The notes beneath the pieces are model-generated. The model ran no database searches. It had not been told where the DNA came from and was given only the letters and a program-made list of their open reading frames with translations. From Maritimibacter sp. (GTDB taxonomy: Bacteria; Pseudomonadota; Alphaproteobacteria; Rhodobacterales; Rhodobacteraceae): a DNA stretch of 64,000 nucleotides. This document shows positions 1 through 64,000 of the stretch, in pieces. The first letter of the stretch is position 1. Each line of letters opens with the position of its first letter. Position numbers and translations under genes: made by a program. The stretch covers positions 1,922,001-1,986,000 of the forward strand of contig CP051232.1 of NCBI GenBank assembly GCA_017792445.1, in the 5' to 3' direction.

Positions 1-350
1 TATCCTCGTTTCTTCAATGCCTTGGGGCTTTGGGTCAGGATCGTCCGTCGACCAGAGGCGTCGTAGGTATGCAGCTGCTGCGGAGCGTCCAGCGCCTTGA
101 TCTTCTGGCGGGCGTCGACGAGCCCCTTTCGCGTCGCCTCCAGCAGTCGGCCATTTCGATCCGACATTTTGCGCAGCCGCTCAAAGCTGCTGGGATCTGC
201 CGCGGCGCCTTGCAGTCGGGATGCCATCCTCTCTTTTTCCCTCGCCAGCTTGTCGAGCGCCGGGAAGTCCCCAAGCAAGATCGCCGCGCGCTCGCGCGCC
301 AGCAGGTCTTCCATTGCAGACACTGGATCAGCGGCTTCAAACAGAGCCAT
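1..350 (-). CDS. FlgN-like flagellar chaperone (3' end cut by window edge)
   Basis: The reading frame opens with ATG at 350 and runs off the left edge, so 116 codons are visible and the end is missing or only just reached. The product is short, soluble and strongly helical, with alternating charged and leucine-rich stretches (for example 'LAREKERMASRLQ' and 'KGLVDARQKIKAL'), as in FlgN-type export chaperones that escort hook-associated proteins. It overlaps the rod-binding gene by 14 bp, so the two are probably translated from one leftward flagellar mRNA. The family call rests on helical character and neighbours rather than on a diagnostic motif. Confidence 0.6.
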   Translation of the reverse strand, partial: MALFEAADPVSAMEDLLARERAAILLGDFPALDKLAREKERMASRLQGAAADPSSFERLRKMSDRNGRLLEATRKGLVDARQKIKALDAPQQLHTYDASGRRTILTQSPKALKKRG

Positions 351-633
351 CGCGACGGTCCTTCAACGCTTCGAAAAGGGATTCGGCCAAACCGATCCCG
401 CCTGCCGCGACCATTTCGGTCGCCTGCGCCTGAACGAGGAAAGATGTGAACTGATCCTCGCCAACGCCCCCGCCGAAGGCGTCCCGCGCCTCGCCGAACC
501 GTGCAGCTTTGAGCATTTCCGCCAAGAACGTCGATTCAAGCGCGCGCGCCGCTTCGCGCAGGGGCGCGTCGTCGTCGACCGGAGGGGCGGTTCGCGCGAT
601 GGGCAGGGCGGGTGGTCCTTCGATGACGGGCAT
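337..633 (-). CDS. Rod-binding protein (FlgJ N-terminal domain only)
   Basis: This 98-residue protein matches the rod-binding domain of FlgJ: 'ALESTFLAEMLKAAR' near residue 33 followed by 'DQFTSFLVQAQATEMV' and 'GIGLAESLFEAL'. FlgJ caps the growing flagellar rod in the periplasm. The muramidase domain found at the C-terminus of enteric FlgJ is absent, which is usual in alphaproteobacteria. The ATG at 633 has an AAGGA Shine-Dalgarno about 8 bp upstream. It is the first gene of a leftward pair with the FlgN-like gene and lies back to back with fliK, as expected in a flagellar cluster. Confidence 0.85.
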   Translation of the reverse strand: MPVIEGPPALPIARTAPPVDDDAPLREAARALESTFLAEMLKAARFGEARDAFGGGVGEDQFTSFLVQAQATEMVAAGGIGLAESLFEALKDRRDGSV

Positions 634-750
634 CCGGCGGTTCCTTAAATGCGAACTAGTTTGGGCTTCTATGCACCGCCACCGGTAAAGAACTGGTAAT
701 CAATCTCGAAGATAAGCGTCCCGTTGGCCGAGGAAGAACGCCCGGGGCAG

Positions 751-2541
751 ATGATGCAGCTTATCCAGACGACAGAGATCCTGAACTCCGCGCCAGGAAA
801 GGGTGCCGCCCGCCTGACAGGCGGTGCGGCTGAGAAAGAAACACAGGCCGCGACGCCATTTTCGTCTTTCCTTATGCAGGACGAAAGCGCCGGGTCTGAT
901 GCAATGGACGAGGGCGTGGAAGGCGCGGTCGCGCCGGACGCCGCAAGGGTTCTGGCAGGCACATCTGTGAATGACCTCGATCTGAAAAGCCTTGGAAAAC
1001 ACAGAACAATTGAGGGATCTGACGTCGAAGCCACACCAACGCCTGTGCAAGTGAATCGCGAAGAAATTCCCGGTGAAGACGTCGATGGGTTCGAGGAGAC
1101 GACGGCGCTTTCAAAGCCCGATAGGTCGACGGCATCCATTATTTCAATGAAAATTGAGATAAACATCGAGCCTAAAGGTGAGGTTTCCGACCGGATCGCG
1201 GACTCGACAGTGGCGGTGGTTCCGCTAGCGGACAGATTGGGCTTTGCCGCGACGGCTCTCGGCGTCGCAACGGATACACCCGGCGCTTTGGGGGAGGCGG
1301 GGCGGGTGAATGCCGGATCGCTTCCCGGCAAAGTCGAATTGTCTCAAATCGCTTCCGCGCCAGCGAAGATGGCGGGTGAGTCCGACAGGGCGGTTGACGG
1401 GGCCCGCGACCCCGACAAAACCGCCTACTCCGATAAGTTACCCAATACGGCGACGGCCACGATGCCAGTGCCGAACAGCCTGGCAGCAGCATCTGTGGTC
1501 GACGTCGAGTCGGTTTCGGAAACGTCCATCTCAGCGAACCCGGAACTCGCAAGATCGATGCGATCGCAAACTGTCGATGGATTGGCGGCGGAAAGCCCGC
1601 GCTCGGGCGATGGGAAGGTGCCCGGCGGGGATGCCAGCAAAGCCGGGGGCGTGATTGAGCCCCTACGCGCCGAGCGCCCCGCACGGACCATTGCAGAGAG
1701 CCGTTTGGACACGCGGCCGGGACAGGCCGGTATGTCAGCGGTGCCAGCAGCCGGTGTGGGTCCTGAGTTAGTTTTCGTTCCAGAGCAGGGAAAGTCCGAC
1801 GCGCCTCTGCCTCGTGAACCGGCTCCGCATGTTGTCCCGGCTGTAGCGCCCGTTCCGGGACCTCCTGCGGTTTTGCCCGTTTCGAACCGAAGGACAGCGC
1901 AGCCGACCAGCGAGGGGCAACTTCGCATGGAATCCGCCGCACCCATGTCACCACCGGCGCCGACCATGGTGCCGGCGGCTGCGGGTATGCCATCGGTCCA
2001 ACCCGCTGTTTCGGCACCGCAGGCTTTGGCAGAGATGGAGCGTGGCGTATTCAGCGTCTCGCCGGACGGCCCTGCCATGGAAATGTCCGCGGCCTCATCA
2101 ACAGAAGAGCGCACCCTGCCTTTGCCTGCAACGCGTATAGCGACCGACCCCGCCTTGCCCCGGCAACTGGCCATCCAGCTTCTGGAGGCCGCGCGCGGCA
2201 ACCCGGACCGGCCGGTTGAGCTGGTGCTGGAGCCGGTCGAGCTTGGGCGAGTCCGTATGACCATGGCGGGCAGCGAGGGGGCGATGCAGGTCTCGCTGGC
2301 GGTCGAGCGCAGCGAAACGGCGGAGCTTTTGCGCCGGCATATCGAGACGCTGGCGCAGGAATTCCGGCAACTCGGCTATCGCGATGTCAGCTTCAGGTTC
2401 AGCGGCGAGGGGACGTCGGCAAATGGCGGACAGGGCTTCGCTGGTGGCGGATCCGGTGGCGGGGCACCGGATATGGCTGACACAGCCGAGCCCGCGCCGG
2501 TGAGGATTACGCTTACCGACAGGATGGATATCCGGCTTTAG
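751..2541 (+). CDS. fliK: Flagellar hook-length control protein FliK
   Basis: About 596 residues. The long N-terminal part is low in complexity, rich in Ala, Pro, Ser and Glu, and probably disordered. The C-terminal 120 residues form the conserved FliK hook-length domain: 'PVELVLEPVELGRVRM' then 'LLRRHIETLAQEFRQLGY'. FliK is exported during hook growth, measures hook length and switches the export gate to filament substrates. I chose ATG 751 (ATG 754 is equally possible) over the upstream TTG at 724. It is followed 12 bp later by flgD, so the two are likely cotranscribed and act at the same stage of hook assembly. Confidence 0.9.
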   Translation: MMQLIQTTEILNSAPGKGAARLTGGAAEKETQAATPFSSFLMQDESAGSDAMDEGVEGAVAPDAARVLAGTSVNDLDLKSLGKHRTIEGSDVEATPTPVQVNREEIPGEDVDGFEETTALSKPDRSTASIISMKIEINIEPKGEVSDRIADSTVAVVPLADRLGFAATALGVATDTPGALGEAGRVNAGSLPGKVELSQIASAPAKMAGESDRAVDGARDPDKTAYSDKLPNTATATMPVPNSLAAASVVDVESVSETSISANPELARSMRSQTVDGLAAESPRSGDGKVPGGDASKAGGVIEPLRAERPARTIAESRLDTRPGQAGMSAVPAAGVGPELVFVPEQGKSDAPLPREPAPHVVPAVAPVPGPPAVLPVSNRRTAQPTSEGQLRMESAAPMSPPAPTMVPAAAGMPSVQPAVSAPQALAEMERGVFSVSPDGPAMEMSAASSTEERTLPLPATRIATDPALPRQLAIQLLEAARGNPDRPVELVLEPVELGRVRMTMAGSEGAMQVSLAVERSETAELLRRHIETLAQEFRQLGYRDVSFRFSGEGTSANGGQGFAGGGSGGGAPDMADTAEPAPVRITLTDRMDIRL

Positions 2542-2553
2542 GAGGTTACCCGA

Positions 2554-3228
2554 ATGGAGATCACGCAGACTCAGACATCGCCGGTTGCCACCGTCCTTTC
2601 AGCGGACCCGGCGCCGGTGCGGGCCACGGACGAACCGACGATCGCGTCCGACTTCGAGACGTTTCTAAAGATGCTCACGGTTCAGATGGAGAATCAGGAC
2701 CCGCTCAATCCGGTGAAAGCAGAGGATTTTGCCGTTCAACTCGCCACGTTTTCTGGCGTTGAACAGGCCGTCTACACCAACAAGCTGCTGGAGCAGCTGC
2801 AGTCCCAAATGGGGCTTTCCGGTATCGGTCCCTATGCCGACTGGATCGGCAAAGACGCGCGCGCGCCGGTCGATGCCTATTTCGATGGCTCTGCGATCAC
2901 CGTTGCCTCGGACCCGGATCCCAACGCGACAGAGGCATTCCTTGTTGTCCGGGATGGCAAAGGGCTTGAGGTTCAGCGCGTGGCTATACCAACCAGCGCG
3001 GCGCAGATCGAATGGGACGGCGCCACCGCGAGCGGGCTTCCCGTCCCGGAAGGGCGCTATGGGTTCACCGTTGAAAGCTGGACGGAGGACGGGCTTGAGG
3101 CGGTCGAGACGGCGCAAATCTATACGCGCATCACCGAGGCGCGCGGCGGTGGCGATCAGGCGGTGCTGGTGACGGCGGGCGGGATCGAAGTGCCGGTTGA
3201 TCAGGTTACCGGTCTCAGGGAACCGTAG
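2554..3228 (+). CDS. flgD: Flagellar hook assembly (scaffold) protein FlgD
   Basis: 224 residues. The N-terminal signature 'FLKMLTVQMENQDPLNP' followed by 'FAVQLATFSGVEQAV' (about residues 36-75) is diagnostic of FlgD, the temporary cap that guides polymerisation of FlgE into the hook. The C-terminal half has the expected beta-sandwich/tudor-like composition with 'PEGRYGFTVES'. An AGGAGG ribosome-binding site lies 8 bp before ATG, overlapping the end of fliK. It is the last flagellar gene of this stretch; the next gene, ubiB, faces it tail to tail with a 9 bp gap. Confidence 0.95.
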   Translation: MEITQTQTSPVATVLSADPAPVRATDEPTIASDFETFLKMLTVQMENQDPLNPVKAEDFAVQLATFSGVEQAVYTNKLLEQLQSQMGLSGIGPYADWIGKDARAPVDAYFDGSAITVASDPDPNATEAFLVVRDGKGLEVQRVAIPTSAAQIEWDGATASGLPVPEGRYGFTVESWTEDGLEAVETAQIYTRITEARGGGDQAVLVTAGGIEVPVDQVTGLREP

Positions 3229-3237
3229 ATGCGCGCA

Positions 3238-4767
3238 TCAGATGACCACGCCGATCCAGACGCCCAACGCGACCAGCCCGCCGCCGATCGCGGCGTACAG
3301 CAGCGCCTGCCAATAGGTCGGCTGCGCCGGGCGCTGCGGTTCGCCCTTGCGGTCTGTCAAAGCGGCTTCGGCCATTTCCGGAAGGCGCGGGCCGATCCGC
3401 GACAAGACGGCAAGCGTTCTGGACAGGTCGTTCAACAGAGCGCGGGGGCCGACGTTCTGCTTGATGTAATCTTCGACGACCGGCTGGGCGACACGCCAGA
3501 TGTTCATATGCGGGTCGAGCGATCGGGCGACGCCCTCGACCACGACCATCGTGCGTTGCAGCAGAATCAGCTCGGTTCGGGTTTCCATTCCGAACCGTTC
3601 CGTCACCTCGAACAGGTGGTTCAGAAGCCGGCCCATCGACATGCGCGAGGCGTCGAGATCGAAGATCGGCTCGCCCACGGACCGAAGCGCGCGGGCGAAG
3701 GCGTCAACATCCTGATCGGCCGGAACGTATCCGGCCTCGAAATGCACCTCGGCCACGCGGCGATAGTCTTTGCGGATGAAGCCGAACAGGATCTCGGCAT
3801 AGACCCGGCGGGTGTACTCGTCGATCGTGCCCATGATCCCGAAGTCGAGCGCGATAAGGTCGCCGTTCGGCGCAACCTTCAGGTTCCCCTGGTGCATGTC
3901 GCCATGGAAATAGCCGTCGCGCAGCGCGTGGCGCAGGAACAGTTGCAGCACGCGCTCGGCCAGCGCGCGGCGGTCGTGACCCGCAGCGTCGATCGCGTCG
4001 AGGTCGTTCAACGCGATGCCCTCGGCCCAGCCAAGCGCCATCGCGCGGCGGCCGGACAGGAACCATTCGACCTGCGGCACCTGAAACCCTTCGTCGCCAG
4101 CGGTGTTCGCTGCGAACTCGGCGGCTGCCGACGTTTCCATCCGCAGGTCCAGTTCGCCCAAAACGACGCCTTCGAAATGCTCGATCACATCGCGCGGGCG
4201 CAGGCGGCGCGAGGCGGGGGAGAGCAGTTCGATCATATCGGCGGCGAAATAGAAGGCGTCGACGTCCTTGCGGAAGGCGCGTTCGATCCCGGGGCGCAGG
4301 ACCTTGACCGCGACCTCGCGGCCATCGTCGACCAGCCGTGCGCGATGCACCTGCGCGATCGAGGCGGCGGCGACGGGTTCGGAGAACTCGGAGAAGATCT
4401 CTTCCACCGGGTGCTGCAATTCGGTTTCGATGGTCCTCTTCGCGACCACGACAGGAAACGGCGGCAGCTTGTCCTGCAGAACCTGAAGTTGTTTCGCGAG
4501 ATCGGCGCCGACCACGTCAGGGCGGGTCGACAGGATCTGGCCGAACTTGATGTAGGCCGGGCCCAGCGCGGTCAGCGCCCGGGTGACCGGCGGCATCGTC
4601 GGATCGCCGCTATATCCCAGCCATTTGAACGGCCAGCCCAGAATGCGCGCGGCAGCCCGCAGCATCGGCGGCGCGTCCATCGCGTCCAGCACGACGCCCA
4701 TCGCGCCCGTGCGCTCCATGGTCGCGCCGGTGCGGACCAGCCGCCAGATGTTGTGGGGTCCGCGCAA
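3238..4767 (-). CDS. ubiB: UbiB, ubiquinone biosynthesis kinase-like ATPase
   Basis: 509 residues, the usual UbiB length. It has the ABC1/ADCK atypical-kinase fold with the family 'KFGQILSTRPD' motif near residue 73, an 'HGDMHQGNL' catalytic loop and an 'ALDFG' metal-binding motif; the C-terminus is a hydrophobic membrane anchor. UbiB assists late ubiquinone synthesis, probably by delivering polyprenyl intermediates to the enzymes. The start is TTG at 4767, in frame three bases after the ubiE stop; the next in-frame Met would remove the conserved N-terminus. Cotranscribed with ubiE upstream. Confidence 0.93.
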   Translation of the reverse strand: MRGPHNIWRLVRTGATMERTGAMGVVLDAMDAPPMLRAAARILGWPFKWLGYSGDPTMPPVTRALTALGPAYIKFGQILSTRPDVVGADLAKQLQVLQDKLPPFPVVVAKRTIETELQHPVEEIFSEFSEPVAAASIAQVHRARLVDDGREVAVKVLRPGIERAFRKDVDAFYFAADMIELLSPASRRLRPRDVIEHFEGVVLGELDLRMETSAAAEFAANTAGDEGFQVPQVEWFLSGRRAMALGWAEGIALNDLDAIDAAGHDRRALAERVLQLFLRHALRDGYFHGDMHQGNLKVAPNGDLIALDFGIMGTIDEYTRRVYAEILFGFIRKDYRRVAEVHFEAGYVPADQDVDAFARALRSVGEPIFDLDASRMSMGRLLNHLFEVTERFGMETRTELILLQRTMVVVEGVARSLDPHMNIWRVAQPVVEDYIKQNVGPRALLNDLSRTLAVLSRIGPRLPEMAEAALTDRKGEPQRPAQPTYWQALLYAAIGGGLVALGVWIGVVI

Positions 4768-4770
4768 GGG

Positions 4771-5514
4771 TCAGATCTTCCAGCCGGAATGCAGCGCGGC
4801 GACGCCCATCGTCAGGTTGCGGTACTTCACCTGATCAAACCCGGCGTCGCGGATCATGCCGGCGAAGGTTTCCTGGTCGGGGAATTTGCGGATCGATTCC
4901 ACAAGGTACTGATAGCTGTCGCGATCGTTCGCGATCAACTGGCCCATGCGCGGGATCACGTTGAAAGAGTACATGTCGTAAAGCTTCTGCATCCCCGGGT
5001 TGGGAAGCTGCGAGAATTCCAGAACCATCAGTCGCCCGCCGGGCCTGAGGACACGATAGGCCTCGTTCAGGGCCTCTTGCGGGCGGGTGACGTTCCGGAT
5101 GCCGAAGCTGATCGTATAGACATCGAAGCTGTTCGACTCGAACGGCAACGCCATCGCGTCGCCAACGACCCAGTCCAGCCGGTCGGCCATCTTCTCGGCG
5201 TCGGCGCGCTTGCGGCCCGCGATCAGCATGCCCTCGGTCATGTCGCAGACCACGGCGCTGGCCCCGGGCGCGCGGCCAAGGAAGCGGAAAGCGATGTCAC
5301 CGGTGCCGCCCGCCACGTCCAGCAGGCGCTGGCCGTCCCGAGGCGCCAGCCAGTCCATCATCGCGTCTTTCCAGGCGCGGTGGATGCCGACCGACATGAC
5401 GTCGTTCATCACGTCGTACTTCGATGCAACCGAGGTGAAGACGCCGTGAACGCGCCCGGCCTTTTCCTCCTCGGGGATGGTTTCGTTGCCGAAATGCGTC
5501 GTCTTTTCCGTCAT
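4771..5514 (-). CDS. ubiE: UbiE/COQ5 C-methyltransferase
   Basis: 247 residues. Class I SAM-dependent methyltransferase with motif I '[15 protein letters not shown]' near residue 60 and the UbiE signature '[17 protein letters not shown]' before it; '[10 protein letters not shown]' and the C-terminal 'HSGWKI' are also typical. It methylates the benzoquinol ring in ubiquinone (and, where present, menaquinone) synthesis. It precedes ubiB by 3 bp, the conserved alphaproteobacterial order. In many relatives a mutM gene diverges from ubiE; here a codirectional carbonic anhydrase gene lies upstream instead. Confidence 0.96.
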
Positions 5515-5601
5515 CTCATCCGCCCGGTTAGCCGTGTCACGTTCCGATATAGCCCATTGCGGCGGGACACAAATGCCGATGAGGTCGCAGGCCGCCCCGG
5601 A

Positions 5602-6252
5602 TCAGACCGGGACGAAGCTTTCGGACTTGGGGTCATAGCAAAGCAGTTCACCATTCGCGATGTCGTTCCAGACCCCGTGCAGCGACAGCTTTTCGTTCTC
5701 GACCGCTTCGACCACGAAGGGGAAGGTCATCAGGTTCTCAAGGCTGGTGAGAATAGCCTGCTGTTCCAACGCCCTAAGACGTTCAGCGCGGTCTTCGATG
5801 CCTTTCACCTTCTCATAGCCGGGGCGCAGGATGTCCATCCAGCGGCCGACGAAGGACGACTCTTCCTCCAGCTCCGGCGCTTCGCCCGAGCACATATCGT
5901 GGCAGCCCTGAACGCCGCCGCAGCTTGAGTGGCCCATGATCACGATATTGGCCACTTTCAGCGCGGTCACCGCGTATTCCAGTGCCGCCGAGGTGCCGTG
6001 CTGCTGGCCGTCGGGTTTGTGCGGCGGTACGAGGTTCGCGATGTTGCGGTGAATGAAGAATTCGCCCTGATCGGCCTCGAAGATCGCGGTCACATGCACC
6101 CGGCTGTCGCAGCACGAGATGATCATGGCGCGGGGGCGCTGACCCTCTTCGGCAAGGCGGCGGTACCACGCCTTGTTCTCGGAATAGGTCGTCGCCTTCC
6201 ACCCTTGATAGCGGGTGGACAGGTAGGCTGGCAGGGGCTTGGCCTCTTTCAT
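5602..6252 (-). CDS. Beta-class carbonic anhydrase
   Basis: 216 residues. Interconverts CO2 and bicarbonate in the cytoplasm. The zinc ligands are visible as C47 in 'SCCDSRV' and H108/C111 in 'GHSSCGG', with the D49-R51 catalytic dyad; length and the 'NIANLVPP' segment agree with the bacterial beta family. It lies 87 bp upstream of ubiE on the same strand, so cotranscription is possible but not compelling. Bicarbonate supply to carboxylases such as acetyl-CoA carboxylase is the likely role. Confidence 0.95.
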   Translation of the reverse strand: MKEAKPLPAYLSTRYQGWKATTYSENKAWYRRLAEEGQRPRAMIISCCDSRVHVTAIFEADQGEFFIHRNIANLVPPHKPDGQQHGTSAALEYAVTALKVANIVIMGHSSCGGVQGCHDMCSGEAPELEEESSFVGRWMDILRPGYEKVKGIEDRAERLRALEQQAILTSLENLMTFPFVVEAVENEKLSLHGVWNDIANGELLCYDPKSESFVPV

Positions 6253-6400
6253 CTCGTTCTCCGCAACTGGCGTCCTGACTTCTCCTAGGACGCATTTTCA
6301 AGAAATTCGAGCGAGAATTCAAAGCCGGATCAACGAAATCTTGGGTCGCGTCGTGCAAGAGGAAGGTGGGTGAGCGGGCTTTCCACCGGGGTAGAGGGCG

Positions 6401-6778
6401 ATGCGGGTAAGCAAACTGCGACCGGCCGAGGTCGTGGGACTGGAGTTCGACAGGCTGGAACGGTTCTGGCGAAGGCTGGGTCCGGAACATGGAGAAATCG
6501 CGCTGGGCATCGCGATGGAAGACCTTGCGCTGCTGCTGCAAGAGGCGCGGGTGGCTTGGGAAATGGGCGACCGGCGCGCGTTGCGGATGCGGGCGCTGGC
6601 GCTGCAGGGCACGGCGGAACGGCTGGGCATGCCGCAGGTTCGCGACGTCGCCGGGGACGTGATCGCTTTGTGTGCAGCGGGCGACGAAGCGGCGCTGGCG
6701 GCGATCGTCGAGCGGTTGCAACGGCTGGGCGAAGGGTCGTTGTGCGCGGTCTGGGACGCGCAGGTGCCGGTGGTCTGA
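6401..6778 (+). CDS. Hpt-like helical protein lacking the phospho-histidine
   Basis: 125 residues with no signal peptide or membrane segment. Residues 40-108 can be laid over the histidine phosphotransfer (Hpt) fold: an amphipathic helix, then 'RALALQGTAERLG' where Hpt domains have 'xAHTLKGSAxxLG', then a helix ending 'AALAAIVERL'. The position of the phosphorylatable His is Leu66 and the following Lys is Gln69, so phosphotransfer would not be possible. This is my own alignment by eye. ATG 6401 follows a GAGG site. It is followed 66 bp later by the M17 aminopeptidase on the same strand. Function unknown; possibly a binding-only relative of Hpt proteins. Confidence 0.6.
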   Translation: MRVSKLRPAEVVGLEFDRLERFWRRLGPEHGEIALGIAMEDLALLLQEARVAWEMGDRRALRMRALALQGTAERLGMPQVRDVAGDVIALCAAGDEAALAAIVERLQRLGEGSLCAVWDAQVPVV

Positions 6779-6844
6779 TGGGGGCTTGCCGCGGCAGGGG
6801 GAACGGCTAGGGTCTGGGCGATCCATGAATTGAAGGTTCGCTCC

Positions 6845-8226
<1,382 letters not shown>

Positions 8227-8230
<4 letters not shown>

Positions 8231-9057
8231 CCGACCGCCGGCTGCTTCCCGCGAACGGCCGCGTCGCGGCGGCGCATCTGAAGGGTCAGGTCGAGGCGAC
8301 AGCCTTTGTCGAGGGCACGCCGGCGCGTATCGCGGTGGCCGTCGCCGACCTGTGGCGCAGCCCGGGCGGGCGGCGTGACCGGCAGTTGCTGTTGGGCGAT
8401 GCCGTCACCGTCTACGAACGGTACGAGGGCTTTGCCTATGTTCAGGCGGCCAAGGACGACTACGTGGGCTACGTGGCCGAAGGCGATCTTGGCCCTGCCG
8501 ATCCCGCGCCGACGCACTGGGTGGCGGTTCCCGGCTCGCAGGCCTATCCCGAGCCGGACATGAAGGTTCCGCAGGTGATGGACCTGTCGTTCGGCGCGCA
8601 AGTCAGCGTAATGACGCATCAGCCGAAATTCTTCGAGACGGCGGACGGGTACTATATCCCCAAGCCGCACCTCTGGCCGATCGACAAGCGGTTCGCCGAT
8701 CCGGTGACCGCCGCGCAACTGATGTTCGGCGCGCCCTATCTGTGGGGCGGCAATACCGCGCGTGGGATCGACTGTTCCGGGCTTGTGCAGGGTGCCTTGC
8801 TGGCCGCAGGCATCAAGGCACCCGCCGATAGCGACCAGCAGGAAGTGCTGGGTCACGAAATCCCGGACGCCGAGCCGCTGATGCGCGGCGACCTGCTGTT
8901 CTGGAAGGGCCATGTGGCGATGGTGGTGGACCCGGACGTGATCCTGCATGCCAACGCACATCACATGGCCGTCGCGTACGAGCCTCTGGACAAGGCCATT
9001 CTGCGGATCGAGGCGCAGGGCGACGGGCCGGTGACCCATCGCAGGCGGCTCGGCTAA
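8227..9057 (+). CDS. NlpC/P60 family hydrolase with N-terminal SH3-like domain
   Basis: 276 residues from GTG 8227, overlapping the aminopeptidase stop by 4 bp. The N-terminal half resembles bacterial SH3 repeats; the C-terminal half (from about residue 160) is NlpC/P60 with the catalytic Cys in 'GIDCSGLVQ', the His in 'WKGHVAMV' and a later polar residue near 'LHANAHH'. Such enzymes cut the D-Glu-to-diaminopimelate bond in wall peptides. There is no signal peptide, so it probably acts in the cytoplasm on recycled muropeptides, consistent with coupling to an aminopeptidase, as in YkfC-type systems. Its end overlaps the convergent GT87-like gene by 4 bp. Confidence 0.9.
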
Positions 9058-10214
9058 AGCCGTAATCCCGAGGGGCGGCGCCACGGGCGAAACAGCTGTT
9101 CCCGTGTCTGCCAGACGCACCAGCCGAGGGTCAGGAGGAACGGCACGGACCCGCCCCACCGCAGCGGATACCACGGCCCGCCCAGGTGGCCGTCATGAGT
9201 GAAGCTGCTGGCGAAATAGAGCAATTCGTACAGGGACAGAATTGCCGCGAGCGGCAGGAAGCCCCGCGCAACGCGGCCGGGCGTAGTGTCGTGTGACCGG
9301 GCGATGATCCAGGCCTGCACCCCGATCCACGTCACGTAGAACTGAGCGTGCCCGACCTTGTAGACGGCAAAGACGGCGAGGATGCCGATCAGCAGCGTGA
9401 CTTCCCAGTCCAGCCGCGCCAGCCAGCCGTGCAGCGCGACCAGAACGGCTGTTGCCAAGACGAACAGGCTGTTCTTGGCCAGCAGGAATTCCATCCAGCC
9501 CGAGGTCCTGAGCGGCTCGAACTGATAGAACAGGCGCAGGATCGACAGCATCTTCGGTGGCCGGTCCGACCCGAAACGCAGCGGGGTCAGCAGGCTTTCG
9601 CCCCACACAGCGTAGGCCGCCGCCATGCCGACCGCGAAGACCGCTGCGGCGACAAGCGGCACGCGCAGGTCCAGTCTGCCGTCTCCGCGAGAGGTCAGGA
9701 AGCCCGCGAACAAGAGCGGGTAGAATTTGTAGAGACCAGCGAAGGCAAGAAGGATCCCTGCGGTGGTGCGCCGGTTCCGTGCAAAGCTCGCGCAGGCCAC
9801 CATCGTCAGCAGCGCGGGAACGATGTCGTTGATGCCATAGATCAGGACCGCGATCACGACGAGCGGAGCAAGCGGGAACAGAAGCGCCACATACAGGACG
9901 CGGCGCGCGTCGGGACGACCTGCCTCGGTCAGCAGAAGCGCGAAGGCAAGCACGGCGCACAGCGCAAAGACCGACTTCGGCAGCAGGGGGTGCCAAGCCG
10001 CCAGCGGGGCCAGCAGCAGGTGCAGCGGACCATAGGCGTTCGGCGCGGCAAGTTCCCGGCCGCCAAGCGCGGTGATCCACGGATCGACGCCCTCGGCCGC
10101 CATCAGCCACTGTTTAAGGTAATCCGCGTGGTCATGGGTCAGCCCGACTGCCAGCGCGATTACCGGCAGCGCCAACGCGATGGTCCATGCCAGAAGGCGC
10201 GCGGTCGGCGGCAC
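9054..10214 (-). CDS. Polytopic membrane protein, DUF2029/GT87-like glycosyltransferase
   Basis: 386 residues with roughly ten hydrophobic segments. An acidic residue near the start of the first periplasmic loop ('GLTHDHADYLKQW') and the pattern 'NDIVPALL...FKFYPLLFAGFL'-type segment resemble GT-C glycosyltransferases of the GT87/DUF2029 group, which transfer sugars from polyprenyl-phosphate donors on the periplasmic side. GTG start at 10214, three bases after the stop of the upstream GT2-GtrA gene, so the two form one operon. The precise acceptor is unknown. Family assignment is by topology and motif look and is moderately sure. Confidence 0.65.
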   Translation of the reverse strand: MPPTARLLAWTIALALPVIALAVGLTHDHADYLKQWLMAAEGVDPWITALGGRELAAPNAYGPLHLLLAPLAAWHPLLPKSVFALCAVLAFALLLTEAGRPDARRVLYVALLFPLAPLVVIAVLIYGINDIVPALLTMVACASFARNRRTTAGILLAFAGLYKFYPLLFAGFLTSRGDGRLDLRVPLVAAAVFAVGMAAAYAVWGESLLTPLRFGSDRPPKMLSILRLFYQFEPLRTSGWMEFLLAKNSLFVLATAVLVALHGWLARLDWEVTLLIGILAVFAVYKVGHAQFYVTWIGVQAWIIARSHDTTPGRVARGFLPLAAILSLYELLYFASSFTHDGHLGGPWYPLRWGGSVPFLLTLGWCVWQTREQLFRPWRRPSGLRL

Positions 10215-10217
10215 GTT

Positions 10218-11357
10218 CTAGGATTTCCAGGTGTAAAGCGCCGTCACGGCATAGTTCCACGCCGCGCCCACGACAATTCCCGCAAGCGCCGAGGCCCACC
10301 AGACCGCGCCAAAGCTGTCGAACAGGTAGACGGCGACGCCCACGTTCGCCAACGCGCCCACGGCGGACGCGGCGCAGAACGACAGCCAGCCCGGCAACAG
10401 CTTCCAGCCGCGCAGGCGGCGGTCGTGGTAGGTGAAGACGTTGTTGATGAAGAAATTCACCGTCATCGCGACGAAGGTCGCCAGTGCCTGCGCGGCGCCG
10501 AAGCCAAGGTCCAGGCCTTGGAACGCCAGCGACAGGATCACCATGTGGACCACGACGCCCAATGCGCCGACCATCGAGAACAGGATGAACTTCACCGGAA
10601 CCGCGCGGCCCAGCGACTTGGCCAGCAGCAATTCGAGGAAGTCGATCAGCACCTTGCTGTCCATCTTGCTTTCGCCGCGGGTGCGGGCGCGGAAGACGTA
10701 TGGGATCTCTCGCACCTTCAGTGGCTCGCCCGGCGTCGCCAGCAGATCCAGAAGCAGCTTGTAGCCCTGCGTCGACAGCCGGGGCGCACGGGCGCGCAGG
10801 ACATCCGTCCGCAGCATGAAGAAGCCGCTCATGGGGTCGGACAGCGCCAGCCGGGTCATGCGCCGCGCCAGCCGCGTCGCCAGTTCCGACGCGCGGCGAC
10901 GGTCCTCGGACCAGTTTCCGGTGCCGCCGCCGTCGACGTACCGAGAGCCGACGGCAACGTCGGCGGCGCCCGAACGCAACAGGTCCAGCATCGCGCGCAG
11001 ACGGGTCTCGTCGTGCTGCATGTCGCCGTCGATCACGGCGGCGAAGGGTGCGGTGGTGGCCATCATGCCCTCGATCACCGCGCCAGACAGGCCACGTCGC
11101 CCGATCCGCTGATGACAGCGCACGTGTGGCCGGTCGCGGGAAAGGTCCCGGATACGCTCGGCGGTGCCGTCCGGACTGTTGTCGTCGACGAAGATCAACT
11201 CATAGGCGATTCCGTCCAGCGCGGATTCGATGCGCGACACCAATTCGGCGACGTTGCCGGCCTCGTTGAACGTGGGAACGATCACCGCCAGTTCCGGGCT
11301 GGACAGCTGCGCCGTCAGGGGCGGCGCCGGGTCCGTAAGCGGAAGCACGGACGTCAT
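10218..11357 (-). CDS. Polyprenyl-phosphate glycosyltransferase (GT2, DPM1-like) fused to GtrA-type flippase domain
   Basis: 379 residues. Residues 20-245 are a GT-A transferase of the dolichol-phosphate mannosyltransferase type: 'VIVPTFNEAGNVAEL', 'ELIFVDDNSPDGT' and the DxD motif in 'AVIDGDMQHDE'. Residues 255-375 form four membrane helices of the GtrA family ('KFILFSMVGALG', 'FINNVFTYH'). The first part would load a sugar on undecaprenyl phosphate in the cytoplasm and the second would move it across the membrane. The GT87-like gene directly downstream could then use it, so the pair may make a complete surface-glycosylation unit. Confidence 0.9.
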   Translation of the reverse strand: MTSVLPLTDPAPPLTAQLSSPELAVIVPTFNEAGNVAELVSRIESALDGIAYELIFVDDNSPDGTAERIRDLSRDRPHVRCHQRIGRRGLSGAVIEGMMATTAPFAAVIDGDMQHDETRLRAMLDLLRSGAADVAVGSRYVDGGGTGNWSEDRRRASELATRLARRMTRLALSDPMSGFFMLRTDVLRARAPRLSTQGYKLLLDLLATPGEPLKVREIPYVFRARTRGESKMDSKVLIDFLELLLAKSLGRAVPVKFILFSMVGALGVVVHMVILSLAFQGLDLGFGAAQALATFVAMTVNFFINNVFTYHDRRLRGWKLLPGWLSFCAASAVGALANVGVAVYLFDSFGAVWWASALAGIVVGAAWNYAVTALYTWKS

Positions 11358-11779
11358 GCGGGGCAGGGGCTGAATCTTTCAGACTCCGACGCGAGGGAAC
11401 CTTGTTTCCCTTGATGAAGCGAACAGAGGTAAAGTTAAAGCGTTCTTGCCGTAAGGACAGCCGCCCGGCGGGATTTCGCGACCGCAGGCCAGATGCAAGC
11501 CGACCGCCGAGGCCCTGTTTTCCGATGTGTGGGATTGAAGCGAGCGGGACGTTCCCGGAGGCGGAGGTGTGGGGGCTATGAACCGACCCCGTGATCGTTC
11601 CCGCTCGCGACAAGATTGTTTTCGCCTCTCATGTCGGCAGCGGAATGGTGCAGCGGTGCCCGGCGCGGGGTCTTTTTGCGGCGGGAAATGGGCAAAGTTA
11701 ACGGTCTGAGGTGACGCGCGGTCGGGGAAGTGCATCGAAACGCTTGATTTAACCGGGGCATGACCCCAATCTGTTTCGT
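11358..11779. other. Non-coding gap of 422 bp
   Basis: This gap separates the leftward GT2-GtrA gene from the rightward DUF2794 gene. It is less GC-rich than its neighbours in places and contains two similar short motifs ('GTAAAGTTAAAG' near 11430 and 'GCAAAGTTAACGG' near 11692), but no open frame with a convincing start site, no strong hairpin and no recognisable RNA gene. It presumably holds two divergent promoters; none could be assigned with confidence. Confidence 0.5.
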
Positions 11780-12127
11780 ATGACGATCCAGACGCCGACC
11801 CCGTTTCCCGCGTCACGCCGGATTCCGGAACAGGTTTCGTTCGACCGCAGGGAACTGGGCACGATCCTCGGGCTGTATGGCCGGATGGTCGCCGCCGGTG
11901 AGTGGCGGGACTACGGGATCTCCGCCCTTCGTGACTGTGCCGTGTTCTCGGTTTTCCGACGCACCGCGGAACGCCCCATGTACCGTATCGAAAAGCATCC
12001 GCGATTGCGCCTGAAACAGGGGCAGTACTCGGTGATCGGGATGGATGGGCAGATACTCAAGCGCGGCCATGACCTGAAGACGGTGCTGCGGGTGCTTGAG
12101 CGGAAGCTGATCCGCGTGGTGGAATAG
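11780..12127 (+). CDS. DUF2794 domain-containing protein
   Basis: 115 residues. It matches the DUF2794 family of alphaproteobacteria along its length: 'SFDRRELGTILGLYGRMVAAGEWRDY', then 'CAVFSVFRR' and 'GQILKRGHDLKTVLRVLERKL' (shown here in part). It is a soluble protein of unknown function, widely kept in the class. The ATG has only a weak ribosome-binding site. It faces imuB tail to tail with a 13 bp gap. No function should be inferred from the imuB neighbour, since they are convergent. Confidence 0.85.
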   Translation: MTIQTPTPFPASRRIPEQVSFDRRELGTILGLYGRMVAAGEWRDYGISALRDCAVFSVFRRTAERPMYRIEKHPRLRLKQGQYSVIGMDGQILKRGHDLKTVLRVLERKLIRVVE

Positions 12128-12140
12128 CGCGCGGGCGCGG

Positions 12141-13796
12141 TCACGCGAACCGCCCCTGACAGAACCATCCCCCCGACATCGCGCCGCCATGCGCATAGTA
12201 CAGCCACAGCCGCTCTCCGGTGTCGGCCGTCACCTGCCAATAGTCGCGCACCCCGGTGCGCCATTCGGGCTCGTCCAGCCACCATTCCGGCGCGATCCGT
12301 TCCGGCCCCGAGGCGGCGGTGGTCTGCATCGTGCGCCCGCGCCAGCGAAACCCGGCCGGCGGGCGGGGCAGGTCCGGGGCGCTGACGGGCTCGGGCCGCC
12401 ACATAACCAGCGGGCGCGGCGTCGGCGGCAGCGGCCAGTTCTTCGCGGGCTCTGACCAAGCGGCAGCGACCCGATGCGAGGTCTTTTCCGGGATATGGCT
12501 GTCGGCGGGATGGGCGCGGCTGATCCGCTCCAGCCCGATCCGCGCGCCAAGCCGCCCGATCAGGTCGTCCAGCCGCATGTCAGAGTTCAGCCGGGTCATC
12601 GCCTCGGCCGCCGCGTCCATGTGGCCGCGATGCTGGCGGGCGTGGACGGGTTCGGTCACATGCGCCTCGATCCGGATGCAGTCGATGCCATAGCCCGCGT
12701 CGATCTCGTCCAGCTTCAGGATCAGCAGCGGGCGGATACGATCGGGGCTGGCCGAGGGCCGCGCCATGCCGACCTCGACGGTCTGCATCGTGTTGTCGGC
12801 GCGGAACAGCTGTAACCGCAGCCGCCGCGCGCCGCGTCCCTTCTCGACCAGCCGCTTCTCCAATTCCGGCAACAGACGGTCGATCGCGGCCATCACGTCC
12901 TCGTCCAGCCCGATCGGGTCGGGCAGGGTCAGCCGCACCGCGAAATGGAACACCGGCTTGGCGGGCGACACCGCCTCGGGCGTCTGGCCCATCGCCTGAT
13001 CCAGCCGCAGCACCAGCGGCTGACCGAACCGGCGCGCCAGCGTGGCGCGGGGCACGCCGACCAGATCGCCGATGGTGCGCAGGCCCAGCTTCGACAGGCT
13101 GGCGGCGGTGTCCGCGTCGATCCGCAGCGCCGCGACCGGAAGCTCGGCCAACGCGGTGCGGGTCTGACCGCCCGCCGCGATGCGCCCGCCGCGCGCCTCG
13201 ACCCCGTGGCGGGGCGGGGGCGGGCCGCCGCGTTCCCAGTTGCGCCGCTTGGCCGCGCGGGCGCGGGTGGCATAGGCCTCCTGGTCGATGGCGTCGCCCG
13301 ACCGCACCGCGCCCGGCGCCCGCCCGGCATAGCGCGCCAGCGCCCAGGCCGCGCCCACCGTGTCGGCGATGCCCGACTGCACCGTCAGGCCCAGATCGGC
13401 GCAGTCCAGTTCCGCCTGGCTGACCAGTTCCGCCTCGCCGCCGAACAGGTGCGCACAGCCGGTCAGGTCGATGATCAGCCCCTCTGGCGGCTCTTCGGCC
13501 ACCCACGGAGAGAACTTGCCGGCCCACCGCCGCAGCGCAGACAGGAAGACGGCGTCGGCATGCGGGTTCGCCAGCCGGGTGATCAGGCCGGGGCACATCG
13601 CCTGCGCGTCGCGCAAGGGTTGCCCCGCCCGCAGCCCCTCGGCCGAGGCGCGCGCCGACAGCGACACCAGCACCTGCGCGTTGTTGCGGTCGCCCACCAC
13701 CGCGAAGGGCGCGTCAAGATACCCGCCGCCTGCGCGCAGCAGGCGCTCGGCGGCAAGCCGGGGAAACCACAGCGACAGGATTCGGCGGATCGACAT
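12141..13796 (-). CDS. imuB: ImuB, catalytically inactive Y-family polymerase relative
   Basis: 551 residues from the ATG at 13796 ('MSIRRILSLWFPRLAAERLL'). An upstream in-frame start would place the LexA box inside the gene and is rejected. ImuB bridges ImuA, the beta clamp and DnaE2 in mutagenic translesion synthesis. It has the Y-family fold, but the first catalytic Asp is replaced ('LWFPRLAAE') and the palm motif reads 'IDLTGCAHLFGG', as expected for the inactive family. Normally imuA lies upstream and dnaE2 downstream; here neither is adjacent, so imuB appears monocistronic. A GTTC-N7-GTTC LexA box lies 20 bp upstream. Confidence 0.9.
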   Translation of the reverse strand: MSIRRILSLWFPRLAAERLLRAGGGYLDAPFAVVGDRNNAQVLVSLSARASAEGLRAGQPLRDAQAMCPGLITRLANPHADAVFLSALRRWAGKFSPWVAEEPPEGLIIDLTGCAHLFGGEAELVSQAELDCADLGLTVQSGIADTVGAAWALARYAGRAPGAVRSGDAIDQEAYATRARAAKRRNWERGGPPPPRHGVEARGGRIAAGGQTRTALAELPVAALRIDADTAASLSKLGLRTIGDLVGVPRATLARRFGQPLVLRLDQAMGQTPEAVSPAKPVFHFAVRLTLPDPIGLDEDVMAAIDRLLPELEKRLVEKGRGARRLRLQLFRADNTMQTVEVGMARPSASPDRIRPLLILKLDEIDAGYGIDCIRIEAHVTEPVHARQHRGHMDAAAEAMTRLNSDMRLDDLIGRLGARIGLERISRAHPADSHIPEKTSHRVAAAWSEPAKNWPLPPTPRPLVMWRPEPVSAPDLPRPPAGFRWRGRTMQTTAASGPERIAPEWWLDEPEWRTGVRDYWQVTADTGERLWLYYAHGGAMSGGWFCQGRFA

Positions 13797-13815
13797 GGCG
13801 GGCAGCACGACAAAT

Positions 13816-13830
13816 GTTCCTGATACGTTC
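13816..13830 (-). promoter_or_regulatory. LexA (SOS) box of imuB
   Basis: The sequence reads GTTCCTGATACGTTC on the plus strand, a direct repeat GTTC-N7-GTTC that exactly fits the LexA operator known from Rhodobacter and relatives. It ends 20 bp before the imuB ATG on the minus strand, where a repressor would cover the promoter. This indicates DNA-damage induction of imuB, as is known for imuAB-dnaE2 genes elsewhere. Confidence 0.8.
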
Positions 13831-13981
13831 TCACTGTACGGTGAGTCGCCCCACCGAGTCGAGCCGCCCCGAGCCGTCAGAAGCCCCTGACCGATCACGG
13901 GTAATTTATGACGGATTTGATTGCGGCGTTACGAAAGCCCTCTAAGCTGCAACGCAGCAAGCTATCGGAGAGCCAGTTCAC

Positions 13982-14422
13982 ATGAAGAAATCCATTCGCA
14001 TCGCCAGCGCCGCGGCCATCCTTGCCGCAACCGCCGCCATTGCCCATTCCGCCGTCGAGAACGAGGCGGTCAAAGCCCGCATGGACTCGATGTCGACCAT
14101 CGGCATGAACCTGAAGACGTTGGGCGACATGGCCAAGGGCACCACGGATTTCAACGCCGACGCCGCGAATGCCGCCGCCGCCGCCATCGCGGAAGAAGCC
14201 GCGATGGTGCCCGCCCTGTTCGAACCGCAGGAAGACGATCCGGAGTCCGAGGCGCTGCCGGCGATCTGGGAGAACTGGGACGATTTCACCGCCAAGGCCG
14301 GCGATCTGGAAACCGCGGCGTCCGATGCGTCCGGCTCGATCGCCTCGGTTGAGGATATCGGCGCCGCGATGCAGGCGATCGGCCCGACCTGCATGGCCTG
14401 TCACCGCGCCTACCGCGAGTGA
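13982..14422 (+). CDS. Class II cytochrome c (cytochrome c' type)
   Basis: 146 residues with a Sec signal peptide (cleavage after about residue 23, 'AIAHSA'). The haem site CxxCH lies near the C-terminus, C137-M-A-C140-H141, the hallmark of class II cytochromes, in which His141 is the axial ligand; the remainder is a four-helix bundle. Cytochromes c' bind NO and protect against nitrosative stress in the periplasm, though some class II proteins carry electrons. The next rightward gene 0.4 kb downstream is the glutathione/NO-related dehydrogenase frmA, separated by an opposite-strand lipoprotein gene. Confidence 0.9.
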   Translation: MKKSIRIASAAAILAATAAIAHSAVENEAVKARMDSMSTIGMNLKTLGDMAKGTTDFNADAANAAAAAIAEEAAMVPALFEPQEDDPESEALPAIWENWDDFTAKAGDLETAASDASGSIASVEDIGAAMQAIGPTCMACHRAYRE

Positions 14423-14474
14423 CGCTTTCTGCCCCGGCGGTGCGCTCGCGCGTCCGCCGGGGTGTCCCACGATC

Positions 14475-14765
14475 TCAGCCGCAGGTGATGGTCAGAATCC
14501 GGCCCTCGGGGTCGAGGTTGAAATTGATGCGCGCCGGGTTGTGATCCATCGTCACGATGCCGTTGTGCGGCACCACCCGCATCGGGCTGACGAACACGAT
14601 CCCCTGAAGTTCGGACGCCGGCTTGCCGATGTAGGACCGGTATTGGCCGGTTCCGCAGGCATCGGGCTCGACCGCCGCCGGAGGGCGTGGCGCCGGGGGT
14701 TCGAACACGCGCTCGCAGCCCGCAATCGCGGCACAACAGGCGCCAAGCAAAACCAGTTTCCTCAT
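14475..14765 (-). CDS. Small lipoprotein, I78-type peptidase inhibitor family
   Basis: 96 residues from ATG 14765, which has a GAGGTGA site 6 bp upstream; a longer in-frame start is less likely. The lipobox 'CAAIAGC' predicts lipidation at about residue 17. The mature part '[15 protein letters not shown]' followed by '[19 protein letters not shown]' and a terminal 'TCG' is the pattern of I78 inhibitor proteins, small potato-inhibitor-like folds with two cysteines. It would sit in the periplasm or outer membrane and may restrain a serine protease. It is a single gene on the minus strand between the cytochrome and frmA. Confidence 0.8.
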
Positions 14766-14845
14766 ATCGTCACCTCGCGGCAAAGGTTGCAAACCACTCG
14801 GCATTCGCTAAGGGTTTTCACGATTGTAACTCTGGGAGGCCACTG

Positions 14846-15976
<1,131 letters not shown>

Positions 15977-15984
15977 GCCTTGAG

Positions 15985-16006
15985 GGGTGCGGTTGAAACC
16001 GCACCC
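15985..16006 (+). terminator. Hairpin after frmA
   Basis: GGGTGCGG and CCGCACCC form a perfect 8-bp stem around the loop TTGAAA, starting 9 bp after the frmA stop. There is no downstream T-tract, so it is either a Rho-type or processing hairpin or a small palindromic repeat. It lies only 7 bp before the chosen start of the GNAT gene and might reduce translation of that gene on read-through mRNA. Confidence 0.5.
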
Positions 16007-16013
16007 TACGGCG

Positions 16014-16508
16014 ATGGGCGATACGATTGAAATCCGTTCCTATGCGGCCGCCGATGCGGCGGCTGTGTGGGACATCCTCTGCCCGATTTTCCGGGCGGGG
16101 GACACCTACGCGGTCGATCCCGAGATCTCCGAATCCGATGCGCTGGCCTACTGGACGGCGAACCACTGCTTCGTGGCCGAAGCGGGTGGCGAGATTCTTG
16201 GGACCTACTATCTCAAGACCAACCAGCCGGGCGGCGGCGCGCATGTCTGCAACTGCGGTTTCGCAACCTCGCCCGCGGCGCGCGGACGCGGCATCGCCCG
16301 CGCCATGCTGGCGCATTCTCTGGAACAGGCGGTTGCGCTGGGCTACCGCGCGATGCAGTTCAATTTCGTGCTCGCCAGCAACACCCGCGCCGTCGACACA
16401 TGGCAGCGCGCCGGGTTCGACGTGGTCGGGCGGCTGCCGAATGCGTTCCGGCACCCCGAAACCGGGTATGTCGACGCGCTTGTCATGTTCAAGGATCTGA
16501 CCGGCTAG
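16014..16508 (+). CDS. GNAT family N-acetyltransferase
   Basis: 164 residues from ATG 16014; an in-frame TTG start at 15987 would begin inside the hairpin and is less likely. The acetyl-CoA loop is 'ATSPAARGRGIARAML' at about residues 80-95 and 'LASNTRAVDTWQRAGF' forms the typical beta6 region. The N-terminus 'IEIRSYAAADAAAVWDIL' is standard for the family. The substrate cannot be predicted. It lies 37 bp after frmA on the same strand, so it may be read through from it, but the intervening hairpin argues for partial independence. Confidence 0.85.
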   Translation: MGDTIEIRSYAAADAAAVWDILCPIFRAGDTYAVDPEISESDALAYWTANHCFVAEAGGEILGTYYLKTNQPGGGAHVCNCGFATSPAARGRGIARAMLAHSLEQAVALGYRAMQFNFVLASNTRAVDTWQRAGFDVVGRLPNAFRHPETGYVDALVMFKDLTG

Positions 16509-16632
16509 GGGGCTCTGCCCCCCGCACGCTTCGCGCGCTCCCCCCGAGGTATTTTACAAGAGAAGAAGCAGCATCGCCTGTGCCCTTCTTCTCTTTCGAA
16601 ATACCTCGGGGAGCGCGAGGGGCTGGCCCCTC
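16508..16632. repeat. Composite inverted repeat, likely bidirectional terminator element
   Basis: Between the convergent GNAT and thpR genes are three nested palindromes. A long inverted repeat has arms of about 35 and 33 nt (16534-16568 and 16585-16617) that match except for a few bases and contain GAGGTATTT and AGAGAAGAAG. It is flanked by two short GC hairpins, GGGGGC-TCT-GCCCCC at 16508-16522 and GAGGGGC-TG-GCCCCTC at 16617-16632. From memory, similar GAGGTATTT/AGAAGAAG elements are common between genes in Rhodobacterales genomes. No second copy was seen in this window. Confidence 0.75.
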
Positions 16633-16640
16633 GCATGTGT

Positions 16641-17180
16641 CTAGAACGGGTACTCCGCCAGCGGGTCGTGGATCGCGCCGTCGGGGGTGAGGATCGACTG
16701 GAACAGCGTGAAGCCCGCGACCTCGAACGGCGGGCAGGGGAAGTTCTGCCAGCGTTCCAGGAAGTTGCGCAGCTTCTCGAGGTCTCCCGGCTCCAGCCGG
16801 TCCGGCAGGCGGGCCAGCGTCACATGCGGGCGGTAGCGTTCGCGGCGGAGTTCGATGCCGGCGAGCCGGGCCGCGCCGCGCACCTTTTCGTGCAGGGCGG
16901 TCAGCGCCGGTTGCGTCTCTATCCCGGCCCAGACGACGCGTGGGGCGCGGGTGCCGAAGGTGCCGAGGCCGCGCAGCTGGACCTCGAACGGCAGGGCGCG
17001 GATCGACGACAGGTCGTCATGAAGCTGTTCCAGCAACTCCTGCGATTGTTCGTCAAGGAAGGCGAGCGTCAGGTGCAGCGTGTCCGGGTCCAGCAGGCGT
17101 CCGGCGGGGATGCGGTCCTGCAGATCCTCGAGCACATCTCGGACGATCTCGGGCAGGTCGATGGCAACGAAGGCACGCAT
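16641..17180 (-). CDS. thpR: RNA 2',3'-cyclic phosphodiesterase (2'-5' RNA ligase family)
   Basis: 179 residues. The two HxTx motifs that define the 2H phosphoesterase fold are present: 'HLTLAFLD' near residue 37 and 'HVTLARLPDRL' near residue 120. The N-terminus 'MRAFVAIDLP' is typical of ThpR/LigT. It opens 2',3'-cyclic phosphates on RNA and can join tRNA halves reversibly in vitro. Its ATG shares one base with the zapE stop (TGATG), so it is translationally coupled to zapE. An apparent 987-codon frame across this region is an antisense artefact. Confidence 0.93.
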   Translation of the reverse strand: MRAFVAIDLPEIVRDVLEDLQDRIPAGRLLDPDTLHLTLAFLDEQSQELLEQLHDDLSSIRALPFEVQLRGLGTFGTRAPRVVWAGIETQPALTALHEKVRGAARLAGIELRRERYRPHVTLARLPDRLEPGDLEKLRNFLERWQNFPCPPFEVAGFTLFQSILTPDGAIHDPLAEYPF

Positions 17181-18265
17181 CAGGTCGCTCCTGCCGCCCA
17201 GTCGGCGGACTGCATCTCGCGCAGGCGGCTGGCGGTTCGTTCGAATTCGAAGACGCCTTCGCCCTCGATGTAAAGCTGTTCCGGCGTGTCGGCGGCGCTG
17301 GCGATCAGGCGCACCTTCGCCTCGTAGAGCGCGTCGATCAGCGTGACGAAGCGTTTCGCCTCGTTGAAATTGGACCGGCCAAGGCGGGGAACGTCCTCGA
17401 GGATCAGCACCCGCACCGCTTCGGCCACGGCGAGGTAATCGGCGGGACCCAGCATTCGACCGCAGAGTTCCCAGAACTCCGCCCGCGCGACGCCGTTCGA
17501 GTAGCCCGGAAGCACCACCTGCCGGCCCTTCACGGTCAGCGTCAGCGCCTCCCAGTCGCCGCCGGTCAGGTCGTGCCACAGGCGGTCGATCTCGGCCCGC
17601 GCCTCGGCGTTGGCGGGGTGGAAATAGACATCGGAGCCGGCCAGCCGGTCCTGCCGGTAGTCGTTGGGCGACTGCAGGTGGTGGACCTCCATCCGCTGCT
17701 TGATCAGTTCGATGAAGGGCAGGAACAGCGCGCGGTTCAGCCCGTCCTTGTACAGATCGTCGGGCACCCGGTTCGACGTGGTCACGATGACCACACCACG
17801 CGCGAACAGGATCTCGAACAGGCGGCCCACGATCATCGCGTCGGTGATGTCGGTGATCTGCATTTCGTCGAAGCACAGCAGCCGCGCTTCGTCGGCGACC
17901 TTCTCGGCCACTGGCCGCAGCGTGTCCTCGACGCCGGTTCCCCGGGCCTCGTGCATGCCGGAATGGATCTCTTGCATGAAAGCGTGGAAGTGGACGCGGC
18001 GCTTCTCGGCGATCGGGACGGCGCCGAAGAACAGGTCCATCAGCATCGACTTGCCGCGCCCGACGCCACCCCACAGGTACAGCCCCTTCGGCGGTTCGGG
18101 CATTTTCGAGAACAGGCCGCGCAGGCCCTTCTTCTGCGACGGGGCGGTCTCGAAATGCGCACGGATGCGGTCGAGCGCAGGCAGAACCGCGTGTTGCGCC
18201 GGGTCCGCCTTGATCTCTCCCGCGCTGACGCGGGTCTCGTAGATATCCGTCAGGTTCTCGCCCAT
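17180..18265 (-). CDS. zapE: Cell division protein ZapE (AFG1-like ATPase)
   Basis: 361 residues from ATG 18265 ('MGENLTDIYETRV'). P-loop ATPase with Walker A 'GGVGRGKSMLMD', Walker B 'LLCFDEMQITDITDAMI' and the family segment 'RRVHFHAFMQEIH'; sensor region 'VIVTTSNRVPDDLY'. ZapE binds the FtsZ ring late in division in enterobacteria and is related to mitochondrial AFG1. The 361-residue size is normal. It is the first gene of a leftward pair with thpR. Longer in-frame extensions upstream of Met at 18265 have no family resemblance. Confidence 0.94.
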   Translation of the reverse strand: MGENLTDIYETRVSAGEIKADPAQHAVLPALDRIRAHFETAPSQKKGLRGLFSKMPEPPKGLYLWGGVGRGKSMLMDLFFGAVPIAEKRRVHFHAFMQEIHSGMHEARGTGVEDTLRPVAEKVADEARLLCFDEMQITDITDAMIVGRLFEILFARGVVIVTTSNRVPDDLYKDGLNRALFLPFIELIKQRMEVHHLQSPNDYRQDRLAGSDVYFHPANAEARAEIDRLWHDLTGGDWEALTLTVKGRQVVLPGYSNGVARAEFWELCGRMLGPADYLAVAEAVRVLILEDVPRLGRSNFNEAKRFVTLIDALYEAKVRLIASAADTPEQLYIEGEGVFEFERTASRLREMQSADWAAGAT

Positions 18266-18328
18266 GGCGCACCCATAGTCCGCCGCGCTGGATAAGGAAA
18301 GATGATGAACAGGCGCACGAAAAACGAT

Positions 18329-18357
18329 TTGACGCTCCGCCGAAATCGGCAGAGTTT
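18329..18357 (+). promoter_or_regulatory. Possible promoter and operator of the MFS gene
   Basis: A TTGACG box at 18329-18334 is followed by a palindrome GCCGA-AA-TCGGC (18339-18350) lying in what would be the spacer, and a weak -10-like GAGTTT at 18352. The palindrome may be a repressor site. The -10 is poor, so this is a tentative reading. Confidence 0.3.
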
Positions 18358-18383
18358 CGCCCGGCCTTACGGAGCCCTCCCGC

Positions 18384-19640
18384 ATGACCACGACCCGCGC
18401 CCCGCTTGTCACCCCAATCCTGATCGGTGGTTGCCTGATCATCATCGTCAACTTCGCGATCCGCGGAAGCTTCGGGGTGTTCCAGATCCCGATTGCCGAA
18501 GAGTTCGGCTGGATGCGGACCGATTTCTCGATGGCAATTGCGATCCAGAACCTTTTCTGGGGGATCGGCCAGCCCTTGTTCGGGGCATTCGCCGAGCGGT
18601 TCGGCGACCGTCGGGCGCTGGTGCTTGGCGCGCTTATGTATGCGGCGGGGCTGGTGCTTTCGTCGTTTGCCGTCACCCCGGCGCAGCACTGGGTTTACGA
18701 AGGGCTGGTGGGCTTCGGCATCGCCGGGACCGGTTTCGGTGTGCTGCTGGCCGTGGTGGGCCGCGCCGCGAGTGACGGGAACCGGTCGATGTCGCTTGCC
18801 ATCGTCACCGCCGCCGGGTCCGCCGGTCAGGTGATCGGCGCGCCGCTGGCCGAGTGGCTGATGACCGTCATGACGTGGCAGTCGGTCTTCCTGGTCTTTG
18901 CCGCCGCGATTCTTGGCACGCTGCTGTGCCTGCCGATGTTCCGCACCGTTGCCCAGCCTGCCAGCAACGCGGCGCTGGAAGAAAGCATGGGCGCGATTCT
19001 CGGGCGCGCGATCCGCGATCCGAGCTTTGTGCTGATCTTCCTTGGCTTCTTCTCTTGTGGCTATCAGCTTGGTTTCATCACCGCGCATTTCCCCGCGATG
19101 ATCACCGAGATGTGCGCGGCCATCGACCCGTCGGGTACGCTGGCCGCGGTGGGTGTTTCGTCGACCTCGGCGCTGGGCGCCGTGGCGATTTCGGTGATCG
19201 GGCTGGCCAACATCGTCGGCACGCTGACGGCGGGCTGGCTGGGCAACCGGTTCCAGCGCAAATACCTGCTGGCACTGATCTACGTCGGTCGCACCGTGGC
19301 GTCGGCGCTCTTCATCCTTTTGCCGATCACGCCCGTGACCGTGCTTGTATTCGCGGTGGTCATGGGGTCGCTGTGGCTGGCCACGGTTCCGCTGACCAGC
19401 GGGCTTGTCGCCCATATCTACGGGCTGCGCTACATGGGTACGCTGTACGGGATCGTGTTCCTCAGCCACCAGATCGGTTCGTTTCTCGGCGTCTGGCTGG
19501 GTGGGCGGATGTACGACATCTACGGTGACTATTCCGCCGTTTGGTGGGTCGGCATCGGCATCGGCGCGTTCAGCGCCATCGTCCACCTTCCTGTGCGTGA
19601 GCAACCGCTCGCGATCCGCAAACCGGCGCTGGCCGCCTGA
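18384..19640 (+). CDS. MFS transporter, monocarboxylate/oxalate-type
   Basis: 418 residues with twelve hydrophobic segments. The inter-helix motif 'GAFAERFGDRRALVLGALMYAAG' (in part) is the MFS loop 2-3 signature, and the overall pattern ('FGVFQIPIAEEFGW', 'SLAIVTAAGSAGQVIGAPL') fits the MCT/OFA subgroup of organic-anion transporters. The substrate is not determined by sequence. Its stop lies directly against the stop of the ornithine cyclodeaminase-like gene on the other strand, so there is no room for a separate terminator. Confidence 0.88.
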   Translation: MTTTRAPLVTPILIGGCLIIIVNFAIRGSFGVFQIPIAEEFGWMRTDFSMAIAIQNLFWGIGQPLFGAFAERFGDRRALVLGALMYAAGLVLSSFAVTPAQHWVYEGLVGFGIAGTGFGVLLAVVGRAASDGNRSMSLAIVTAAGSAGQVIGAPLAEWLMTVMTWQSVFLVFAAAILGTLLCLPMFRTVAQPASNAALEESMGAILGRAIRDPSFVLIFLGFFSCGYQLGFITAHFPAMITEMCAAIDPSGTLAAVGVSSTSALGAVAISVIGLANIVGTLTAGWLGNRFQRKYLLALIYVGRTVASALFILLPITPVTVLVFAVVMGSLWLATVPLTSGLVAHIYGLRYMGTLYGIVFLSHQIGSFLGVWLGGRMYDIYGDYSAVWWVGIGIGAFSAIVHLPVREQPLAIRKPALAA

Positions 19641-20558
19641 TCAGGCGGTCCAGGCGTCGAGGATGTAGCGGCTGGTCATCAGGTCCAGATGCGCGCCGCC
19701 GCCGTTCTTGAACACGGTGATCTCGTCGTCCGAGCCACGTGCGAAGCGGCCCGAACCGAAGTCATAATAGTCCGCCACGATGTCGTCCGGGGTGATCACG
19801 CCGTCCGCGAGCGGGGTCTTGATCTCTCCGATATGGCCGACCGTGGTGTCGCGGCTGTCGACGAAGATCCGGCCGCGCCGCATCACGGTGTCGTCTGCCT
19901 CGCGCATGTCGGGGCGGTAGGCGCCGATAAGGTCGATGTGCTGGCCGGGGCGTAGCCAGTCGCCCTTCAACACCGGTTCGGTCGACATGGTGGCGCAGGT
20001 GACGATGTCGGCCTGACCGACGGCGTCCGCCAGATCCGGCACCGCTTCGGTGTCGTCGAAGTCGGCGGCCAGCGCTTTTGCGCCCTCTGGGCTTCGGTTC
20101 CAGACGAGGAACCGAGCGTTGGGGAAGCCCGCGCCATAGGCCTCGCGCAGGCTGCGGCCCACGGTGCCAGCGCCGACGATCAGGATCGTCCGGCTGTCGG
20201 GCCGGGCAAGCTTCAACGCGCCCAGCAGGCTGTCGCCCGCCGTCTTCCACTTGGTCACGAGGTGGAAGTCGATGATCGCCTGCAGCAGGCCGTCGGTGTC
20301 CGAGTACAGCGACACGCCGCCGTTCACCGTGCCAAGGCCCGCCGCCTTGTTGCCGGGAAAGATCGTCGCCGATTTCACGGCGATCCCCAGCCCGCTGATC
20401 CATGCGCTGCGACTGAGAAGCGTGTCGTCGCCGCGATACAGGAAGGTGTCATCCAGCGTCGCCTTCGGCAGCCTATGCCCGGCGGCAAGCGCCTTTGTCA
20501 GCGCGTGCCAGTCCATGCGGGCTTCGGCTTCGGCGAAGGGGATGACGGGGACGGTCAT
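19641..20558 (-). CDS. Ornithine cyclodeaminase / mu-crystallin family protein
   Basis: 305 residues from ATG 20558 ('MTVPVIPFAEAEARMDW'). NAD(P)-binding motif 'ILIVGAGTVGRSL' near residue 125, substrate-side Lys in 'AVKSATIFPGN' and 'GTVNGGVSLYSDTDG' place it in the OCD/CRYM family, which contains ornithine cyclodeaminases, ketimine reductases and alanine dehydrogenases; the exact reaction cannot be fixed. Its start overlaps the stop of the HAD gene upstream by 4 bp (ATGA), so the two are coupled. Confidence 0.9.
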   Translation of the reverse strand: MTVPVIPFAEAEARMDWHALTKALAAGHRLPKATLDDTFLYRGDDTLLSRSAWISGLGIAVKSATIFPGNKAAGLGTVNGGVSLYSDTDGLLQAIIDFHLVTKWKTAGDSLLGALKLARPDSRTILIVGAGTVGRSLREAYGAGFPNARFLVWNRSPEGAKALAADFDDTEAVPDLADAVGQADIVTCATMSTEPVLKGDWLRPGQHIDLIGAYRPDMREADDTVMRRGRIFVDSRDTTVGHIGEIKTPLADGVITPDDIVADYYDFGSGRFARGSDDEITVFKNGGGAHLDLMTSRYILDAWTA

Positions 20559-21181
20559 GCCGCAGCTTCCTCCGGGGTCAGCAAGCCCTCGGCCACCAGA
20601 CGGTCGGCAAGGCCCTGCGGTCCCTCGAACAGGTGGACCTGCCAACCACGGGCGCGGGCCGCTTCGATGTTCTCGGGGCGGTCGTCGGTGAACAGCAGCG
20701 CCTCGGGGGCGATGCCGGTGCCTTCCTCGACGTGGATGTAGATCTCGGGTTCCGGCTTGATGGTGCGCAGCTCGCCCGAGATGAAGCGGCGGTCGAATTC
20801 GGTCAGGACCGGATAGGCGACATCGGCGAGGGCCAGCGTCGGGATGCCGAAGTTCGACAGCGCGAAGGTCGGCACGCCTTTGGCCCGCAGCGCGCGCAAC
20901 AGGACGGCGCTGTGCGGGATGTCGGGCTGCGCCATCTCGATCCAGTTGTCGTGCCAGGCGCGGATGCTATCGGCGTGCTCGGGATGTTGCGCGGCGGTTT
21001 CGGCGACAAGGTCGGCAAGATGCTCGCCGCGGTCAGACCGCAGGTTCATCTCTTCCAGCGGCACCTCGGCGAACAGCTTTTCGCGCGCCTCGCGCCCGAT
21101 CCGGGCGTCGTACCACTCTTCGGGGTTCCACTTGATCAGGACGTTTCCGAAATCGAAAACGACTGCCTCGATGCCTGCCAT
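20555..21181 (-). CDS. HAD family hydrolase
   Basis: 208 residues from ATG 21181. HAD motif I is 'VVFDFGNVLIKW' (residues 6-17; the nucleophile Asp is followed by Phe-Gly-Asn, as in YihX-type alpha-D-glucose-1-phosphate phosphatases), motif II 'FALSNFG', motif III Lys in 'RTIKPEPEIY' and motif IV 'LLFTDDRPENI'. A small phosphatase of uncertain substrate. Coupled by an ATGA overlap to the ornithine cyclodeaminase-like gene downstream. Confidence 0.9.
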   Translation of the reverse strand: MAGIEAVVFDFGNVLIKWNPEEWYDARIGREAREKLFAEVPLEEMNLRSDRGEHLADLVAETAAQHPEHADSIRAWHDNWIEMAQPDIPHSAVLLRALRAKGVPTFALSNFGIPTLALADVAYPVLTEFDRRFISGELRTIKPEPEIYIHVEEGTGIAPEALLFTDDRPENIEAARARGWQVHLFEGPQGLADRLVAEGLLTPEEAAA

Positions 21182-21239
21182 TCCGGGCCTCCATATTCTC
21201 GCGCCCAAGTGGTAGCGGGCGGCGGAAGGGATGGAAAGG

Positions 21240-21677
21240 TCAGCGTCGGCGCAGGGCGTCTTCCAGGGCTTGCAGAAACCGCGAGCGGTCCGCCTTGGTA
21301 AAGCCCTTGCCCGAGCCCTGCCGGAACGGATCGGCGGCGCGCAGGTCGGCCATCAGGTCGCGCATCGCCAGCGCATTGCCGATGTTGGTCGCGGTCAGTT
21401 GCTCGCCGTTTGGCTTCAGCACCATGGCCCCCGCCTCGACGCAGCGGGCGGCCAGCGGAATGTCCGAGGTCACGACGATATCGCCCGTGGTGGCCCGGTC
21501 GGCGATCCACATGTCGGCGACATCCGGGCCTTCGGGGACGAAAACAGTCTCTACAAGCGGGTTCTGAGACGGTCTGAGGCCGCCGTTCGCCACCTGCGTC
21601 ACAGGAACACGGTGGCGGGTCGCCACCTTTTCGATCTCCTGCTTCACCGGGCAGGCATCCGCGTCGACATAAATCAT
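21240..21677 (-). CDS. YaiI/YqxD family protein (DUF188)
   Basis: 145 residues. Matches DUF188 over its whole length: '[17 protein letters not shown]' at the start, '[13 protein letters not shown]' in the middle and the basic '[17 protein letters not shown]' at the end. The conserved acidic residues fit a PIN-like nuclease fold, but the function is not established. Its ATG shares one base with the stop of the Anp1-like glycosyltransferase gene (TGATG). Confidence 0.92.
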
Positions 21678-22576
21678 CAGTGAGGTCCGTGGCGGACGAT
21701 CAGGTCCGCGTCCATGAAGCTGCCAAAGCCCAGGTCCGCGGCCTTCAGCGCGAAGCCCTCGGTTTCGATATGCAGCTGGTAGGGGGTTTCCGGGAATTCC
21801 GCGCCCGCTTCGATGACGTCGCGTCGGATCATCAGGAACGTGCCGCCAACGCAGCTAAGCGAGCGCAGGCCGTCGCCGGGCGACGGGTAGTGCCGGAAGA
21901 AACCGGTGGGCGGCTGGTACAGGCCGTCCCGCAGAAAGCGCCGGACCGAGCGGTCGCTGGGCGGCCGGACATAGCGGAACGAGTTGCGGTCGAATACCCT
22001 CTCGCCCTGATGCCGAAGACAGTTTGCAGCCAATACCGGCGCGTTCCATGCAACCGCGCGGGCCACGGCGTTGGGCGGGATTTCCGCCATGTCGGCGTCG
22101 ATGAACAGCACGTACTCTGCGGGCGTCTGCATCGCGGCCTCAAGCAGCCGGTTGCGGCACGAAGCGATGGCGGCGCGCCGGGCGCGTTGAAGCCCGGCCT
22201 CGGTCCGGCTGGCGCGGACATGGCCGGACCCAACGTTGTGTTTCAGGAACCGTGTCGACGCGTAGCCACCGGCGACCCCAAGCATCGAGCGCACGGCGAT
22301 CTCGCTGTCGTCGGTCGAGTCGCCTTCAAGCACGATCCAGTGCAGGCGGTCCTTGGGATAGGCCAGCCCGTCGATCAGGGCGGCATAAGTGGGAAGTGTT
22401 AGGGCCACGTCCTTGCACGGCGTCACGATGGCGACGTGCGGCTCGGGTTTGACCGCCCGCCGTTCCGGCCAGGGAAAGGCGGGCAGGGGATGCGTGAACA
22501 GCGTGTGCTGCGGATGCCGCTCGCGTCTGTCGGCGAACCTCGCCCACGCGGCGCGGATGTCCGCAGCGGCGCCCAT
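21677..22576 (-). CDS. Anp1-like (GT62-type) glycosyltransferase
   Basis: 299 residues, no membrane segment. GT-A fold features: '[17 protein letters not shown]', '[13 protein letters not shown]', the DxD motif in '[12 protein letters not shown]' and '[18 protein letters not shown]'. The pattern '[12 protein letters not shown]' followed by the DADM motif resembles fungal Anp1/Mnn9 mannosyltransferases and their bacterial relatives. A role in surface polysaccharide or glycolipid synthesis is likely but the acceptor is unknown. It sits between fghA (adjacent, same strand) and the coupled DUF188 gene. Confidence 0.75.
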
Positions 22577-23407
22577 TCAGCCAAGCAGCTCTTCGGCGTG
22601 GAACGCCACGTGGTCCGCCATGAAGGTCGAGACGAAGAAGTAGCTGTGGTCATAGCCCGGCTGCATCCGGAACACGGCCTGCTGGCGGCGGGTTGCGATA
22701 GCGGTCGCCAGCGCCTCGGGTTTCAGCAGGTCAAGGAACTGGTCGTTGATGCCGGTGTCGATCAGCACCGGACCGTCAAAGCCCTTCTCGGCCATCAGCA
22801 GGCTTGCGTCATGCGCCGCCCACTGGCCGTGATCCTCGCCCAGATAGGCGGTCAGCTGCTTCCGGCCCCAGTCGCTTTTCGTGGGGTTGCAGATCGGCGA
22901 GAAGGCAGAGACCGAGCGGAACCGCCCTTCCAGCCGCATCGCCATCGTCAGCGCGCCGTGACCGCCCATCGAGTGGCCGGTGATGCCCTGCCGGTCCGGG
23001 TCCAGCGGGAACTCTCCGAACAACAATTTCGGCAGTTCGTCGGAAATATAGTCCCACATCCGGAAATGCGGGTCCCAAGGCGCCTGATTGGCGTTCACGT
23101 AAAAGCCCGCGCCCTGACCGAGGTCGTAGGCTTCGTCGTCCGCCACGCCTTCGCCGCGCGGCGAGGTGTCGGGGAAGACCAGCGCGATGCCGGCCTCTGC
23201 GGCCCAAGCCTGCGCGCCGGCCTTGGTCATCGCATTCTCGTGGGTGCAAGTCAGGCCCGACAGGTACCACAGCACCGGGACGTCCCCGTCCTTTGCCTGC
23301 GGCGGCAGGAACAGGCCAAAGGTCATATCGCATTTCGTGGTGTCGGCGGCGTGGGTGTAGACCCCCTGAACGCCCCCGAAACAGGCGTTTTCCGATTTCG
23401 TTTCCAT
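22577..23407 (-). CDS. fghA: S-formylglutathione hydrolase
   Basis: 276 residues from ATG 23407, which has a GGAGGAT site; an in-frame upstream start is unlikely. Esterase D family: nucleophile in 'GHSMGGHG' near residue 147, and the family start 'NACFGGVQGVYTHAA' and 'WYLSGLTCTHENA'; Asp and His of the triad near 'DTGINDQFL' and 'GYDHSYFF'. It splits S-formylglutathione to formate and glutathione, completing the pathway begun by frmA at 14846-15976. It abuts the Anp1-like gene downstream. Confidence 0.96.
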   Translation of the reverse strand: METKSENACFGGVQGVYTHAADTTKCDMTFGLFLPPQAKDGDVPVLWYLSGLTCTHENAMTKAGAQAWAAEAGIALVFPDTSPRGEGVADDEAYDLGQGAGFYVNANQAPWDPHFRMWDYISDELPKLLFGEFPLDPDRQGITGHSMGGHGALTMAMRLEGRFRSVSAFSPICNPTKSDWGRKQLTAYLGEDHGQWAAHDASLLMAEKGFDGPVLIDTGINDQFLDLLKPEALATAIATRRQQAVFRMQPGYDHSYFFVSTFMADHVAFHAEELLG

Positions 23408-23450
23408 GGGATCCTCCGCTTGGCTGCTGCCCCGTGATGTTGCGGTCTGG

Positions 23451-24389
23451 CTACTGGAAGGCGGTCCATTCGGCAAGCCACGCCAAAACCAGCGAGACGG
23501 TGACAATGGACGCGGCGGTCGAGATCAGGATGGTCGCCGACACCCGGTGCGGCGCGACGCCGTAGTACTGCGCCACCATATAGATGTTGCCCGCCGTGGG
23601 CAGCGCGGCCGAGGCCACCATGACGGCGGCGGCGTAGGGTTCCACCGGCCAGATCACGATTGCCGCCAGCGCCACGAAGCCGGGGTGAACGATCAGCTTG
23701 CCGAAAGACAGCCACGCGGCGACCGACAGCCGCTCGGCCGACTTGCTGGCCAGCGAGGCTCCGATGGCGAACAGCGCGCCGGGTGTGGCGGCGTTGCCAA
23801 GCAAGGTCAGGAATTCGTTCGCGGGCACCGGGATCGGCACCTCAAGCGCGGATACCGTGAAGCCCGCGAAGATCGACACCAGCATCGGGTTGCTGACCAG
23901 ACCAATGGCGACCGTCTTGAACACGCGGGGGGACAGGCGTTCACGGCTGCCGGTTATCAGGATCACGATCAGCGAGCCGAACACGCCAAGGTCGATGGCC
24001 AGCATCATCATGATATAGCCGACGGCGGCTTCGCCCATCAGCAGCGCCAGCATGGGGATGCCGAGGAAGCCGATGTTGCCGATCGCGGCGCATTGCGCTT
24101 CGACGGCAGCCTCGGCGACAGGTACCTTGCGCCACACGGCGACCAGCGTGAACACGACGTAGGCCGCGCCGGTCGCGGCGAGGTAGACCAGCATGAAGCG
24201 CCCGTCGAACACCTCGCCGAAGCTGAGGTTGGCCGAAAAGCGGAACAGCATCGCAGACAGCGCGAAGAAGAAGACGAACCGGGTCAGGGCATTCGCCGCG
24301 GCCTCGGAAAAGAACTTTGTCGCCGCGGCGATGTAGCCAACGCCGATCAGCAGGAAGAAAGGTAACGTCTTCAGGAAAATCTCGACCAT
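23451..24389 (-). CDS. AEC family transporter
   Basis: 312 residues with about ten hydrophobic segments arranged as two sets of five, as in auxin-efflux-carrier (AEC) proteins. 'LTRFVFFFALSAMLFRF' near the N-terminus, 'IGNIGFLGIPMLALLMGE' and 'ALPTAGNIYMVAQYYG' near the C-terminus are family-typical. Bacterial members export or import malate, malonate and similar acids. It lies 43 bp upstream of fghA on the same strand and may share a transcript with it. Confidence 0.9.
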   Translation of the reverse strand: MVEIFLKTLPFFLLIGVGYIAAATKFFSEAAANALTRFVFFFALSAMLFRFSANLSFGEVFDGRFMLVYLAATGAAYVVFTLVAVWRKVPVAEAAVEAQCAAIGNIGFLGIPMLALLMGEAAVGYIMMMLAIDLGVFGSLIVILITGSRERLSPRVFKTVAIGLVSNPMLVSIFAGFTVSALEVPIPVPANEFLTLLGNAATPGALFAIGASLASKSAERLSVAAWLSFGKLIVHPGFVALAAIVIWPVEPYAAAVMVASAALPTAGNIYMVAQYYGVAPHRVSATILISTAASIVTVSLVLAWLAEWTAFQ

Positions 24390-24459
24390 GGACTCGCCTT
24401 AGCAGCTTGTCCGTTCCGCCGGAATGGCCCCCGTTCGATTTCCCGGATGGTGCGGCCCC

Positions 24460-24479
24460 GCGACCTTCCGCAAGGTCGC
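24460..24479. terminator. Hairpin between mbfA and the AEC gene
   Basis: GCGACCTT and AAGGTCGC form a perfect 8-bp stem with a CCGC loop, about 33 bp beyond the mbfA stop. No T-tract follows in the mbfA direction, so termination would be weak or factor-dependent. Confidence 0.4.
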
Positions 24480-24511
24480 CTTGCCCGGTCCTCGGCGGGT
24501 AATCGCAGGTT

Positions 24512-25498
24512 CTAGCCGCTGCCGATCAGCACGCCTGCCGCGAAAACAAGCGCCCCGCCAAGCACGACCTGAAAAGCGGCGCGCAGGAAAGGGGTCTGCA
24601 TATAGCGTTTCTGAATCCATGCAATCGCCCAGAGTTCGACGAACACGACGATGGTGGCGATAATGGTCGCGGTCCAGAAATGCGGGATCAGGTAAGGCAG
24701 CGCGTGGCCCAGTCCGCCCAGCGCCGTCATGACGCCGGACGCGATGCCGCGTTTCAGGGGAGATCCCCGGCCCGACAGTTCGCCGTCATCCGACGCGGCT
24801 TCGGTAAAGCCCATCGAGATGCCCGCGCCGACCGACGCGGCAAGGCCGACAAGGAAGGTGGTCCACGTGTTCTGTGTCGCGAAAGCCGTGGCGAAGATCG
24901 GCGCAAGGGTCGACACCGACCCGTCCATCAGCCCCGCCAGCCCCGGCTGCACCCAAGTCAGCACGAACTGCCGGTGCGAGGCGCGGCCCTCTTCGTCGCG
25001 GGTCTCATCGCTCAGGTGCTCGCGGATCAGTTCGTCCGCCCGTTGCTCGTGCCCCGCCTCGGCGGCAGCGAGATCGCCCAGCAGCTTGCGCGTTTCGGCG
25101 TCCTGCATCCGGCTTGCGGCGTTCAGGTAGAACTGTTCCGCCTGCCGCTCCATCGCTTCGGCTTCCTCGCGGATACGCTCGATCGGCAGGTTCTCGACCA
25201 GCCAGACGGGGCGGCGGGCGTAATATCCCGCAACGTGTTCGCGACGGATCAGGGGGATGACCTCGCCGAACCGTTTGCGGTGCAGGTCGATCAGCCTTTG
25301 CCGGTGCCCGTCCTCCTCGGCGGCCATGCCGTCGAACACGGCGGCGCTGGAGGGGAATTCCGCACGAAGCCGTTCGGCGTACTGGCGGTAGATCCGCGCG
25401 TCGTCCTCTTCCGAAGAGATCGCAAGCGCAAGGATCTCTTGCTCTGAAAGGTCCCGGAAGCGCCGGCGTCCGAAGGCTGGCATCATGTCTGCACCCAT
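24512..25498 (-). CDS. mbfA: Membrane-bound ferritin-like iron exporter MbfA
   Basis: 328 residues. The N-terminal half is a rubrerythrin/ferritin-like domain with di-iron motifs ('SSEEDDARIY', 'AAEEDGHRQRL', 'AAAEAGHEQRADEL'); the C-terminal half (from about residue 185) has several membrane helices of the VIT1/CCC1 type ('GLMDGSVSTLAPIFATAF', 'GISMGFTEAASDD'). MbfA exports iron and protects from iron and peroxide stress in Bradyrhizobium and Agrobacterium. A perfect Irr/ICE box lies just 3 bp upstream of the first ATG, so repression under iron limitation is expected. The leader is very short; Mets at residues 5 and 6 are alternative starts. Confidence 0.93.
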   Translation of the reverse strand: MGADMMPAFGRRRFRDLSEQEILALAISSEEDDARIYRQYAERLRAEFPSSAAVFDGMAAEEDGHRQRLIDLHRKRFGEVIPLIRREHVAGYYARRPVWLVENLPIERIREEAEAMERQAEQFYLNAASRMQDAETRKLLGDLAAAEAGHEQRADELIREHLSDETRDEEGRASHRQFVLTWVQPGLAGLMDGSVSTLAPIFATAFATQNTWTTFLVGLAASVGAGISMGFTEAASDDGELSGRGSPLKRGIASGVMTALGGLGHALPYLIPHFWTATIIATIVVFVELWAIAWIQKRYMQTPFLRAAFQVVLGGALVFAAGVLIGSG

Positions 25499-25501
25499 AG
25501 A

Positions 25502-25516
25502 TTAGAATAATTCTAA
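25502..25516 (-). promoter_or_regulatory. ICE motif (Irr box) of mbfA
   Basis: TTAGAA-TAA-TTCTAA is a perfect palindrome (6-bp arms, 3-bp spacer) and agrees with the iron control element bound by Irr in alphaproteobacteria. A tentative promoter reading leftward has TTGTCA at 25542-25537 and TACTTT at 25520-25515, 16 bp apart, so Irr would cover the -10 and start site. Irr is known to repress mbfA when iron is scarce. Confidence 0.8.
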
Positions 25517-25586
25517 AGTAGGGATTGCTTCCGCAATGACAAGGGCAACTTACCGCCTTTCGGCGCGGCCGTCCTTGTCGGAACTG

Positions 25587-25598
25587 AACCGTTCGGTT
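25587..25598 (+). promoter_or_regulatory. Palindromic operator candidate upstream of the TetR gene
   Basis: AACCG-TT-CGGTT lies 33 bp before the TetR start in the mbfA-TetR divergent region. TetR family repressors commonly bind such short palindromes at their own promoter, so autoregulation is likely. It is 71 bp from the ICE box of mbfA. Confidence 0.55.
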
Positions 25599-25630
25599 TA
25601 TATTCATAAAGTCCACTGGACGGGGATGAA

Positions 25631-26254
25631 ATGACCGCCGGAATGGGTGACATCAAGCACGGCCGCAAGTTCGACCAGGTGGTCGAGGGCGCCCGCGAAA
25701 TCTTTCTGAGCGCAGGCTTCGAGGGGGCGAGCGTGGACGACATCGCGCGCGCCGCGCAGGTGTCGAAGGCGACGCTGTACAGCTATTTCCCCGACAAGCG
25801 ACGGCTGTTCATGGAGGTCGCTCAGCGCGAATGCCAGCGGCAGGCCGAGGCCGCGGTGGCGCGTATCCAGATGGCTGGCCCCGCCTGCGACGTGCTGTTC
25901 GAGGCGGCGACCGAGATGACGAAATTCTTCCTGTCCGACTTTGGCCGGCAGACCTTTCGCATCGCGGTTTCCGAAGCCGAACGGTTTCCGGAACTGGGCC
26001 GGGAGTTCTACAACTCTGGCCCGACCCGCGCCCGCGGCGCGCTGGTCTGCTACCTGAAGGACCGGATAGAGGCGGGCGAGCTGGACATCGACGACGTGGG
26101 TTTCGCCGCCGAGCAGTTCATCGAACTGTGCAAGGCCGGGCTTCACATCGAGTGGGTTCTGGGCATCCGTGACGGGTTCACCGACGCCGAGGTCAGCCGG
26201 GTGATCCGGGGCGCGGTTGAGATGTTCCTCGCCCGTTACGGCCGGAAAGACTAA
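25631..26254 (+). CDS. TetR/AcrR family transcriptional regulator
   Basis: 207 residues. The N-terminal helix-turn-helix is clear: 'AREIFLSAGFEGASVDDIARAAQVSKATLYSYFPDKRRLF' region (residues 19-60; only its outline given). The C-terminal ligand domain resembles the AefR/AcrR_C group ('FGRQTFRIAVSEAERFPELG'). The target is not certain; it diverges from mbfA and has a palindrome upstream, so it may control itself and possibly mbfA. Its TAA stop overlaps the TAG stop of the convergent NYN gene. Confidence 0.92.
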   Translation: MTAGMGDIKHGRKFDQVVEGAREIFLSAGFEGASVDDIARAAQVSKATLYSYFPDKRRLFMEVAQRECQRQAEAAVARIQMAGPACDVLFEAATEMTKFFLSDFGRQTFRIAVSEAERFPELGREFYNSGPTRARGALVCYLKDRIEAGELDIDDVGFAAEQFIELCKAGLHIEWVLGIRDGFTDAEVSRVIRGAVEMFLARYGRKD

Positions 26255-26961
26255 TCCAGCCGCCGCACCTGAAGCTGATTGCCGGTCTTCCGCGTCTCGA
26301 AGCGTTTCAGCCCCTCGACAAGGTCCGACAGCTTGCGCTTGCCGTAGGTCCGCGTGTCGAAGTCGGGGTTGTCTGCGGTGATGTATTGGCCGATCTGGCC
26401 CAGCGCATACCACTCGTCGTCCTGCTGGATCTTGTCCATCGCCCGCAAGATCAGCGGGATCGCCTGTGTCGGCTGCTGCTTGCCCGGAGCGGGCGGCGCG
26501 CCCTTCACGGGTTCGGGTTCGTCGATGATGTTCTCGATCAGCACGAAGCGGTTGCAGACGTTCCGCAGGCTTTCGGGGGCCTTGCCCTCGCCGATGCCGA
26601 TCACGTCGAGACCCTGTTCGCGGATACGGTTGGCCAGCGCGGTAAAGTCGCTGTCCGACGACACAAGCACGAAGCCGTCGAACCGGCCGGTATGCAGGAT
26701 GTCCATCGCGTCGATCACCAGCCCGATGTCGCTGGCGTTCTTGCCGACGGTGTTCGCGCTTTCCTGATGAGCGACCATGCCCAGCGTCCGCACTTCTTTC
26801 GCCCAAGCCGACAGTCGGCCTGACGACCAGTCGCCATAGACCCGCCGCAGCGCGGGTTCGCCGAAGGTGGTGATTTCCTTCAGGATCGGCGCGGCGAACT
26901 TGGCGGGGATGTTGTCGGCGTCGATCAGGACGGCATAGAGCGGGCGGTCGCGGTCGGCCAT
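26251..26961 (-). CDS. NYN domain ribonuclease-like protein with C-terminal OST-HTH/LOTUS-like domain
   Basis: 236 residues from ATG 26961 (preceded by GGAGG). Residues 8-150 are a NYN/PIN-like nuclease domain: catalytic Asp in 'VLIDADNIPAKF', 'DIGLVIDAMDIL' and 'VLVSSDSDFTALANRIREQG'. After a Pro-rich linker, residues 165-236 resemble the winged-helix OST-HTH/LOTUS module ('RKLSDLVEGLKRFETRK'). Such proteins are thought to bind and cut RNA. The gene is alone on its strand; the role in the cell is not known. Confidence 0.88.
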   Translation of the reverse strand: MADRDRPLYAVLIDADNIPAKFAAPILKEITTFGEPALRRVYGDWSSGRLSAWAKEVRTLGMVAHQESANTVGKNASDIGLVIDAMDILHTGRFDGFVLVSSDSDFTALANRIREQGLDVIGIGEGKAPESLRNVCNRFVLIENIIDEPEPVKGAPPAPGKQQPTQAIPLILRAMDKIQQDDEWYALGQIGQYITADNPDFDTRTYGKRKLSDLVEGLKRFETRKTGNQLQVRRLD

Positions 26962-27099
26962 CTGGGCCTCCTTTCGGGTCTGCACCATCGCGCGACCCAT
27001 GCCATAGCGCCGGCCCGATGGAAAGCCCGGCGGCGGGCCCGCGCCATGTGGGCCGGGCGCGCTTTGTGGTCGTTGCGCGCCCGGTCCGTGTTTCGTGTT

Positions 27100-27591
27100 T
27101 TACAGCGCTTCCAGCACCGCCTCGCCGGACGAGATCTGGCATTCGCCCGGGTTCGGCTCGGCGCCGACGTGGGTGATCTTGCCGTTCTCGACGACGCAAA
27201 CATAGCGCTTGGACCGGCCATACAGCCCGGCGGGCGGCGCGGTGAAGTCCTGCCCCAGCGCCTTGGTCACCTCGCCACCGGCGTCGGCAAGCATGGTGAT
27301 TTCGGCATCGTCGGCGCCCAGCTGGGTGCCCCAGGCCGACAGGGTGAACGGATCGTTGACCGACAGGCAGATCACCTCGTCCACGCCCTTGCCGCGGATT
27401 TCGTCCGCGGTGCGCACGAAGCTTGGCATATGCGCGGTCGAGCAGGTGCCGGTGAAGGCGCCGGGCAGGGCGAAGATCACCACCTTGCGGCCTTCAAGCT
27501 TCTCTCCCAGCTCGACCGGAGCCGGCCGTCCGTCATCGCTTAGCGTCAGAACCGTTCCGCCCGGAAACGTATCGCCCACTTCTAGTGCCAT
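27100..27591 (-). CDS. Peroxiredoxin, Prx5 type
   Basis: 163 residues from ATG 27591, which has a GGAAGG site 9 bp upstream; the ATG 9 bp earlier overlaps that site. The peroxidatic Cys lies in 'PGAFTGTCSTAHMPSF' near residue 49, the Prx5 signature, with 'GAEPNPGECQISSGEAVLEAL' at the end typical of the glutathione/glutaredoxin-using group. It reduces hydroperoxides in the cytoplasm. It diverges from the FAD reductase gene with an 84 bp gap. Confidence 0.94.
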   Translation of the reverse strand: MALEVGDTFPGGTVLTLSDDGRPAPVELGEKLEGRKVVIFALPGAFTGTCSTAHMPSFVRTADEIRGKGVDEVICLSVNDPFTLSAWGTQLGADDAEITMLADAGGEVTKALGQDFTAPPAGLYGRSKRYVCVVENGKITHVGAEPNPGECQISSGEAVLEAL

Positions 27592-27675
27592 TCGCGGCAT
27601 CCTTCCCTGATTGCCATTCCTCTGACGGTAGATATAGGAAGGTTTCGGCACGTGACAGGTACTGGGAGAGGGCGG

Positions 27676-28881
27676 ATGGACGATATCGTTGTGATCGGGG
27701 CCGGGCAGGCCGGGGCATCTCTGGTGGCGAAGCTGCGGAAGCTGGGCTTCGAGGGCAAGATCACCCTGATCGGCGAAGAGCCCGCGCTTCCTTACGAACG
27801 CCCGCCGCTGTCGAAAGCCTACCTGCTGGGCGACGTCGGACAGGAGCGTCTGTACCTGCGGCCCGCGACGTTTTACGAAGAAAACAACATCGAGGTCATC
27901 ATCGACCTGCACGTCGACACCATCGACCGGGGCGGCAAGGAAGTGATCGCCGGCGACCGGCGCATTCCCTACGACAAGCTGGCGCTGACCACCGGCTCGA
28001 TCCCGCGCCGGCTGCCCGCCGCGATCGGGGGCGACCTGCCGGGTGTCTTCACCGTGCGCACGCTGGCTGACGTCGACGCGATGGCGCCGATGTTCAAGGA
28101 AGGTGCCCGCGCGTTGGTCGTGGGTGGTGGCTATATCGGGCTGGAAGCGGCCGCGGTCGCCCGCAAGTCGGGGATGGACGTCACCGTCGTCGAGATGGCC
28201 GACCGCATCCTGCAACGCGTCGCATCGCCCGAGACCTCTGACTATTTCCGTGCGCTGCACACCGACAAGGGCGTGAACATCCGCGAGGGCGTCGGCCTTC
28301 AGAAACTGGTGGGCGACGATCATGTTTCGGGCGCGGTCCTGAGCCACGGCGAAGAACTGGCCGTCGACGTGGTGATCGTCGGCATCGGCATCGCTCCCGC
28401 CATCGCGCTGGCCGAAGCCTGCGAACTGGAGATCGAGAACGGCATCAAGACCGATGCGCAGGGCCGCACCTCGGACGAGGATATCTGGTCCGCGGGCGAT
28501 TGCGCCTCGTTCCCGTACAAGGGTGGGCGCATCCGGCTGGAGTCGGTGCAGAACGCCATCGATCAGGCGGAATGCGTGGCCGAGAACATGCTGGGCGCGG
28601 GCAAGGACTATATGCCTTACCCGTGGTTCTGGTCCGACCAGTACGACTGCAAGCTGCAGATCGCGGGGCTGTCGACCGGCTATGACCGGATCATCACGCG
28701 TGGCGAGGGCGCGGCGGTGTCGTTCTGGTACTTCAAGGGCGACCAGTTTCTTGCCGTCGACTCGATGAACGACGCGCGCAGCTACATGGTGGGCAAGCGG
28801 CTGCTGGAGATGGGCAAGAACCCGGACGCCGAGGCCATCGCGAACCCGGACACCGAGCTGAAGACGCTGCTGCGGGGCTGA
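27676..28881 (+). CDS. FAD-dependent ferredoxin/rubredoxin reductase-like oxidoreductase
   Basis: 401 residues from ATG 27676 with a GGGAG site; an in-frame start 24 bp earlier is less likely. FAD fold 'DIVVIGAGQAGASL', NAD fold 'ALVVGGGYIGLEAAAVA' near residue 150, and the FAD ribityl motif 'DIWSAGDCASFP'. It matches the class that reduces [2Fe-2S] ferredoxins for P450s and dioxygenases (putidaredoxin-reductase-like). No partner ferredoxin or oxygenase is nearby. One base separates its stop from rsmD, so they share an mRNA. Confidence 0.9.
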   Translation: MDDIVVIGAGQAGASLVAKLRKLGFEGKITLIGEEPALPYERPPLSKAYLLGDVGQERLYLRPATFYEENNIEVIIDLHVDTIDRGGKEVIAGDRRIPYDKLALTTGSIPRRLPAAIGGDLPGVFTVRTLADVDAMAPMFKEGARALVVGGGYIGLEAAAVARKSGMDVTVVEMADRILQRVASPETSDYFRALHTDKGVNIREGVGLQKLVGDDHVSGAVLSHGEELAVDVVIVGIGIAPAIALAEACELEIENGIKTDAQGRTSDEDIWSAGDCASFPYKGGRIRLESVQNAIDQAECVAENMLGAGKDYMPYPWFWSDQYDCKLQIAGLSTGYDRIITRGEGAAVSFWYFKGDQFLAVDSMNDARSYMVGKRLLEMGKNPDAEAIANPDTELKTLLRG

Positions 28882-28882
28882 C

Positions 28883-29449
28883 ATGCGGATCATCGCCGGG
28901 ACCATGCGCGGGCTGCGTCTGGCCTCGGTCGGCAAGGGCGATGCGGGCGCGCACCTGCGGCCCACCACGGACCGCGTGCGCGAGTCGCTGTTCAACGTGC
29001 TGTCGGGCGGGCATTTCGGCGATCCGATCGAGGGGGCCGAGGTGCTGGACCTGTTCGCCGGGACCGGTGCGCTGGGCTTGGAGGCCCTGTCGCGCGGCGC
29101 GGCGCATGTCACCTTCGTCGACGACGGCGGCAAGGCGCGCGCGCTGATCCGCGAGAACATCGGCCTGACCCGTAGCGCGGACCGCACCGCCCTGATCAAG
29201 CGTGACGCAACCCGGCTTGGTCCGGTGACGGATGCGCCTGCGACGCTGGTCTTCCTTGATCCGCCCTATGGCAAAAGCCTTGGCGCGAAGGCGCTGGAAG
29301 CCGCTGTCACTGGTGGCTGGATCGCGCCCGGCGCCCTGATCGTGTGGGAGGAGAACGGGCCACAGACCGCGCCCGAGGGGTTCGAGCTGCTCGACACCCG
29401 TCGGTACGGTGATACACACGTGACGTTTCTCGAGCGGTCGGCAGGCTGA
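28883..29449 (+). CDS. rsmD: 16S rRNA (guanine(966)-N(2))-methyltransferase RsmD
   Basis: 188 residues. Start 'MRIIAGTMRGLRLA', then 'LRPTTDRVRESLFNVL', the SAM motif 'VLDLFAGTGALGLEALSRGA' (in part) and the catalytic 'FLDPPYGKSLG' define RsmD. It methylates G966 of 16S rRNA in assembled small subunits. It begins one base after the FAD reductase stop and is followed 33 bp later by a HAD gene. Confidence 0.96.
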   Translation: MRIIAGTMRGLRLASVGKGDAGAHLRPTTDRVRESLFNVLSGGHFGDPIEGAEVLDLFAGTGALGLEALSRGAAHVTFVDDGGKARALIRENIGLTRSADRTALIKRDATRLGPVTDAPATLVFLDPPYGKSLGAKALEAAVTGGWIAPGALIVWEENGPQTAPEGFELLDTRRYGDTHVTFLERSAG

Positions 29450-29482
29450 CTCTTCTTTCCATGACCAACTGACAGGCTTCCG

Positions 29483-30130
29483 ATGCGCCCTTCCCTTGTG
29501 ATCTTCGACTGCGACGGCGTTCTTGTGGACAGCGAGCCGATCACGAACCGGCTGCTGCGCGACGACCTCGCGGCGCGGGGGCTGGACCTGACTCTTGACC
29601 GGATCGAAGAGGTTTTCGTGGGCGGCACCATGGCCAGCGTGGGCGAAACGGCGCGCGAGATGGGGGCCGCCATTCCCGAGGGCTGGGTCGATGCCTTCTA
29701 CGAGCAGATGTACGCGGAACTCGCCAAGGGCACGCCGCTGGTCGACGGGATCGAAGACGTGCTCGATCAGCTTGATGCGGCGGGCATTCCCTATGCCGTC
29801 GGCTCGAACGGGTCGCTTCGCAAAATGTCGATCACGTTGGGCGGCCATCCGGCTCTATACGCGCGTTTAGAGCCTGTTTTGTATTCGGCGCATTCGCTTG
29901 GCGTCGCAAAGCCGGACCCCGAATTGTATCTGAAACCCGCTCGCGACGCCGGCGTTCCGCCCGAGCAATGCGCGGTCGTCGACGACAGCGCCACCGGTTG
30001 CACTGCCGGGGTGCGCGCGGGGATGCGGACGATGGGGTACGCCGAGCACAACGACGGCGCGCGGCTGAAAGCGGTCGGGGCAGAGCCATTCCACCGGATG
30101 TCCGACCTGCCGGGACTGCTGGGGTTGTGA
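29483..30130 (+). CDS. HAD family phosphatase (beta-phosphoglucomutase-like)
   Basis: 215 residues. Motif I 'VIFDCDGVLVDSEPI' (residues 6-20), motif II 'AVGSNGS', motif III Lys in 'VAKPDPELYLKPA' and motif IV 'AVVDDSATGCTAG', plus an alpha-helical cap in between, place it with beta-PGM/phosphoglycolate-type phosphatases. Substrate unknown. The last codons overlap the GTG of the zinc-ribbon gene, indicating coupled translation. A short stretch near 29840-29900 is less GC-rich than the rest. Confidence 0.9.
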   Translation: MRPSLVIFDCDGVLVDSEPITNRLLRDDLAARGLDLTLDRIEEVFVGGTMASVGETAREMGAAIPEGWVDAFYEQMYAELAKGTPLVDGIEDVLDQLDAAGIPYAVGSNGSLRKMSITLGGHPALYARLEPVLYSAHSLGVAKPDPELYLKPARDAGVPPEQCAVVDDSATGCTAGVRAGMRTMGYAEHNDGARLKAVGAEPFHRMSDLPGLLGL

Positions 30131-30486
30131 GCGATCCGGACGAGCATTTCTGCCCGGCCTGCGGCGTCCCCCAGCGCGCCTTCCTGCGCTACCCGTGGTA
30201 CATCTGCAAAGACTGCCGCGAACGGGTGACGGACGGCGCGGGCAATGCTCTGGAATTTGGCAACACCGCGCTGTCCGGCGGCTTTGCGTGGTGGGTTGCG
30301 GCCAGCGACGAGCGGATCGAATGTCGTGGCGCGGTCTGTCTGTTGCTGGGCCGTCCGGTGCTGGTGCACGAGGCGCGGTTCGGAGGCATCGCGGTAGAAC
30401 CTGCGCATAGCGCGGAACACTGGCCGGACGGATACTGGAACCTGACGCGCGCCACGCCAATGCCGCCCCGGCGGTCGTCAGGTTAG
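30127..30486 (+). CDS. Small zinc-ribbon protein of unknown function
   Basis: 119 residues from GTG 30127, which overlaps the HAD stop. Two CxxC pairs at the N-terminus, 'FCPACGVPQRAFLRYPWYICKDC' region, form a zinc ribbon; the rest ('NTALSGGFAWWV', 'HEARFGGIAVEP') has the look of a small beta domain and ends with an Arg/Pro-rich tail. No recognised function. Its stop lies inside the stop region of the convergent LysR gene (4 bp overlap). Family members in relatives share the 'VPQRAF-RYPWY' pattern, from memory. Confidence 0.75.
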   Translation: MSDPDEHFCPACGVPQRAFLRYPWYICKDCRERVTDGAGNALEFGNTALSGGFAWWVAASDERIECRGAVCLLLGRPVLVHEARFGGIAVEPAHSAEHWPDGYWNLTRATPMPPRRSSG

Positions 30487-31373
30487 GACAGGTCCGCGAA
30501 GACGTCCTTCAACCATTCGAGGAACACCGCAAGCCGTCTCGAAATCTGCCGGTCCTGCGGGTGCAGCACGTTCAGCGGCATCGGCGCGGGGGGCACATCA
30601 GACAGCACCTCGACCAGATCGCCCTGCGCCAGTTCCGCCGCGAAGCGGTAGCGCGGCGCCTGAATCAGCCCAAACCCCATGCGGGCGAGATCGGCGGTCG
30701 TGTCGGCGCTGTCGGCGGACACGGCGACGGGCAGCATCCGGGTCTGCAACCGGCCATTCACCAGAAACTCCAGCGGCATCACCTTGCCCGTCCGCGATGA
30801 CACGAACCCGACCATGCGGTGTCCTTCCAGCGCGTCGATGCTGTGCGGCATGCCGTGGGTCTGGATGTAGGCCGGGCTGGCGCAGGTGATTTCCGGCAGT
30901 TCGCCCAGCCGCCGCATCATTAGGCTGCTGTCCTCGGGCTCGCCCGCGCGCAGGGCGCAATCGACGCCTTCGCGGACAAGATCGACCAGCCGTTCGCCCT
31001 GCCCGAATTGCAGCGTGATCCGAGGATGGCGGGCCAGGAAGGCAGGCAGACGGGGGACGATGAAAGTGCGGGTCAGAAGGCTTGGCGCGTCGATCCGCAA
31101 GTGGCCCGAGGGGCTGTCGGCGCTGAACGCGCTGTGTGCCGCATCGACTTCGGCAATGATCGCCCGGACGCGGGCGTGGTATTCCTCGCCCTCCGGCGTC
31201 GGGCTGACGTGCCGGGTGGTGCGGGCCAGCAGCCGAACGCCCAGTTCCTGCTCTAGCGCCTTGATCGCCTGAGTCGCCGTGGATCGTGCCATGCCGAGCT
31301 CTGCTGCGGCTTTCACGAAGCTCCCGCCTTCCACGATGCGGGCGAAGAGTTGCATCCGGTCGATCCGGTCCAT
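30483..31373 (-). CDS. LysR family transcriptional regulator
   Basis: 296 residues. N-terminal winged helix-turn-helix 'LFARIVEGGSFVKAAAELGMARSTATQAIKALEQELG' region (residues 9-45) followed by the LysR effector domain from about residue 90. It belongs to the group with 'RLDLVREGVDCALRAGEP'-type substrate loops. It diverges from an SDR gene 105 bp away, the common LysR-target arrangement, and two palindromes in the gap are likely binding sites. Confidence 0.95.
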   Translation of the reverse strand: MDRIDRMQLFARIVEGGSFVKAAAELGMARSTATQAIKALEQELGVRLLARTTRHVSPTPEGEEYHARVRAIIAEVDAAHSAFSADSPSGHLRIDAPSLLTRTFIVPRLPAFLARHPRITLQFGQGERLVDLVREGVDCALRAGEPEDSSLMMRRLGELPEITCASPAYIQTHGMPHSIDALEGHRMVGFVSSRTGKVMPLEFLVNGRLQTRMLPVAVSADSADTTADLARMGFGLIQAPRYRFAAELAQGDLVEVLSDVPPAPMPLNVLHPQDRQISRRLAVFLEWLKDVFADLS

Positions 31374-31387
31374 CGAAGATTATTAGC

Positions 31388-31422
31388 TGACAGTGAATTG
31401 TTATGTCAAATCGCAAGCGATT
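31388..31422. promoter_or_regulatory. Two adjacent palindromes, candidate LysR operator
   Basis: TGACA-N11-TGTCA (31388-31408) fits the T-N11-A form of LysR sites. It is directly followed by AATCGC-AA-GCGATT (31409-31422). Both lie between the divergent LysR (start 31373) and SDR (start 31479) genes, close to the LysR start, where a regulator could repress its own gene and activate the SDR gene. Confidence 0.55.
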
Positions 31423-31478
31423 GTTTGCCGAGGGGAGTCGCATACTTTCGCCCAAGGCCAGACAAAAGGAGGCTCTCC

Positions 31479-32210
31479 ATGACCATCCGAACCGCAATCG
31501 TAACCGGCGCATCCCGTGGGATCGGCGCCGAGATCGCCCGTGTGCTTGCCGCCGACGGCTGGGCCGTCGCGGTCAGCTATGCCAACAAATCGGACGCCGC
31601 GGCTGCGGTCGTTGACGAGATCGTGGCAGCCGGTGGCCGGGCCGCCGCGGTGCAGGCGGACCTGTCGGATCCGGGTGCAGCCAGGGCATTGTTCGACGCC
31701 GCCGAGTCCGCGCTGGGGCCGGTAGCTCTGTTGGTGAACAACGCTGGAATTATGTCCCTAAGCAGCATTTCAGAGACTAAGGACGACATGCTCGACAACC
31801 ATATCGCCACCAACCTCGCGGGGCCGTTCCGGCTTATGCGCGAGGCCGCGACGCGGATCGTGGAGGGCGGGCGGATCGTGAACCTGTCGTCCAGCGTCGT
31901 TGGATTGTACCAGCCCGGATACGCCGCCTATGCCGCCACCAAGGCGGGGATCGAGGCGGTGACGAAGATCCTTGCCAAAGAGCTTGGTTCGCGCGGCATC
32001 ACCGTGAACGCCGTCGCGCCGGGGCCAGTGGCGACCGAGTTGTTTCTGGACGGCAAAAGCGAGGAACTGGTCGACCGTATTCGCGGCATGATCCCGCTTG
32101 GTCGTTTGGGCGAGCCGGCCGACATCGCCCGAGTCATCCGATTCCTTGCCAGCGCGGATGGTGGATGGATCAACGGTCAGACCCTGCGCGCGAATGGCGG
32201 CGTCGTCTGA
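31479..32210 (+). CDS. SDR family oxidoreductase (3-oxoacyl-ACP reductase-like)
   Basis: 243 residues from ATG 31479 with a strong AAAGGAGG site. Classical short-chain dehydrogenase: 'VTGASRGIGAEIA' near residue 9, 'LVNNAGI' at about 84, catalytic Ser in 'NLSSSVVG', Tyr-x3-Lys in 'YAAYAATKAGIE' and 'TVNAVAPGPVATE'. NADP is suggested by the basic and polar residues after strand 2 ('YANKSD'). Substrate unknown; likely controlled by the divergent LysR protein. Confidence 0.94.
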   Translation: MTIRTAIVTGASRGIGAEIARVLAADGWAVAVSYANKSDAAAAVVDEIVAAGGRAAAVQADLSDPGAARALFDAAESALGPVALLVNNAGIMSLSSISETKDDMLDNHIATNLAGPFRLMREAATRIVEGGRIVNLSSSVVGLYQPGYAAYAATKAGIEAVTKILAKELGSRGITVNAVAPGPVATELFLDGKSEELVDRIRGMIPLGRLGEPADIARVIRFLASADGGWINGQTLRANGGVV

Positions 32211-32217
32211 ACAGGCG

Positions 32218-32240
32218 CGGGCCGGTCCCTGACCGGCCCG
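32218..32240. terminator. Bidirectional hairpin between SDR and map
   Basis: CGGGCCGGTC and GACCGGCCCG form a perfect 10-bp stem with a CCT loop in the 38 bp gap between convergent genes. There is no clear T-tract on either side, but the position and strength suggest it limits read-through in both directions. Confidence 0.6.
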
Positions 32241-32248
32241 TGGGCGAT

Positions 32249-33064
32249 CTACTGCTGGTAGGTCGGGTGGAACAGGCCGCCGGGGGAGAGGGTGAAGATC
32301 TCGACCCCGTCCGCCGTCACGCCGACCGAATGCTCGAACTGCGCCGAGAGGCTTTTGTCGCGGGTCACGGCGGTCCAGTCGTCGCCCAGAACCTTGGTCT
32401 CGGGTCGGCCAAGGTTCACCATCGGCTCGATGGTGAAGAACATGCCTTCCTCCAGCACCGGCCCGGTGCCCGGACGGCCATAGTGCAACACGTTCGGCGG
32501 CGCGTGGAACACGCGGCCAAGCCCATGCCCGCAGAAGTCGCGGACCACCGACATGCGGTTGGCTTCGACAAAGGTCTGGATGGCGTGGCCGATGTCGCCG
32601 AAGGTGTTGCCCGGCTTTACCGCCTCGATGCCCAGCATCAGCGAGTCATGCGTGACCTCGATCAGCCGTTCCGCCTTTCGGGGCAGTTTGCCCGCGACAT
32701 ACATGCGGCTGGTGTCGCCGAACCAGCCATCGACGATCACGGTGACGTCGATGTTCAGGATGTCGCCGTCCTTCAGCTTCTTGTCGCCCGGAATCCCGTG
32801 GCACACCACATGGTTCACACTGATGCAGCTGGCGTGCTGATAGCCCTTGTAGCCGATGGTGGCAGAGGTCGAGCCATACACCTCGACCAGCCGGGTAATC
32901 TCGGCGTCGATCTCGGCGGTGGTGCGCCCGACCTCGATCATCGGCGCGATGTCGTCCAGAATCTGTGCCGCGACCTTTCCGGCTGCGTGCATTCCGGCGA
33001 AATCGCCCGGTTCATAGATGCGGATGCCGTCCTTGGTCATCCTGCCGCGGCTGCTGTCGTCCAC
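32249..33064 (-). CDS. map: Methionine aminopeptidase, type I
   Basis: 271 residues from GTG 33064, which has a GAGG site 7 bp upstream; ATG 33040 and ATG 33076 are alternatives. Metal ligands are visible in 'DILNIDVTVIVDGWFGDTSRMY' (two Asp), 'GHGLGRVFHAPPNVLH', 'FTIEPM' and the late Glu in 'AQFEHSVGVT'. It removes the initiator Met from nascent proteins and is essential. In relatives map commonly lies beside sfsA; here one small exported-protein gene on the other strand separates them. Confidence 0.95.
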   Translation of the reverse strand: MDDSSRGRMTKDGIRIYEPGDFAGMHAAGKVAAQILDDIAPMIEVGRTTAEIDAEITRLVEVYGSTSATIGYKGYQHASCISVNHVVCHGIPGDKKLKDGDILNIDVTVIVDGWFGDTSRMYVAGKLPRKAERLIEVTHDSLMLGIEAVKPGNTFGDIGHAIQTFVEANRMSVVRDFCGHGLGRVFHAPPNVLHYGRPGTGPVLEEGMFFTIEPMVNLGRPETKVLGDDWTAVTRDKSLSAQFEHSVGVTADGVEIFTLSPGGLFHPTYQQ

Positions 33065-33199
33065 GCGGGGCCTCATTCCTTGATACTGTCCCGCTACATA
33101 AGCCAGCCGCGTCCGCAAAACCAGAGGCGGGCCGCGTTTGCGTACCCGGCTGCCCGTGCTACGCATGGGGTATTGACCTGCTTCATTCTGGAAACTCCC

Positions 33200-33826
33200 A
33201 TGGTTCGCACTTTTTCCGCCTGCCTCGCCGCCGTCCTTCTGGCTGCGCCCGCCCATGCCGATGCCTGCCTCGACGAGGTCGCCGCGCTGTTCGACGATGG
33301 CGGTGCGATGGACCCCTTCGCCCGCCCGCCGCTGCATCAGTTCACGCAGGAATACGATGCCGACGGCAATCCGACCCGCCTGAACGAGGCGCTGTTCGAC
33401 GGGCCGCTGAACACCATCGCGGGGGTGACGGCCGAGAACCACTTTACGATGGCGATCGACCGGGACCTTTGGAACGGCCCTTCCTTGGACGGACCTTGGG
33501 AAAGCCTTGGCTACCAGATGCCCGAGGGCCGGGAAGAGCAGATGCGCGAGGGGCTGGCCCAGAACCGCGCCAACCTGACCGACACAGTCTGTCATGGCGA
33601 AGAGGACGGGCTGCTGCATTACACGTGGCGGACGCAGACCGACAAGGACGACAACGGCATGTTCTACGGCGCGTTGACGGATGCGTGGGTCGATCCCGAG
33701 ACGGGGTTGATGATGCGGATGGAGATGACCGAATTCGTCAATTCGTGGACCGAGGGCATGGACATGGCGCGTCACGAGATCCGGTTCGAATACGACCCGT
33801 CGATCTCGGTCACGGCGCCTCAGTAG
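33200..33826 (+). CDS. Exported protein of unknown function
   Basis: 208 residues with a Sec signal peptide ('CLAAVLLAAPAHADAC', cleavage after about residue 21). Mature protein has two cysteines ('DACLDEV', 'DTVCHGEED') that could pair and is rich in acidic and aromatic residues; a beta-rich fold is likely, with 'NEALFDGPLNTIAG' and 'HYTWRTQTDKDDNGMF'. I recognise no family. The 3' end overlaps the convergent sfsA gene by 17 bp. It diverges from map. Confidence 0.8.
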   Translation: MVRTFSACLAAVLLAAPAHADACLDEVAALFDDGGAMDPFARPPLHQFTQEYDADGNPTRLNEALFDGPLNTIAGVTAENHFTMAIDRDLWNGPSLDGPWESLGYQMPEGREEQMREGLAQNRANLTDTVCHGEEDGLLHYTWRTQTDKDDNGMFYGALTDAWVDPETGLMMRMEMTEFVNSWTEGMDMARHEIRFEYDPSISVTAPQ

Positions 33827-34523
33827 AAACCGGAAGCGCGGGGCCCAGCGTCACGCCTTCGGGGGTGATGCCGCAGGCGTGGGCAAGGATGCCGACGCCC
33901 GCCGCCTTCGCATCCCGCAGGGCCCGCCCGTAGGCCGGGTCGATGTCGTGGGCGATGCGGACCTCGCTGGCGTCGGTGCGCTGGACAAGGAACAGGACAT
34001 AGGCGCGGTGCCCCTCGGCCACCATTGCGGCAAGCTCGGCCATGTGGCGCGCGCCGCGGGCGGTCTTTGCGTCGGGAAACTCGGCGACGCCGGGCTGGCG
34101 CAGCAGGGTCACGGACTTCACCTCGACATAGGCGTCGGGCAGGCCGTCACCGGACAGCAGGAAGTCCACGCGGCTTTTCTCGCCATACTTCACCTCGGCG
34201 CGGACATGCGGATAGTCGGCCAGCGCCGGCACCGCCCGCGCGATCAGCGCGTCCTTCAGCATCCGGTTGGGAACGGCGGTGTCGATCCCGGTGAAGTCGC
34301 CGGTGTCATGCTCGACCAGCCGCCAGCCGTATTTCAGCTTTTTCTTCGGGTCGTCGTTCGGTTCCAGCCAGATCCGCATCTCCGGTTCCGCCAGCCCCAT
34401 CATGCTGCCGGGGTTCGGGCAATGCGCGGTCACTTCGGTCCCGTCCTCCAACCGCACGTCGGCAAGGAAGCGTTTGTAGCGGCGGATCAGGCGGGCGGGG
34501 ACGAGAGGGGTGGCGAAGTGCAT
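33810..34523 (-). CDS. sfsA: Sugar fermentation stimulation protein SfsA
   Basis: 237 residues from ATG 34523. Family pattern is complete: 'ARLIRRYKRFLADV', 'AHCPNPGSMMGL', 'RVDFLLSGDGLPDAYVEVKSVTL' (in part) and 'FPDAKTARGARHMAEL'. The fold contains an OB domain and a nuclease-like core whose 'DFLL...VEVKS' residues resemble PD-(D/E)xK sites; the role remains unclear although DNA binding has been reported in E. coli. It diverges from the MoCF gene. Confidence 0.94.
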   Translation of the reverse strand: MHFATPLVPARLIRRYKRFLADVRLEDGTEVTAHCPNPGSMMGLAEPEMRIWLEPNDDPKKKLKYGWRLVEHDTGDFTGIDTAVPNRMLKDALIARAVPALADYPHVRAEVKYGEKSRVDFLLSGDGLPDAYVEVKSVTLLRQPGVAEFPDAKTARGARHMAELAAMVAEGHRAYVLFLVQRTDASEVRIAHDIDPAYGRALRDAKAAGVGILAHACGITPEGVTLGPALPVSTEAP

Positions 34524-34580
34524 GGGAACCGACTTACACGGTAGGACGAATTCTTCCAGACGAATCCGAGGGAGCCCGCC

Positions 34581-35312
34581 ATGCCAAACCCCACCGCCGC
34601 AATGCTTGTCATCGGGGACGAGATCCTGTCGGGACGCACCCGCGACGCCAACTCGAACCATCTTGCAATCGAGCTGACAGCGGCGGGGATCGACCTGAAG
34701 GAAGTGCGCTTCGTGGCGGACGACCACGCGGCCATCGTGGCGGCGGTTCAGGCTCTGTCAAAGGCGTATGACACCGTGTTCACCTCGGGCGGGATCGGGC
34801 CAACGCATGACGACATCACCGCAGACGCCATCGCCGATGCCTTCGGTGCGTCGATTGACGTGCGCGACGATGCGCGCGCGATCCTTCAGGCGCATTACGA
34901 CCGCAACGGCACCGAGTTGAACGAGGCCCGGCTGCGGATGGCGCGCATTCCGGACGGCGCGGCGCTGATCGACAATCCGGTGTCCGCGGCGCCCGGCTTC
35001 ACGCTGGGCAACGTGCACGTGATGGCGGGGGTGCCGTCGATCTTCAACGCGATGGTGGAAAGCGTTCTGCCCACGTTGACCGGCGGCGCGCCGGTGGTGT
35101 CGCGCACGGTCCGCGTCGACCGGCCCGAGGGTGACGTCGCCGCCGATCTGGGCGCGTTGGCGAAGGCGCATCCGGACCTGTCGCTTGGGTCCTATCCGTT
35201 CACCCGCGACGGCAAATACGGCACCAACCTCGTGGTGCGCGGACAGGACCCGGCGGTGGTCGACGCGGTGGTAGAGGAACTGGTGTCACGGCTGGGCGGG
35301 ATTTCGGTGTGA
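34581..35312 (+). CDS. Molybdopterin-binding (MoCF/CinA-N) protein
   Basis: 243 residues with a GAGGGAG site. The CinA/MoaB fold is shown by 'MLVIGDEILSGRTRDANSNHL' (in part), 'VFTSGGIGPTHDDIT' and 'NPVSAAPGFTLGNVHVMAGVPSIF'. It has only the N-terminal domain of CinA and lacks the C-terminal nicotinamide-nucleotide amidase domain, so pyrophosphatase-type activity or molybdopterin binding are options. The next gene's GTG overlaps its stop by 4 bp. Confidence 0.9.
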   Translation: MPNPTAAMLVIGDEILSGRTRDANSNHLAIELTAAGIDLKEVRFVADDHAAIVAAVQALSKAYDTVFTSGGIGPTHDDITADAIADAFGASIDVRDDARAILQAHYDRNGTELNEARLRMARIPDGAALIDNPVSAAPGFTLGNVHVMAGVPSIFNAMVESVLPTLTGGAPVVSRTVRVDRPEGDVAADLGALAKAHPDLSLGSYPFTRDGKYGTNLVVRGQDPAVVDAVVEELVSRLGGISV

Positions 35313-36028
35313 GCCTTCCCGAAGGTTCCGCGATCTACCCGGTCACCGAGGCGACGTGGGCCCCCGCCCGCGCGTTCCGGGTTGGGCCGTGGATGATCCG
35401 TGACGGGCAGGGCGGCGGCAGCCGGGTCTCCGCCGCGACAGCGGTCGACGTCTTCTCGGACGCTGATCTTCCCGCCGCCGAAGCCGCGATGGCCGATCTG
35501 GGCCAACAGGCGCTGTTCATGATCCGCGACGGAGACGACGCACTGGACACGCTGCTGGAGGCGAACGGCTACGCGGTGAAGGACCCGGTTGCCCTGTACG
35601 CGGTCGAGGTGGCGGATCTGACCACCGAACCGGTGCCTCCGGTCTCTGCGATGCCGGCATGGCCGCCGCTGGCGATCATGGCCGAGATCTGGGCCGAAGG
35701 CGGCATCGGACCCGCGCGACTGGCGGTTATGGAACGTGTGAAATGCCCAAAAACCGGGCTTTTGGGCCGGATTCAGGACCAACCAGCGGCATCCGGCTTC
35801 GTTGCCTGTGACGGGAAAGTCGCGATGATCCACGCGCTAGAGGTCGTTCCGGCGCTGCGCAGGCTGGGCGTGGCCCGCAATATGATGAGGGCCGCTGCGT
35901 TCTGGGCACAAAATCAAGGTGCGACCACACTTGCACTGGCGGTAACCCGCTCAAATGTCTCGGCAAATGCTCTGTATTCTTCACTCGGGATGAAGGTTGT
36001 CGGATACTATCACTACCGAATAAAATAA
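35309..36028 (+). CDS. GNAT family N-acetyltransferase with divergent N-terminal half
   Basis: 239 residues from GTG 35309, coupled to the MoCF gene. The GNAT acetyl-CoA region is near the C-terminus: 'MIHALEVVPALRRLGVARNMM' (in part; residues 172-195) followed by 'AVTRSNVSANALYSSLGM'. The first 130 residues may be a second, degenerate GNAT fold. From about 35735 to the stop the DNA is visibly more AT-rich, with codons such as AAA, AAT, GCA and TCA that are rare in the first half. Substrate unknown. Confidence 0.85.
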   Translation: MSLPEGSAIYPVTEATWAPARAFRVGPWMIRDGQGGGSRVSAATAVDVFSDADLPAAEAAMADLGQQALFMIRDGDDALDTLLEANGYAVKDPVALYAVEVADLTTEPVPPVSAMPAWPPLAIMAEIWAEGGIGPARLAVMERVKCPKTGLLGRIQDQPAASGFVACDGKVAMIHALEVVPALRRLGVARNMMRAAAFWAQNQGATTLALAVTRSNVSANALYSSLGMKVVGYYHYRIK

Positions 36029-36055
36029 GCCCGGGACACGGGTGACGGAGCAGAA

Positions 36056-36631
36056 GTGACACAGTCTGACGAGCAGATCCTCGCACTCGACCTTCCCATG
36101 GTCGAACCGCTGCCGGACGCGACGCGAAAGTACTTCGACGTCTGCCAGGAGAAGCTTGGCATGATCCCGAACGTCTTGAAGGCCTATGCCTTCGACGTTG
36201 AAAAGCTCAACACCTTCACCGCGATGTACAACGACCTGATGCTTGGCGACAGCGGTCTGTCCAAGCTGGAACGCGAGATGATCGCGGTGGTCGTCAGTTC
36301 GATCAACAAATGCTGGTACTGCCTCGTCGCCCATGGCGCGGCGGTACGGCAACTGTCGGGCGACCCGGTGCTTGGCGAGCGGATGGCGTTCAACTGGCGC
36401 ACCGCGAAGCTGGATGCGCGGCAGCGTGCGATGCTGTTGTTCGCCGAGAAGCTGACCACCGAAAGCCACAAGACAGAGGAAGCCGACCGGCAGGCCCTGC
36501 GCGACGCGGGATTCAGCGATCGGGATATCTTCGATATCGCCAGCGTGGCCGCGTTCTTCAACATGACGAACCGCGTGGCTTCGGGCGTGGCGATGGCGCC
36601 GAACGACGATTATCACGGGTCCTTCCGGTGA
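36056..36631 (+). CDS. Peroxidase-related enzyme, carboxymuconolactone decarboxylase/AhpD fold
   Basis: 191 residues from GTG 36056 with a GGAG site. The AhpD-like catalytic motif 'NKCWYCLVAHGAAVR' (CxxC then His) sits near residue 85, and 'LSKLEREMIAVVVSSIN' before it is family-typical. It belongs to the uncharacterised 'peroxidase-related' group of alkylhydroperoxidase-like proteins. 27 bp after the GNAT gene and overlapping the OmpA-like gene's GTG, so part of a four-gene rightward run. Confidence 0.92.
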   Translation: MTQSDEQILALDLPMVEPLPDATRKYFDVCQEKLGMIPNVLKAYAFDVEKLNTFTAMYNDLMLGDSGLSKLEREMIAVVVSSINKCWYCLVAHGAAVRQLSGDPVLGERMAFNWRTAKLDARQRAMLLFAEKLTTESHKTEEADRQALRDAGFSDRDIFDIASVAAFFNMTNRVASGVAMAPNDDYHGSFR

Positions 36632-37566
36632 GCTGGACCGCCGCGATATCCGCGCTGGCGATCACCGCCGCGGGTCCGGCGCTGGCCGAGACCCTGCGCT
36701 TTCCCGGTGAGGCGGAATTGCAGGCGCGGAAGACCGCGGCAGAGGACAGCCTGTTCTTGCCGAACGGACCTTATGCCGAGGGCGACATCGACGGCATCAC
36801 CGCCGAGGGCGCGCTGGAACAGACCGCGTGGGTGGTGGGCGACGGTTCACTGACCACGATGCAGATCCTTGCCCCGCTGCGCGATCAGCTGATCGACGCG
36901 GGCTATTCCCCGATCTACGAGTGCAACACCCGCGAGTGCGGCGGCTTCGATTTCCGGTACGAGATCGACCTTCTTCCCGAGCCGGACATGCACGTGAACC
37001 TTGGCGATTTCCGCTATCTCGCGGCCGAAGGGCCAGAGGGCGACGGCTATGTCAGCCTTGTCGTCAGCCGCAGCACCAACACCGGCTTCGTCCAGATCAC
37101 ACGGATCGGGCCGCCCGAGCGGACGCCGGTCTTTACTGCGTCGACCAAAACGCCCGCGCCGACCTCGCCGGTTGTGTCGGACACGAACGGGCCGCTGGTA
37201 GAGCAGCTTGAAGCGAAGGGTCACGCGACGCTTTTGGATCTGGCGTTCCGGCCCGGCTCGACCGAGCTTGGATCGGGCGAGTTCGAGTCACTCAGCAGCC
37301 TTGCGGCCTATCTGAAGGCCAACCCCGAACGAACGGTGACGTTGGTCGGACATACGGATGCCGAGGGCTCGCTGCAGGTGAACATTGCCGTTTCGCGCCG
37401 CAGGGCGACTGCGGTGATGGAGCATCTGGTCAGCGTTTACGGTGTGAATGCCGCGCAGGTGGCCGCCGACGGAGTCGGCTTTCTAGCGCCGCGCGCCAGC
37501 AACCTGACGCCGGAAGGGCGCACGCAAAACAGAAGGGTCGAAGTCATTATGACCTCGACCCAGTAA
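36628..37566 (+). CDS. OmpA family protein
   Basis: 312 residues from GTG 36628 (overlap GTGA with the upstream stop). A signal peptide ('ISALAITAAGPALAETL') is followed by a domain of about 150 residues with two close cysteines ('YECNTRECGGFDF') and then a C-terminal OmpA peptidoglycan-binding domain: 'LDLAFRPGSTELGSGEF', 'VTLVGHTDAEGSLQVN' and 'RRRATAVMEHLVSVYGV' with 'GRTQNRRVEV'. It lacks a clear lipobox and beta-barrel, so it is probably a periplasmic wall-binding protein. Convergent with a LysR gene. Confidence 0.9.
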   Translation: MSWTAAISALAITAAGPALAETLRFPGEAELQARKTAAEDSLFLPNGPYAEGDIDGITAEGALEQTAWVVGDGSLTTMQILAPLRDQLIDAGYSPIYECNTRECGGFDFRYEIDLLPEPDMHVNLGDFRYLAAEGPEGDGYVSLVVSRSTNTGFVQITRIGPPERTPVFTASTKTPAPTSPVVSDTNGPLVEQLEAKGHATLLDLAFRPGSTELGSGEFESLSSLAAYLKANPERTVTLVGHTDAEGSLQVNIAVSRRRATAVMEHLVSVYGVNAAQVAADGVGFLAPRASNLTPEGRTQNRRVEVIMTSTQ

Positions 37567-37596
37567 GAAGTGTGCACCTGAAGGGTTATTATTAGT

Positions 37597-38502
37597 TTAC
37601 CAGTTTTCCGGCCCCTTGTCCGCAAAGTGATGGACCAGGAAGTCGATGAACGCGCGGACTTTGGGCTGCGTGAAGCGGCCCGGCGGGTACACCGCGTAAA
37701 TGCCCTGCGTTTCGACCGGAAGTTCCGGAATGGCCTCTTCCACCAGCCCCTGACGCAGCGCGTCGGCGTAAAGGAAGCTCGGGAGGTAGGCGATGCCAAG
37801 CCCCGAGATGGCCGCGTTCAGCAGCGACTGCCCGTCGTTCACCGACAGCCATCCAGCGGTCCGGACCTGGCGTTTCTCGCCCGACGGCGCGGTGAGACGC
37901 CAGACGTTGCCCGAGGACTGGCTGGAATAATGCAGCAGCTTGTGTTCGTTCAGATCGTCGATTTTCATCGGCCGGCCGTACTTCTGGAAGTAGGACGGAG
38001 CGCCGATCATGCGTTTGGTAGTCTCGGTCAGCTTGCGGGCACGCAGCGTGCTGTCTTCAAGCTCGCCGATCCGGACGGCCATATCGAAGCCTTCCGAAAT
38101 CAGTTCCACGAAACGGTTGTTCAGCACCATGTTCACCGTCACGTCCGGGAAGTCCGACAGGAACTCTCCCAGCACCGGCGACAGGTGGTTCACGCCAAAG
38201 TCGGTGGCGACGCTGATCCGCAGCAGACCGGACGGCGCCGACTGCATCGAGGTCACCAGCGCATCCGCCTCTCCGGCGTCGTTCAGTACCCGGCGGGCAC
38301 GATCGTAGTAGGCAAGGCCGATCTCGGTCGGGCTGACGCGTCGCGTCGTCCGGTTCAGAAGCCGTGCACCCAGTCGCGCTTCCAAGGACGAAACGTGTTT
38401 CGACACGGCAGACTTAGAGATACCCATCTTCTTGGCAGCGTCAGTGAACCCACCCTGGTCCACGACCGTCGCGAAGGCCTCCATTTCCGTCAATCTGTCC
38501 AT
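37597..38502 (-). CDS. LysR family transcriptional regulator
   Basis: 301 residues. Helix-turn-helix 'FATVVDQGGFTDAAKKMGISKSAVSKHVSSLEARLG' region (residues 10-45) and a standard effector domain. It resembles regulators of the AaeR/DhcR-like group by 'LNRTTRRVSPTEIG'. There is no divergent partner within 300 bp; the next gene upstream on the other strand starts at 38813. Its target is unknown. Confidence 0.94.
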   Translation of the reverse strand: MDRLTEMEAFATVVDQGGFTDAAKKMGISKSAVSKHVSSLEARLGARLLNRTTRRVSPTEIGLAYYDRARRVLNDAGEADALVTSMQSAPSGLLRISVATDFGVNHLSPVLGEFLSDFPDVTVNMVLNNRFVELISEGFDMAVRIGELEDSTLRARKLTETTKRMIGAPSYFQKYGRPMKIDDLNEHKLLHYSSQSSGNVWRLTAPSGEKRQVRTAGWLSVNDGQSLLNAAISGLGIAYLPSFLYADALRQGLVEEAIPELPVETQGIYAVYPPGRFTQPKVRAFIDFLVHHFADKGPENW

Positions 38503-38812
38503 AAACTCACTCGTTCTTTCCCATCGGCCCCTCGGGTTCCGTTTATCCGGGGCAATTCAGGCGAGATTTGGAACCGGGCCGGACAATATCTTGGTGATCG
38601 CGCGGATCGTCCGAGGCAGGGAAACACATTCACCGAGTGGGCGAAACGGCCCGGGGCCCTATGCGCGGATTGATGATCAAGGGATTACGTTTATTGCGGA
38701 AATCCGCACACAGCGTTTCCTGTGGCGAAAATCGGGCAGGATCTGCGGGGGTGTCAAACTTAGGCCCGATTGAATCGGCATGAAGGCATGTACCGTTTGC
38801 AAGAGGTTGCCC
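38503..38812. other. Non-coding gap of 310 bp with short palindromes
   Basis: The gap between LysR and the VanZ-like gene is richer in AT than its surroundings. It contains TTGAT-G-ATCAA (38670-38680) and TGCGGA-AA-TCCGCA (38695-38708), either of which could be a regulator site. No open frame with a good start, and no RNA gene, is visible. Confidence 0.5.
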
Positions 38813-39205
38813 ATGTTCCGCAGTCGCCTGATCGAGATTCTCAAATCCTTCCTTGTCAGCATCGCCATCTACCCGGTCGTGCTTGTCGGCGTGTGGGGGT
38901 TGATCGCGCTGGGCAGCTTCGCGTCGGACATGCACATGCCGACGGATACGATGCCGCTTGTTTATGGTCTGGTCTTCGCGGTGTTGACCGTCGCGCTGAT
39001 CGACATCCTCGGCGTCGCCAGCGTGGTGCTGGCGCTGGTGTCCAGCGCGAACCTGATCGAATATGCTCAGATGCTGGTGCCGGGGCGCGAGCCGTCGGCC
39101 GTGGATTTCATCGCCGGGCTTGGCGGTGTGATTCTTGCGGCGACCCTGGTCTGCGCGGCGCGGTCGCTGGTCGAGCGGCAGTCGGGCGGCAACGCGGCGG
39201 CCTGA
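38813..39205 (+). CDS. VanZ-like small membrane protein
   Basis: 130 residues from ATG 38813 with an AGAGG site; an ATG at 38780 is possible but has no site. Three or four hydrophobic segments, and a loop 'NLIEYAQMLVPGREPSAVDFIAGLGGVILA' region whose E-x2-Q-x-P-x-R-x-D pattern resembles VanZ family proteins. VanZ confers low-level teicoplanin resistance in enterococci, but most members are of unknown function. It stands alone, convergent with the 126-residue unknown gene. Confidence 0.7.
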   Translation: MFRSRLIEILKSFLVSIAIYPVVLVGVWGLIALGSFASDMHMPTDTMPLVYGLVFAVLTVALIDILGVASVVLALVSSANLIEYAQMLVPGREPSAVDFIAGLGGVILAATLVCAARSLVERQSGGNAAA

Positions 39206-39212
39206 CCTTTCC

Positions 39213-39593
39213 TTACATCGTCTCGTTGCAGTGACGCCGGAAAGCGCGCTTCAGCATGTCGAGTTCCGCCCGCAGCAGATCCATCTCTCCGCGGATGTCG
39301 TCGCCCAAGGGCTCTCCGGTCACCACGGTGAAGCTGTTCAGCGTTTCGCCGGTCGCGCCGTTCTGGATCAGGAAGGTCTGCACACCGTCCGACAAAAGCT
39401 CGGGCGGGATGGCGATCTTGACCTGCCAGCGCCCCGGCGCGTCGGGGTCGGGCGCCACCGCAACGGTGTTCAGCGTCTTGCCGAGGTGGGTGACCTGAAG
39501 GTCCGGCACATCGCCGTCTTGCGGGCCCCCGGTCAGGATACCCTCCCAGATGCCCGCCTGAATGCGCGTCTTGGTCAGCGAAAGCTCGATCAT
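39213..39593 (-). CDS. Conserved protein of unknown function (beta-sandwich-like with C-terminal helix)
   Basis: 126 residues, no signal peptide. The first 95 residues alternate hydrophobic and polar residues in a beta-sandwich-like way ('IWEGILTGG', 'GRWQVKIAIPPELLSDG', 'ETLNSFTVVTGEP'); the last 25 form a helix with coiled-coil character ('GEMDLLRAELDMLKRAFRRH'). No family recognised. It lies 13 bp after the DUF6478 gene in the same operon. Confidence 0.7.
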   Translation of the reverse strand: MIELSLTKTRIQAGIWEGILTGGPQDGDVPDLQVTHLGKTLNTVAVAPDPDAPGRWQVKIAIPPELLSDGVQTFLIQNGATGETLNSFTVVTGEPLGDDIRGEMDLLRAELDMLKRAFRRHCNETM

Positions 39594-39606
39594 CGGCTGG
39601 CTCCCT

Positions 39607-40395
39607 TCAAATCTCGGCGCGCGGGCGTCGCGTCAGGGCGAGGTCGCGCAGAAGGATCTGGTTCATCTGCGCGCCCTCGAAGATCAGGTCGAGCCACATA
39701 CGCTCCACCCGCTTTTCGTTCATCTTGGTATAGGCGAGGTCGAATTCCACGTTCACCTCGTCCGCCTCGGTCGCGGTGATCGGCAGTTCACGCACGATCT
39801 GTTCGACGTTGGGGCCGTTCTTGATGTTCAGCCGCGCGAAGATCTCCAGCGGTTTCTCGGCCTCGACCACGGTGGTCATCCGTACGATGTGCCGCCGTTC
39901 CAGCCCCAGCACCGCGCTTTCGGGCAGTTCGACCACCAGCGACAGGAACGATCCGTCGAAGCGGAACACGTCCATCCGCAGGCCGAAGGGGGCAAGGTCG
40001 CTTTCGCGGGTGTTGCGGACCTGGCGCAGCGTCAGTTCGCTGACACGGCAGTCGTGGAACACCTTCACCTCTTCGCCGTACTCGGTCTTGCTGTCCACGG
40101 CGACAAGGCCGGGCGGCTGCATCTGGCCGCGCCACAGTTCCGGGCGGTACCACCAGTCGCAATGCAGGGGTTTCTGGATTGCATCCGATCCGATCAGGGG
40201 CAGCGTCAGCCGTTCCTCGGCGATATAAAGCACCTTGTTCAGCCGACGCCGCAACTCTCGCGCCTGCGCGCGCAGGTCACGAAGCGTGCCGAGATCCGTC
40301 GTCTCGGCCCGTCGCGCGGCGCGGGTCCAGCGGCGCAGCATGGCCCGGTGTCGTATCGTGTCGCTGATCCTGCCCAAACCGTTCGCTTTCGTCAC
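39607..40395 (-). CDS. DUF6478 family protein
   Basis: 262 residues from GTG 40395. Basic N-terminal region (about residues 1-55, many Arg), then a segment with many Trp ('CDWWYRPELWRGQMQPPG') and a beta-rich body ('SFLSLVVELPESAVLGL', 'PLEIFARLNIKNGPNVEQI', 'VNVEFDLAYTKMNE'). This looks like DUF6478 of Rhodobacterales, named from memory. No signal peptide or membrane segment. Function unknown; cotranscribed with the 126-residue protein. Confidence 0.65.
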   Translation of the reverse strand: MTKANGLGRISDTIRHRAMLRRWTRAARRAETTDLGTLRDLRAQARELRRRLNKVLYIAEERLTLPLIGSDAIQKPLHCDWWYRPELWRGQMQPPGLVAVDSKTEYGEEVKVFHDCRVSELTLRQVRNTRESDLAPFGLRMDVFRFDGSFLSLVVELPESAVLGLERRHIVRMTTVVEAEKPLEIFARLNIKNGPNVEQIVRELPITATEADEVNVEFDLAYTKMNEKRVERMWLDLIFEGAQMNQILLRDLALTRRPRAEI

Positions 40396-40449
40396 AACCG
40401 CAGAGCGGAAGTCTTGGTTGTCCTCTGTTTAGAAACAGATAATCCGGCC

Positions 40450-40491
40450 AAGAAAAAGGCCGAGCACCCCGAATGCGGGGGAAACGCGGCC
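40450..40491 (-). terminator. Branched intrinsic terminator after the lipoprotein gene
   Basis: On the minus strand an outer stem GGCCG/CGGCC encloses a second stem CCCCG-CATT-CGGGG, and it is followed by TTTTTCTT. It starts 12 bp after the stop of the lipoprotein gene and fits Rho-independent termination. Confidence 0.7.
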
Positions 40492-40503
40492 GATTGCTGC
40501 ATT

Positions 40504-41172
40504 TCAGCCCGCGCGCGAGGCCTGTCGGGTCCCCGCGATCACGCCGCGCAGCGTAGCCAGCGCAAGGTCCGGGGCCATCGGTTTTCCTGCAAAACTCATG
40601 ACCGAGGCGGTGACGAGGTGGCCGTTCACCTCGAACAGCCCGCGCCAGTAGGTCGCGTCGGTGCCGGGCAGACCGGTTTCGCTGGTGTCGCGCAGCAGGA
40701 CCAGCATCGCGTCGCCCTCGCGCCGGGTGTCCAGCACCTCGACCGAGGTATCGCGGCCGTCGCGCGCCAAGGCGGCGCGCCCGGCGGGCGAGGACAGGAA
40801 CCCCTCAAGCTGGGGCAGCGTCTCGGCAAAGCTCGGCCCGGCATCGGGGGGTGAGACGGCGACCGTCAGAAGCCCTTGCTGAAGCGGCTGACCGGCGCGC
40901 CTGTCGCGGGCGATCGAAGCGCAGGCGCCCAGCAGAACAAAGGGCGTTTCCGCGTTCAGGCGGCTGCCTGCACGGTCGACGCAATAGCCCTGCGGCCCGC
41001 TGACGGTGACCTCTCCGCGCGCCACCTCGACCGTGCGGGGCGGTTTGCGCGACAGGCCCGCGCCAAGCCCCGAGGTCAGGTCGCCCAGCCCCGCACCGCC
41101 GCTGCAGGCGGTCAGGGCGACAAGGGCCAGACCGGCCGTCAGGCGTTGCAGGCGTGTCGAGATCGTGGGCAT
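40504..41172 (-). CDS. Lipoprotein of unknown function
   Basis: 222 residues from ATG 41172. Signal peptide with lipobox 'LVALTAC' (lipidated Cys at about residue 23), followed by a Gly/Ser-rich linker and a globular part with 'GYCVDRAGSRLN' and 'LLGACASIARDR', whose cysteines may pair. 'YWRGLFEVNGHLVTASV' near the end is family-like among Rhodobacterales proteins. No known domain recognised. Single gene with its own terminator, diverging from the CPBP protease gene. Confidence 0.8.
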   Translation of the reverse strand: MPTISTRLQRLTAGLALVALTACSGGAGLGDLTSGLGAGLSRKPPRTVEVARGEVTVSGPQGYCVDRAGSRLNAETPFVLLGACASIARDRRAGQPLQQGLLTVAVSPPDAGPSFAETLPQLEGFLSSPAGRAALARDGRDTSVEVLDTRREGDAMLVLLRDTSETGLPGTDATYWRGLFEVNGHLVTASVMSFAGKPMAPDLALATLRGVIAGTRQASRAG

Positions 41173-41266
41173 GTGCCGCCTCCCGTTGCAAATGCGGTAC
41201 CGACCGGGATAGGAAATCGGAACGCCCGAAACAAGCGGACTTGAGGGTCCCGGGCGCGGGGGATCC

Positions 41267-42145
41267 ATGCCGTCTGACAGCACACCATTCGAAGACTACG
41301 TCGCCCCTGCGCGTACGCGGCCCGAGGTCTGGCGGCTGGTGCTGGGCCTGCTTCTGGGTCTTGGCGTCTACGCGGGCGGGCTGGTTTTGTACTTCAGCCT
41401 GCTGGGCGCGGTCGTCGGTGTGCCGTCGGCCTCGTGGCTGGTGGATGTCGCGACGCGGTCCGAGCGGCCATTCGGCACGCTTGTCCTGCTTGGCAGTTTC
41501 GCCGCCATGGTGGCGGGGCCGCTGCTGATGGCGCCGATGCTGCACCAGCGCGGGATCGGGACGCTGATCGGCCCGCTGCGGCAGGCGCTGCGTGACTTCG
41601 GGCGCGTCGCCCTGTGCACCGCCGCGGTTCAGGTCGCTGCGCTGTTGTTCTGGGTCACGGCCTATGACGTGTCGCCCAACGTGGATTTCGGTCTGTGGGC
41701 GATGTTGCTGCCGCTGTCGCTGGCCGGTGTGCTGCTGCAGACCGGGGCCGAAGAACTGGTGTTCCGCGGCTACATCATGCAGCAGCTGGCCGCCCGGTTC
41801 CGCAGCCCGATGATCTGGGGCGTCCTTCCCGCGGTGGGTTTCGGCCTGCTGCACCGTGACCCGGCGATGGGGTCCGAGACGTGGCACCTTGTGTTCGCGA
41901 CCGGCATCTTCGCCCTGATCGCCACCGATCTTACCGTCCGCACCGGAACGCTGGGCGCGGCGTGGGGGCTGCATTTCACGAACAACGCGGGCGCGATCCT
42001 GATCCTGTCGACCGAGGGCAACATCAGCGGCCTGTCGCTGTTCACCACGCCCTATCTGCCCGGCGCGACCGGCTGGCAGGTCGTGTTCGACTGCTTCGCG
42101 CTGCTGGTGGCGTGGCGTCTTGCGCGGCGGTTTCTTGCGCGTTGA
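41267..42145 (+). CDS. CPBP family intramembrane metalloprotease
   Basis: 292 residues with about eight membrane helices. The family motif E-E-x3-R is in 'GAEELVFRGYIMQQ' near residue 163, followed by 'GFGLLHRDP' (His ligand) and 'TNNAG' near residue 240. These are Rce1-like proteases of the Abi/CPBP group; bacterial roles include prenyl-protein processing, bacteriocin self-immunity and membrane protein turnover. It lies 75 bp upstream of accD on the same strand. Confidence 0.9.
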   Translation: MPSDSTPFEDYVAPARTRPEVWRLVLGLLLGLGVYAGGLVLYFSLLGAVVGVPSASWLVDVATRSERPFGTLVLLGSFAAMVAGPLLMAPMLHQRGIGTLIGPLRQALRDFGRVALCTAAVQVAALLFWVTAYDVSPNVDFGLWAMLLPLSLAGVLLQTGAEELVFRGYIMQQLAARFRSPMIWGVLPAVGFGLLHRDPAMGSETWHLVFATGIFALIATDLTVRTGTLGAAWGLHFTNNAGAILILSTEGNISGLSLFTTPYLPGATGWQVVFDCFALLVAWRLARRFLAR

Positions 42146-42220
42146 TTGCATTTCGCCGCGCCGCCGACTATCTGACGCCATGACCGGAATGATGACCCGA
42201 AACCCACTCAAGGGCACCCG

Positions 42221-43186
42221 ATGAACTGGATCTCCAACTACGTCCGCCCCAAGATCAACTCGCTGTTCTCGCGCCGCGAGACGCCCGAGAATCTTTGGAC
42301 GAAGTGCCCCGAGTGCGGAACCATGCTGTTCCACCGCGAGGTGACGGACAACCTGAACGTCTGCACCAACTGCGACCACCACATGAACATCACGCCCCGC
42401 GCGCGCTTCGAGGCGCTGTTCGACGGCGGTGTCTTCACCGAGGTCGCGGTGCCCGAGCCGGTGGCCGATCCGCTGCAGTTCCGCGACCAGAAACGCTATC
42501 CCGAACGGATGCGCGCCGCCCAGCGCGAGACCGGCGAGAAAGAGGCGATGCTGGTGGCGCAGGGAGAGATCGGGCGCACGCCCGTTGTCTGCGCCGCGCA
42601 GGACTTCAGCTTCATGGCGGGCTCGATGGGCATGTATGTCGGCAACGCCATCATCGCCGCCGCCGAGCGCGCGGTCGAGGCGGGCCAGCCGCTGATCCTG
42701 TTCTCTGCCGCCGGTGGCGCGCGGATGCAGGAAGGCATCCTGTCGCTGATGCAGATGCCGCGCACGACCGTCGCGGTCGAGATGCTGAAAGAGGCCGGGC
42801 TGCCCTATATCGTCGTGCTCACGCACCCGACGACCGGCGGCGTCACCGCGTCCTACGCGATGCTGGGCGACGTCCACATCGCCGAGCCGAATGCGCTGAT
42901 CTGTTTTGCCGGTCCCCGCGTGATCGAGCAGACGATCCGCGAGAAACTGCCCGAGGGCTTCCAGCGGGCCGAGTACCTGCTGGACCACGGGATGCTTGAT
43001 CGCGTGACGCACCGCAAGGACATGCGCGACGAGCTGATCACCATCGTCCGGATGCTGATGGGGCTTGGCCCCGCCGTCCGTGGCGACCTGCCCGCGCCGG
43101 ACGAGACCGCCGCGCTGGCAGCACCGAAGCCGGAGGAGACGGCCGCGCCCGCAGCGGAGGCGGCCGCGGAGGCCAAGACCGAGTGA
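42221..43186 (+). CDS. accD: Acetyl-CoA carboxylase carboxyltransferase subunit beta
   Basis: 321 residues. The N-terminal zinc finger has C29, C32, C48 and C51; the body shows '[14 protein letters not shown]', '[19 protein letters not shown]' (in part) and '[18 protein letters not shown]'. It joins AccA to transfer carboxyl groups from biotin to acetyl-CoA, the first step of fatty acid synthesis. The last 30 residues are an Ala/Glu/Pro-rich tail beyond the catalytic domain. The stop overlaps the GTG of folC by 4 bp; accD-folC coupling is widespread. Confidence 0.97.
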
Positions 43187-44454
43187 CCACCGAAACATCG
43201 GACGTCATCCTTGACCGGATGATGTCGCTGCACCCGAAGATCATCGACCTCACGCTGGATCGGGTGTGGCGTCTGCTGCATGCGCTTGGCGATCCGCAAG
43301 ACAGCCTGCCCCCGGTGATCCATATCGCCGGGACCAACGGCAAGGGTTCGACCCAGGCCATGCTGCGCGCGGGGATCGAGGGCGTTGGCAAAAGCGCCCA
43401 CGCCTATACCTCGCCGCATCTCGTGCGGTTCCACGAACGCATCCGTCTGGCCGGAGAGCTGATCTCGGAAGACGCGCTGTCGGCGGTACTTGACGAGTGC
43501 GAGGCCGCGAACGGCGGCGAGTCGATCACCTATTTCGAGATCACCACCTGCGCGGCCCTGCTTGCCTTTGCACGGACCCCGGCGGACTACACGCTTCTTG
43601 AGGTCGGACTTGGCGGGCGGCTTGACGCGACCAACGTGGTCGAGCCCGCCTTGTGCGTGATCACTCCGATCTCGATGGATCACCAAAGCTATCTTGGCGA
43701 GACGCTGGCCGAGATCGCCTTCGAGAAGGCGGGTATCCTGAAGCGGGGTGTGCCCTGCGTGGTCGGTCGCCAGACGGACGAGGCGTTGGAAGTGATCGAG
43801 CGTCAGGCTGCGAAGGTCGGAGCGCCGCTGCTGATCCAGGGCCAGCACTGGCACGTGACGACTGAACATGGCCGGCTGGTGTTTCAGGACGAGGACGGGT
43901 TGCTGGACCTGCCGCTGCCAAAGTTGCTGGGACATCACCAGTTCGACAACGCGGGCATGGTGCTGATGGCGCTGCGCCACCTTGGTGTCGGCGAAGGCTC
44001 TTACGAGCCGGCGCTGGTGAACGCGGACTGGCCTGCCCGGATGCAGCGCCTGCGCCGCGGGCCGGTGGTGGACGCCGCGCCCAAGGCAGAAGTCTGGCTG
44101 GACGGCGGCCATAACCCCGCGGCGGGCGAGACGCTGGCGCGCACGCTGGCCGACCTTCCGCCAAAGCCGCTTTGGCTGATCTGCGGGATGCTGAACACGA
44201 AGGACCCGGTCGGCTACCTGCACCCGATGGCGCATCTGGCGCAGGGGTTGCGGGCCGTCAGCATCGACGGCGTCAGCGCGACGCTGACCGCCGCCGAGAC
44301 CGCCGTTGCCGCACGAAAGGCGGGGATCGAGGCAGAGCAGGCGCATTCGGTGCTGGACGCGGTGACCGAGATCGCGCGGCGCGAACCCGGAGCGCGGATC
44401 CTTATCTGCGGGTCCCTGTATCTGGCGGGGACGGTTCTGGCCGAGAACGGCTGA
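43183..44454 (+). CDS. folC: Bifunctional folylpolyglutamate synthase / dihydrofolate synthase
   Basis: 423 residues from GTG 43183. Mur-ligase fold: P-loop '[15 protein letters not shown]' near residue 47, folate-binding loop '[12 protein letters not shown]' and '[13 protein letters not shown]', then '[23 protein letters not shown]' (in part) and '[13 protein letters not shown]'. It adds glutamate to dihydropteroate and folates. It is translationally coupled to accD. Confidence 0.97.
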
Positions 44455-44537
44455 GGCCCTCGTCATTCCGCAGGAAGCGGATCGCCCGCGCAGGCCCGGC
44501 GCGGCATGTTTGTCTCTGTTCAATTGGAGACCTGCAC

Positions 44538-45005
44538 ATGCCGTTCCAGATCCACGCCTTGCCTGCCGAGGACTTCGCACCGCTCTTCGCGCTGGATGAC
44601 GATGCGCTGACCGCCCGCCGGGCGCAGCGCGTTACCGTTGCCGAAACCCCCGGCTATCCCTGCCGCATCAGCCTTGCCGACGCCGAGGTGGGCGAAACGA
44701 TCATCCTGCTGAACCACTGCTGCCACGACGCCGACACGCCGTATCGCGCCACCCATGCGATCTTTGTGCGCCCCGGTGTCGCCACCGCGCGGCCTGCCCC
44801 GGACGAGGTGCCCGAGGCGCTGGCGCGACGTCTGCTGTCGTTACGCGCCTTCGACGCCAAGGGGATGATGCGGACCGCGGATGTCGTGGATGGCGGCGAT
44901 CTGGGTCCGGCGCTGGATGCGATGCTGGCCGCGCCCGAGATTGCCGAGGTCGCGATCCATCACGCGAAACAGGGCTGCTATGCGGCGCGGGCGACGCGCG
45001 TGTGA
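44538..45005 (+). CDS. DUF1203 domain-containing protein
   Basis: 155 residues from ATG 44538 with a GGAGA site. It matches the DUF1203 pattern: 'MPFQIHALPAEDFAPLF', 'GYPCRISLADAEVGE', 'LLNHCCHDADTPYRATHAIFV' (in part) and the end 'HHAKQGCYAARATRV'. Several conserved Cys and His residues might bind a metal. Function unknown. 83 bp downstream of folC and stop-to-stop with the benE-like gene. Confidence 0.85.
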   Translation: MPFQIHALPAEDFAPLFALDDDALTARRAQRVTVAETPGYPCRISLADAEVGETIILLNHCCHDADTPYRATHAIFVRPGVATARPAPDEVPEALARRLLSLRAFDAKGMMRTADVVDGGDLGPALDAMLAAPEIAEVAIHHAKQGCYAARATRV

Positions 45006-46172
45006 TCAGCGGCGCTTCAGCGACAGGGCGGCATGGACGATGCCGCCCAGCAAAAGACCCCAGACAGCGGCACTAAGCCCGATGATAGTGACGCCCGAAG
45101 CGGTGACGAGGAAGGTCACCGCCGCCGCTTCACGCGTGTCGGGCTTCTCTAGCGCCGCTCCTGCGGAGTGGGCGAAGACCCCAAGCAACGCCACACCGGC
45201 CAAGGTCTCGACCGCCATATCGGGGGCGGCTGCCGCAAGCGTTGTGATCACAGCGGCGAAAAGGCCGAACAGGCAATAGACCAGCCCCGCCATCACCGCC
45301 GACCACCAGCGCTGCGCCGGGTCGGGATGCGAATCCGCGTCGCTGCACATCGCCGCCGTGATTGCCGCCACGCAGGTCTGCGGCGCGCCAAGGGGTGCGG
45401 ACAGGATGCTGGCAATCGCGGTGCCAGACAGAAGGCGCGGGGCGGATGGCTCGTAACCGAAGCTGCGCAGAACCGCGATGCCGGGGATGTTCTGCGCGGC
45501 CATTGTCACGATGAACAGCGGCACGCCGATGCCAAGCAGCGCCGATAGCTCGAACTGCGGCATGACGAACCGGGGCACGGTCAGCAGGTGGTCGGGCAGC
45601 GGGACGGTATAGCCCTGTTCGATGACGGTCAGCGCGAAGGCCACCAGCACGGCAGCCGGCACCGCGAAGGTGCGGTTGAAGCGGCTGACGACGAACCACG
45701 TGATCAGGATCGGCAACGCGGTCAGCGGCACCTCTGCCAGCGCGCGGAACGGGGCAAGGCAAAGGCCCAGCAATACGCCCGCCAGCATCGCCTGCGCCAG
45801 CGGCGCGGGGATCGCGGTAGTAAGGCGGCCAAGCGGGCGATAGAGGCCCGCCACCAGCGTCAGCACGCCCGCGAACAGGAAGGCGCCGACCGCGACGACG
45901 AAACCGCCCTCGGGCGCCATGGTCGAGGCCAGCAGCGCCGCGCCGGGGGTGGACCACGCGACGCTTGCGGGAATGCGGCTCCAAATACTGAGAACCAGAC
46001 CGGCCAGCCCCATCGCGAGGGCTGCGAACATCAGGCCGGACGCGGCCTGTACATCGTCGGCGCCCATCGCCCGGATGCCTTGCAGCAGGATCGGGAAGGA
46101 ACTGAAAAAGCCGACGACGGCGACCACAAAGCCGGTGGTGACGGTCTGAAGCGGTGGGGCGATGCGGGGCAA
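45006..46172 (-). CDS. benE: BenE family transporter (benzoate/H+ symporter-like)
   Basis: 388 residues with about twelve hydrophobic segments. The pattern 'QTVTTGFVVAVVGFFSSFPILLQG' (in part) near the start, 'WSTPGAALLAS' and 'LSAPLGAPQTCVAAITAAMCSD' fit the BenE family. It starts with TTG 46172 behind an AGGT site. No benzoate catabolic genes are nearby, so the substrate may be different. Confidence 0.9.
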   Translation of the reverse strand: MPRIAPPLQTVTTGFVVAVVGFFSSFPILLQGIRAMGADDVQAASGLMFAALAMGLAGLVLSIWSRIPASVAWSTPGAALLASTMAPEGGFVVAVGAFLFAGVLTLVAGLYRPLGRLTTAIPAPLAQAMLAGVLLGLCLAPFRALAEVPLTALPILITWFVVSRFNRTFAVPAAVLVAFALTVIEQGYTVPLPDHLLTVPRFVMPQFELSALLGIGVPLFIVTMAAQNIPGIAVLRSFGYEPSAPRLLSGTAIASILSAPLGAPQTCVAAITAAMCSDADSHPDPAQRWWSAVMAGLVYCLFGLFAAVITTLAAAAPDMAVETLAGVALLGVFAHSAGAALEKPDTREAAAVTFLVTASGVTIIGLSAAVWGLLLGGIVHAALSLKRR

Positions 46173-46272
46173 GGGAATGACCTGTCCGGATGGAACTGCC
46201 CCGGCTTCCTAGACCGGCAAAGAGGGGGAGGAAAGGTGGGGGAGACGCTTGCACCCCCACCCGGCGCGCAAT

Positions 46273-47142
46273 CTACGCTTCGGCGGGGGCCTCGCCGCCC
46301 GCCATCACCACCGTGCGGTAGGGATATGGAATCTCGATCCCGGCGGCGTCCAGCGCTTCTTTGACCTTGCGCTTCATATCGGTCTGGAAGCCGAAGTTGT
46401 CCGATGCGTCGACCCAGACGCGGACAAGGAAATCGACCGAGCTGTCACCAAGGTTGTTCACCTGAATGAACGGCTCTGGGTCCGACTTGGCGCGGGGATC
46501 GGCCATGATGGTGTCGAGGATCGTCGTCTCGGCCAGCTTCAGATCGGCGTCGTAGGACACGCCGAAGGTCCACTCTGCCCGCCGTGTCGGGTAGACCGAG
46601 TAGTTCTCGATCGTGTTGCCCCAGACCTGAGCGTTCGGGATGATGACCTGTGTGTTCGAAAGCGACGCAAGCTCGGTATAGTTCAGCGACACGTCCTTGA
46701 CCGTGCCCATCTCGTCCGCGATCTCGACGAAGTCGCCCACCTTGATCGGGCGGAACAGGATGATCATCACGCCCGCCGCGACATTCGACAGCGTGCCCTG
46801 CAATGCCAGACCGATGGCAAGCCCGGCGGCACCCATGGCAGCGACCAGCGAGGTGGTTTCCAGCCCGAAGCGGTTCAGGACGAAGATCACCGTAATCGCA
46901 AGGATCGCATAGCGCAGGATCGAGCCGAGGAAGTTGAACAGCATTACGTCCAGCTTCGGATGCCGTTCGCCCAGCTTGCGAACGCGCCGCGCCGCCCAGC
47001 CGCCGATGATGAAGCCCAGCAGCAGGATCACGACGGCAGAGACGACGTTGCCCAGCACCGAGGCAAGAAAGTCCACGGTCAGCACATCACCGATGGTGAC
47101 GCCGTCGGTGATCTGCATGTTCAGAAAGCTGTCGAGGTTCAT
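46273..47142 (-). CDS. mscS: Mechanosensitive ion channel MscS family
   Basis: 289 residues. Three N-terminal membrane helices and the MscS pore-lining region '[27 protein letters not shown]' (in part; residues 95-120), followed by the beta domain '[19 protein letters not shown]' and '[17 protein letters not shown]'. It opens on membrane tension to relieve hypo-osmotic shock. Its ATG overlaps the phhB stop by 4 bp, so it is the last gene of a three-gene leftward operon. Confidence 0.95.
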
Positions 47143-47432
47143 GCGAGGGTGTCCATCTTTCCTGCAAGTTTCACGTCCAGCGCAGATAGGCCGCCCGCGT
47201 CATGTGTCGACAGCGTCACCTCGACGGTCTTGTAGACGTTGAACCACTCGGGATGGTGGTTCAGCTTTTCGGCCCACAACGCAGCGCGGGTCATGAAGCC
47301 GAATGCCTCGACGAAATTCTTGAACTCGAAGGTCTTCTTGATCGCATCGCGGCCCTCGACCTCGGTCCAGCCGGCCGCAAGCAGGGGCGCGAGTTGTTCG
47401 GCGCGTTCGGTTTCGGTCAGCTTGTCGGTCAT
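47139..47432 (-). CDS. phhB: 4a-hydroxytetrahydrobiopterin dehydratase (pterin-4a-carbinolamine dehydratase)
   Basis: 97 residues from ATG 47432. The family motif '[32 protein letters not shown]' region includes the active-site pattern H-H-P-E-W and the later His in 'STHDAGG'. It recycles the pterin cofactor of aromatic amino acid hydroxylases. No phhA is present in the window. ATGA overlaps on both sides couple it to the FemAB-like gene before it and mscS after it. Confidence 0.95.
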
Positions 47433-48616
47433 TCCTGTTCCTCTCGCCTTTCCTGTCGGAACGGACCGTAGCTGGTCAGCACCTCGATCTCGTTGTCGAC
47501 AGCGGCCCGTTCGGCCTCGAGATATTCCGCAACGGCGCGACGGAAACCCTCGTCTGCGATCCAGTGCAGCGAATGACAGTGCGAGGGAAGGTAGCCGCGC
47601 GCCAGTTTGTGCTCGCCCTGCGCGCCCGCCTCGACCCGCGACAGGCCATGCGTGATGGCATAGTCGATGGCTTGATAATAGCAGAGCTCGAAGTGCAGGC
47701 AGGGGTGGTGTTCGGTGCAACCCCAATAGCGGCCATACAGCGTCTCGCGCCCGATGAAGTTCAGAGCGCCGGCGACGTAGCGGCCATTGCGGACGGCCAG
47801 CACCAGCAGGATATCGTTGCGCAGGGTTTCCTGCGCTTCGTGGAAGAACGCGCGCGTCAGATAGGGCGAGCCCCACTTTCGGCTGCCGGTGTCCTGATAA
47901 AATCGCCAGAAGGCGTCCCAGTGTTCGGGCTCGATGGCGTCGCCGGTCAGGCTCAGGATCTCGCCGCCGAACTCTTGCGCCTGCTTGCGTTCCTTGCGGA
48001 TGTTCTTGCGCTTGCGCGACGACAGGTCGGCAAGGAAGGCGTCGAAATCGGCATAGCCCCGGTTTAGCCAGTGAAACTGGTCCGAAAGCCGGTGCATCAG
48101 CCCCATCTCGTCGCCGGCCTCGGCCTCTGTTTCGGTGCAGAAGGTAATATGGACCGAAGAGATGCGGTTCTCGGCGGCCAGTTGAACCGCGCCCTGCACC
48201 AACGCCGATTGCCCCATCTCTTCCAGCCCCGGCCGTGTCAGCAACCGGCGGCCGGTGGCGGGGGTGAAGGGAACCGCGATCTGGAGCTTGGGATAATAGC
48301 GTCCGCCGGCGCGTTCATAGGCGTGGGCCCAGGAGTGGTCGAAGATGTATTCGCCCTGACTGTGACCCTTGGCGTACATCGGCGCGCAGGCGATGGTTTC
48401 TCCGTCCATCTTCGCGGTGACGTGGCGGGGCTGCCAGCCGGTGCCGGGGCCGACAGAGCCAGAGCGTTCCAGCGCCAGAAGGAAGCGGTGCGTGGTGAAC
48501 GGATCGTCGGGACGCCCGCCATCCGCCGACTCGGGGCAGGCACAGGCATCCCAGTCCTCTGCCGCGATCTCGGCGAGGCTGCCATGCAGGTCGATGTCGA
48601 TGCGGGTTTCGCGCAT
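47429..48616 (-). CDS. FemAB-like GNAT protein (DUF482 / peptidogalycan biosynthesis-type)
   Basis: 395 residues. Two-lobed GNAT-like fold of the DUF482 group: '[29 protein letters not shown]' (in part), '[17 protein letters not shown]' with many Lys/Arg, and '[24 protein letters not shown]' (in part). Such proteins resemble FemAB ligases that use aminoacyl-tRNA or acyl donors. Substrate unknown. First gene of the operon with phhB and mscS. Confidence 0.88.
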
Positions 48617-48674
48617 GTAGTCCTGTCCGCGATTGTCCCTAGAATTGGACCGCCGCGGCGCAGCGTCAAGGGAG

Positions 48675-49454
48675 TCAGTCCTCGGGGACCTCGGCGGCGT
48701 AGCCTTCGAAGGTCACGTTGTCGGCAACCCTGCGCGCTTCGGCTTCCTGCGCGGCGCTTCGGATCGTCCAGCACAGGATCGCCGCACCACTGGATTTCAG
48801 CTCTGCCACCCGAGCGTTGCCAAGGTCGTTGCCCTGATGGCTGATGAAACTCGACCCGGTCCGGTCGTAGTCCGGGATGCCCCGCAGTTCGTCGCATGTC
48901 GCAGCGGGCAGTTCCGGCCAGTCGGCAGGGTCGTAGGCGCAGGTCGTCAGGCCGCGCGGAATGCCAGGCGCGGCGGCAGCGAGGGCGGCGACCGAGTGGG
49001 GGTTGAACGACATCAGCGCGACCGGGCCGTGATAGCCCTGAAGGTCGCGTGCGGTCGAGACTTCAAGCTGGCCGGTGTCCGGCCCCATCTCGCCGTCCTG
49101 ATCCTTGATCTCGATCAGCAGCGGAGCGCGACCGGCGACAAGGGCCAGCACCTCTGCCAGCGTGGGAATGCCCTCGCCGTTGGCCAGCAGCGGGATGCGC
49201 GACAGGTCCTCGGCGGTCTTGTCGCGCAGCATACCGTCCGCGCCCGTCAGGCGGGACAGGCCATAGTCGTGAAACACGATGGCCTTGCCATCGGACGACA
49301 TCTGCACGTCCAGCTCGATCCCGTAGCCGCCCGCAATCGCCGCCCTGAAGGCGGCGCGGGAGTTCTCGGGGATACCGTGCTCGCCGTCATGCAGACCACG
49401 GTGCGCGATCGGCGCGCGCAGGAAAACCGGCGGAAGGGGCGGGCCTTGGGTCAT
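48675..49454 (-). CDS. Glycerophosphodiester phosphodiesterase family protein
   Basis: 259 residues. GDPD TIM barrel: first catalytic His in 'IAHRGLHDGEHGIPENSRAAF' (in part; Asn-Ser after Glu as usual), 'IELDVQMSSDGKAIVFHDYGLSRLTG' (in part) and 'LLIEIKDQDG'. It breaks glycerophosphodiesters to glycerol-3-phosphate and an alcohol, in the cytoplasm (no signal peptide). Its ATG overlaps the ridA stop by 4 bp. Confidence 0.93.
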   Translation of the reverse strand: MTQGPPLPPVFLRAPIAHRGLHDGEHGIPENSRAAFRAAIAGGYGIELDVQMSSDGKAIVFHDYGLSRLTGADGMLRDKTAEDLSRIPLLANGEGIPTLAEVLALVAGRAPLLIEIKDQDGEMGPDTGQLEVSTARDLQGYHGPVALMSFNPHSVAALAAAAPGIPRGLTTCAYDPADWPELPAATCDELRGIPDYDRTGSSFISHQGNDLGNARVAELKSSGAAILCWTIRSAAQEAEARRVADNVTFEGYAAEVPED

Positions 49455-49915
49455 TTGATCTTGAAGATACCTTCGATCTCGACCGCGACGCCCATGGGCA
49501 GCGACGCGGCAGAGACCGCGGACCGCGCATGACGGCCGTTGTCGCCCAGCACCTCGACAAGAAAGTCGGAGGCGCCGTTGATGACCTTCGGCTGGTCGAC
49601 GAAGTCGGGGGTCGAGTTCACGAAGCCGGTCAGCTTCACCACCCGGTCCAGCCGGTCAAGATCGCCGCCAAGCGCGGCTTTCACCTGCGCCAGAAGGCTG
49701 ATCGCGCAGGCCTTCGCCGCGGCGGCGCCCGCGGTGATGTCCAGACCGTCGCCAAGCTTGCCCTTGATCATCCCGTCCGGTCCCGCCGAAATCTGCCCCG
49801 AGACCCAGACGGTGTCGCCGTCGATGACGGATGGCACGTAGTTGGCGGCGGGGGCGGGGGCGTCGGGCAGCGTCACGCCAAGCTCGGCAAGGCGGGTTTC
49901 GATCTTTCCGGTCAT
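49451..49915 (-). CDS. RidA family protein (imine/enamine deaminase)
   Basis: 154 residues. RidA fold pattern 'VWVSGQISAGPDGM', 'LDRVVKLTGFVNSTPDFVDQPKV' (in part) and 'ARSAVSAASLPMGVAVEIEGIFK' (in part) with Arg in the conserved 'xxRSAV' site. The 154-residue length and 'NYVPSVIDG' start fit the YjgH/TdcF-like group. It hydrolyses reactive enamines from PLP enzymes. Coupled to the GDPD gene downstream. Confidence 0.93.
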   Translation of the reverse strand: MTGKIETRLAELGVTLPDAPAPAANYVPSVIDGDTVWVSGQISAGPDGMIKGKLGDGLDITAGAAAAKACAISLLAQVKAALGGDLDRLDRVVKLTGFVNSTPDFVDQPKVINGASDFLVEVLGDNGRHARSAVSAASLPMGVAVEIEGIFKIK

Positions 49916-50018
49916 CGGGGGCTCCTGTCTGGATTCGCGGGCAACCTAGTCCATGCACGCGTCCGAAGGAAACGCCGGAAACTCTGTGCCCGGCGATTTC
50001 CGCCGCAGCGGGCGCCGA

Positions 50019-50041
50019 CCGCGCGGCATCGCGCCGCGCGG
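50019..50041. terminator. GC hairpin in the gap after the secretion operon
   Basis: CCGCGCGGC and GCCGCGCGG form a perfect 9-bp stem with an ATCGC loop. It lies about 25 bp beyond the stop of the leftward secretion operon and has no T-tract in that direction; in the rightward direction it is followed by ATCGTTTTC. It is a plausible but unproven end of the operon. Confidence 0.4.
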
Positions 50042-50065
50042 ATCGTTTTCAGGATGGGATGCTGG

Positions 50066-51421
50066 TCAGCTTTCGCGGAACGCGCGGGCGAAATAGGTCG
50101 CCAGCGGCTGCACGAAATAGTTCATCGGGCTGCGGTCCTCGGTGCGCAGGAACGCTTCGACCGGCATGCCCGGGATCAGTTGAAGGTTCTCGGGCAGCTT
50201 GACCAGTTCCTCTTCCGGCAGCTGGATCTCGGCCCGGTAATAGGCCACGCCCGCGTTCTCATCGACGAAAGAGTCGGCGGACAGAAGCGTCACCAGCCCG
50301 GTCAGTTCCGGTGTCGTCCGGCTGTCGAACGCAGAGAAGCGAAGCCGCACGTCCTGGCCAGGGTACACCTTGTCGATGTCGGTCGGAGAAATCCGCACCG
50401 CGATGATCAGCGGGCGGTCCTGCGGGATCAGGTACATGACCGGATCCGCCGACCGGATGACCGACCGGGGGGTGAACACGGTCTTGCCGTAGACGATACC
50501 CGAAACCGGGGCGCGGATATCCAGCCGGGACAGGCGTTCCAGCAGCGAGCGCCGCTGTTCCGCCAATTCCAGTTCGCGGAACTGCAAGTCGCGCAGCTGG
50601 GTGATCGCCTCTTCGCGGCGGCTGGTGCCAAGCTTCAGGATCTCAAGCTCGATCTCGGTGATGCGTTCTTCGGCCAGACCCTTTTCGGCCACCAGTTCGC
50701 CCTGGCTGCCGGTGAGATCCGCATGTTCGCGTTCCAGATCCAGCACGGTAGCGGCCTGCGTCAGGCCCTGCTCGAGCAGGTTGCGCTGCTTCTCGAGTTC
50801 CACGTTGATCAGCGAAAGCTGCCGCTCCATCGAGGTCTGCTGCGATTCGATGCCGGTGATCTGGGTCTCGATCTGGCGCCGCCGCTTTTCCAGCGTCTCG
50901 ATCTCGCGCGCCATGGTTTCCATGCGCGCTTCGAACAGGTTGGTCTGACCGTCGATCAGTTCCTGAACCTCGGGACGGTTCTGGGCGACCTCTAACAGCT
51001 CGTCGTCGAACAGGATGTCTTCCGCCTCGTCGCGCTCGGCGTTCAGCCGGCCACGCCGCGCCATCAGTTCGAACAGCTGGCTTTCGACAATCGCAAGTTC
51101 CGAGCGCAGCAGCGTCGGGTCCAGCCGCAGAAGAACATCGCCCGCTTCGACGAAATCGCCCTCTTCCACGGCGATCTCTTCCACGACGCCGCCGTCGGGA
51201 TGCTGCACCACCTGGCGGTTCTGGTCGACTTCGACCTGACCGCTGGCCACGACAGCGCCCGCCAGTTGCGAGAATACCGCCCAGCCGCCGAAGCCGCCGA
51301 CCAGCACCAGCAGAACCAAAGCGCCCATCCAGAGATAGCGCTTTGCCGAAATCGGCCCGCCGGGCTTGCCGCCGCCGCCGCCAGCGGGCGCGCCGCCGAT
51401 CTGAATTTTTGCCTGGCTCAT
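50066..51421 (-). CDS. Type I secretion periplasmic adaptor, HlyD family
   Basis: 451 residues from ATG 51421. One N-terminal membrane helix (about residues 28-50), a lipoyl half-motif 'VVEEIAVEEGDFVEAGDVLLRLD' (in part), a long coiled-coil hairpin (about residues 90-290, dense in Glu, Leu, Arg) and the second lipoyl half 'LDIRAPVSGIVYGKTVFTPRSV' (in part). It bridges the inner-membrane ABC exporter to a TolC-like outer channel. Its start overlaps the ABC gene stop by 4 bp. No TolC gene is nearby. Confidence 0.95.
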   Translation of the reverse strand: MSQAKIQIGGAPAGGGGGKPGGPISAKRYLWMGALVLLVLVGGFGGWAVFSQLAGAVVASGQVEVDQNRQVVQHPDGGVVEEIAVEEGDFVEAGDVLLRLDPTLLRSELAIVESQLFELMARRGRLNAERDEAEDILFDDELLEVAQNRPEVQELIDGQTNLFEARMETMAREIETLEKRRRQIETQITGIESQQTSMERQLSLINVELEKQRNLLEQGLTQAATVLDLEREHADLTGSQGELVAEKGLAEERITEIELEILKLGTSRREEAITQLRDLQFRELELAEQRRSLLERLSRLDIRAPVSGIVYGKTVFTPRSVIRSADPVMYLIPQDRPLIIAVRISPTDIDKVYPGQDVRLRFSAFDSRTTPELTGLVTLLSADSFVDENAGVAYYRAEIQLPEEELVKLPENLQLIPGMPVEAFLRTEDRSPMNYFVQPLATYFARAFRES

Positions 51422-53154
51422 ACCGTGCCCCCCGGGCCCACGTTCTGCACAACCTGCCTGTAGTTCTGCAGGACTTCCTTCATTACCGAATCCCGCGGCC
51501 CGAAGGCGCGGCGGGTGCCACCGTCCAGCACCAGAAGCGTGTCGCATTCCTCGATCGCGGCGGGGCGGTGGGCCATGATGATCACAGACCGTCCATCCGC
51601 CTTGATCGCGCGGATCGCCTGGTTCAGGGCGACCGAGCCTTCGTTGTCGAGGTTCGAGTTCGGCTCGTCCAGCACCAGCACCTTCGGCTCGCCGTACATG
51701 GCGCGCGCCAGCCCGATGCGCTGGATCTGCCCGCCCGACAACCGGCCGCCACCGGCGCTGACGCGGGTGTCATAGCCATCGGGCAGTTTCAGGATCATCT
51801 CATGCGCCGCCGCCTTCTTGGCCGCGACGACGACCGCGTCGGGGTCGGGCGACAGGCTGAGACGCGCGATATTGTCGGTGATGGTGCCGTCGAACAACTG
51901 CACGCGCTGCGGCAGATACCCGATGTAGCTGCCCAGCACGTCGGGATCGTAGTTGTCGAGCGAAGCGCCATCCAGCCGGATCTTGCCGCCGGCGGGACGC
52001 CAAACGCCGGTGATCGCGCGGGCAAGCGTCGATTTCCCGGACCCCGAGGGACCGATCACGCCCATCGCCTGACCGGGTTCGAGCGTGAAGTTCACAAGCC
52101 GCAACGTTGCAAGCTGTTCGCCCGGCGGGATCACCGTCAGCTGGTCCGCCGTCAGCTTGGCGGCGGGGGCGGGCAGCGGCGTGCGGGGGCGTTCTTCCGG
52201 GATCTCGTTCAGCAACTCGCTGAGGGTCCGCCAGCCCTTCATCGCCCGCTGGATCGAAGGCCACTGGCCAATCGCAAGGTCCAGGGGCGCCAGCGCGCGG
52301 CCCATCAGGATCGACGAGGCGATCATCGCGCCGGGGGTCAGACCCTCGGTCAGCACAAGATAAGCGCCAAGACCCAGCATCGCCGATTGCAGGAACAGGC
52401 GGAACGTCTTCGACAGGACCGAATAGCCGCCGGTGCGGTCGCTGGAGATCAGGCCCTCGTTCAGCGATCTTTCGCGGGCGATGTTCCAGCGGCTGAAGGC
52501 GCTGCCCTGCATCCCAAGCGCGCGGATCAGTTCGGCCTCGGACCGGATCTGTTCGGCCATGTGCTCGGCCTGTGCTGTCGCCAGGTTGCTGGTCTGAACC
52601 GGGTCCTTGGTGCGGATCTGGTTGAGGATGGTGATGAAGATCAGGATAGCGCCGCCGATGATGGCAAGGCCGCCCAGCCACGGGTGGAACAGCGCGATCC
52701 CGGCAAGGAAGACCGGCGCCCACGGGATGTCGAACAGCGCGGCGAACACGGGCGACGCCAGCAGGCGTTGCACGGCTTCCAGATCGCGCAGGGCGCTGGC
52801 CGACTGGTTCGGTCCGTGGGTCAGTGATGCCTTCCGCACCACCGCCGCGAATACGCGCCGGTCAAGTCGCGCCTGAAACCGCGCGCCGATCCGCGCCAAG
52901 ACCCGGCCACGGACGAAATCCAGAAGGCCCATCATCAGGAACAGGAACGCCATCACGATGAACAGCGCCAGCAGCGTCGCTTCGGACCGGCTGCCCAGAA
53001 CCCGGTCGTAGACCTGCAGCATGAACAGCGGACCTGTCAGCATCAGCAGGTTGACGAAGAAGCTGAAGATGGCCACGAATACGAAAAGTGGGCGGTTCTC
53101 CGCCCGCGCCGCGCGCAGTTCCTTAAGGCCTTGATCGGGATCGCCTTGCCGCAT
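51418..53154 (-). CDS. Type I secretion system permease/ATPase (PrtD/HlyB type)
   Basis: 578 residues. N-terminal six-helix export domain (about residues 20-310) and an ABC ATPase domain with Walker A 'GPSGSGKSTLARAI', signature 'RLSGGQIQRIGLARAM' and Walker B 'VLVLDEPNSNLD'. There is no C39 peptidase domain, so it is of the PrtD/HasD group that exports RTX-like proteins with C-terminal signals. First gene of a two-gene operon with the HlyD-type adaptor. No RTX or other candidate substrate gene is adjacent in this window. Confidence 0.95.
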   Translation of the reverse strand: MRQGDPDQGLKELRAARAENRPLFVFVAIFSFFVNLLMLTGPLFMLQVYDRVLGSRSEATLLALFIVMAFLFLMMGLLDFVRGRVLARIGARFQARLDRRVFAAVVRKASLTHGPNQSASALRDLEAVQRLLASPVFAALFDIPWAPVFLAGIALFHPWLGGLAIIGGAILIFITILNQIRTKDPVQTSNLATAQAEHMAEQIRSEAELIRALGMQGSAFSRWNIARERSLNEGLISSDRTGGYSVLSKTFRLFLQSAMLGLGAYLVLTEGLTPGAMIASSILMGRALAPLDLAIGQWPSIQRAMKGWRTLSELLNEIPEERPRTPLPAPAAKLTADQLTVIPPGEQLATLRLVNFTLEPGQAMGVIGPSGSGKSTLARAITGVWRPAGGKIRLDGASLDNYDPDVLGSYIGYLPQRVQLFDGTITDNIARLSLSPDPDAVVVAAKKAAAHEMILKLPDGYDTRVSAGGGRLSGGQIQRIGLARAMYGEPKVLVLDEPNSNLDNEGSVALNQAIRAIKADGRSVIIMAHRPAAIEECDTLLVLDGGTRRAFGPRDSVMKEVLQNYRQVVQNVGPGGTV

Positions 53155-53311
53155 TTTCTAGTCTTACCTATCTGTTTGTCGCCGCCATATGACGCTGTCG
53201 CCAAATGGTCACATCACAATGCAGCGGGACGTGTAGCATCTGTCCCGGGAGTCGTCTTGCACTATGTGTAACCGACCTGCCAAACGAGTTCATATTGTTC
53301 CGGAATTCGCC

Positions 53312-54058
53312 ATGAGAACCAAGCCATCCCTGCGTTTCGCCGCGGTTCTTGCCGCCGCAGTCCTTGTTCAAGCCTGCGCCGCGCCCGAGATCACAGAGAC
53401 GATCAACGACCCATACGAGACGCAGAACCGGGCGGTTCACGAATTCAACAAGGGTGTCGCCAGCATCCTTGTGAAACCCCGTCCCGAGGGTGCCCCGCCG
53501 CGCAAGAAAGGCTTCTTTGTCAGGACGTTGGGCAATTTCGCGGGCAACATCGACAGTCCGCGCCTGGTGGTCAACGACCTGCTTCAGGCCAATCCCGAGG
53601 ATGCGGTCCACAACGGGATGCGGTTCCTGATCAACACGACATTCGGCATCGCGGGTCTGTTCGATCCGGCAACCGCATGGGGCCTGCCGTCGCGGCCGAC
53701 GAACTTCGGCGAAACTTTGCACACGTGGGGCGCCGCAGAGGGGGCTTATGTCGAATTGCCGCTGCTGGGGCCGTCCACATCGCGGGATACGGCGGGTACG
53801 GTGGTCGATTTCTTCATGAACCCGCTTAGCTATGCGGTGCCCACGCCGGAACAGTATTTCGTCCAGTCGGCGGGCATCATCGAGGGCTTCACCGAGCTGG
53901 TGGAATACGGCGACGAGATCAACGAAGTGCTGCAAACCAGCGCCGACAGCTACGCCGCGACACGTTTGCTTTATTTGCAAAATCGGCGATTCCAGCTAGG
54001 TCAGACTGTAGCGGCGGAGGAGATCGATCCCTTCGCGCTTGATACCGAAGGATTCTAG
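53312..54058 (+). CDS. mlaA: MlaA family outer-membrane lipoprotein (VacJ)
   Basis: 248 residues from ATG 53312; an upstream in-frame start (53264) is unlikely. Lipobox 'LVQAC' gives a lipid-modified Cys at about residue 22. The family pattern follows: 'NDPYETQNRAVHEFNKGV', 'NFAGNIDSPRLVVNDLLQ' and 'LINTTFGIAGLFDPATAWGL'. MlaA removes misplaced phospholipid from the outer leaflet and hands it to periplasmic MlaC, encoded just downstream. The inner-membrane mlaBDEF genes are not nearby. Confidence 0.95.
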   Translation: MRTKPSLRFAAVLAAAVLVQACAAPEITETINDPYETQNRAVHEFNKGVASILVKPRPEGAPPRKKGFFVRTLGNFAGNIDSPRLVVNDLLQANPEDAVHNGMRFLINTTFGIAGLFDPATAWGLPSRPTNFGETLHTWGAAEGAYVELPLLGPSTSRDTAGTVVDFFMNPLSYAVPTPEQYFVQSAGIIEGFTELVEYGDEINEVLQTSADSYAATRLLYLQNRRFQLGQTVAAEEIDPFALDTEGF

Positions 54059-54059
54059 C

Positions 54060-54653
54060 ATGGTGCAGATCACACGACGTTCTCTCGTGGCGGCGCTGGC
54101 CGCGCTGCCGTTCCTGCCCGGTCGGGCGTTCGCCCTGTCGACCGCAGCGGCGCAGGGGTTGGTCGATCAGGCCGTAGCCGACATCAACCGTGCAATTGCC
54201 GGTGGCGGCTCGGACGGGCAGATCATTTCCCAGTTCCAGAACATCTTCAATCGCTACGCGGATCAGGCCTATATCGCGGCCTACGCGCTGGGCCCGGCGG
54301 CGCGAACCGCCTCGGCGGCGGAACGGTCGGCGTTTTCGGCTGCGTTCAGCCGCTATCTGACCGCGAAATACGGTCGCCGGTTCCGCGAGTATCAGGGCGG
54401 CACCGTGAACGTGCGCGGCGCCAAGCCGGTGAAGAACTGGGTCGAGGTGCGCGCCACCGCCGACCTGCCCGGTCAGTCGCCGTTCAACGTGACCTTCTAC
54501 GTGTCGGACCGGACCGGTCGGCCGCTGTTCTTCAACCTCGACGTCGAGGGCGTTTCGATGCTTCTGACAGAGCGGGAAGAGATCGGCGCGATGCTGGACC
54601 GCTACCGCGGCGATATCGGTCAGGTAACCGCGGCGCTTCAGGCGGGCGGCTGA
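54060..54653 (+). CDS. mlaC: Phospholipid-binding protein MlaC
   Basis: 197 residues from ATG 54060, one base after the mlaA stop. The signal peptide carries 'TRRSLVAALAALP' and may use the Tat route. The mature part 'GLVDQAVADINRAIAG', 'FSRYLTAKYGRRFREYQGG' and 'FFNLDVEGVSMLLTEREEI' is the MlaC/Ttg2D family. It ferries phospholipids between MlaA and the inner-membrane MlaFEDB complex. The operon ends at a strong terminator 27 bp on. Confidence 0.93.
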   Translation: MVQITRRSLVAALAALPFLPGRAFALSTAAAQGLVDQAVADINRAIAGGGSDGQIISQFQNIFNRYADQAYIAAYALGPAARTASAAERSAFSAAFSRYLTAKYGRRFREYQGGTVNVRGAKPVKNWVEVRATADLPGQSPFNVTFYVSDRTGRPLFFNLDVEGVSMLLTEREEIGAMLDRYRGDIGQVTAALQAGG

Positions 54654-54676
54654 TCCACGCTGAACAGACCAAAATG

Positions 54677-54705
54677 AAAGGCCCGCCAGTTGGCGGGCCT
54701 TTTCT
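54677..54705. terminator. Bidirectional intrinsic terminator between mlaC and the PBP gene
   Basis: AAAGGCCCGCC-AGTT-GGCGGGCCTTT forms an 11-bp stem followed by TTTTCTTT in the rightward direction, with an A-run on the other side that gives T's for leftward transcripts. It lies between the mlaC stop and the adjacent stop of the convergent PBP gene and can serve both. Confidence 0.9.
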
Positions 54706-56928
54706 TTAGCGCTGCGGTGTTCCGAAGATCGAGTCGAGGACGTCGTTGATGATCCTGTCGGCCATCGTGTCGCCGCTGCCGTTTCCGTTGCCCTGGCCCG
54801 GCGGGGGCGCCTGCACTTGTCCCGGCGGAGGCGTGCGCGGCGGCAGCGTCGTCGCGTCGATCATCGGCAGGGGCCGGGCCGGCAGGTCTTCGTGGACACG
54901 TTTCATCACCTCACCCCAGATTTCCGCCGGCAGCCCGCCGCCGGTGACACCCGACAGCGGAGTGTTGTCGTCATAGCCCATCCAGACGCCCGCGACGTAG
55001 TCGGCGGTGAACCCCACGAACCATGCGTCGCGGTTGGCCTGCGTGGTGCCGGTCTTGCCCGCGGCCTCGCGGCCCGGCAGCTTGGCGCGTCCGCCCGACC
55101 CGTACTCGATCACCTTGGTCATCATGTAGATCAGCTGGCGCGCCGCCTGTTCCGAGATCACGCGCTCGCCAAGCCCGCCGGACTGGTCCATCAGCGGCGC
55201 GTCGTCGCCGACAAGCCGCAGGTCAATCAGGCCGTAGGGTTTCACGGACGAGCCGCCGTTCAGGATGCCGGCGTAGGCGCCGGTAATTTCCAGCAGGCTG
55301 ACTTCGGACGTGCCAAGCGCCAGCGCGGGGCCGACGGCAAGGTCGGAAACGATGCCGAAATCCTCGGCCACGTGGCGCACGTTCTCGCGGCCGACCGTCT
55401 CTGACAACCGGACCGCCGCCGTGTTGAGCGATCGCGCCAGCGCTTCGGTCAGCGTGACCTCGCCATAATAGTCGCGGGTGTAGTTGCGCGGCGACCAGGG
55501 CCCAGAACCGGGGACGTTGATCGTCAGGGGCGCGTCGAGGATGTAGTCGTCGAACCGATACCCTAGATCCAGCGCGGTGGCGTAGACGAACGGCTTGAAG
55601 GCCGACCCGGACTGCCGCTTGGCCATGATGGCGCGGTTGAACTGTCCTGCGATGCCGGTGAACTTTCGGCCGCCGACAACAGCGCGCACCGCACCGTCGG
55701 CGGACATGATCACGATCGCGGCCTGCGCCTCCGAGCCCTCTTTAACCTTCGCATCGAAGATTGCCTGAAGCCCTGTTTCGGCGGCGGTCTGGATGCGCTG
55801 GTCGAAGGTCGTGCGGATCACAACGTCTTCGGTCGTCTCGCGGGTCAGGAAGCCCGGTCCCGAATCCATCACCCAGTCGGCGAAATAGCCGCCGGCCCGG
55901 GCTTCTGCCGCTTCGGACAGCATGGCGGGTGCGCCGGTGGAATGGGCGTATTCGGCATCGGTCAGGTAGCCCTGATCATGCATCAGGCCCAGCACCACGT
56001 TCGCACGGTCCTGCGAGCGCTGCAGGTTCGATGTCGGGGCATAGCGGCTGGGCGCGGTCAGCAGACCGGCCAGCATCGCGGCCTCGGACGCGTTCACCTG
56101 CGCCGCGCCCTTGCCGAAGTACCGCTGCGAGGCGGCCTCGAAACCATAGGCGCCGCCGCCCATGTAGGTGCGGTTCAGGTAGACGGTCAGGATCTCGTCT
56201 TTCGAGTACTTCGACTCAAGCGCGAAGGCATAGGGCATCTCTTTGATCTTGCGCCACAGGGTGCCGCGCCGGCAGTCGGTCTCGTAGGCGGCTTCGGTCT
56301 CCCACGTGTCCTTGTCGAACGGCACGCCAAGGCACAGCAGCTTCGCCACCTGCTGGGTGATCGTGCTGCCGCCGTGTCCCGAGAACGGGCTGCGGCCCTC
56401 CCGCAGGTTGATGGCGATGGCGCTGGCGATGCCGCGGGGGCTGACGCCGAAATGACGGTAGAACCGTTTGTCCTCTGTCGCGACGACCGCATTCTTAAGG
56501 ACCGGGGCCACGGTTTCCGCCGTGACCTGTCCGCCAAACTGGTCACCGCGCCATGCGAAGACCTCGCCGTAGCGGTCCAACATCGTGACAGACCCGCGCG
56601 TCCGGCCGTCCAGCAGATCCTCGAGCGGCGGCAGGGTCGTGTAGAAGTACCATGTCGCGACGCCGACGATCAGCACGACGACCGTAGCGCCAGCAGCGAA
56701 GACCTTGAACAGCAGGCGCAGGATCCAGCGGAACACCGAACCGAAGAATCCAAGGATTCCACCGCGCCCGCCACCGCCTTTGCGCCGGTTGGTTCGTTTC
56801 GAGGGCTTCGATTTTCCGCGCGCGGAAGCCTTCCCACGGGCCGGGGTACGGCCCTTCTTCGGCTTCGCGGCCGCCCGTGACCGTTTGTCGGCCACGAGGG
56901 GCGGCGTCTTGCGTCCGTTCCCGCTCAT
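54706..56928 (-). CDS. mrcA: Class A penicillin-binding protein (PBP1a-type transglycosylase/transpeptidase)
   Basis: 740 residues. Very basic N-terminal cytoplasmic tail (Lys/Arg/Gly-rich, about residues 12-60), one membrane helix (about 68-90), GT51 glycosyltransferase with 'VATEDKRFYRHFGVSPRGI', 'HGGSTITQQVAKLL' and 'YLNRTYMGGGAYG', then a transpeptidase with SxxK in 'QSGSAFKPFVYA', SLN in 'RSLNTAAVRL' and KTG in 'AGKTGTTQANRDAW'. The C-terminus is a Pro/Gly-rich tail. It polymerises and cross-links peptidoglycan. It is encoded singly, diverging from glnK. Confidence 0.94.
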   Translation of the reverse strand: MSGNGRKTPPLVADKRSRAAAKPKKGRTPARGKASARGKSKPSKRTNRRKGGGGRGGILGFFGSVFRWILRLLFKVFAAGATVVVLIVGVATWYFYTTLPPLEDLLDGRTRGSVTMLDRYGEVFAWRGDQFGGQVTAETVAPVLKNAVVATEDKRFYRHFGVSPRGIASAIAINLREGRSPFSGHGGSTITQQVAKLLCLGVPFDKDTWETEAAYETDCRRGTLWRKIKEMPYAFALESKYSKDEILTVYLNRTYMGGGAYGFEAASQRYFGKGAAQVNASEAAMLAGLLTAPSRYAPTSNLQRSQDRANVVLGLMHDQGYLTDAEYAHSTGAPAMLSEAAEARAGGYFADWVMDSGPGFLTRETTEDVVIRTTFDQRIQTAAETGLQAIFDAKVKEGSEAQAAIVIMSADGAVRAVVGGRKFTGIAGQFNRAIMAKRQSGSAFKPFVYATALDLGYRFDDYILDAPLTINVPGSGPWSPRNYTRDYYGEVTLTEALARSLNTAAVRLSETVGRENVRHVAEDFGIVSDLAVGPALALGTSEVSLLEITGAYAGILNGGSSVKPYGLIDLRLVGDDAPLMDQSGGLGERVISEQAARQLIYMMTKVIEYGSGGRAKLPGREAAGKTGTTQANRDAWFVGFTADYVAGVWMGYDDNTPLSGVTGGGLPAEIWGEVMKRVHEDLPARPLPMIDATTLPPRTPPPGQVQAPPPGQGNGNGSGDTMADRIINDVLDSIFGTPQR

Positions 56929-57032
56929 CAGATTGGTCTACTGCTACTCGATTGTCGTTGTTTTGCGCAGAATAGCTGCGATGTCCGCAGATGTGGAGAC
57001 GCCGCGGCGTCAAAGCAACGTGTTTTTTGATC

Positions 57033-57076
57033 GCACATTTTTCGGGCGTTTTCTGAAAACAGTGCAAAAAATGTGC
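57033..57076. promoter_or_regulatory. Nested inverted repeats between the PBP gene and glnK
   Basis: Outer arms GCACATTTTT (57033-57042) and AAAAATGTGC (57067-57076) match perfectly over 10 bp with a 24-bp spacer. Inside is GTTTTC-T-GAAAAC (57048-57060). The region lies 105 bp or more upstream of the PBP start and 122 bp before the glnK start. It could bind a dimeric regulator such as NtrC, whose sites also contain GCAC/GTGC ends, but the fit is incomplete and the assignment is open. Confidence 0.45.
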
Positions 57077-57198
57077 AACACGCCTGTTAAGAAGTCGTTA
57101 ATTCCCGTGCTTCGGATTGTAACGCCCGCGTGTGCATCGCTTTGTGAGCGGCGTGGAATCCTTGCAGGGACAACCTGCCAATCGGAAGGGTGAAGACA

Positions 57199-57537
57199 GT
57201 GAAACTCATCATTGCAGCAATCAAGCCGTTCAAGCTGGAGGAGGTGCGCGAAGCGCTCACCGCCATCGGCGTGCGCGGCATGATGGTAACTGAAATCAAG
57301 GGCTTCGGCTCGCAGTCGGGTCACACCGAGATCTACCGCGGCGCCGAATACGCCGTGAACTTCGTGCCGAAGGTGAAGCTCGAGATCGTCGTCCCGGCCT
57401 CGATGGCCGACCAGGTCGTTGAAACGATCCAGACCACCGCCAAGACCGACAAAATCGGCGACGGCAAGATCTTTGTTCTCGACGTGGCCAGCGCGATCCG
57501 CGTGCGCACGGGCGAAACCAACGAGGACGCGCTCTGA
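57199..57537 (+). CDS. glnK: PII signal transduction protein GlnK
   Basis: 112 residues from GTG 57199, which has a GGAAGG site 9 bp upstream and gives the standard PII start 'MKLIIAAIKPF'; an in-frame GTG 9 bp earlier is less likely. Tyr51, the uridylylated residue, lies in 'GHTEIYRGAEYAVNFVPK' within the T-loop, and 'SQSGHTE' precedes it. GlnK senses 2-oxoglutarate, ATP and nitrogen state, and blocks the AmtB pore when nitrogen is plentiful. It is followed 26 bp later by amtB, the classical pair. Confidence 0.96.
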   Translation: MKLIIAAIKPFKLEEVREALTAIGVRGMMVTEIKGFGSQSGHTEIYRGAEYAVNFVPKVKLEIVVPASMADQVVETIQTTAKTDKIGDGKIFVLDVASAIRVRTGETNEDAL

Positions 57538-57563
57538 GCGCCGCACAGAGGGGAACTACGAAT

Positions 57564-58907
57564 ATGCAACTCAACAAGACTCTTCCCATCGCCGCTGCGC
57601 TGATCGCGCTGCCGGTGCTGGGCTTCGCCCAAGAGGCCGAAGAAGCCGTAGAGGCCGTCGCGCCGGGCTTCGACGAGATCGGTCCCTACATCATGACCAC
57701 CCTGCTGTTCATGATGGGCGGCTTCCTGGTGTTCTTCATGGCTGCTGGCTTTGCGATGCTCGAAGGCGGCCTTGTCCGCTCGAAGAACGTTGCGATGCAG
57801 ATGACCAAGAACATCGCTCTCTACTCGTTCGCGGCCATCATGTACTGGCTGATCGGCTTCAACCTGATGTACCCGGGCGATGGCTGGATCATGGCCGGCT
57901 GGGTTGGCCCGTTCTTCAGCACCACGGTGCTTGATCCGGTTGGTGTGGATGCCGCCGATGCCGCGCTCGACTATGCGTCGATCGGTTCGGACTTCTTCTT
58001 CCAGCTGGTGTTCGTTGCCGCCACCGCCTCGATCGTGTCGGGCGCTCTGGCCGAACGCATCAAGCTGTGGCCTTTCCTGTTCTTCGTCATCATCCTGACC
58101 GGCGTCATGTACCCGATCTCGGGCTCGTGGCAGTGGGGCGGCGGCTGGCTGTCCGAGATGGGCTTCTCCGACTTCGCCGGCTCGACGGTCGTGCACTCGG
58201 TCGGCGGCTGGGCTGCTCTGGCGGGCGCCATCGTTCTTGGCCCGCGTATCGGCAAGTACACCAGCAGCGGTCAAGTCCACCCGATGCCCGGTTCGAACCT
58301 GGCCCTGGCCACGCTTGGCACGTTCATCCTGTGGCTCGGCTGGTTCGGCTTCAACGGCGGTTCGCAGCTGGCGATGGGCACCGTTGGTGACGTGTCCGAC
58401 GTGTCGCGCATCTTCGCGAACACCAACATGGCCGCTGCGGCCGGTGCCGTTGCCGCGCTGATCCTGACGCAGGTGATGTACAAGAAGGTCGACCTGACCA
58501 TGGTGCTGAACGGCGCTCTGGCCGGCCTCGTGTCGATCACTGCCGAACCGCTGGCTCCGACGCTGTTCGGTTCGCTGTGGATCGGTGCTGTTGGCGGCGT
58601 GATCGTGGTCTTCGCGGTCCCGATGCTGGACAAGCTGAAAATCGACGACGTTGTCGGCGCCATCCCGGTCCACCTGTGTGCCGGTATCTGGGGCACCATC
58701 GCCGTGATCTTCTACGGCGAAGCCAGCCTCGGCACGCAGCTGACCGGCATCATCGCCTACGGTGTCTTCACCTTCGTGGTCAGCCTGGTGGTCTGGTTCA
58801 TCCTGAAAGCCATCATCGGCATCCGCGTCAGCGAAGAAGACGAGATCAACGGTCTGGATATGGCCGAGCTGGGTATGGAAGCATACCCCGAGTTCTCGAA
58901 AGGCTGA
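57564..58907 (+). CDS. amtB: Ammonium transporter AmtB
   Basis: 447 residues with a GAGGGG site before ATG. Signal peptide ('LIALPVLGFAQEAEE') then eleven membrane helices. The ammonium-binding and twin-His pore residues lie in 'VVHSVGGWAALAG' and 'VHLCAGIWGT', and 'FFMAAGFAMLEGGLVRSKN' is the family signature. It takes up ammonium and is gated by GlnK encoded upstream. The gene has little GC variation and ends in a strong terminator. Confidence 0.97.
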   Translation: MQLNKTLPIAAALIALPVLGFAQEAEEAVEAVAPGFDEIGPYIMTTLLFMMGGFLVFFMAAGFAMLEGGLVRSKNVAMQMTKNIALYSFAAIMYWLIGFNLMYPGDGWIMAGWVGPFFSTTVLDPVGVDAADAALDYASIGSDFFFQLVFVAATASIVSGALAERIKLWPFLFFVIILTGVMYPISGSWQWGGGWLSEMGFSDFAGSTVVHSVGGWAALAGAIVLGPRIGKYTSSGQVHPMPGSNLALATLGTFILWLGWFGFNGGSQLAMGTVGDVSDVSRIFANTNMAAAAGAVAALILTQVMYKKVDLTMVLNGALAGLVSITAEPLAPTLFGSLWIGAVGGVIVVFAVPMLDKLKIDDVVGAIPVHLCAGIWGTIAVIFYGEASLGTQLTGIIAYGVFTFVVSLVVWFILKAIIGIRVSEEDEINGLDMAELGMEAYPEFSKG

Positions 58908-58935
58908 CTTCCCTTCCTGTCAGTCTGAGACGACT

Positions 58936-58968
58936 GCCCGGGCGTACGCGCCCGGGCTTTTTCTTTTG
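58936..58968 (+). terminator. Intrinsic terminator of glnK-amtB
   Basis: GCCCGGGCG-TACG-CGCCCGGGC is a perfect 9-bp stem followed by TTTTTCTTTT, beginning 29 bp after the amtB stop. A clear Rho-independent terminator for the rightward operon, located 40 bp before the stop of the convergent rhodanese gene. Confidence 0.92.
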
Positions 58969-59007
58969 GGACGCCCGTGGGCGCGCAGGCCGGATCGGCA
59001 GCCGACG

Positions 59008-59394
59008 TCAGTCCTGCTGGCCGGGCACCCGCTTCGGCGCGCCGGTGGCCATGTCGGTGCCCATGTAGGGAAGACACGCCTGCTTCCACGCGGCGAATCC
59101 GCCTTCCATGTGCGTGACCGGCACCATGCCCTTGGCCGCACAGGCCGAGGCGATCCGGCCCGAGCGCGCGCTGGACCCGCAGTACAGCACCAGCCGCTTG
59201 CCCTGCTGCGACGGCAGCTTCTCGGAATCGAAGAACGGCATCGGCAGCAGCAGCGCGCCTTCGACGTGTTCCAGCATGTATTCCTGCGGCGTGCGCACGT
59301 CGATGAGGGCGATCTTGCCCTGCGAATATGCGTCCCAGACCTCCTGCGGCGTCCAGGTCTCGATGGTGCCGCCGTCGACGGTTTCGGTTTTCAT
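59008..59394 (-). CDS. Rhodanese-like domain protein
   Basis: 128 residues. Single rhodanese domain with catalytic Cys in 'VLYCGSSARSGRIA' and 'ALIDVRTPQEY' before it; the active-site loop C-G-S-S-A-R fits sulfurtransferases that use thiosulfate or persulfides. It is cytoplasmic (no signal peptide). It lies 24 bp after the MBL gene as the second gene of a leftward operon that would act on sulfane sulfur. Confidence 0.92.
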   Translation of the reverse strand: MKTETVDGGTIETWTPQEVWDAYSQGKIALIDVRTPQEYMLEHVEGALLLPMPFFDSEKLPSQQGKRLVLYCGSSARSGRIASACAAKGMVPVTHMEGGFAAWKQACLPYMGTDMATGAPKRVPGQQD

Positions 59395-59418
59395 CTGTCG
59401 GTCCTTTCTGCGTTCGGG

Positions 59419-60315
59419 TCAGAGCTTGTTCGCCGGGATCTTGAAGTACGCGTTGCCATCCGCCTCTGCCGGCGGAAGACGCCCGCCGCGCAGGTTGACC
59501 TGCAGCGCGAACAGCATGCGGTCCGGCAGCGCCAGCGTCGCGTCTCGGTCGTCGCGCAGCTTGCAATACTCGGCCTTCGAGGTGCCGCCGCCGATGTGCT
59601 TGTTGTTCTCGCGGTGCTCGGCGACCGTCGCTTCCCATGCGGGGTCCTTGCGGTCTCCGACCGGCGGATAGTCGTGGCCGACGAACAGGCGGGTGTCGTC
59701 GGGCAACGACAGGATCGCCATCAGCGAGTCATACAGTTCGGCAGAGGATCCGCCGGGGAAGTCGGCGCGCGAGGTGCCGCTGTCGATATGCATGAATGTG
59801 TCGTGAACAAAGGCGGCGTCGCCGATCACGTAGGTGATCGAGCCCAGCGTGTGTCCGGGCGAAAGCATCACTTTCACCTCCAGATCGCCAAGCGTGAAGG
59901 TCTCGCCCTCCGCGAACAGGCGGTCAAAATCGCGGTCGGGATCGAAGGCACCGGGCGTGTGGTAGATGTCTTCCCACAGCTTCGCGATGTCGCGGACCTT
60001 CTCGCCGATGGCGGCAGGCGCGCCGGTCTGCTCTTTGAGCCAAGCCGAGGCCATCATGTGGTCCGCGTGGGGGTGGGTGTCGAGCACCCACTCGACGGTC
60101 AGCCCCTCGGACGTCACGAAATCGAGGATCTCGGCGGCGCTGTCGGTGCGGGTGCGGCCGTGGGACGGGTCGAAGTCGAGAACGACGTCGATCAGCGCGG
60201 CCTTCTTCGTAGCGTCGTCGATGGCGACATACTGGATGCTGCCCGAAGCTTCTTCATAGAACCCGACGACGCGGGGCGATTTCGGTCCCGAAGACGGGCT
60301 TTCTTTTCTGAACAT
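59419..60315 (-). CDS. MBL-fold persulfide dioxygenase-like protein (Blh/ETHE1-type)
   Basis: 298 residues. Metallo-beta-lactamase fold with the HxHxDH site in 'DTHPHADHMMASA' (about residue 80), a metal ligand His in 'MLSPGHTLGSITYV' and another in 'FVGHDYPPVG'; an Asp ligand in 'AFVHDTFMH'. The pattern 'GSIQYVAIDDATKKAALIDVVLDFDP' (in part) resembles Blh and ETHE1-type persulfide dioxygenases that convert glutathione persulfide to sulfite. It lacks the DUF442 domain of Xylella/Agrobacterium Blh. It heads a two-gene operon with the rhodanese behind a SqrR/BigR-type palindrome. Confidence 0.9.
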   Translation of the reverse strand: MFRKESPSSGPKSPRVVGFYEEASGSIQYVAIDDATKKAALIDVVLDFDPSHGRTRTDSAAEILDFVTSEGLTVEWVLDTHPHADHMMASAWLKEQTGAPAAIGEKVRDIAKLWEDIYHTPGAFDPDRDFDRLFAEGETFTLGDLEVKVMLSPGHTLGSITYVIGDAAFVHDTFMHIDSGTSRADFPGGSSAELYDSLMAILSLPDDTRLFVGHDYPPVGDRKDPAWEATVAEHRENNKHIGGGTSKAEYCKLRDDRDATLALPDRMLFALQVNLRGGRLPPAEADGNAYFKIPANKL

Positions 60316-60344
60316 GTTATCCCTCCGTAGACGGTTCGGAAGGA

Positions 60345-60370
60345 TACATATTCTTGACGCGGAATATGTA
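60345..60370 (-). promoter_or_regulatory. SqrR/BigR-type operator of the MBL-rhodanese operon
   Basis: TACATATTC and GAATATGTA form a perfect 9-bp inverted repeat with an 8-bp spacer, so its core is ATTC-N8-GAAT, the form reported for persulfide-responsive ArsR-type repressors SqrR/BigR. It lies 29 bp upstream of the MBL ATG. On the minus strand TTTACA and TATGTA, 16 bp apart, overlap the palindrome and could be the -35 and -10. No such repressor gene is in the window. Confidence 0.8.
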
Positions 60371-60381
60371 AAGGGCCGGTG

Positions 60382-60432
60382 GAGGCAGGAATTTCCAGAA
60401 ATTCCTGCCTCGCACGATCTTCTAGAAGATCG
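60382..60432. repeat. Two adjacent perfect palindromes between MBL and aminotransferase genes
   Basis: First, GAGGCAGGAATTTC-CA-GAAATTCCTGCCTC (60382-60411) with a 14-bp stem and 2-nt loop. Second, CGATCTTCTAGAAGATCG (60415-60432), an 18-bp perfect palindrome. They lie between the aminotransferase stop and the operator of the MBL operon, and the first can fold as a strong hairpin that would stop aminotransferase transcripts. Confidence 0.7.
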
Positions 60433-60444
60433 CGCCGCGCCGTT

Positions 60445-61632
60445 TTACGCCTTGTCGACCGCCGCGATGGCTTGCGCGAGGATCGGGACCGTCTTGGCGT
60501 TCAGACCGGCGATGTTGATGCGGCTGTCGCCGACCATGTAGATCGCGTGATCCTCGCGCAGCTTCTCGACCTGTTCCGGCGTCAGGCCAAGGCGGCTGAA
60601 CATCCCGCGGTGCTGGGCGATGAAGCCGAAGCGGTCCGAGCCGGTCAGCTTGCGCAGTTCGTCCGCCAACTGCTCGCGCAGTTTGAGCATGCCAAGGCGC
60701 ATCTCTTCCAGCTCTGCCATCCAGTCCGCCTTGAGCGCGTCGTCGGCAAGGATCATGCCCACCAGCCGCGCGCCATGGTCCGGCGGGAACGAATAGTTCT
60801 GCCGGTTCAGGTGGTTCAGCGTGCCCTGCGCGACAGCGGTTTTCGAGGCGTCCTCCTGGATCGCCATCAGAACGCCGGCCCGCTCGCGGTAGATGCCGAA
60901 GTTCTTCGAGCAGCTTGCGGCGACCAGCGACTCGGGACAGGTCGATACGACGTGGCGCACACCGGCGGCGTCCGCTTCCAGCCCATCGCCGAAGCCCTGA
61001 TAGGCGATGTCGATCATCGGGATCGCGCCCTTGGCGTTCAGGATCTCGGCGACCTTCTTGAACTCGGGCAGGGTCAGGTTGGCGCCGGTCGGGTTGTGGC
61101 AGCAGCCGTGCAGCAGAACCACGTCGCCCGCCTTCAAACCGTCGAGGTCGGCGATCATGCCGTTGAAGTCGACGGCGCAGGTCTCGTTGTCGAAATACCG
61201 GTATTCGCGCATGGTGATGCCCATGTGCTTGAGGATCGACACGTGGTTCGGCCACGTGGGGGCCGAGACCCAGACGGTCACGTCGGGGTTCGCCATCTGC
61301 ACAAGGTCGAAGGCCTGACGCACCGCGCCGGTGCCGCCCGGCGTCGCGGCGGCAGCCACGCGATCGGCGGCGACGGCATCGCCCAGCACAAGATCGCGCA
61401 TGCCGGCGGCGAAGGCCGGGTCACCGGCGAGGCCGGTGTAGGACTTGGTCGTCTCGGTTTCCCACAGCTGCTTTTCGGCGGCCTTGATGGCGCGCATCAC
61501 CGGTGTGACGCCCTCGGCATCCTTGTAGACGCCAACGCCAAGGTCGACCTTCTGCTCGCGCGGGTCGGCCTTGTACATCTCCATCAGCATCAGGATCTTG
61601 TCCTTCGGCTGGGCTTGCAGCTCTTTCAGCAT
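60445..61632 (-). CDS. tyrB: Aspartate/tyrosine/aromatic aminotransferase (class I, tyrB-like)
   Basis: 395 residues. Fold-type I PLP enzyme: 'VDLGVGVYKDAEG' at the start, 'PGGTGAVRQAF' and 'LLHGCCHNPTGANLT' for cofactor binding, 'MIDIAYQGFGDGLEADAAGVR' (in part), and the Schiff-base Lys in 'ASCSKNFGIYRERAG'. It fits the Asp/aromatic aminotransferases, some of which also convert cysteine to 3-mercaptopyruvate. It starts 4 bp after the sseA stop, so the sulfurtransferase gene is its operon partner. Confidence 0.93.
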   Translation of the reverse strand: MLKELQAQPKDKILMLMEMYKADPREQKVDLGVGVYKDAEGVTPVMRAIKAAEKQLWETETTKSYTGLAGDPAFAAGMRDLVLGDAVAADRVAAAATPGGTGAVRQAFDLVQMANPDVTVWVSAPTWPNHVSILKHMGITMREYRYFDNETCAVDFNGMIADLDGLKAGDVVLLHGCCHNPTGANLTLPEFKKVAEILNAKGAIPMIDIAYQGFGDGLEADAAGVRHVVSTCPESLVAASCSKNFGIYRERAGVLMAIQEDASKTAVAQGTLNHLNRQNYSFPPDHGARLVGMILADDALKADWMAELEEMRLGMLKLREQLADELRKLTGSDRFGFIAQHRGMFSRLGLTPEQVEKLREDHAIYMVGDSRINIAGLNAKTVPILAQAIAAVDKA

Positions 61633-61636
61633 GGAA

Positions 61637-62491
61637 TCACTCTCCGGTTTCGACCTTCAGGTCGCCATACATGCCCCATTCGGACCACGAGCCGTCGTAG
61701 ACGGCGTGGCGGTCATGGCCGATGCGTTCCAGCGCCAGGTCGATAATGGCGGCGGTCACGCCCGATCCGCAGGAGCTGATGACAGGTTTCGCAAGATCCA
61801 CGCCGGCGGCGTCGAAGACGCGGCGCAGGGCGTCGGGATCCTTCATCGTGCCGTCGTCGTTCATCAGCGTGGCGTAGTGTACGTTCTTCGAGTTCGGGAT
61901 GTGTCCCGAACGCAGCCCCTCGCGCGGTTCTGGCGCGTCGCCGCGGAACCGGGCGGGGCCGCGGGCATCGAGGATCTCGTGATCCATCAGCTTCGACGCG
62001 GCGGCCACCTGGGTCACGTCGCGAACAAGATGGTTCTGGAACGACACCGTGATGTGGCGGTCGCGCATGACGGGGGGCAGGTCCTCGGTCGGATGGCCCT
62101 CGGCGATCCACTTCGGCAGGCCGCCGTCCAGCACGGCCACGTCGGTCTTGCCCATCAGGCGCAGCATCCACCACACGCGGGGGGCCGAGAACATGCCAGC
62201 GCCGTCGTAGACCACGACCTGATGGCCGTCACCCACGCCCATCGCGCGCATGCGGCTGATGAATTTCTCGGCCGGCGGCATCATGTGCGGCAGCGATGAC
62301 CGGTGGTCGGACATCTCTTCGATGTCGAAATAGCGGGCGCCGGGGATGTGGGCCCTGTCGTATTCGGCCTTCCCGTCGCGGCCCGCGTCCGGCAGGTACC
62401 ACGAGGCGTCGAACACCCGCAGGTCGGGGTCGTTCAGGTGGGCGGCCAGCCAGTCGGTGGACACCAGCGTTTTTGGATCGTCGGACGCCAT
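61637..62491 (-). CDS. sseA: 3-Mercaptopyruvate sulfurtransferase (tandem rhodanese)
   Basis: 284 residues from ATG 62491. Two rhodanese domains: an inactive first ('RVFDASWYLPD', 'GARYFDIEEMSDH') and a catalytic second with 'SCGSGVTAAIIDLALERIG' (in part), the C-G-S-G-V-T loop that marks mercaptopyruvate over thiosulfate as donor. It moves sulfur from 3-mercaptopyruvate to acceptors. It lies 4 bp before an aminotransferase gene that could make its substrate, and near the persulfide dioxygenase operon. Confidence 0.95.
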   Translation of the reverse strand: MASDDPKTLVSTDWLAAHLNDPDLRVFDASWYLPDAGRDGKAEYDRAHIPGARYFDIEEMSDHRSSLPHMMPPAEKFISRMRAMGVGDGHQVVVYDGAGMFSAPRVWWMLRLMGKTDVAVLDGGLPKWIAEGHPTEDLPPVMRDRHITVSFQNHLVRDVTQVAAASKLMDHEILDARGPARFRGDAPEPREGLRSGHIPNSKNVHYATLMNDDGTMKDPDALRRVFDAAGVDLAKPVISSCGSGVTAAIIDLALERIGHDRHAVYDGSWSEWGMYGDLKVETGE

Positions 62492-62556
62492 TTCTCGCTC
62501 CCTCGGCACGGACCCCGCTTGCCTAGCCCCGCGACGCGGTGCTGACAAGGGCGGGA

Positions 62557-63033
62557 CTAGCCGTGTTCTTTCAGGAGACGCTGCTTCTGGCGGTTCCAGT
62601 CGCGTTTGGCCGCCGTCTCGCGCTTGTCGGCGACCTTCTTGCCCTTGGCGATGCCGACCTTCATCTTCGCGATGCCGCGGTCGTTGAAGTACATCACCAG
62701 CGGTACAACGGTCATGCCCTTGCGCTGGGTTTCATTCCAGAGACGCGAAAGTTCCTTTTTCGACGCCAGCAGTTTGCGGCGGCGGCGTTCGTCGTGGCCG
62801 AAGGTCTTGGCCTGCGCGTAGGGCGCGATGTAGCTGTTCACCAGCCAAAGCTCGCCGTCGCTGACCTCGGCGTAGCTTTCGGCGATGTTGGCCGACCCCT
62901 CGCGCAGCGATTTGACCTCGGACCCTTCAAGCACGATGCCGACTTCCAGATCTTCCTCGATCGCATAGTCGAACCGCGCCCGCCGGTTCTCGGCGACGAC
63001 CTTGTAGTTGGTATTTTCCTTCGGCTTTGCCAT
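62557..63033 (-). CDS. smpB: SsrA-binding protein SmpB
   Basis: 158 residues. Family pattern '[38 protein letters not shown]' region, 'ARLPYAQ'-like '[21 protein letters not shown]' and the basic tail '[18 protein letters not shown]'. SmpB delivers tmRNA to stalled ribosomes. The tmRNA gene is not in the window. In relatives it commonly neighbours dapA; here a small ion channel gene is between them. Confidence 0.97.
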
Positions 63034-63151
63034 GGCCGACAGGAGATAGGGCGTTCAGGCCCTCAAGTCCAGTGGTCGGCGGCCTTCGGGCACCACTTGG
63101 TCGCAGCCCGGCAGGCTTGACCTTCGCCGGGATGAGGGACCAATACGGGCC

Positions 63152-63649
63152 ATGCTTCTTGAGATCCTGTACGGAACGGCCCTTATCCTTGTCACGACAC
63201 TGCTCGGGCTTGCGGCGATGCCGTTCTTTGACCGTCTGGCAGAACGCGCCACCGCGGACGAGGCGGTGCGGCACGGGCCCGGCTGGCTGATCCTTCAGGT
63301 CTGCTTTTCGGTCGTCTGGCTGCTGACGCTGATCCTGCTGTCGTGCTGGTTCTGGTCGCTGCTGCTGGTCCACCTCGATCTGTTCGAGACGGTGGACGAG
63401 GCGATGTACTTCTCGCTGGTGGCTTTCACGACCGTCGGGTTCGGCGACGTGGTCCTGCCGGAAGAGTGGGCGATCCTGTCGGGAATGCTGGCGATCAACG
63501 GGTTGTTCATGGCCGCGCTGCTGACCGGGGCTTTCGTGGATCTCGTGCGAAAGGTGCGGTCGGTTCAGGCGTTGATGCTGAAGCGCCGGCACGAAAGGCA
63601 GGCCGCGGAAAGCGCACGGCCGGCCCCGAAGGACCGGCCGGACGACTGA
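63152..63649 (+). CDS. Two-helix potassium channel-like protein
   Basis: 165 residues. Three hydrophobic segments, with the selectivity filter 'TTVGFGDVVLP' after a pore helix ('EAMYFSLVAF'), as in two-TM Ion_trans_2 channels. The first segment may be an extra helix. The C-terminal 40 residues are basic and Pro/Arg-rich and cytoplasmic; no RCK/TrkA-N domain follows. The 3' end contains a hairpin CGGCCGG...CCGGCCG (63617-63640). Confidence 0.85.
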   Translation: MLLEILYGTALILVTTLLGLAAMPFFDRLAERATADEAVRHGPGWLILQVCFSVVWLLTLILLSCWFWSLLLVHLDLFETVDEAMYFSLVAFTTVGFGDVVLPEEWAILSGMLAINGLFMAALLTGAFVDLVRKVRSVQALMLKRRHERQAAESARPAPKDRPDD

Positions 63650-63665
63650 CCCGTAAAGGGTGATC

Positions 63666-64000
63666 TCAGTTGATAAGACCCGCGTGGACCATCGCGTCGC
63701 GCATGAGCTGCTTGGTGCCGTCGGTCAGGTCGACCAGCGGAGAGCGGACGCTGTCGTTGCACATGCCCAGCACCGACAGGCCGAACTTGGCGCCGCACAG
63801 GCCGGGCTCGGTGAAGATCGCCTTGTGCAGCGGCATCAGCCGGTCCTGAATCGTCAGTGCGGTGGCGTAGTCTCCGGCAAGGCAGGCTTCCTGCAACTCG
63901 GCACACAGTTTCGGCGCCACGTTCGCGGTGACCGAGATGCAGCCGATGCCGCCCTGAGCGTTGAAGCCATGGGCCGTGGCGTCCTCGCCCGAGACCTGCA
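63666..64000 (-). CDS. dapA: 4-Hydroxy-tetrahydrodipicolinate synthase (3' part)
   Basis: About 111 codons are visible, the C-terminal third; the rest lies beyond the window. '[32 protein letters not shown]' region (in part) matches DapA near its active site and C-terminus. It condenses pyruvate with aspartate semialdehyde in lysine and diaminopimelate synthesis. Convergent with the channel gene. Confidence 0.93.

Follow-up and report, generated by a model that had tools for sequence, protein, structure and literature searches.

What controls the MBL-rhodanese operon of this Maritimibacter genome, and is the palindrome in front of it the operator of a persulfide sensor? The operon lies in the window, by which we mean the whole 64-kb stretch of DNA analyzed here (C1:1922001-1986000 of a 4.68-Mb single-contig genome). 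A reading of the DNA made from sequence only (hereafter the sequence-only reading) had described a perfect palindrome 29 bp before the first gene, containing ATTC-N8-GAAT, and its symmetry, distance, and core all proved exact. Positions 60345-60370 read TACATATTC TTGACGCG GAATATGTA, a perfect 9 + 8 + 9 inverted repeat (TACATATTC-N8-GAATATGTA, with no strand), and the 29 bases from 60316 to 60344 lie between it and the MBL start codon (ATG at 60315, minus strand). The core half-sites ATTC (60350-60353, plus strand) and GAAT (60362-60365, plus strand) form ATTC-N8-GAAT with dyad symmetry, which is the recognition sequence deduced for SqrR in PMC9774250. From this sequence and its conservation upstream of relatives, we predict the palindrome to be a SqrR/SoxR-type operator.

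The bare core is by itself compatible with chance in the 64-kb window, because it was seen twice where 0.66 would be expected, and at least two copies were present in 16 of 100 shuffles. Perfect 9-base arms spaced 8 apart occur at two further places in the window, both within longer inverted repeats. The complete palindrome is not compatible with chance: allowing 3 mismatches, the window contains it once, and none of 100 shuffles does.

The first gene of the operon (59419-60315, minus strand), preceded by a likely ribosome-binding site, GGAGGG at 60321-60326 (minus strand), as judged from the sequence, encodes an MBL-fold protein of 298 aa. Its match to NF040641, its PDB relatives, and a Pfam Lactamase_B domain point to a persulfide dioxygenase resembling the C-terminal part of Blh. 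Against NF040641, which models the Blh bifunctional sulfurtransferase/dioxygenase with both domains, the protein scored 416 bits over model positions 140-423 only and thus fell short of the whole-fusion cut-off of 625 bits. The nearest solved relatives were 9g8t, 4ysk (a dioxygenase), and 4efz, at E = 6.5e-67 or better, while ETHE1 (4chl) was further away at 2e-12, and the metal motif HPHADH fits the HxHxDH of ETHE1-like MBL proteins. The protein is therefore predicted to be an ETHE1-like persulfide dioxygenase. The second gene begins 24 nt after the MBL gene (59008-59394, minus strand) and encodes a single-domain rhodanese of 128 aa with a CGSSAR loop (Pfam Rhodanese).

The palindrome had also been said to overlap likely -35 and -10 boxes, and this part of the earlier reading held only in a weakened form. 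The best promoter read by eye, TTTACA-N16-TATGTA on the minus strand, consists of a possible -35 at 60367-60372 (minus strand, five of six matches) and, 16 nt from it, a possible -10 at 60345-60350 (minus strand, three of six matches, a poor hexamer), and the palindrome would overlap both. However, the scanner found no sigma-70-like promoter in 60250-60500, at these hexamers or elsewhere. With hexamers read by eye and a negative scan, the palindrome may overlap promoter boxes.

We examined the conservation of the palindrome among relatives by searching genome contigs with the MBL protein, which gave 44 loci: 23 with a rhodanese gene directly downstream and 21 others. Of the 23 MBL-rhodanese loci, 21 have a site with up to 3 mismatches at a distance of 15-37 bp upstream of the MBL match; those of Histidinibacterium (L039, 4 mismatches) and Marinovum (L069, 5 mismatches) lack it. 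Among the 21 others, of which L073 ends before a rhodanese gene could appear and five are not independent because they share one upstream sequence, no site was found at 15-37 bp; the four matches within 3 mismatches all came from Aurantimonas, lay 83-137 nt away, and belonged to a different repeat. The upstream 120 nt were also compared with shuffles, which ignore kinship among the relatives, for 20 loci with at least 74% identity, picked from the 44 after the site positions in all 44 were known. The site occurred within 3 mismatches in 19 of the 20 (shuffle mean 1.0, maximum 5), within 2 in 13 (mean 0.145), and within 1 in 7 (mean 0.01). On this conservation beyond the shuffles, we reject a chance origin of the full palindrome. 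When the 20 sites and that of the window were aligned on the operon strand, ATTC was complete in 20 of 21 and GAAT in 14, and the spacer varied.

A family sample of 149 genomes, each from another genus and some from species that were also among the 44 loci, was searched as well. The MBL gene was found at E ≤ 1e-100 in 27 genomes (28 genes), and a site within 3 mismatches preceded 9 of the 28 (0.74 in shuffles). Seven of the genes share at least 75% identity, and 6 of these have the site, compared with 3 of the remaining 21. No repressor gene was linked to any of the 23 MBL-rhodanese loci (2.5 kb searched on each side; less in L034 and L055). A SqrR/SoxR/BigR-type gene lies near the MBL gene in 19 of 72 loci (some species counted twice). 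The palindrome, with up to 2 mismatches, adjoins the linked repressor gene in 6 of these 19 (L051, L053, L054, L184, L190, and L199) and is absent in 13, and the 6 cases tie it to this repressor family. Co-occurrence of genes is uninformative in this respect, because nearly every genome of the family sample has such a repressor (130 of 149; 25 of 27 with the MBL gene versus 105 of 122 without it, p = 0.53), and the same applies to their presence in every operon-carrying genome described below. Genome-wide site counts separated genomes with a repressor from those without it weakly (mean 3.4 vs. 2.4, p = 0.014). Both MBL-containing genomes without a repressor match (G122 and G149) lacked the site, which is an anecdote since 19 of the 28 sample MBL genes lack it at 3 mismatches.

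The sequence-only reading had tied the operon to persulfide-responsive ArsR-type repressors, and this link is supported by two repressor homologues in the genome and by the recurrence of the core at further sulfur genes. A search with the BigR model returned two close SqrR/BigR-type homologues, both with the two sensing cysteines, and four weak ArsR-type matches. One homologue is encoded by a solitary gene (C1:51281-51598; hereafter SqrR-like) and the other by a gene in the sox cluster (C1:4418423-4418713; hereafter SoxR). In this cluster soxY passes its model and the rest was named from gene order, so that soxS, V, W, and X are putative assignments. The two proteins are 74% identical to each other and 65% (SqrR-like) and 63% (SoxR) identical to Rhodobacter capsulatus SqrR over 95 residues. 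Their sensing cysteines stand at positions 37/103 and 51/117 of the stretches used, and both positions are cysteine in all 34 aligned rows, which comprise both proteins of this genome, two relatives from the PDB, and 30 of 34 homologue matches from operon-carrying genomes. Because the two scored 100.9 and 96.6 bits against the NCBIfam BigR model (NF040642; cut-off 155 bits), "SqrR/SoxR-type" is a safer label for them than "BigR"; none of 14 control genomes gave a match over this cut-off either. In the repressor tree, 3 of 31 inner branches were well supported and R. capsulatus SqrR formed a long branch of unsure place, and we therefore do not claim the solitary protein as its orthologue. The best site upstream of the solitary repressor gene has 3 mismatches and lies 115 nt away. 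In two relatives, a second SqrR-type match (G017:C45:126937-127218 and G020:C16:19059-19340) has one internal stop and is possibly a decaying paralogue.

We consider it highly likely that a persulfide-responsive ArsR-type repressor from the SqrR/SoxR group controls the MBL-rhodanese operon with the palindrome as its operator, in the following way. Reduced repressor dimers would sit on the palindrome and block the MBL-rhodanese promoter. When sulfide is oxidized to persulfide or polysulfide, sulfur would bridge the two conserved cysteines and the repressor would leave; such repressors are described as forming sulfur bridges between two cysteines and then leaving DNA (PMC12423496, PMC10451225). 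The dioxygenase and the sulfurtransferase would then be made and would turn persulfide into sulfite and bound sulfur, and the SqrR-like protein and SoxR would probably both be able to use the operator. What was computed here comprises the palindrome and its conservation, the presence of two repressor genes that retain both cysteines, and the same-core sites at other sulfur genes; we infer binding, sulfur bridging, derepression, and enzyme activity in this organism by analogy with the named relatives. The palindrome is very probably real as a functional site, and the switch would be of an already known kind.

Which of the two repressors serves the operator can be approached through genomes that hold one. 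All 21 operon-carrying genomes searched contained at least one repressor homologue (E ≤ 1e-15), and nine contained exactly one. This single homologue is sox-linked in four genomes (G001, G002, G009, and G019), of the solitary type in one (G015), and of no clear type in G006, G007, G016, and G018, the last of which is labelled sox-linked in the tree from one SoxS-like neighbor (41%). The site was within 3 mismatches in eight of the nine; G007 has 4. G002 and G019 are the same as G092 and G088 of the family sample, as judged from identical repressor coordinates, and each is 99% complete with one homologue. Poseidonocella pacifica and Puniceibacterium sediminis are among the species in which the search turned up a sox-linked repressor alone. 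G015 is a Maritimibacter sp., the nearest relative in the MBL search (90%), and its sole homologue sits beside the same ABC-F gene as the own solitary repressor; as a metagenome assembly, it may not be complete.

It could be argued from these genomes that SoxR alone or mainly serves the operator, so that the operon would be part of a thiosulfate/sox response and the solitary SqrR-like protein would have another job. The four genomes in which the sox-linked homologue alone was found still keep the site, two of them being 99% complete, and in the own genome the same core is present upstream of the sox-adjacent MBL gene and of the gene that precedes soxY. On the other hand, G015, with the above reservation about its completeness, keeps the site with 1 mismatch and was found to hold the solitary type alone. 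Exclusivity of SoxR is also not expected, because SoxR and sHdrR of Hyphomicrobium are reported to bind the same probes (PMC12423496). We regard this explanation as rather unlikely, although SoxR is as good a candidate repressor here as the solitary SqrR-like protein. Use of one operator by both paralogues is the simplest reading, because the same three targets are preceded by the site in G001, where SoxR alone was found, and in G015, where the SqrR-like type alone was found, and it is probable since single-repressor genomes keep either type.

Six of the nine single-homologue genomes were searched for the strict pattern RYATTC-N8-GAATRY, which gave 28 sites, 10 of them at recognized sulfur genes. 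Five of the 28 are the MBL-rhodanese sites, that of G006 missing the strict pattern. Among 20 further sites inspected, 15 were not at recognized sulfur genes and 5 were: those at the second dioxygenase operon and at TsoY in both G001 and G015, and one in G019 at a SulP gene. A fumarylacetoacetase-like gene seems to contain two more as a coding site, and the remaining one lies in G006.

If the palindrome is the operator of a sulfur-sensing repressor, related sites should accompany other sulfur genes, and the earlier reading had likewise looked to sqr and other sulfide genes for the same palindrome. The same core was indeed found before such genes, with different outer bases. ATATTC-N8-GAATAT with up to 2 mismatches occurs at 39 places in the genome, against 4 for the reversed control, and exact core sites number 27, against 2. 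The surroundings of all 27 were inspected, with genes taken from a codon-usage caller that mis-extended some starts (e.g., that of TsoY). Six of them, at five loci, precede sulfur genes: the MBL-rhodanese operon of the window; an operon for a YgaP-like membrane piece, a second MBL dioxygenase, a DUF442-SQR-like fusion, and a SulP permease; a TsoY-family gene, which has two overlapping sites; the gene before soxY, putatively soxX; and an MBL gene beside sox, with an AidB-like match below its cut-off. The SQR assignments in the genome rest on below-cut-off matches of 203 bits (the SQR half of the fusion) and 220 bits, against a family cut-off of 525 bits.

The TsoY-family gene was followed through the family sample. 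Its two overlapping operator copies (C1:2111671-2111696; L025:6672-6697) lie 49 nt before the stretch matching the TsoY model and appear inside the called gene because the gene caller over-extends its start. TsoY-family genes are present in 43 of the 149 family genomes, and for the best-scoring 30 of the 43 genes (L142-L171), the 200 nt before the model match were examined. The operator was found with up to 2 mismatches in 24 of these 30 (shuffle mean 0.3, maximum 3), with up to 1 in 16 (0.03 in shuffles), and with none in 4 (0 in shuffles). For TsoY, no Pfam match exceeded the family cut-off, and a profile search up to E = 10 gave no relative of solved structure. It is named in a selenoprotein table of a 2026 review (PMC13188914), and the open-licence literature searched yielded neither a function for this conserved (seleno)protein family nor a report of SqrR/SoxR control of TsoY or of the MBL-rhodanese operon. 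That TsoY is an exporter is a guess.

These data also bear on whether a dimeric regulator unrelated to sulfur binds the palindrome, its fit to the SqrR motif being coincidental. The core is indeed short and occurs twice in the window, and most of the exact core sites in the genome (21 of 27) lie inside genes (many of them) or near genes without a recognized sulfur role. However, the palindrome adjoins a SqrR/SoxR/BigR-type gene in 6 of the 19 linked loci and precedes several sulfur operons, and TsoY, a gene that usually bears the site, is confined to genomes with a repressor, which is present in 43 of 43 TsoY genomes versus 87 of 106 others (p = 0.0018, kinship ignored). Such a regulator is thus very improbable. 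Also very improbable is that the inverted repeat acts as RNA, either as a leader hairpin or as the terminator of the upstream aminotransferase gene: the palindrome does fold to a 9-bp stem in minus-strand RNA and its outer mirrored columns co-vary (C-G in 6 and T-A in 6 of 21 sites), as the dyad symmetry of a protein site would likewise make them do, but core changes go uncompensated (the second-half A becomes C in 5 of 21 while its partner stays T, and three other core changes break the pair), the scanner did not score the palindrome as a terminator, and the longer repeat at 60382-60411 is a better candidate for ending the upstream transcript.

That longer repeat (no strand) and a further inverted repeat at 60415-60432 lie between the aminotransferase gene and the operator. 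The former may mark the transcript end of the aminotransferase gene, although the scanner did not score it as a terminator. Repeats similar to it (GCAGGAATTTC-NN-GAAATTCCTGC, allowing up to 3 mismatches) are found at three more genomic positions.

In Xylella and Agrobacterium, bigR lies within the BigR-blh operon. This system is like the operator-controlled operon proposed here in that a sulfide-sensing ArsR repressor stands over a sulfurtransferase/dioxygenase operon (PMC5823870). The BigR-blh operon is described as encoding a fused Blh (PMC5823870), whereas here a single-domain dioxygenase is followed by a separate rhodanese with no linked repressor, and the own repressors stay below the NCBIfam BigR cut-off. 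The SqrR regulon of R. capsulatus resembles the one proposed here in the core ATTC-N8-GAAT (PMC9774250), in its dual-cysteine ArsR repressor, and in an SQR-like gene among the targets. However, the PDO (rcc02976) and PDO-rhodanese fusion (rcc01824) genes of R. capsulatus are given in PMC9995734 as not SqrR-regulated, while two predicted dioxygenase operons here carry the operator; control of the dioxygenase would therefore be a difference of this lineage, if confirmed.

Hyphomicrobium denitrificans, like the present genome, has two related repressors of this kind, the sulfane-sulfur repressors SoxR and sHdrR, which are reported to bind the same DNA probes in vitro, and its SoxR is reported to have effects outside the sox operons (PMC12423496, PMC10451225). 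The other repressor of Hyphomicrobium controls shdr genes, whereas the sites here stand at genes for dioxygenase-rhodanese, DUF442-SQR-like, and TsoY proteins. The homologue YgaV of Escherichia coli is described as occupying an ATTC-N8-GAAT-like site at its own promoter; there it covers the sigma-70 sites of ygaVP, and transcription begins 28 bp upstream of the gene (PMC9774250). YgaV represses its own operon, whereas the best site before the solitary repressor gene here is the distant one with 3 mismatches. As PMC9774250 describes for the katG region bound by YgaV, no ATTC-N8-GAAT-like sequence was found there, and the motif is therefore not needed at every target.

The site and the type of switch are thus already known, and what is new are the targets, including control of the dioxygenase, which are modest extensions, and the apparent interchangeability of the repressors. 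A motif first seen by eye becomes a testable regulon of five sulfur loci in one genome, joined by one core operator and including the dioxygenase step; TsoY becomes testable through its placement in the persulfide response, and natural single-repressor strains allow one to ask whether SoxR and SqrR are interchangeable. To a broader proposal we give about an even chance: in this bacterial family, one persulfide operator would be common to interchangeable SqrR-like and SoxR paralogues, either of which could be lost with the regulon kept, and this regulon would include the dioxygenase-rhodanese operon. TsoY would be a new core member of it and hence a component of sulfur oxidation, for example an exporter of a product such as sulfite.

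Several minor observations were made on sites outside these loci. Sites with 2 mismatches lie before the second SQR-like gene (4524674; L029:4675-4694) and between peroxiredoxin and cydAB genes (4527763; L029:7764-7783) of one cluster, which is possibly a unit of sulfide-tolerant respiration under the same control. Core sites also occur before a gene for a DUF2189 membrane protein (C1:262174; L200) and upstream of a gene whose product has a signal-like N-terminus (C1:828672; L205), and the Maritimibacter relative G015 has sites before what appear by eye to be the counterparts of both genes (L128 and L130). Finally, the four Aurantimonas MBL genes (L050, L064, L065, and L070), which have a linked SqrR/BigR-type gene nearby, carry a ATATTAGACTTGTCTAATTT-like inverted repeat 83-137 nt before the MBL match that is perhaps another type of operator.
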